Virus record (IMG/VR): IMGVR_UViG_3300013094_000275 | Span: 1-24,391 of that record | Direction: 5' to 3' (one strand) | Length of the DNA: 24,391 bases | Origin: a virus | In this document: one piece after another, positions 1 through 24,391 of the stretch | Position numbering within the stretch: the first letter of the stretch is position 1 | Layout of the letters: each line of letters begins with the position of its first letter | Notes under the pieces: generated by a model | Database searches by the model: none | Told to the model about the DNA's origin: nothing | What the model saw: only the letters and a program-made list of their open reading frames with translations | Position numbers and translations under genes: made by a program

Positions 1-1
1 A

Positions 2-607
2 TTAGGATCATTCGGAAAAGATGCTGCATTGGCTGGAGGACTAGCCAGTAAAGCAACTAATGCTTTGGGTGCATTAGGCGTCCCGTTAGCTGCAGGAGCT
101 GGAGTGACTAGTAGCGCAGGTTCAGCAGAAGCAACTGGTCAACTGCTCGAGAAAACTGGACAGGTTGGCAAACAAATGACCGACTTTGCGCTTAAAGGTG
201 CAGGAGCATCAATTAACCCACAAGTTGAATTGATGTTTAAAGGTACTGATAATAGAGAATTTGTTTTTCAGTTTACTTTTGTGCCAAAGACTTCAGAAGA
301 AGCACAGTCAATTAAAGAGATAATTAGATTGTTCAAAACTTTTGCTGCTCCAGAATATAATGGGGATCAGGGTGGTCGATATTTCATCAATCCAGGTCAA
401 TTTGATATTGAATTTTTCTTTAATGGTAATGAGAATATAAATTTAAACAGAATTTCAACCTGCGTCTTAGAAAACATAATGGTCAACTATTCCCCTCAGC
501 AATTTACAACATTCCAAGATGGTATGCCAGCGGAAATAACAATGCAGTTGAGATTTAAGGAAGCGGATATTATGTACCGCGAACTCATTCAAAAGTATGG
601 ATATTAA
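2..607 (+). CDS. gp48: Baseplate tail-tube cap protein, gp48-like (5' end outside window)
   Basis: The frame is open to the first bases of the window, so this is the C-terminal about 201 residues of a longer protein; T4 gp48 is about 364 aa. A TTG at 29 is only an internal Leu codon. The first 60 residues are Ala/Gly-rich. They lead into a tube-type beta domain: 'NPQVELMFKG', then 'FTFVPKTSEEAQSIKEIIRLF', comparable to the 'LTPRS-ED' segment of T4 gp48, and 'ITMQLRFKEADIMYRELI' at the end, comparable to the T4 gp48 C-terminus. In this family the protein sits on the hub and starts tail-tube polymerisation. gp54 has a related fold, so 48 versus 54 rests on recalled similarity and on position just before gene 53. 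Gene 53 follows 3 bases after the stop. Confidence 0.72.
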   Translation, partial: LGSFGKDAALAGGLASKATNALGALGVPLAAGAGVTSSAGSAEATGQLLEKTGQVGKQMTDFALKGAGASINPQVELMFKGTDNREFVFQFTFVPKTSEEAQSIKEIIRLFKTFAAPEYNGDQGGRYFINPGQFDIEFFFNGNENINLNRISTCVLENIMVNYSPQQFTTFQDGMPAEITMQLRFKEADIMYRELIQKYGY

Positions 608-610
608 CAA

Positions 611-1282
611 ATGCGTTATTTTGAATACTTTTCATTAATCCCATACCCAGTAACATTTAGTGATGGTACAACTGCTACGTTCTACGCTAAGAATATATTT
701 GAACGCGTGCAAATGATGGGGGATATCGTTTCTAATATAAATTCTTATTATCAATACAGTATGCAGGATGGAGATACATTTGAAAATATTGCATATAGAT
801 ATTATGGGGATATCAACAAGTATTGGATAATTCTATTTACTAATAAAATAATTGATCCATTCTACGATGCTCCATTGAAGTATCAGCAATTTGTTGAATA
901 TATTGATAACAAATATGGATCATCTACCGCAGCTAGAAATATCCTTGATCATTATGAGAAACAAATAACATCCGTTGTTTCTAGTACCGCTAATGGGTAT
1001 TATTCTTCTAATACGACAACACTATATTATGCCAATAATACATATTCAATTGATGGCAGTCAATCTCTCCCAACAATTGCGAACCCAGTTATGGCAATTT
1101 CACCTCCTCCAACAATTACAATTGACAGTGGATTGACTTTGTCCGAGACTATCAATTTAGTTGCGGTTAGCGCATATGATGCAGAAGACACAAAAAATGA
1201 GAGTAGAAGAAATATTAATATCATAAAGAAAACATTTGTTATTGATATTGAGAATCAATTAAAGACATTATTAACTTCATAG
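611..1282 (+). CDS. gp53: Baseplate wedge subunit gp53 (LysM-like)
   Basis: This 223-residue protein (T4 gp53 is 196) is a component of each baseplate wedge, where gp53 clamps neighbouring wedges around the hub. It starts 'MRYFEYFSLIPYP', has a short helical segment, then a LysM-like block at residues about 46-90 ('MQDGDTFENIAYRYYG', 'YWIILFTNKIIDPFYD'). This corresponds to the T4 stretch with 'ELANAIYGNPQLYWVLLMCND'. Residues about 120-185 are a Ser/Thr/Pro-rich insert. The last 35 residues (KNESRRNINIIKK...) match the basic helical end of the family. It starts 3 bases after the gp48 stop with no clear Shine-Dalgarno sequence, so translation may be coupled to the upstream gene. Confidence 0.88.
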   Translation: MRYFEYFSLIPYPVTFSDGTTATFYAKNIFERVQMMGDIVSNINSYYQYSMQDGDTFENIAYRYYGDINKYWIILFTNKIIDPFYDAPLKYQQFVEYIDNKYGSSTAARNILDHYEKQITSVVSSTANGYYSSNTTTLYYANNTYSIDGSQSLPTIANPVMAISPPPTITIDSGLTLSETINLVAVSAYDAEDTKNESRRNINIIKKTFVIDIENQLKTLLTS

Positions 1283-1289
1283 TAATATT

Positions 1290-2606
1290 ATGGCAACAGA
1301 AACATCAGATGCTCAGCAACAAGGTTCGACTACTGGTAGTGACTATAAATTAAATGTTTATGTCTTAACTAGTGATGGACACACATTCACTATCTCCAAT
1401 ATCGTATTAAATTTTAATCTGTACGAGAGCATATTTTCTCCATATGTGACTGGGGATATTGAGATTGGTGATGCTGCGGATATTCTCTCGAATTATTCTT
1501 TTAATGGAAATGAGTATCTTTATGTGACTCTTGAGAAGCCAGGGGTTACTACATTTCTTCCAATTCAAAAATACTTTAGAGTATATAAAGTTGCAAACAG
1601 AAGAACCAAAACGCAATCACTTCAAACATACACTATTCATTTTTGCTCGGAAGAATTAATTCTATCGACTCAAATGCTAATTAGAAAATCATATAAAGGT
1701 TTGCCAATTAGTGGGATGATTTCTGACATCGTTAAGAACATTCTTCAGGCTTCCCCAGATAAATTGAATGGATCATTATCTGAGACTTCTGGTAATTTTG
1801 ACATTATAATCCCAAGAATGCAACCATTTGAAGCCATAAGTTGGCTAAAGAGCAGAGCATATGGTAACGGCAAGACGGCATTTTTCTTTTGGGAAAATAA
1901 ATTTGGATATAATTTAGTTTCTTATGAGGATTTATTGGCACAAACACCATATAGAACATACGACAAAGCCCCAAAGGTTACAATTGACCCATCAGATGTT
2001 CAAAGTTCCTTAAATTATGTTGCCTTTGGTGAAGAATTCGACATCATTAAAGGCAACAGATATGGCGCATTCTCAACATCATTATTGACTTATGATATTC
2101 TTTCCAGAAAGTTCGCCAAGACTACTTTGGCTGCTCCTGATCTAGATTTACAAAGAAGTTTCTTAAATAAGTTTCCTCCTGCGAATTTTAGTCAGAATAG
2201 ATTTAAGAAAACATTATTTGATAATGACGAATCTATGCAAAAATTTTATATTACATCCGACTCGGATCCTAATGCAAATCCAGCATCTCCTCAATCTTGG
2301 TTACTACAACAAGCAATCAAGTTAGCTGAATTGAATGCATTAAAGGCAGTAATCAACGTTCCTCTAGATCCAAATATAACTGCTGGACATTTAGTCACAT
2401 TAAATTTACCATTAATGCGTCCGCAAGATCAAGCATATACTGCTGATAAATATAAGAGTGGTAATTATCTTGTCGCATCAGTACACCATGGAATTAGCGG
2501 AGATATGGCATCAACCACAATAGAATTATTAAATGATTCCCTTGGCGCACAGCTTCCATCTGCTGCTGTTTTTTCTGGCACATTACAAGATTTCGCGAAG
2601 GGTTAA
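1290..2606 (+). CDS. gp27: Baseplate hub protein, gp27-like
   Basis: A 438-residue protein lying directly before the spike gene; T4 gp27 is 391 aa. The N-terminal part ('YKLNVYVLTSDGHTFTISNI', 'ESIFSPYVTGDIEIGDAADI') has the pattern of the tube-like hub domain of gp27/gpD proteins: a strand pair, then 'P..xG.I.I.D', then a 'G.E.L.V....P' strand. The C-terminal part has 'ITAGHLVTLNLPL', 'SGNYLVASVHHGIS' and 'STTIELLNDSLGA', typical of the end of gpD/gp27 hub proteins. In this family a trimer joins the six-fold tail tube to the three-fold spike. Family assignment is by pattern and neighbourhood rather than by a strong signature. No SD sequence is obvious before the ATG, 7 bases after the gene 53 stop. 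Confidence 0.66.
   Translation: MATETSDAQQQGSTTGSDYKLNVYVLTSDGHTFTISNIVLNFNLYESIFSPYVTGDIEIGDAADILSNYSFNGNEYLYVTLEKPGVTTFLPIQKYFRVYKVANRRTKTQSLQTYTIHFCSEELILSTQMLIRKSYKGLPISGMISDIVKNILQASPDKLNGSLSETSGNFDIIIPRMQPFEAISWLKSRAYGNGKTAFFFWENKFGYNLVSYEDLLAQTPYRTYDKAPKVTIDPSDVQSSLNYVAFGEEFDIIKGNRYGAFSTSLLTYDILSRKFAKTTLAAPDLDLQRSFLNKFPPANFSQNRFKKTLFDNDESMQKFYITSDSDPNANPASPQSWLLQQAIKLAELNALKAVINVPLDPNITAGHLVTLNLPLMRPQDQAYTADKYKSGNYLVASVHHGISGDMASTTIELLNDSLGAQLPSAAVFSGTLQDFAKG
2598..2602 (+). promoter_or_regulatory. Shine-Dalgarno site of the gp5 gene
   Basis: AAGGG ends 6 bases before the first of two consecutive ATG codons (2609 and 2612). The spacing favours 2609 as the start. The site overlaps the end of the preceding hub gene, so the two are probably translated in concert. 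Confidence 0.6.
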
Positions 2607-2608
2607 TT

Positions 2609-4702
2609 ATGATGATTGAGAAGAATTTTGCTGGCTCAGATGGGTTTTACTGGTGGATAGGCGTCGTCGAAAACCGTCTAGATCCCCTTGAGCTTGGAAG
2701 ATGTCAGGTTAGATTTTTTGGTTATCATTCTGATTCTTTAACTGATATTCCATCTAAAGATTTGCCTTGGGCAATCCCAATGCAAGCTATAAACACTCAT
2801 GCATTCGCAACTCCAAAAGAAACAGATGTTGTGTTTGGATTTTTCGCTGATGCAGGTAGCAAACAATTTCCCATAATGATGGGAACAATCCCTGGAATTC
2901 AAACTAATCCTAAGAATACTGGCGCAGGATATAATGATCTCAGAGATGGACCAACGGTAATTCGTTATGCTCCGAAATACCTCGTTAATAGAAAATATAA
3001 CAAAGATGGTACAGGTATACAATTAACGGAAGCTAATACGCCGAATGTGGAAGTTCAAGAATCATTAAGATATCCTAGAGATTTTGAGCTTAATAAATCT
3101 ACAATCTCAGGTGTCGTGACTTATCAGCCAATGGCAAATAATGTCATTTCAGCAAGACAAAATAATTTAGATCTTGGTGTCGAGACAGCAAATGGTGTTT
3201 CTTGGGATGAACCATACCCAGCCTATAATCCACTGTATCCATACAACCAAGCAACAGAAACGGAATCTGGACATGTATTTGAATTAGATGATACTCCAAG
3301 AAATGAACGAATTTCTATGAACCATCGTTCAGGTACATATTGGGAAATGCGCCCTGATGGAACAAAAGTCCAAAAGGTGACGAAATCAAATTATCAAGTT
3401 GTCATGGGAGATGACTTTCTTCATGTTATGGGATTTGTGAATATTACTGTAGATTCCGCTGCGAGAATTAAAGTATTAGGTGATGTTAATTTAGAAATTG
3501 GAAACAATCTAAACGCCCAGGTTTCTGAGAATATCAATTTAACTGCTGGTGGAGAATTCAATATAAAGGCAGAATCAATTAATATTGATATTGCGAAAGA
3601 TGCTACATTGGTCACTGGTGGTTCTCAATTCTTAACTTCCCAGGACAATATTAACATAAAAACTAATGCTGGTTTGCTGAGTAGCGCAGGTGGGAATATT
3701 GATTTAGATGCAGGTGGAAACATGAATGCCACTGGCGGTGGTGATGTCAACATTCTTTCGGGCGGTGATGCTAATATGCAAGCTGGCGGTAATGCTAATA
3801 TTCTTGGTGGGAAGGTCAATCTTAATTCTGGTGGATCCGCTGGTCAAGCTGCAGCAGCTGCTGATGGAGTAGTGACTGGGTTAGCTCCCGCTAATCCACC
3901 ATCTACACCTAATCATGCTGATATTCCGATCCCAGCCACACCCGTTCCTCTTCAATACAGTGTTGGTGGGAATGGTGCAATATTGAATCCATATACTGGT
4001 GTGGCTGCAAAACAAGATTCTCAATTAGTTACCAATCCTGCTGATCCCGATGGTCCTAAAGTTGAACCACCCCCACCAGCAAACGCAGTCCCACAGGCTT
4101 GTAATTTTGATCCTAGCGCACACACTTGGATTCCAAAAGCTGAATGGAAAGCCAGTTCCGCTGTAATTGATCTAATCCGCAAAAGTGAAGGATATGCTGA
4201 CCAAAGCGGCAAGTATGGCGCCAAACCTCCATATTACCCACCAAAGGTCAAGGGCTACCCTGATCCTGCAACCAAGGCAGAGCCGATCACAGCTGGTTAT
4301 GGGACGACTACTGTGGCACTTTCTCAGACCAAGTATGCACAAACTATCACATATGATACTGTAATAGATCAGGCTACTGCGGATGCTTGGGTACTTGAAA
4401 TTATTAACACAGTTGTAATTAAATTTATCAAACAGTATCAAAGCAACGACACACTCACACAAGGCATGATTGATGCACTTTGCGATTTTGCCTGGGGTGG
4501 CGTCGGACTTTATAAGAATTCCTCAATCAGAACTAAGTTGGCTGCGAAAGATTATTGCGGAGCTGCTGATGGATTCCTCCTTTATCAATATGCACCATTA
4601 CCAAAGGGTGCTCCCGATATTCCAGGAAATCCACCTGGTAAACAAATAATGAAAGGTCTGCAAATTAGAAGACAGAATGAAAGAACTCTCTTCTTATCAT
4701 AA
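2609..4702 (+). CDS. gp5: Baseplate central spike with C-terminal GH24 lysozyme (gp5-like)
   Basis: A 697-residue spike protein (T4 gp5 is 575). Residues about 15-100 form the gp5/VgrG-type OB domain ('NRLDPLELGRCQVRFFGYHS', 'DLPWAIPMQAI', 'PIMMGTIPG'). Residues about 220-410 are beta-helix: 'TESGHVFELDDTP', 'YWEMRPDGTK', then many short 'GGNxxLxAGG' repeats. Residues 411-505 are a Pro/Ala-rich linker. Residues about 506-697 are a T4-lysozyme-type GH24 domain: 'IRKSEGY' (E527), 'YPDP' (D552), 'ITAGYGTT' (T561), 'QGMIDALCDFAWGGVG', 'GLQIRRQNERTLFL'. E527/D552/T561 correspond to the Glu-Asp-Thr triad of T4 lysozyme, with about 16 extra residues between Glu and Asp. T4 gp5 has the order OB, lysozyme, beta-helix; here the lysozyme comes last. 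The predicted role is tail spike that punctures the outer membrane and cuts peptidoglycan. It follows the hub gene by 2 bases. Confidence 0.9.
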   Translation: MMIEKNFAGSDGFYWWIGVVENRLDPLELGRCQVRFFGYHSDSLTDIPSKDLPWAIPMQAINTHAFATPKETDVVFGFFADAGSKQFPIMMGTIPGIQTNPKNTGAGYNDLRDGPTVIRYAPKYLVNRKYNKDGTGIQLTEANTPNVEVQESLRYPRDFELNKSTISGVVTYQPMANNVISARQNNLDLGVETANGVSWDEPYPAYNPLYPYNQATETESGHVFELDDTPRNERISMNHRSGTYWEMRPDGTKVQKVTKSNYQVVMGDDFLHVMGFVNITVDSAARIKVLGDVNLEIGNNLNAQVSENINLTAGGEFNIKAESINIDIAKDATLVTGGSQFLTSQDNINIKTNAGLLSSAGGNIDLDAGGNMNATGGGDVNILSGGDANMQAGGNANILGGKVNLNSGGSAGQAAAAADGVVTGLAPANPPSTPNHADIPIPATPVPLQYSVGGNGAILNPYTGVAAKQDSQLVTNPADPDGPKVEPPPPANAVPQACNFDPSAHTWIPKAEWKASSAVIDLIRKSEGYADQSGKYGAKPPYYPPKVKGYPDPATKAEPITAGYGTTTVALSQTKYAQTITYDTVIDQATADAWVLEIINTVVIKFIKQYQSNDTLTQGMIDALCDFAWGGVGLYKNSSIRTKLAAKDYCGAADGFLLYQYAPLPKGAPDIPGNPPGKQIMKGLQIRRQNERTLFLS

Positions 4703-4708
4703 TAAATA
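4701..4708 (+). promoter_or_regulatory. Putative T4-type late promoter upstream of gene 25
   Basis: AATAAATA differs in one base from the T4 late -10 box TATAAATA, which in that group is read by gp55-modified RNA polymerase. It lies in one of the only two gaps here longer than 15 bases and 25 bases before the gene 25 start, so a short leader would result. It overlaps the gp5 stop codon. In AT-rich DNA such a box can occur by chance, hence the moderate confidence. Confidence 0.42.
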
Positions 4709-4733
4709 AGATATCCTACAAGAAATTATAAAA

Positions 4734-5150
4734 ATGGCATTAGATACCACCAAAGTACCGTCGAATATTACCAGAATCTTTACCGATTTTGATGTGAGTT
4801 TTACTCCCCATCCAGTGACTGGTGATATCAACATGGTCACTGGGACCAATTCAGTAGTCCAATCATTAATGAATTTGGTACAACTAAATAGTTATGAGAA
4901 GCCATTTCACCCAGAAATAAGTTCTGGAATAAGATCCCTTTTGTTTGAACAAATGGATTCTATTGTGGCAGCTTCATTGAAGAAAGAAATTGTGATTTTA
5001 ATTGAGAATTTTGAGCCAAGAGTTCAGATTATTGATGTTGATGTTTCGCCAGATTATGTTAATAATCAGTTTAATGTTACGATAGAGTTTTATGTATTGA
5101 ATAACACGCTTCCGATAACAATATCCGCTTACCTACAAAGAGTTAGATAA
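4734..5150 (+). CDS. gp25: Baseplate wedge subunit gp25
   Basis: A 138-residue protein (T4 gp25 is 132) of the gpW/gp25 family, whose members are conserved in contractile tails and type VI secretion. Family hallmarks are visible: 'NSVVQSLMNLVQLNSYEKPF', then 'HPEISSGIRSLLFE', a helix, and the 'FEPRVQI' element (EPR at residues 94-96). A final beta strand pair ends in 'ISAYLQRVR'. gp25 joins the wedge core and contacts the sheath. Its TAA stop shares its last A with the ATG of the gp6 gene (TAATG), which predicts translational coupling of these two wedge partners. A late-promoter-like box lies upstream. Confidence 0.94.
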   Translation: MALDTTKVPSNITRIFTDFDVSFTPHPVTGDINMVTGTNSVVQSLMNLVQLNSYEKPFHPEISSGIRSLLFEQMDSIVAASLKKEIVILIENFEPRVQIIDVDVSPDYVNNQFNVTIEFYVLNNTLPITISAYLQRVR

Positions 5151-7222
5151 TGGCAAATACCAGCCAAATACAATTAAGTAGTTTAGATTTTGACTCAATT
5201 AAGCAAAATCTTATTACCTATTTACAGAGTCAATCCCAATTTCAGGATTATAATTTTCAAGGTTCAGCACTCAATATTCTTTTAGATGTGCTTTCATATA
5301 ATACATTTTATAATGCATTTTATATGAATATGATTGCGAATGAAATGTTCCTAGACACTGCTATTATGAGATCTTCCGTTGTTTCTCAAGCCAAAGCTCT
5401 TGGATATACTTCCAGATCAGCAGCTTCTGCCCGAGCCACACTAAATGTGACAATCACAAGAGCAGTTAGTGACTCAACTACAAGTTTATATCTTCCAAGA
5501 TTTACTCAATTTGCAGCCCAGTCGTTAAATGGTAAATCGTTTTCATTCTACACCACAGATGATTCTCCATATGTATCAAATGTTTCAGTTGGAACAGCGA
5601 ATACATTTACATTCAACTATTTAAATGTGAATGAAGGAACTCCAGTAACCAAACAATTTGGTGTAAATAATACAACTAATCCTTCTCAGACATTTGATTT
5701 GGTTGATTCTAATATTGATTTGTCGACTCTTAAGGTTACTGTACAGAACTCATTAACGAGTCCAGTATTGACCATCTATAATCTTGCACAAGATGCAACT
5801 CAAGTTTCTGCTAACTCTAATGTATATTACGTTGAAGAAGGCAGTAATTTAAATTACTTAATTTATTTCGGCGATGGTGTTCTCGGAAGGAAATTACCTG
5901 ACCAGAGTATCATTACTGTCAGTTATTTGGTTACAAATAGTGATCTCGCTAATGGATTGGGAACATTCTTTCTTCAAACATCAATTCTTAATGGATCAAC
6001 ATCAAATGTCTCCACTTCTTCCGCATCCGCAGGTGGAGCACAACAAGAGTCAATTAATAGTATAAAATTTTCTGCTCCTAAATCATTTATTGCACAAAAT
6101 AGAATTGTCACTAAAAATGATTATATAACTCAGATTAATAAAAATTATCCTTATTTTGATGCAGTCGCAGTATGGGGAGGGGAAAATCAATCCCCTCCTA
6201 TTTTTGGAAAAGTTTATATCTCAGCTAAACCTAAGAATGGATATACTGTCACCCTAGATCAACAAAATTATTTAATTAATGATATTTTAAAACCATTAAG
6301 TGTTCTGACTGTCACCGCTAGTTATGTTCCAGCAGATTATGATTTCTTAAATTTTAATGTTGGATTTAAATATGATCCAACCCAAACTAATCTTTCTCAG
6401 AATCAACTGTCAACATTAGTCGCAAATTCAATTGCTACATTCTGTAATACCAATTTAAATACATTTAACTCATCTTTCGCTTATTCTAAATTCTTAGGTG
6501 CGATTGATGGTACTGATCCGTCCATTCAATCTTCATCAGCAACAATATATTTGCAGAAACAATTTTATCCATTGCTTGGACAAACCTCATCATATAACTT
6601 GAAATTTGGCACGCCTCTTCATCAGGGTATAACTAATGATAGATTATATTCTTCCCCTTATTTTGAATCGCCAGATTCTGCTGGAAATTCGCAGCAATGC
6701 TATTTAGAAGAAACACCATTTGGGTTTGGTGCGATTGGCAGCATCACTATAGAAAGCCCAGGATATAATTATACTTCTGCCCCCACAATACAGATTCAAG
6801 GGGATGGACTTGGGGCGAATGCTTATCCTATTATTGTTAATGGACAGATAAATTCAGTAGTTGTTGATGTATCTGGAAATAATTACACAACAGCCGCAAT
6901 TACATTGATTGGTGGAGGAGGAACAGGTGGAGTATTAGTTCCAGTGATTAGCGGATCAAAGGGAACTATTAGATCGTATTATTTTGATACAAATAATATT
7001 AAGCAAATTTTAAATCCAAATGTGGGGACTATTGATTATTTGAATGGAATTATTAATATCAATAATTTGTATATTACTAATGTTGGTGGTCTCCAAGAAG
7101 TTCTTTCAATTTTTGCTCAACCATATAACAGTAATTTCGCATCAAACAATGAAATTATATTAACGTATAATCAGAATGATTCAACAGCTCTTTCAATTAC
7201 ACCAAGTATGATTAGTACATAA
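5150..7222 (+). CDS. gp6: Baseplate wedge subunit gp6
   Basis: A 690-residue protein (T4 gp6 is 660), the wedge subunit that forms the inner ring of the baseplate. The N-terminus has the conserved run 'LDFDSIKQNLITYL', 'FQGSALNILLDVLSYN', 'ANEMFLDTAIMRSSVV', 'AKALGYTSRSA'. The mid-protein motif 'AVWGGENQSPPIFGKVYIS' (from about residue 340) is shared with T4-like gp6 proteins. Residues about 530-602 form a Gly-rich double repeat of the type 'SPGYNYTSAPTIQI...G' that is also found in gp7, gp8 and the 1094-residue protein, and looks like an added module. The start overlaps the gene 25 stop by one base; no independent SD is needed. Confidence 0.93.
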   Translation: MANTSQIQLSSLDFDSIKQNLITYLQSQSQFQDYNFQGSALNILLDVLSYNTFYNAFYMNMIANEMFLDTAIMRSSVVSQAKALGYTSRSAASARATLNVTITRAVSDSTTSLYLPRFTQFAAQSLNGKSFSFYTTDDSPYVSNVSVGTANTFTFNYLNVNEGTPVTKQFGVNNTTNPSQTFDLVDSNIDLSTLKVTVQNSLTSPVLTIYNLAQDATQVSANSNVYYVEEGSNLNYLIYFGDGVLGRKLPDQSIITVSYLVTNSDLANGLGTFFLQTSILNGSTSNVSTSSASAGGAQQESINSIKFSAPKSFIAQNRIVTKNDYITQINKNYPYFDAVAVWGGENQSPPIFGKVYISAKPKNGYTVTLDQQNYLINDILKPLSVLTVTASYVPADYDFLNFNVGFKYDPTQTNLSQNQLSTLVANSIATFCNTNLNTFNSSFAYSKFLGAIDGTDPSIQSSSATIYLQKQFYPLLGQTSSYNLKFGTPLHQGITNDRLYSSPYFESPDSAGNSQQCYLEETPFGFGAIGSITIESPGYNYTSAPTIQIQGDGLGANAYPIIVNGQINSVVVDVSGNNYTTAAITLIGGGGTGGVLVPVISGSKGTIRSYYFDTNNIKQILNPNVGTIDYLNGIININNLYITNVGGLQEVLSIFAQPYNSNFASNNEIILTYNQNDSTALSITPSMIST
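6176..6198 (+). other. Perfect GC-rich inverted repeat with T-run inside gene 6
   Basis: GGAGGGGA (6176-6183) pairs perfectly with TCCCCTCC (6191-6198) around a 7-base loop and is followed at once by TATTTTTG. This has the form of an intrinsic terminator or RNA-stabilising hairpin, within the coding part for the conserved 'WGGENQSPPIFG' motif. It may simply result from codon choice for Gly-Gly and Pro-Pro. Confidence 0.4.
6737..6955 (+). repeat. G-x-x-Y beta repeat module in gp6
   Basis: Two consecutive units of the form 'V/I-strand, PGYNY..APTIQI, GDGLGAN' and 'VVVDVSGNNYTTAAITLIGG' cover residues about 530-602. Related units occur in gp7 (residues about 281-325, 551-576, 610-688), gp8 (272-350) and the 1094-residue protein (833-850). 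Confidence 0.65.
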
Positions 7223-7226
7223 TACA

Positions 7227-10200
7227 ATGACAACTTTATCGAATGGCACCTCAGTACTAATTGATAGTCAAATTCCAGAGTTCATTTCTTCTAATGATCC
7301 GAATTTTAGTGCATTTTTAAAAGCATACTATCAGTGGTTAGAAAATAGTCAATATTCAGCTAATGGTGGTGGGGTATTATATCAGACTAAGAATCTTTTA
7401 AGTTATAAAGATATTGACACCACAACTGATCAATTTATTCAATATTTTATTAATGACTTTCTTCCATATTTCCCTCAAGAGATCGTAGCCGATCAGAAAA
7501 AATTAATTAAAGTTGCTAAAGACTTTTATGCAACAAAAGGAAGTGAGAATTCCCTTAAGTTTCTTTTTAGAGTTCTATATGGGTTAGACTCAGAAGTATT
7601 TCTACCTAAAGAAAATATCTTAAAGGCATCAGATGGTAAATGGCAGATTCCACAAGCACTAAGACTTGTTCTCAGTGCAACAAATACAAATTTTGATGTC
7701 ACTCAATTAACCAAAAGAATCGGCTATGGTTCTCAGTCTAATGCATCTTGCGTTATTGAGTCCGCATCACACACAGTTGATGATACTCTCGGAATTCCGA
7801 TTGTTGAAATTTATGTCTCAAATATAAACAGAACATTCGCTGCGGAAGAAAACTTAGTCGTTACTGGAAATTATACTGGAAATGGCGCACCATTTATATT
7901 TTCTGAGAAAATTATTGGATCAATTTCTAATTTGGTAATTAATCCCAAGTATCAGGGATTAAAGTATAATTCCGGAAATACATCAAATGGTTATCCTGGA
8001 GACCCAGTTGTTTTCTATGGTGGATTAGCTGCAACTGCTCAAGCTCAAAAAGCAGTTGCATATGTGGGAAATGTTACAGTCGGATCAATTTCTGGCGTGT
8101 CCGTAATTGCAGGTGGATTTGGGTATTCCACATTCCAAAATACAATCGTGACAATTGTTGGTGGTCCTTCCCTTGGTAATGGTGGAGCAAATGTTGTCGT
8201 CCAGACAGCAAATCTTACATCTAATATTAGCACTTCTAATATTGCTATTGAATTTATTGCCCCATCAATTATAACATTTGCTCAGAGTGTTTATTCAATT
8301 AATCTTGTGAGTGCGTCCGGAACAACCAACCAAACTGTTAATTTAAATTGCGCAACACTTCAAGCAAATACCACTATTCCGAATTTCTATAAAGGATATA
8401 TCCTTCAGGTTGTTGATGGAACTGGTGCAACAGCATCGCCAAACACAGCATTTATTTCTACTTATAGTAATACAAGTTATATTGCAACACTTCAATCGCC
8501 TTATCTTGGCGCATCACTTGATGCCACAAGTAATATTAGGCTGTATGCAGTAAAAAATTCTGGATTTGGTAATACTGTAATTTCAATTAACAACACAGTT
8601 GGAGCAGGAAACACAACTCAACGAATAAATCTATACTCAACAGGATATTCAGCCTCACCAACGGCTGGGGCGTATAATAATTCTGTTCTTACTTATGTTG
8701 GAGGAAGTGGCTCTGGAGGAGCAGCATTAATAACTGCATATGCAGGATCACCAACTTATCTTGCCAATATAATTCCAATCCCAGGAACTGGTTCCCTTAC
8801 TGCAGCAACTGGAACGACTAATGTTCAAATATCTTATGCGAATTCTGCAACACCAATCGGTACAGCACTTTCCTTTAAAAATGTTGCAGTAGGAAGCATA
8901 ACTTCTTTTAATGTGATCAATGGTGGATATGGTTATCAATCAGTTCCTACTCTTTCAATAGATTCAACTTATGAGACGGATTATTCTATTGGAGAATATT
9001 TGGCTGGTGATATTAATAATTATTTAATCACAAGACAACATATCAAAGATCTTGGTTTTGTGGCTAATGTCAGTGTAATCAATGGAGGGAGAAATTACAG
9101 CCCAGGCTCAGACACCATAATGCTAAACTCAGCATATGGGTATGGCGCAACATTCAGTTTTACCACAGATGGTAATGGATCAATAACTACAGTCACTGTT
9201 ACTAATGCTGGAGAGGGATACCAACCACCAATCTACAATATCCCAGTGACCATCACATCATCAACGGGTTCGGGTGCAAATTTAGTTGCATTCGGACTCA
9301 ATGAAGGTGATTATGAATCAGTTTCAGTTTCTGATATTGGTAGAATACTTGACTTTAAATTAATCAGTCGAGGATTCGATTATGCAACTACACCAAATGT
9401 TTCCTTAAAAATAGTTGATGTCATTCTTAATACTAATGTGGCTTCTAATGGAACAATAGGAATAGGAAATACGACTACTAGTGTTAATTTGTACAGCACA
9501 GGATTTACTCCCAGTAAGATTAATAATTTTTATATTGGAAAGACTTTACAAATTCTCACAGGAACAGGTGCATCTGGTTCACCAAATAGCGCAGTAATCT
9601 CTGCATATAATGGGACCACTGGTGTAGCTGCTCTTGCGACAGCTTTAGGAACTGCTCCTGGAACTACAAGCAATATCGCAATTTATAATGCTAATGTGGA
9701 TTTCTCTGTATTAAATATGTATGAGGGTGACTTTGTGTATCAGGGATTAGATCCTGGTAACACTTCCTTCATTGGATATCTAGACAGCTTCGGATCAAAA
9801 TATTCGTATAATGGTAATCCTTCTTTGTCTGCTAATTCTGGCGTTAGATTATATAATTTTTCTGGCTCAATTAACACTTCTCAGAATCTAGTATTTTCTA
9901 ATTCTGGAGTCAGCTTCACACCAACAAACTTTAATATCTATGGTAACGCACAAGCAAAAGCAAATGCAATATTCTTAAATGGACTAATTCAATATCCTGG
10001 TTATTACTTGAACACAGACGGACAACCAAGCGCGGATCAATTCCTACAAGCGAATACGAAATATCACAACTTTGCTTATGTCGTTCAGGTTGAAAAGGCA
10101 TTAACTGAATATAAAAATACATTAATGAATATACTGCATCCTGCTGGTATGGAAATGTTAAATGACATGGTCATTAATGATGCTAAGTATTCCCAAGTTT

Positions 10201-11255
10201 CGTTGACTGATAATGTGTCAACATATAATGTTCTAGCAGGAAGCGTTACAGCCAATTCCTATTGGGCGAATGCCAACCTAGTTGGTTCCGGAACTTTCTT
10301 TGCTGTAAATGCTAATCCCACTCTCGCGAACTCTAATGTTGGTAGTTATTTCGTAGTAATTGCTGCAAATACCGCAAGACAACAAATCAAAACTATCACC
10401 AACATTTTCAGTAATACTGTCCTACAAATGGAAAGTAATACTAAATTCTTAGGACCAGGATATCTCCAGACAATCAATTATGGTACTGCAAATTACGCTC
10501 TGAGTAATTTTGTCACAACATCAAATGCAAACACAGTAAATCTGAATTCTTCTGTATTCTTGGCGAATAATAAAATTGATAGTTTTTATGATAATTCAAT
10601 ATTAACAATAACTGGTGGAAGTGGGTATGAGTTTGATTTAATTAATCTGACAACAGGGGCAGGTAATACTACCACTAAAGTTAATTTAAATACATCAACT
10701 TTCCAAGCAAATACAACAAATGGATACTATAATAATTTCTACTTAAAAGTCGTGAGTGGCACGGGAGCTTCCGCTTCCCCGAACTCAGCTCTTATTACAA
10801 ACTATTTTGGTGCAAATAGTGTCGCTTTCCTCGGGAGTGCTCTTGGTGCCGCCCTCGATGGGACAAGTAATATTGCAATTTATTCACCTAATACATTCTT
10901 GTTGACTGGATACAATTCATCAACTCAAGTGGCAAATCTTAATGTGGCTTCTGTAATTCCTGTTGATAGTTCTACGATTGCTCTTCTTAGTGAGCCACTA
11001 GTTTCTAACACATTCTATCTCCCAAATACGGCAAATATATATGGTATAGTGCAAGCTGGTGATGGGATTTCCTTTGGATTGGGAGCAACGCATACTCAAT
11101 TTAATGCGAATGTCATATATGTAAGTACTGCTGGTAATTCATTAACAGTTGATACTCCTCAGAATCAACTAATTAGTGGTAATTCACAGTCATATTATTT
11201 CGTATACCCAGTCTTGTCGGCATGCACATATACCATAATCTATAATGGTCAGTAA
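7227..11255 (+). CDS. gp7: Baseplate wedge protein gp7, enlarged by beta modules
   Basis: A 1342-residue protein (T4 gp7 is 1032). The first 150 residues are the conserved gp7 head of T4-like marine phages: 'IPEFISSNDPNFSAFLKAYY', 'WLENSQ', 'DFLPYFPQEI', 'FYATKGSENSLKFLFRVLYG'. A second conserved patch, 'YKNTLMNILHPAGMEMLNDM', lies at about residues 960-985. Between and after these are at least four copies of a 76-83-residue beta module ('GTGA..SPN.A.IS.Y', ending 'TSNI.(I/L)Y'), several G-x-x-Y repeats, and a 'VGSGTFFAVN...QQIKTIT' module near residues 1015-1080. In T4, gp7 joins wedge core to periphery and binds gp8 and gp10, so the added modules would decorate the outer baseplate. The start is 4 bases after the gp6 stop, with no clear SD. 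The assignment is firm for the N-terminus; the function of the insertions is unknown. Confidence 0.87.
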   Translation: MTTLSNGTSVLIDSQIPEFISSNDPNFSAFLKAYYQWLENSQYSANGGGVLYQTKNLLSYKDIDTTTDQFIQYFINDFLPYFPQEIVADQKKLIKVAKDFYATKGSENSLKFLFRVLYGLDSEVFLPKENILKASDGKWQIPQALRLVLSATNTNFDVTQLTKRIGYGSQSNASCVIESASHTVDDTLGIPIVEIYVSNINRTFAAEENLVVTGNYTGNGAPFIFSEKIIGSISNLVINPKYQGLKYNSGNTSNGYPGDPVVFYGGLAATAQAQKAVAYVGNVTVGSISGVSVIAGGFGYSTFQNTIVTIVGGPSLGNGGANVVVQTANLTSNISTSNIAIEFIAPSIITFAQSVYSINLVSASGTTNQTVNLNCATLQANTTIPNFYKGYILQVVDGTGATASPNTAFISTYSNTSYIATLQSPYLGASLDATSNIRLYAVKNSGFGNTVISINNTVGAGNTTQRINLYSTGYSASPTAGAYNNSVLTYVGGSGSGGAALITAYAGSPTYLANIIPIPGTGSLTAATGTTNVQISYANSATPIGTALSFKNVAVGSITSFNVINGGYGYQSVPTLSIDSTYETDYSIGEYLAGDINNYLITRQHIKDLGFVANVSVINGGRNYSPGSDTIMLNSAYGYGATFSFTTDGNGSITTVTVTNAGEGYQPPIYNIPVTITSSTGSGANLVAFGLNEGDYESVSVSDIGRILDFKLISRGFDYATTPNVSLKIVDVILNTNVASNGTIGIGNTTTSVNLYSTGFTPSKINNFYIGKTLQILTGTGASGSPNSAVISAYNGTTGVAALATALGTAPGTTSNIAIYNANVDFSVLNMYEGDFVYQGLDPGNTSFIGYLDSFGSKYSYNGNPSLSANSGVRLYNFSGSINTSQNLVFSNSGVSFTPTNFNIYGNAQAKANAIFLNGLIQYPGYYLNTDGQPSADQFLQANTKYHNFAYVVQVEKALTEYKNTLMNILHPAGMEMLNDMVINDAKYSQVSLTDNVSTYNVLAGSVTANSYWANANLVGSGTFFAVNANPTLANSNVGSYFVVIAANTARQQIKTITNIFSNTVLQMESNTKFLGPGYLQTINYGTANYALSNFVTTSNANTVNLNSSVFLANNKIDSFYDNSILTITGGSGYEFDLINLTTGAGNTTTKVNLNTSTFQANTTNGYYNNFYLKVVSGTGASASPNSALITNYFGANSVAFLGSALGAALDGTSNIAIYSPNTFLLTGYNSSTQVANLNVASVIPVDSSTIALLSEPLVSNTFYLPNTANIYGIVQAGDGISFGLGATHTQFNANVIYVSTAGNSLTVDTPQNQLISGNSQSYYFVYPVLSACTYTIIYNGQ
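8318..8550 (+). repeat. gp7 beta module, copy 1
   Basis: Encodes residues about 365-441: 'QTVNLNCATLQANTTI', 'FYKGYILQVVDGTGATASP', 'NTAFISTYSNTSYIATLQS', 'TSNIRLY'. The copies are recognisable as protein but diverged as DNA, so the duplication is old. Confidence 0.7.
8601..8849 (+). repeat. gp7 beta module, copy 2 (diverged)
   Basis: Encodes residues about 459-541: 'GNTTQRINLYSTGYSASP', 'YNNSVLTYVGGSGSGGAAL', 'ITAYAGSPTYLANI', 'TTNVQISYA'. It shares the strand order and turns of the other copies but has the least similar centre. Confidence 0.55.
9462..9690 (+). repeat. gp7 beta module, copy 3
   Basis: Encodes residues about 746-821: 'GNTTTSVNLYSTGFTPSKI', 'FYIGKTLQILTGTGASGSP', 'NSAVISAYNGTTGVAAL', 'TTSNIAIYN'. 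Very close to copy 4 in its conserved strands. Confidence 0.72.
10656..10887 (+). repeat. gp7 beta module, copy 4
   Basis: Encodes residues about 1144-1220: 'GNTTTKVNLNTSTFQANTT', 'NFYLKVVSGTGASASPNSAL', 'ITNYFGANSVAFLGSALG', 'GTSNIAIYS'. Single related modules appear in the 1363-residue protein (residues about 465-545) and the 1094-residue protein (about 256-323). Confidence 0.72.
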
Positions 11256-11257
11256 TT

Positions 11258-11261
11258 AGGA
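11258..11261 (+). promoter_or_regulatory. Shine-Dalgarno site of gene 8
   Basis: AGGA lies 6 bases before the ATG at 11268, in the 12-base gap after gene 7. It is one of the few clear ribosome binding sites among the wedge genes and fixes the gp8 start. Confidence 0.6.
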
Positions 11262-11267
11262 TAAAAA

Positions 11268-12866
11268 ATGAGCAGCATTATTACAACAAATGAACAGATT
11301 AACATGGCATACTCCATCGTAAATGAGTGGGTTGGTAATGCAAACACATATCTTGGAATTGGTCGAGTTACTGCTTGGGATAGTGGTATAATTCCTCAAG
11401 CAAATAATAGTACTGATGCACTAAATGACGTTTGGAACAGATTATTTGCTTTAGTTAAATTAACTGCCGCCAATTTTCAATTAGTAATTCCTAGGGTTGA
11501 TTGGGTCACTGGAACAATATACAGTGCTTATGATAACACCATTGACATGTTCACGTATTCTGAGTATGGTGCAGCAAATGGTGTAGTGACAACTAATACT
11601 TCTAATAATGTGATTGTTGGCACTAACACCGAATTTACTCTTGATTTTAATCCTGGCAACTATATTGCATATGCAAATACTTCAAATAACTCTTACGAGA
11701 TCAAAGAAGTTGTTTCTGTCAATTCAGACACATCAATAACGGTAAACTCTAATCCAACATTTGCTGTGGCTAATATTGCTGGCTATAATTACTCATACAC
11801 ATACCCTCAATTTTACAACCAGTTCTATGTGAGAAATACATATGATCAGGTTTACAAGTGCCTATTTAACAATAATGGTGCAATGTCAACCCAAATGCCT
11901 CAAATTAATTTAGGGGGCAGTTTACCTTCTAATCCTTGGATTCAAACTTCAGATGGGTATCTGTGGAAGTACATGTATACCATACCAAGTGGATTAAAAC
12001 AGAAATTCTATACAAACCAGTGGATGCCTGTGGTCGATGATCCTACTGTATTGGCGTCCGCTCAAGATGGAAGAATAGATGTTCTTCAAATCGTAAGTCC
12101 TGGCACAGGATATAACGGAAATGTCGCAACAAGTAATGCTTTCATAATTAACATAACTGGGGATGGAACTGGGGCAAATATTGCTGCAACTGTAAATTCT
12201 AGTGGATCAATTACTGGGTATACGATTATTAGTGGCGGATACAATTACACATACGCAAATGTTACTGTAACTACTGGCGCGTCTGGGTCGAATGCTAATT
12301 TAAGAGCCGTAATTTCGCCTGAGGGTGGGCATGGATCAAACAGTGCATTAGAATTGGGCGCAACTAATATGATGCTTTGCGTTGAGCTGCCCCAAACTGT
12401 TGGTGGAATAATTCCAACAGGCTCTTCATTGACTACTGCCCCAGTTCAATATTATCAGATTTCAGTAATACAGAATCCTCAATTAGAAGCAACTCAGAAG
12501 CCAGCTACTGGAACTGCATACCAAACCACAACAAGAATATCTACTGGTCCTCTAACAGCAGGATATTTCTTCCCAATTGCTGATACTGCATACCAAGGTA
12601 TAACTGCGTCATCGGCTACTTTTACTGGAACAGTAGTCAATTGGGATAGTGTAAATAATATAGTTTACCTAAATAACATTAAAGGTAACTTTACACCATA
12701 TTCAAATTTTACATCAGTATTATTGGGAAGAACTGTGACCGCATTTAATATATCACCACCACTAATTGACCCATATACTGGTGTAATATTGTATGTACAG
12801 AATAGAACTGCGGTGTCCAGATCTGATCAACAGACCGAACAGATTAAGTTAGTTTTAGAAATATAA
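11268..12866 (+). CDS. gp8: Baseplate wedge subunit gp8
   Basis: A 532-residue protein (T4 gp8 is 334 aa). The N-terminus 'NMAYSIVNEWVGNANTYLGI', 'GRVTAWD' and the block 'PQFYNQFYVRNTYDQVYKCL', 'WIQTSDGYLWKYMYTIP' are characteristic of gp8 of T4-like marine phages. 'FYTNQWMPV' follows. Three inserts explain the extra length. Residues about 103-165 are a 'VVTTNTSNNVIVGTNTEFT' module, a common beta unit of phage tail proteins. Residues 272-350 are a double G-x-x-Y repeat. Near residues 443-490 lies a 'TGTVVNWDSVNNIVYLNNIK' unit. In T4 the gp8 dimer bridges gp7 and gp10 within the wedge. Location directly after gene 7 agrees. Confidence 0.86.
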   Translation: MSSIITTNEQINMAYSIVNEWVGNANTYLGIGRVTAWDSGIIPQANNSTDALNDVWNRLFALVKLTAANFQLVIPRVDWVTGTIYSAYDNTIDMFTYSEYGAANGVVTTNTSNNVIVGTNTEFTLDFNPGNYIAYANTSNNSYEIKEVVSVNSDTSITVNSNPTFAVANIAGYNYSYTYPQFYNQFYVRNTYDQVYKCLFNNNGAMSTQMPQINLGGSLPSNPWIQTSDGYLWKYMYTIPSGLKQKFYTNQWMPVVDDPTVLASAQDGRIDVLQIVSPGTGYNGNVATSNAFIINITGDGTGANIAATVNSSGSITGYTIISGGYNYTYANVTVTTGASGSNANLRAVISPEGGHGSNSALELGATNMMLCVELPQTVGGIIPTGSSLTTAPVQYYQISVIQNPQLEATQKPATGTAYQTTTRISTGPLTAGYFFPIADTAYQGITASSATFTGTVVNWDSVNNIVYLNNIKGNFTPYSNFTSVLLGRTVTAFNISPPLIDPYTGVILYVQNRTAVSRSDQQTEQIKLVLEI

Positions 12867-12876
12867 GGTAATAGCC

Positions 12877-15800
12877 ATGTTGGATTTTAATGTCGCGCCA
12901 TATTATGATGATTTTGATGCAACAAACGGAGCATTAGTCAATAACTACATGCGCATTCTGTTTAAGCCTGGATATGCTGTTCAGGCTCGCGAATTAACTC
13001 AGACTCAGTCAATCCTTCAAAACCAAATTAAATCTTTTGCTGATAATATTTTCAAAAATGGAACCCCAGTTTCTGGTGGACACTTGACTTATGACACTAA
13101 TGTCACGTCAATCCAACTATCTCCAACTCAAGCCAACACACCAATCTCATTAAATGATTTTAATCAAACACTTATTACAAATGCAAACACCACAGTCCTA
13201 CAAAAAGCTGTTGTTGTAACTGTTGATGACAGTCTACAGAGCAACACTTCCGCTGGTGCTATTGTTGTCAAATATTTAACAGGAATTCAATTTGCATTAG
13301 GCGATACAATCACCACTGCTAATCCTTCTGGTATTCAATATTCCGCAACTATTTTGTCTTCAAATACAGTAGCAACCAATAATCTGGCGATCTCCAAAGG
13401 TTCCGTTGTCAGTATCAATCCTGGAATATTTTATGTAAATGGTTTTTTTATTAATGTCCCAACTCAAACAATTGTATTAGATTCTCAAGACACTTATCCG
13501 TCATATAGAATTGGTCTTCAGGTAGCGGAAGGGGTTGTTAACTATTCAACGGATTCTGCATTATTAGACCCTGCTCAAGGATCGTTCAACTATCAGGCTC
13601 CAGGTGCAGATCGTTATCAATATAACTTAGTTCTATCTAAGCGCAGTTTGAATTCAATTGATGACTCATCATTTTTTGAATTGATGAGAATTGAAAATGG
13701 AGTGATAACAAGCCAAGTTGATTATCCTCTTTATGGTTCAATCGGCGATCAAATGGCCAGAACTGTATATGATCAGTCAGGCGACTTTACAATCAGTCCG
13801 TTTTTGTTGACAATTAAAGACAATACAGTTTATTACCCTAATGGTGTGGCAGATCCCGCCAATACCAACACTTATATTATGTCTTTATCTTCTGGTAAGG
13901 CATATATTGAGGGATATGAATTCCAAACGCTTGGTTCAGTCTCAATGACAAACCAAAAAGCGAGATCTTCAAATACTTCCATAAACTATAATCTTGCATT
14001 AGATTTCGGAAATTATATAGTTGTGAACAATGTTCATGTCGGTAATACTTCCGCAAATGCTACATTGAATATTGCAGGATATACCGCATTCGATTTACAT
14101 TGTGTCCCATCTGCTCAGATTAATACCAAAAATCAGATTTCTTATTATTCTAATACAGTAATTGGAACAGCTAAACTCCGCGATATTGAATGGGCTGGAT
14201 ATAGTGCATCCACAACAACATACTATGCTTATCTGTTAGATGTGAATGTTTCTGGATTGTCAGGAAATGCGAATGGTAATATTACCGCTTTCCCAGGGAA
14301 AAGTGCAGCTAATACAGAATTGATTGTTCTTCCAACTACTTTCCCAAATACTGCGAATTATGTTGGTAAAACTATTAGTGTTATTGCTGGTAATTGCTCA
14401 GGTGATATTAAGACAATTAGTGCATATGATTCTGTTAATAGTATTGCCACAATAACAACATTCTTCTCACAGCTCCCAGACTCAAACACTAAGTTCACAA
14501 TTCCATTCTCAATTGGAGACGTAAGTGCATTAGCTGTCAAGCCTGCATATTTTGCAGCAAATGGTATCATTTCTCCAAATGTAACAGGCAATGTTTATGC
14601 AACTCAGAATGTAAAATCTCCATTCTATCCAGTCATGGATATTGATATTACTGGTAGACAGCCTGTGTTGGCTAATGGCAAAACTACTCTTTATGAATCA
14701 TCAGTCAATACTCTAATCTATGAATTGCCACAATCTTATGTTGTTCAAAATTCAATCCAGGACGTCACATTTTATAGTAGAAAATTCATATCAGGCGTAT
14801 CATTTAATGCCGCTGGTAATGCTGATATTTCAAATACATTTAGCGCAACTGAGACTGTCTCATTTGGGTATACTAATGCATACATTCCAGACCTTGTGGC
14901 AAATACAAATGTTATGGTTGTTGTTAGGGACAATACTGCCGCTTCAGTATTTGCAAATGGTTCTATTATATCTTGGGATCGCGGAAGTACTGGGGGATCT
15001 ACCAGTAGTAATGGTGTGTATGAAACTGGTCCTCAGGCATTAACTCTACACTGCGCTCATACTGGTGCTGGTAGTAATGCATTTATTGGTGATGTTATTC
15101 TGACTGTTCAAGAAAATGCTGGAACTACAGCATCAAGAAGAGCAAAATATGCATATGGTAACACATCAAATACCACTCTAGCCACAACGGACGTTCCGAC
15201 GAATGGCACCGCAATTGTTGGAAGTGCAAATACTAGTGGCATCACAGTTCCCAATTCTGTATTCTTAGATGCAGCTAATGGTTATTTGTGGTTTACTGAT
15301 ACTAGCGTCATATTTAAAACAGCTGGAAGTATACAGAGTTTATATGTTCCGGATGTTGTTCAAATTATTAAAATTTATGATTCCGGAAGTCCAGCATATG
15401 CGCCTAATGTTTCAAATACTTTAGTTGATGTGACGGGTAGTTATAACTTTTTTCCAAATCAGAAAGACAGTTATTATGATCATTCATATATCTCATTAAA
15501 GAGCGGATACCCAACCCCTCAGGGTCAAATTGTTGTGATGTTTAAATATTTTAACCATGCGACCACAACGGGATTTTTTACTGCAAATTCTTATCCTGCT
15601 TCTGATTATGCGTCTGGATTAATTCCATATTATTCATCCGCATCAGCAGGAACTGTTGCTCTACGAGATTGTATTGACTTTAGACCCACAAGGGCAAATG
15701 GTGTTGCTGCTAATGTTCAGTCATATTCTTTCCAAGGGTCTATGACTCCTAATCCGAATAATCCAATGGTTCTGACATATGATTATTATTTACCAAGAAT

Positions 15801-16968
15801 TGATAAATTAGTATTGACTAAAAATAAACAATTTAGAATAATTAGTGGTGTGCCATCAACAAGACCACTGGCACCAGATGATGCATCTGATGCGATGACT
15901 TTATATCAGATATACAATCCACCTTATACTGATAACATTAATGATATCAATAAGACCTATATTGATCATCGTAGATATACTATGAAAGATATCGGGAGTC
16001 TTGATAAGAGAATCACCAATCTTGAATATTATGTGACGCTCACACAACAGCAGCAGCAAGCTGTTAATCAGACAGTAACGTACTCGGATGGATCAACACC
16101 TAAATCAACATTTGGAGTTGTGACTGATTCTTTTACTGATTTTAGTATTGCTGATAATGGAAGTAGTGATGTGATTTGCTTTATTAATGGAGGAACACTA
16201 AAACCATTCCACCATAAAACAACTTTAGGATTTAATTTCGCTAATGCGAGCGGACCATATTTGATTAATAGCAAAACATACTCATTATCATATACGGAAT
16301 ATCCTGCTGTTGTGCAAAACACTTATACTGGAACAGCAACAGTTCAGCCATATGGATTTGGACAGTTTGTTGGAGAAATGAGTTTAACGCCTCAAACTGA
16401 TTATTTCTATAGTACAGCACTCGTTCCTCAATATGTAGCACCGATTGTGCCTGCACCACCTCCTCCACCGCCACCGCCTCCAGTGATTGTTAACATATAT
16501 GTGCCTGTGCCAGGACCACCAGTTCCAGGACCACCAGGACCACCAGGACCGACTGGACCAACAGGACCAACGCCGCCGATTCCACCCCCAGCACCTCCTG
16601 TTATAACGAATCCACCAACACCTCCACCAGCTAACCCACCATCGCCGCCGATTAAGTTACCTCCACCGCCCTACATTCCAACGCCACCACCACCGATTAT
16701 TTCAGCATCGGCTGATAATGAGGCAACGGAAAATCCAACACAGCCAGATAATGATACTGGAACTGTTCCTACGCTACCCTTCACCCCAGTTCCAGTAGTT
16801 CCTGCTGGATATGGGACAGGAATTGTGCCACCAGTACCGCCGCCAGTACCGCCGCCACCTCCACCTGCTCCTGCGACCCCAGTGTTAATATTGAGTAGTG
16901 GTGGGGGTGGATTTTCTACGGGAGGTGGTGGTGCTAGCAGCACTCAGTTTAGAACACTCTCAAAATAA
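12877..16968 (+). CDS. DUF4815-type virion protein with polyproline/collagen-like tail
   Basis: A 1363-residue protein. The N-terminus 'LDFNVAPYYDDFDATNGA', 'ILFKPGYAVQARELTQTQSI', 'LQNQIKSFADNIFKNGTPV' is the signature of the DUF4815 family, recalled from T4-like cyanophages, where members are structural proteins placed after gene 8. A beta module related to those in gp7 lies near residues 465-545. 'YYDHSYISLKSG' and 'ALRDCIDFRPTR' lie near residues 870-935. The last 180 residues are unusual: nine consecutive Pro (1194-1202), five Gly-X-Y triplets (1218-1232), further Pro-rich runs, an acidic Asn/Asp/Glu patch, and a GGGG-F-STGGGG end. The SD 'TAAGGT' (12864-12869) overlaps the gene 8 stop. 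By position it may do the work of T4 gp9/gp10 (outer wedge, fibre attachment); this is inference, so no symbol is given. Confidence 0.8.
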   Translation: MLDFNVAPYYDDFDATNGALVNNYMRILFKPGYAVQARELTQTQSILQNQIKSFADNIFKNGTPVSGGHLTYDTNVTSIQLSPTQANTPISLNDFNQTLITNANTTVLQKAVVVTVDDSLQSNTSAGAIVVKYLTGIQFALGDTITTANPSGIQYSATILSSNTVATNNLAISKGSVVSINPGIFYVNGFFINVPTQTIVLDSQDTYPSYRIGLQVAEGVVNYSTDSALLDPAQGSFNYQAPGADRYQYNLVLSKRSLNSIDDSSFFELMRIENGVITSQVDYPLYGSIGDQMARTVYDQSGDFTISPFLLTIKDNTVYYPNGVADPANTNTYIMSLSSGKAYIEGYEFQTLGSVSMTNQKARSSNTSINYNLALDFGNYIVVNNVHVGNTSANATLNIAGYTAFDLHCVPSAQINTKNQISYYSNTVIGTAKLRDIEWAGYSASTTTYYAYLLDVNVSGLSGNANGNITAFPGKSAANTELIVLPTTFPNTANYVGKTISVIAGNCSGDIKTISAYDSVNSIATITTFFSQLPDSNTKFTIPFSIGDVSALAVKPAYFAANGIISPNVTGNVYATQNVKSPFYPVMDIDITGRQPVLANGKTTLYESSVNTLIYELPQSYVVQNSIQDVTFYSRKFISGVSFNAAGNADISNTFSATETVSFGYTNAYIPDLVANTNVMVVVRDNTAASVFANGSIISWDRGSTGGSTSSNGVYETGPQALTLHCAHTGAGSNAFIGDVILTVQENAGTTASRRAKYAYGNTSNTTLATTDVPTNGTAIVGSANTSGITVPNSVFLDAANGYLWFTDTSVIFKTAGSIQSLYVPDVVQIIKIYDSGSPAYAPNVSNTLVDVTGSYNFFPNQKDSYYDHSYISLKSGYPTPQGQIVVMFKYFNHATTTGFFTANSYPASDYASGLIPYYSSASAGTVALRDCIDFRPTRANGVAANVQSYSFQGSMTPNPNNPMVLTYDYYLPRIDKLVLTKNKQFRIISGVPSTRPLAPDDASDAMTLYQIYNPPYTDNINDINKTYIDHRRYTMKDIGSLDKRITNLEYYVTLTQQQQQAVNQTVTYSDGSTPKSTFGVVTDSFTDFSIADNGSSDVICFINGGTLKPFHHKTTLGFNFANASGPYLINSKTYSLSYTEYPAVVQNTYTGTATVQPYGFGQFVGEMSLTPQTDYFYSTALVPQYVAPIVPAPPPPPPPPPVIVNIYVPVPGPPVPGPPGPPGPTGPTGPTPPIPPPAPPVITNPPTPPPANPPSPPIKLPPPPYIPTPPPPIISASADNEATENPTQPDNDTGTVPTLPFTPVPVVPAGYGTGIVPPVPPPVPPPPPPAPATPVLILSSGGGGFSTGGGGASSTQFRTLSK
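16426..16968 (+). other. Segment encoding polyproline, collagen-like and Gly-rich tail
   Basis: The segment encodes residues about 1184-1363. The order is: Pro9 run (16456-16482), 'VIVNIYVPVPGPPVP', five uninterrupted Gly-Pro-(Pro/Thr) triplets (16528-16572), repeated 'PPxP' stretches, an acidic spacer, a second Pro-rich run near 16828-16880, and two Gly4 blocks. Pro codons are mixed, so selection acts on the protein rather than on a recent DNA expansion. The composition differs sharply from all other genes in the window. Confidence 0.85.
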
Positions 16969-16993
16969 TATGGATAAGTAGTAATTATATAAC

Positions 16994-17000
16994 GGATAAG
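16994..17000 (+). promoter_or_regulatory. Ribosome binding site in the longest intergenic gap
   Basis: GGATAAG ends 4 bases before the ATG at 17005. The same heptamer occurs 21 bases upstream (16972-16978), next to the end of the preceding gene. The 36-base gap (16969-17004) is the longest in the window but holds no convincing late-promoter box; its best match (16987-16994) fits only about five of eight positions. Confidence 0.45.
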
Positions 17001-17004
17001 AAAT

Positions 17005-20000
17005 ATGGCAACAGCAGTAACAAATCCTTTTAGTCCAGCACCAATCTCTATACCAAATGGGGCGGGTGGCACATCAAATACTGATATGTCAATCATCCCA
17101 TACATGCGTCAAAATGAGATTTTCTTTGTTGCTCATAATCTGAGTCCATATCAAAATACTCATTTCTTTTTTGAGGATGTTTTGGTTGATAGATTCGTGC
17201 AGGTTCCATCAGTCATAGCATTAGACGGACTTAATAAAAATACAGCAAATCAATGGACACAGGGTGATGGTGTTTATTGTAATGCAACCCATGCCTTTGC
17301 TGAGGTCATAACTCCATCTGGTGCAACAAATCTTTATGTGAATGAAAATTTTATCTCAATCAATGTGATGCCTGTCGGGGCAAATACACTAGGCAGCAAT
17401 GATTATGCTGTTGGGGATATAGTTTCTCAATACTTGATCACCACAGACTCAGTGGGTGGTTTGACTTTTTCTGGGGAAGTTGTATTCTATAGTTCCGCTG
17501 ACAAAGTTTTAGTCGTCACTCCACTATTTGGATCATTAGTTGCTAATAATTCATTAGACATAACTGGTAATGCATATACATCTAATGCGAACCACGTATT
17601 TTACAATCAAGACGTTTCTAAGAATAAAATTTGTTATGCTGCAAATGTCGTCACTGGAAATAAGTTTCAAACTTCAACTACCATTTCTAATATAACAAAA
17701 AAATACAACAGTAGAACGGCAAGTTCAAATGCATATACTCATATTTCTGGTGTGGCTAACACAACTGGAAATGGATATTACACCAATGCAACATCCAATA
17801 CACTTGTTCTCTCGTCAAATGCCTCACCACTAATTAATGGTCAGTACATGTATTTGACAAGCGGAAGTGGGTATGGGCAGGTTTCTCAGATTCTCTCAAT
17901 CGCTTCTGATAATGTTACAGTCAGATTAGCGAATGTGCTATCTCCATTACCTCTTTCTACAACATTCTATTCTGCTGGTCCTATGCAAATTGATGCATAT
18001 GGTATTGGAGCTGGTATTTTTCAATTACCAGAAGCGGATAACATGAAGTTCTTGACTGGTCAGACTGTTCTCACACTAACAGATAAGTCAGTCATTAATG
18101 ATCCAACTTCAACTATGAGAGCTCAAGCAACATATTATTCTGGATTGGATATTCCCACAACAAGTGGTGGAGTTCCAGTGATAACACCGAAATATGTTAG
18201 TCCAGGATGTGCCCCAGATATCTTACCCCAAGCAGTAACTGATGGGAGTCTATATTCGGGACAAACGAGTTTACTTGACACCTCAAGTGCGGGGGTTGCG
18301 CCAGGACAATTTGACACAACCACACTCGGTTCTAGTCAGCCTCAGCTACACCCTCTTGCTCAAACATTTTTTAGTCCTCCTCCAAAGAGCACAAAAACAA
18401 ATTATGGAATAACTGTGACATCTGTTGAGCTTTGGTTTAGCAATAAACCTGTTTCCCCTGCTCCTCTGCTCCCAGTTGTGGTTAAGTTGGCAGAAGTAGA
18501 AAATGGAATTCCAACGAAAAAAATTCTTGCAACATCTGTTGTTCAGTGCAGCGAAATCGCAACAATTAATATTGCTGCTGGTCAGATTCCAGATACTTCA
18601 AATATTTCAGGATATCAGGCTAATAACACAACATCAACTAAGTTCAAGTTTGCGGATCCAGTTTACTTAAAGCCTTCTACAGAGTATGCACTTATTGTTT
18701 ATGCTGAATCTCCATATTATGATATATTGACATCCGAAATAGGAGCTGCTGATGTTGCTAGTGGTTCAGCTCAAAGAACGGTTTCTAAGCCGCCTAGTCT
18801 TGGAAACTTCTTCACGAGTCAAAACTCATCTCAGTGGACACCAATTCAGAATATTCAAATGATGTTTGTTTTGAATAAAGCAGCATTCAGTACATCCCCA
18901 GTAACCTGGAATTTTACTGTTGATGCACACGATTTAGCCTTTACTCCATATAATGATGTGTTGTTAACTTCTTCCGCAACAACATATCCATCAACCCAAT
19001 TAGAATACAAAATTCAGCCAATAATATTTGATCAAGGATCATCCTCATTTTATTCTGATCCAACATTAACTCAAATTTATCCTGGGAACGAATATAAGTT
19101 TGGCTCGGATTTATCAATCTCTACAAACAATGGTAAGTCGAGATGGCTGCTTGGTGGTAATACTAACTCTATGGTATTACAGGTTGATATGCAAACTCTT
19201 GATGCCGATGTTAATCCAATCTTCAATAGTGAACACTTAGGAATGGTTGCAGGAACTTTTGTCATCAATAATGGCGGAATAGCTTCCCCAAATTATACAA
19301 TTGTAAATCCTGGTGTTCATTTCTGTTATTCAAATGTTAGCGTGTACTTTGTATCAAATACAAATCCAATGTTGTCTAGTGGTATTCCAACTAATTCTAA
19401 TGTTGATCCTACCATTCAACTTTCTGGTGGAACATACGCAGCCGCAAATGTTATTCTAAATCAGATTGATGGAAATCTTGGGTATTTGTATCAAATGAAC
19501 ATTTATAACCAAGGATCTGGTTATGTGGGAACTCCGACAATTGTAGTCAATGAACCCAGCTTCACTCTTCCAATTGTTACTGCAAACGTAATTAGTGGAA
19601 ATTATGTTGTGAATATCTCATCATCAGCAGTGAACACAGCAAGTAATACTGGTGCGCTTGTTATTCCTTATAATGGGAATTGCACATTCTCATATTTTAG
19701 TTCTAATGCTAATACATATTCTATAACAAATAGAGTGAACGATGGGAGTAAAACTACATTTAACATTGCATCCCAGGCTTACATGTCAAACACTCTAGCG
19801 GGATATGTCACTTTCGTCCCAGCTAACGCAACTGTAGCTGCTGTGGGTGAAGATCAAACATCTGGCGGTAATGCTCTTTGCAGATATCAAACCAAACAGA
19901 TAGCACTCGCCGATGGATTTGATGCGGGTGATCTTCGAGTTTGGGTGGATGGTATCATTCCAATAGGAACCAGCGTTCAAGTTTATTATAAAGTGATGTC

Positions 20001-20289
20001 AAAAACGGACACTGATTCGTTTAGTAATAAGAAATGGAAAATAATGACTCCTATTGTTAATTATTATTCACCAGATCAATCGACCCCTATTGAGATTCAA
20101 TATGCGGATGGTCCTTTAATTGGTGGGGTCACACCAAGCGGATCCCTAAACTATATTGAAAATGGGATTCAATATCCTCTAGGTGGAACATTTAAGTTTT
20201 TTGCTATTAAATTGGTTTTATTGGCAGCGGATCCTTCCGTGTCTCCAACTGTCACTGGACTGAGAGCATTAGCTGTTCCTGCAGGTTAG
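17005..20289 (+). CDS. Large virion structural protein of the T4-like marine phage type
   Basis: A 1094-residue protein with three recognisable parts. Near the N-terminus, 'IPYMRQNEIFFVAHNLSPYQ' then 'FFFEDVLVDRF' is a short unit seen in many structural proteins of T4-like marine phages (there 'MRSR.I.F.A..L.P.T...FFD'). Residues about 256-323 are a beta module like those of gp7, followed by 'GAGIFQLPEADNMKFLTGQ'. From 449, 'HPLAQTFFSPPP', 'VTSVELWFSNKPVSP' and 'VVVKLAEVENGIPTKKI' form a jelly-roll-like block. The last 140 residues ('CRYQTKQIALADGFDAGDLR', 'GTSVQVYYKVMSKTDTDSF', 'FAIKLVLLAADPS', 'TGLRALAVP') match the conserved end of that protein type. Its role is probably outer baseplate or fibre-anchoring; this is inferred from position between the wedge genes and the fibre. 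Its TAG stop is 2 bases before the next start. Confidence 0.78.
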   Translation: MATAVTNPFSPAPISIPNGAGGTSNTDMSIIPYMRQNEIFFVAHNLSPYQNTHFFFEDVLVDRFVQVPSVIALDGLNKNTANQWTQGDGVYCNATHAFAEVITPSGATNLYVNENFISINVMPVGANTLGSNDYAVGDIVSQYLITTDSVGGLTFSGEVVFYSSADKVLVVTPLFGSLVANNSLDITGNAYTSNANHVFYNQDVSKNKICYAANVVTGNKFQTSTTISNITKKYNSRTASSNAYTHISGVANTTGNGYYTNATSNTLVLSSNASPLINGQYMYLTSGSGYGQVSQILSIASDNVTVRLANVLSPLPLSTTFYSAGPMQIDAYGIGAGIFQLPEADNMKFLTGQTVLTLTDKSVINDPTSTMRAQATYYSGLDIPTTSGGVPVITPKYVSPGCAPDILPQAVTDGSLYSGQTSLLDTSSAGVAPGQFDTTTLGSSQPQLHPLAQTFFSPPPKSTKTNYGITVTSVELWFSNKPVSPAPLLPVVVKLAEVENGIPTKKILATSVVQCSEIATINIAAGQIPDTSNISGYQANNTTSTKFKFADPVYLKPSTEYALIVYAESPYYDILTSEIGAADVASGSAQRTVSKPPSLGNFFTSQNSSQWTPIQNIQMMFVLNKAAFSTSPVTWNFTVDAHDLAFTPYNDVLLTSSATTYPSTQLEYKIQPIIFDQGSSSFYSDPTLTQIYPGNEYKFGSDLSISTNNGKSRWLLGGNTNSMVLQVDMQTLDADVNPIFNSEHLGMVAGTFVINNGGIASPNYTIVNPGVHFCYSNVSVYFVSNTNPMLSSGIPTNSNVDPTIQLSGGTYAAANVILNQIDGNLGYLYQMNIYNQGSGYVGTPTIVVNEPSFTLPIVTANVISGNYVVNISSSAVNTASNTGALVIPYNGNCTFSYFSSNANTYSITNRVNDGSKTTFNIASQAYMSNTLAGYVTFVPANATVAAVGEDQTSGGNALCRYQTKQIALADGFDAGDLRVWVDGIIPIGTSVQVYYKVMSKTDTDSFSNKKWKIMTPIVNYYSPDQSTPIEIQYADGPLIGGVTPSGSLNYIENGIQYPLGGTFKFFAIKLVLLAADPSVSPTVTGLRALAVPAG

Positions 20290-20291
20290 AC

Positions 20292-20507
20292 ATGAAGAAC
20301 TATGCAAAAATTAAGGATCATGATAATCTTATTAAAGATTTGTCTAGTGGGGCAATTCTGAACATTGATCGAACAGCTATTCTGAGGCATGAAAAAATAA
20401 AGAGAGAAGCTGAGAAAGAAGCGCGTCGAGAAAGTGAAATAAATAACTTGAAGTCAGAGATATCAGAAATAAAACAGCTTCTACAGATGCTAGTCAAGAA
20501 AGATTGA
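20292..20507 (+). CDS. Small coiled-coil protein between baseplate and fibre genes
   Basis: A 71-residue, highly charged protein. Residues 1-30 ('MKNYAKIKDHDNLIKDLSSG', then 'AILNIDRTAI') look compact. Residues 33-48 are rich in Lys, Arg and Glu. Residues 49-68 ('INNLKSEISEIKQLLQMLV') have Ile/Leu in a heptad pattern, so a short oligomerising helix is likely. Similar small proteins are known to me at this place in T4-like marine phages, without an established function. AGGT in the end of the upstream gene (20282-20285) is the probable ribosome binding site. It could be a linker between the large structural protein and the fibre or a fibre-assembly helper; neither is shown. Confidence 0.75.
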   Translation: MKNYAKIKDHDNLIKDLSSGAILNIDRTAILRHEKIKREAEKEARRESEINNLKSEISEIKQLLQMLVKKD

Positions 20508-20510
20508 GGG
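20506..20510 (+). promoter_or_regulatory. Shine-Dalgarno site of the tail-fibre gene
   Basis: GAGGG lies 4 bases before the ATG at 20515 and overlaps the TGA stop of the 71-residue gene. It is the strongest ribosome binding site of the last three genes and fixes the fibre start. Confidence 0.68.
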
Positions 20511-20514
20511 ATAA

Positions 20515-23500
20515 ATGGCAAACGCAAATCTTACTGTAATTCAATACGCAAATACATTTGACGATTGGCGTATTATAACAAACAATCTTTCAAATACAAT
20601 AAACCAAATAAGAAATGGAATTTTTGTTATAGATGGTGGTGATACTATCTATGCTGCTGGTTCCCCTGGTTTACAAATTCAGAATTCTACTGGGACAGTT
20701 TTAACTGTTGCGGGTAATTCTAACTTTACAGGAATATCCACGACAAAGATTGTTAATGCTGGCGACATCACTTCCGATGGTATAAACGCAATCTATTCCA
20801 ATACTAATGTTTTACTCCAAGTAGCCAATACAGCTCAAACTAAGAACCTAATTTCAAATAATTTTGCTTGGATGCAGAATGTTAATGTTACTGGGTATGC
20901 AGTCTACACTGGCACAGTCACAGGTAATGCCCCATATATCGCCCTTCTTGGCGCGAATGCAGTATTCAATATTGCTAATGGTGTGTTAATTTCAAATACT
21001 GGTAATGTGATTGTATCGAATACCTTATATGCGCGTGCTCCTACTGGTTATGGTCTTAATGTATCATCGAACACATTTACTGGAAATATAACCATAGGAT
21101 TAACTGCTGGTCTTGGTGCTAATGCCAATGTATTTGGTTCTGGTAATATTGCAACCACATTGGATGTCGGTGGAAATGCTACTTTATTTTCCAATTTAAC
21201 TGTTTCTAAGAACGCAACCGTCTCATTAAATGCGAATGTTACAGGCACATTAAATGTTAATTCTCAGTTTGACGTTATGGCGAATGCCAATCTCCACTCA
21301 AACTTAAATGTTGTTTGGAACACAAGTACTGGAAATGCATCGGTTGTTCAAAATACCTCTACTGGTAATATATCAGTCGCCCAGAACACAAGTACTGGCA
21401 ATTTAACTGTCACGCAGAACACTAGTTCTGGTAATAGTTCAACAAGTAACTTGACTGTTTCGCAGAATACTTCTACTGGTAATTTGACTGTTACACAGAA
21501 CACTAGTTCTGGTAATTTAACTGTCGCTCAAAATACATCCACTGGAAATATTAATGTTTCTATATTAGCTAATATTTCGAACATAGACATTTCTAATGGC
21601 ACACTAGCCTCACCATCATTCGCATTTGGAGCCAGTCAGGGAACTGGTATCTTTATGCCAGCAGCTAATGTATTATCCATAACATCAAATGCCAATTCTA
21701 TCATTAATGTTGCACAAACAAGCGTTAATGTCTTTACTGTATTAAATGTTACAAGTAATATTGCAAACACTGGAAACTTATTCGTCACTCAGAATACTGG
21801 AACTGGTAATTTAGCTGTTACTCAGAACACAAGTACTGGTAATTTGTCTGTTACGACATTAGCCAATGTGACCCAATTAAATGTCTCCGCTAATATTGCG
21901 AATACTGGCAATCTTTTAGTCTCTCAAAATACATTTACAGGAAATCTCGGAGTAACTCAAAACACAAGTACTGGTAATTTAACTGTTACTCAGAATACAG
22001 GTTCAGGTAACATATCAGTCACCCAGAATACTTCTACAAGTAATCTATCAGTTTCACAGAATACAACTACTGGTAATATATCAGTCACCCAGAATATTAG
22101 TTCTGGTAACAGTTCAACAAGCAACTTAACTGTTTCGCAAAATACTTCTACTGGTAATATATCAGTCACCCAAAACACAAGTACTGGCAATTTATCCGTA
22201 ACTCAAAATACAAGCACAGGAAACCTGACGGCTTCTGGTAATGTAAGTGTTACTCAAAATACAAGTACTGGCAATTTAACTGCTACTCAGAACACAAGCA
22301 CAGGAAACCTGACAGCTTCTGGTAATGTGAGTGTTACTCAAAATACAAGTACTGGCAATTTATCCGTAACTCAAAATACAAGCACTGGTAATCTGACAGC
22401 TTCTGGAAATTTAACTGCCGCGCAGAATACATCAACTGGTAATTTATCCGTAACTCAAAATACAAGCACTGGTAATCTGACAGCTTCTGGTAATGTGAAT
22501 GTCACTCAAGGAATTACAGTATCCAATACTACTTCTGGTAATGGTATTGTTGCTGCCACTTCAACCATTTATGGTAATAATATAGTTGCATTGAGTAATG
22601 TGTTTGCTACCAATGTCAATTCAACTAACCTGATAGTGACTTCTAACGCGACCATACAGACTGCTAATATCTCGACTTTAAATGTGAATGCGTCTGGTGC
22701 ACTAATAACTGCTAATTCAATAATAGTATCAAATATCACAACAGTTAATGCTGCGATTCAAAGTGCTAATATTTATGTTCAAGCTAATTTAAATTCAGCT
22801 AATATATTAACAGCAAACGTACTTACTTTAAATGCTAATTCTATTGGAGCTCTTGTTTACGCTAACGTAATCAATGTGCAAAACGTATTTGTTCAAAATA
22901 GCAACACTAATAATGCAACTATTAACATTGCTAATGTGTATGGACAATTACTTGCAGCAAATATTACCATCACTACTGCAAATATTCAAACTCTAAATGT
23001 AAATGCTGCTAGTGCCACGATCTACTCAAATACATTAATTGCGACTAATGTTACAATCATTAGGGAGAATGTCACATCAGCTAATATACTAACAGCCAAT
23101 ATTGCTACTCTTAATGTCAATGCTGCTGGTGCATTAATAATTGCTAATTCAATAATAGTCTCAAATAGTAATACGCAAAATGCTAATATTGTGTTTACTA
23201 ATATTTCAAATGCAAATATAACATCTACTAATGTAGGAACTTTAAATGTATTCGGTTCAATTACCACTACAAATCTAGTTCTTGATACTGCTGCTACTTA
23301 TAGTGTATTGCAAGGTAACGCTACATTCAATAATTTGACAATTAGAGGAAATCAGGTTCTTGTTGGAAATACTTTAATCAATAGCCCACAAATTATTTTA
23401 AGCAACAATGCAGTTGGACCAGGACAAGGTAACGTAACAATCTATCAAGGCGGTGGCGCAGTTGGCAATGCTGTTATTCAATATTCTTATATTCCTGGCG

Positions 23501-24391
23501 TTTGGCAAGTAACACCAAATACTTCTATTGCTGCAAATGGTGGCGGATTCCAAACAATATTGACAACTGGTAATGTTTCGGATTCAGTCACCACTACTTC
23601 TTCAGTTAATGTCGCCTCATTGACGGCAGTCAATACATCTTGGTCCGCAGTTACCGCAATTTATGGCTCTGCTAACTTAAACTTTGCTTCAGCTAATGCT
23701 GCTTTTGCCAATATCAATACGAATATGACTGCTGCTAATAGTGGATTGACTGCTGCGAACTCAGCAATAGCATCCGTTAATGCTGCTATCGCCAATATCA
23801 ATACCAACATGACGTCAGCGAACTCAGCGATCGCTTCTGTGAATGCCGCGATTGCCAACATTAATACAAACATAACAGCAGCAAACTCTGGATTGTCAAC
23901 AACTAATACAACTTTTGCTACTGTCAATACTACGTTCGCAACAATCAATACCAACATGACGTCAGCGAACTCAGCGATTGCTTCGGTTAATGCTGCTATC
24001 GCAAATATCAATACAAACATAACAGCAGCAAACTCTGGATTGTCAACAACTAATACAACTTTTGCTACTGTCAATACCACATTTGCATCAATTAATACCA
24101 ACATGTCTGCTGCGAACAGTGCTATTGCCTCCGTAAATGCTGCGATTGCTAATATTAATACTAATATGTCTTCTGCAAACAGTGCGATTGCATCTGTTAA
24201 TGCAGCAATAGCAAATATTAACACTAATATAACAGCAGCAAACTCAGGATTGACAACTACCAATACCACCTTTGGTACGATGAACACGACGTTCTCGACA
24301 ATAAACGCATTAATGACTGTTGCTAATAGTTCTATTACGAACTTAAACAGTTCAATGACTTCTGCGAACTCAGCGATAGCATCTGTTAATG
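20515..24391 (+). CDS. Giant repetitive tail-fibre protein (3' end outside window)
   Basis: The frame from the ATG at 20515 has no stop up to the window end: 1292 codons plus one base. Residues 1-60 ('IQYANTFDDWRIITNNLSNT', 'INQIRNGIFVIDGGDTIYAA') resemble the baseplate-proximal start of T4-like marine-phage tail fibres ('F.W...TN....INTLRNG'). Residues 60-265 contain strand-turn units of the 'GNITIG' kind. Residues about 268-665 hold repeats with core 'QNTSTGNLTVT'. Residues 690-920 hold looser repeats ('TANIxTLNVNA'). Residues about 955-1005 ('PQIILSNNAVGPGQGNVTIY', 'VWQVTP') resemble the 'IxLN...VxRG..A.LxWN...W.F' unit of such fibres. From about 1062 a heptad stalk begins. Composition is dominated by Asn, Thr, Ser, Ala and Val, with very few charged residues. 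The receptor-binding tip lies beyond the window. Trimeric assembly is inferred. Confidence 0.88.
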   Translation, partial: MANANLTVIQYANTFDDWRIITNNLSNTINQIRNGIFVIDGGDTIYAAGSPGLQIQNSTGTVLTVAGNSNFTGISTTKIVNAGDITSDGINAIYSNTNVLLQVANTAQTKNLISNNFAWMQNVNVTGYAVYTGTVTGNAPYIALLGANAVFNIANGVLISNTGNVIVSNTLYARAPTGYGLNVSSNTFTGNITIGLTAGLGANANVFGSGNIATTLDVGGNATLFSNLTVSKNATVSLNANVTGTLNVNSQFDVMANANLHSNLNVVWNTSTGNASVVQNTSTGNISVAQNTSTGNLTVTQNTSSGNSSTSNLTVSQNTSTGNLTVTQNTSSGNLTVAQNTSTGNINVSILANISNIDISNGTLASPSFAFGASQGTGIFMPAANVLSITSNANSIINVAQTSVNVFTVLNVTSNIANTGNLFVTQNTGTGNLAVTQNTSTGNLSVTTLANVTQLNVSANIANTGNLLVSQNTFTGNLGVTQNTSTGNLTVTQNTGSGNISVTQNTSTSNLSVSQNTTTGNISVTQNISSGNSSTSNLTVSQNTSTGNISVTQNTSTGNLSVTQNTSTGNLTASGNVSVTQNTSTGNLTATQNTSTGNLTASGNVSVTQNTSTGNLSVTQNTSTGNLTASGNLTAAQNTSTGNLSVTQNTSTGNLTASGNVNVTQGITVSNTTSGNGIVAATSTIYGNNIVALSNVFATNVNSTNLIVTSNATIQTANISTLNVNASGALITANSIIVSNITTVNAAIQSANIYVQANLNSANILTANVLTLNANSIGALVYANVINVQNVFVQNSNTNNATINIANVYGQLLAANITITTANIQTLNVNAASATIYSNTLIATNVTIIRENVTSANILTANIATLNVNAAGALIIANSIIVSNSNTQNANIVFTNISNANITSTNVGTLNVFGSITTTNLVLDTAATYSVLQGNATFNNLTIRGNQVLVGNTLINSPQIILSNNAVGPGQGNVTIYQGGGAVGNAVIQYSYIPGVWQVTPNTSIAANGGGFQTILTTGNVSDSVTTTSSVNVASLTAVNTSWSAVTAIYGSANLNFASANAAFANINTNMTAANSGLTAANSAIASVNAAIANINTNMTSANSAIASVNAAIANINTNITAANSGLSTTNTTFATVNTTFATINTNMTSANSAIASVNAAIANINTNITAANSGLSTTNTTFATVNTTFASINTNMSAANSAIASVNAAIANINTNMSSANSAIASVNAAIANINTNITAANSGLTTTNTTFGTMNTTFSTINALMTVANSSITNLNSSMTSANSAIASVN
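21316..21561 (+). repeat. 33-bp tandem repeats in fibre gene, block 1
   Basis: Units begin at 21316, 21349, 21382, 21415, 21463, 21496 and 21529. All are 33 bp except the one at 21415, which is 48 bp (16 residues, 'SSGNSSTSNLTVS'). The 11-residue unit is (Q/W)-N-T-S-(T/S)-G-N-x-(T/S)-V-x. Synonymous codons differ between units. Confidence 0.9.
21790..21855 (+). repeat. 33-bp tandem repeats in fibre gene, block 2
   Basis: Two units (21790 and 21823) of the same 11-residue repeat, flanked on both sides by 'NVxxNIANTGNL' segments that also lead into block 3. Confidence 0.85.
21925..22509 (+). repeat. 33-bp tandem repeats in fibre gene, block 3
   Basis: Unit starts run 21925, 21958, 21991, 22024, 22057, 22090 (48 bp), 22138, 22171, 22204, and then alternate 51 and 33 bp to 22506. 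The 51-bp units carry six extra residues of the form 'ASGNVS'. Every length is a whole number of codons. Confidence 0.9.
22204..22506 (+). repeat. 84-bp higher-order repeat in fibre gene
   Basis: Paired units of 51 + 33 bp recur with exactly 84-bp spacing at 22204, 22288, 22372 and 22456, giving three full copies and a 51-bp partial one. The copies are nearly identical as DNA, so this part arose by recent tandem duplication of a two-unit block (28 residues). Confidence 0.88.
23701..24391 (+). repeat. Heptad-phased coiled-coil stalk repeats
   Basis: Two unit types alternate: 21 residues ('NSAIASVNAAIANINTNM', then about T-S-A) and 28 residues ('NSGLSTTNTTFATVNTTF', then 'ATINTNMTSA'). The 'A-N-S' landmark falls at 23737, 23758, 23821, 23884, 23968, 24031, 24115, 24178, 24241 and 24367. 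All spacings are multiples of 21 bp, which is seven codons. Hydrophobic residues (I, V, I, I, M or L, F, V, F, I, M) fall at alternating 3- and 4-residue steps. Confidence 0.85.
23797..24090 (+). repeat. 147-bp tandem duplication in the stalk
   Basis: Sequence at 23797-23943 is repeated at 23944-24090. Within it, 68 consecutive bases are identical (23863-23930 and 24010-24077), as are 35 others (23797-23831 and 23944-23978). The unit equals one 63-bp plus one 84-bp stalk repeat (49 residues, seven heptads). Confidence 0.88.

Follow-up and report, generated by a model that had tools for sequence, protein, structure and literature searches.

The window analysed here is the whole 24,391-nucleotide stretch of the IMG/VR record IMGVR_UViG_3300013094_000275, and it carries baseplate genes in the order gp48-gp53-gp27-gp5-gp25-gp6, followed by gp8-like baseplate genes. 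The gene under study (2609-4702, plus strand) is gp5, a single intact open reading frame of 697 amino acids with an ATG start, and it has the features of the T4 gp5 family, namely an N-terminal OB fold, a gp5-type beta-helix and a position between gp27 and gp25. The genes around gp5 are phage baseplate genes, and gp25 starts 31 bases past the gp5 stop codon, with no open reading frame in the gap. The features of this region are the following:

1290..2606, + strand: gp27-like hub gene, directly upstream of gp5 and separate from it (phrog_350, E 5.8e-77)
2609..2923, + strand: gp5 residues 1-105, OB-fold domain (PF06714, T4 gp5 alignment, AF2 strands 15-93)
2924..3193, + strand: gp5 residues 106-195, spacer, the position of the lysozyme in T4 (no Pfam match; T4 comparison)
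3194..3832, + strand: gp5 residues 196-408, triple-stranded beta-helix (T4 gp5 helix alignment at 188-376, phrog_430)
3833..4123, + strand: gp5 residues 409-505, Pro/Ala-rich linker (composition, low pLDDT, alignment with seven relatives)
4124..4699, + strand: gp5 residues 506-697, GH24 (R/P22-type) lysozyme (PF00959, AF2, Foldseek, tree)
4187..4189, + strand: E527, catalytic Glu (invariant in 8/8 family members)
4196..4243, + strand: insertion of 16 residues separating Glu from Asp, at about 530-545 (four relatives show a gap of 16 here)
4262..4264, + strand: D552, catalytic Asp (invariant in 8/8 family members)
4289..4291, + strand: T561, catalytic Thr (7/8 family members)
4734..5150, + strand: gp25 baseplate wedge gene, directly downstream of gp5 (PF04965)

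Elsewhere in the window, positions 12877-16968 encode a protein of 1363 residues in the baseplate region (DUF4815), whose C-terminus is rich in proline and in part collagen-like (PPPPPPP, GPPGPPGPTGPTGP). An open-ended reading frame at 20515-24391 (at least 1292 amino acids) contains tandem repeats, QNTSTGNLSVT-like 11-mers and then ANSAIASVNAAIANINTNMT-like 21-mers; the product is probably a long fibre or structural protein of repetitive make-up, truncated where the contig stops, and the antisense reading frames found there mirror the repeats.

The OB domain and the beta-helix, which the original prediction had placed at about residues 15-100 and 220-410 of gp5, were both recovered. PF06714 matched the OB at residues 46-111 in the Pfam scan (E 6.6e-5, just below the curated cut-off), the T4 gp5 chain 1pdl aligned with residues 11-110 and 188-376 (whole-chain E 3.3e-25), and phrog_430 matched the beta-helix at residues 184-418 (E 2.4e-76), with weak matches of PF22178 (Gp5_trimer_C) and DUF2345 to the helix region. 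The AF2 model of the full-length monomer was mostly confident for the OB strands (15-93) and the GH24 domain and did not resolve the beta-helix, as expected with a single chain of an intertwined trimer; a Foldseek search with this model ranked T4 gp5 first. Since a second IMG/VR contig (L001) carries the identical gene and further contigs show the same architecture, the fusion is no assembly artefact.

In T4 gp5, PF00959 lies at residues 183-310, with the OB on one side and the helix on the other. The corresponding spacer of the window gp5 (106-195) gave no Pfam match and no domain, i.e., the lysozyme at the T4 position is absent, and the C-terminal domain is therefore the sole recognisable enzyme of the spike. 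The idea that the protein would not need the T4-type maturation cleavage agrees with this, because sequence and model place nothing between OB and helix, so that there is no lysozyme at that site to be cut from the helix.

The helix ends in VNLN, which resembles the V/I-x-L-N/G C-termini of gp5 proteins free of cargo (X1, K364, KVP40 and Mosig). The following linker (409-505, about 97 residues) is 19% Pro and 19% Ala, and pLDDT was below 50 over most of residues 354-472 of the full-length monomer model; together with the domain order read from the sequence, this bears out an enzyme held behind the helix on a flexible Pro/Ala tether, whose length would give the GH24 domain a wide reach. The alignment with seven relatives additionally revealed common islands in the linker, PVPL...NPYTG (445-464) and Cys498, and this conservation argues against a purely passive tether. 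A linker motif pattern run over all gp5 proteins matched three GH24 relatives only and is not general.

At the C-terminus, the complete GH24 domain that had been proposed is predicted with confidence. PF00959 matches residues 549-691 (E 2.3e-9; 38.1 bits against a curated cut-off of 22.3), E527, D552 and T561 are the letters originally named, and an AF2 model of residues 497-697, which covers the claimed domain at 506-697, reached a mean pLDDT of 89 and a pTM of 0.84. Its PDB matches in Foldseek are GH24 endolysins, AbLys1 being the best, with PHAb10 and P22 lysozyme among those that follow. The 16-residue extension between Glu and Asp also proved exact: the distance between the two is 25 in the window, the longest, versus 16 in three relatives and 9 in four. 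On the GH24 tree the window domain has diverged further than any other in its group (end branch 1.52), and it has three loop insertions and AGYG in place of IGYG; given this divergence, the extra loops and AGYG, a reduced or altered activity is possible. One relative (L020, 6546-7028) has Ala at the position of the catalytic Thr, with Glu and Asp kept.

A scan of IMG/VR with the single protein returned nothing beyond the contig with the identical gene and a single distant relative, and alignment queries were needed. Alignment-guided scans of IMG/VR and genome contigs, plus reference phages, gave 147 distinct gp5 proteins, which were picked by likeness to the window, so that frequencies among them are no census. 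The search for other gp5 proteins ending in GH24, suggested with the original prediction, was rewarded by seven further complete IMG/VR cases (L020, L021, L026, L027, L100, L102 and L104) besides the window and L001, and by a truncated one (L110). C-terminal CHAP was found in L022, L023, L025, L112 and L114, C-terminal GH19 in L028, L121, L150 and L097, and C-terminal M15 in L029, L033, L050, L051, L067, L113, L118, L126, L131, L179 and BUCT-ZZ01. These calls come partly from profiles built in this analysis from the gathered sequences; Pfam independently detected GH24 in L020, L021, L026 and L027, CHAP in L025 and L097, GH19 in L028, L097 and BUCT-ZZ01, and M15 in L029, L050, L051, BUCT-ZZ01 and pf16, several of these cargo matches lying below the curated cut-off. 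Judged from sequence, the gp5 carrier is modular, holding CHAP, GH19, M15 or CHAP plus GH19 at the same site as the GH24 of the window, and the common denominator of the cargo enzymes is peptidoglycan cleavage. In the gp5 set examined, enzymes at the T4 position occurred only in T4, Ag3, BUCT-ZZ01 and Cr30.

Several of these loci are noteworthy in their own right. The L097 gp5 (4953-7508) bears two enzymes behind the helix, CHAP ahead of GH19, BUCT-ZZ01 (L004, 3989-6808) combines a central GH19 with a C-terminal M15, and Cr30 (L181, 2998-5103) has a central Phage_lysozyme2 and at its C-terminus matches an M15-carrying query. Besides gp5-GH24, a separate protein is encoded directly downstream in L026 (CHAP, 6978-7751) and L027 (M15, 2105-2869), and a spike region can therefore hold more than one wall enzyme. 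The contig that carries the gp5-M15 locus of L179 was binned as Nitrosarchaeum, which possibly reflects a binning error or a phage of the same habitat. When the gp5 of the window, L026 and L022 were compared with cultured phages by tblastn, no record reached 80% query coverage; the uniqueness that this alone suggested was corrected by the literature and the Pfam scans.

On the gp5-core tree (48 rows) the window falls in a set of seven supported at 100/100, six with GH24 and one, L105, free of enzyme and adjoining the window (92/96). In this window group the fusion is thus not indispensable. L105 (4004-5862) encodes an enzyme-free gp5 of 395 amino acids and then a helical-looking protein of 219 amino acids that ends in a proline-rich stretch, and so lends itself naturally to comparison. 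The CHAP carriers form one clade with an M15 carrier as its sister, and the tree implies nine changes of cargo state versus a minimum of four, gain and loss not being told apart. The GH24 tree, in turn, separates the domains of the window clade together with R/P22-type endolysins from T4 e, T4 and JS98 gp5 and RaK2 gp078 (100/99). Placed in the R/P22-type lineage, the window enzyme was therefore captured independently. That the central tail lysozyme of T4 had instead moved to the end of gp5, producing the present domain order, is a thought naturally raised by both enzymes being GH24 (PF00959); with the 100/99 split, and with no score between the window GH24 and the T4-type group (T4 e, the gp5s and RaK2 gp078) in pairwise searches, we give it almost no credence, and as a source of the domain the tree rules it out. 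Since the GH24 of RaK2 belongs to the other lineage, its fusion is independent of that in the window, and gp5 has gained a C-terminal GH24 at least twice.

T4 gp5 is a cell-puncturing device whose lysozyme opens the wall, and its domains have been described (PMC4576200, PMC3004832). The window protein resembles it (PDB 1k28/1pdl) in OB fold, beta-helix, gene neighbourhood and the carriage of a GH24; in T4, however, the lysozyme stands between OB and helix, belongs to another lineage and is accompanied by maturation cleavage, whereas here it lies past the helix on a long linker. The original prediction missed that the window gp5 is one of a group whose members have swapped enzymes, that its GH24 is of another lineage than the tail lysozyme of T4, and that helix then lysozyme has been published for RaK2-like phages (PMC3622015, PMC5259590). 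RaK2 gp078 was described in 2013 with a helix followed by a C-terminal lysozyme (PMC3622015), and mass spectrometry has identified its homologue CBB_240 in virions (PMC5259590). These proteins of RaK2-like jumbo phages share OB, helix and C-terminal GH24 with the window (the RaK2 order was confirmed in this analysis) but have an extra M23 domain, and their GH24 belongs to the T4 lineage. The gp5 of Sinorhizobium phage phiM12 has OB, helix, linker and a C-terminal muramidase (GenBank note COG4678), although its enzyme matches other endolysin families (phrog_90) and not GH24; likewise, Pseudomonas phage pf16 and the L029 group have OB, helix and a C-terminally fused enzyme, but an M15 peptidase. 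Anabaena phage A-1(L) was discarded as a parallel, its enzymes sitting on the hub and not on the spike (PMC10966104).

A further likeness leads to the evolved VgrGs, spikes with a C-terminal muramidase past the helix. In the type VI secretion of V. cholerae the muramidase of VgrG3cp is active, and those of VgrG3 and VgrG3cp are exchangeable between strains (PMC9927483). In contrast to the window, where the gp27-like gene is separate (1290-2606) within a phage baseplate cluster, an evolved VgrG has the gp27 and gp5 parts fused and acts as a secretion effector with an immunity protein.

Given what the analysis showed on the order of the domains, the fold prediction, the catalytic residues, the neighbouring genes, the recurrence in other contigs and the swapping of enzymes among relatives, we consider it very likely that the window protein is the gp5 central spike of a T4-like contractile-tailed phage, with a tethered R/P22-type GH24 that cuts the wall at entry. 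A muramidase of this type would have been fused past the natural end of the beta-helix through the linker of about 97 residues. In this uncultivated phage gp5 would trimerise and present active GH24 domains at the tip in the virion; upon tail contraction the helix would pierce the outer membrane and carry up to three tethered domains into the periplasm, where they would cut the peptidoglycan surrounding the needle and so let the tube through. The enzyme may thereby reach the peptidoglycan first, as had been proposed.

The GH24 could alternatively be catalytically dead or binding-only and anchor the needle to the wall, to which the high divergence and three loop insertions of the window copy and the Ala at the catalytic Thr of L020 would lend themselves; yet E, D and T are kept in the window, E and D in all eight members, and relatives exchange GH24 for other catalytic domains and not for binding modules, which makes this improbable. 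Still less probable is a domain that is cleaved off the spike, either ahead of assembly or following it, and whose main role is that of an intramolecular chaperone or a lysis enzyme. Other fibrous phage proteins are known to lose a C-terminal chaperone domain by cleavage (PMC4576200), and R-type relatives are lysis enzymes, but four unrelated enzyme folds occupy the site and enzyme-free gp5 proteins exist, so that a common chaperone role is unlikely.

Closest to the preferred reading of a tethered wall-cutting enzyme stands the proposal that the C-terminal domain itself forms or caps the tip, in place of PAAR as the piercing element. No PAAR gene was matched within the 24,391-base record, and the slot is vacant, gp25 beginning 26-83 bases past gp5, in the window, in its nearest kin (L020, L021, L100, L102 and L104) and in the CHAP relatives. 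Against this, PAAR lies beside gp5 in nine relatives with a C-terminal enzyme (L027, L028, L029, L033, L050, L126, L131, L150 and L179), L027 being itself a GH24 carrier, and in most IMG/VR relatives of the L029 group. In the cultured Cr30, too, an annotated PAAR gene stands behind gp5, and this gp5 matches an M15-carrying query almost up to its C-terminus. Cargo thus does not preclude PAAR, and replacement of PAAR, as the original prediction had it, fails as a general rule; what stands is the empty slot in the window subclade. Moreover, many enzyme-free gp5 loci likewise have no PAAR nearby, and contigs such as the present record are genome fragments, whose PAAR may lie elsewhere. We thus regard a tip formed by the enzyme as rather unlikely, and suggest with equal reserve that in the subclade with GH24 or CHAP and gp25 right behind gp5 the enzyme might have displaced PAAR, the tip becoming an exchangeable peptidoglycan-cutter matched to the host wall. 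In Astolliot (L008, 5943-6947), gp5 is enzyme-free and PAAR is fused to an M15 peptidase, this enzyme class being delivered on the cap and not on the spike.

The order helix-then-lysozyme is not new, RaK2 gp078, CBB_240 and phiM12 gp5 having it as well. Among the papers searched we found none on exchange of cargo on the gp5 of this T4-like group, an absence that proves little. We file the window gp5 as a phage counterpart of the evolved VgrGs with exchangeable peptidoglycan-cutting tips. It can now be tested whether the enzyme on the spike is adapted to the host wall and whether the tip is shared, or contested, between PAAR and C-terminal cargo, and the cargo enzymes of gp5 are a source of virion lysins. 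More broadly, with two separate GH24 lineages fused past the gp5 helix, in the window group and in RaK2, and with at least four wall-cutting folds at one site on homologous carriers, the spikes of phages are tied to the evolved VgrGs.
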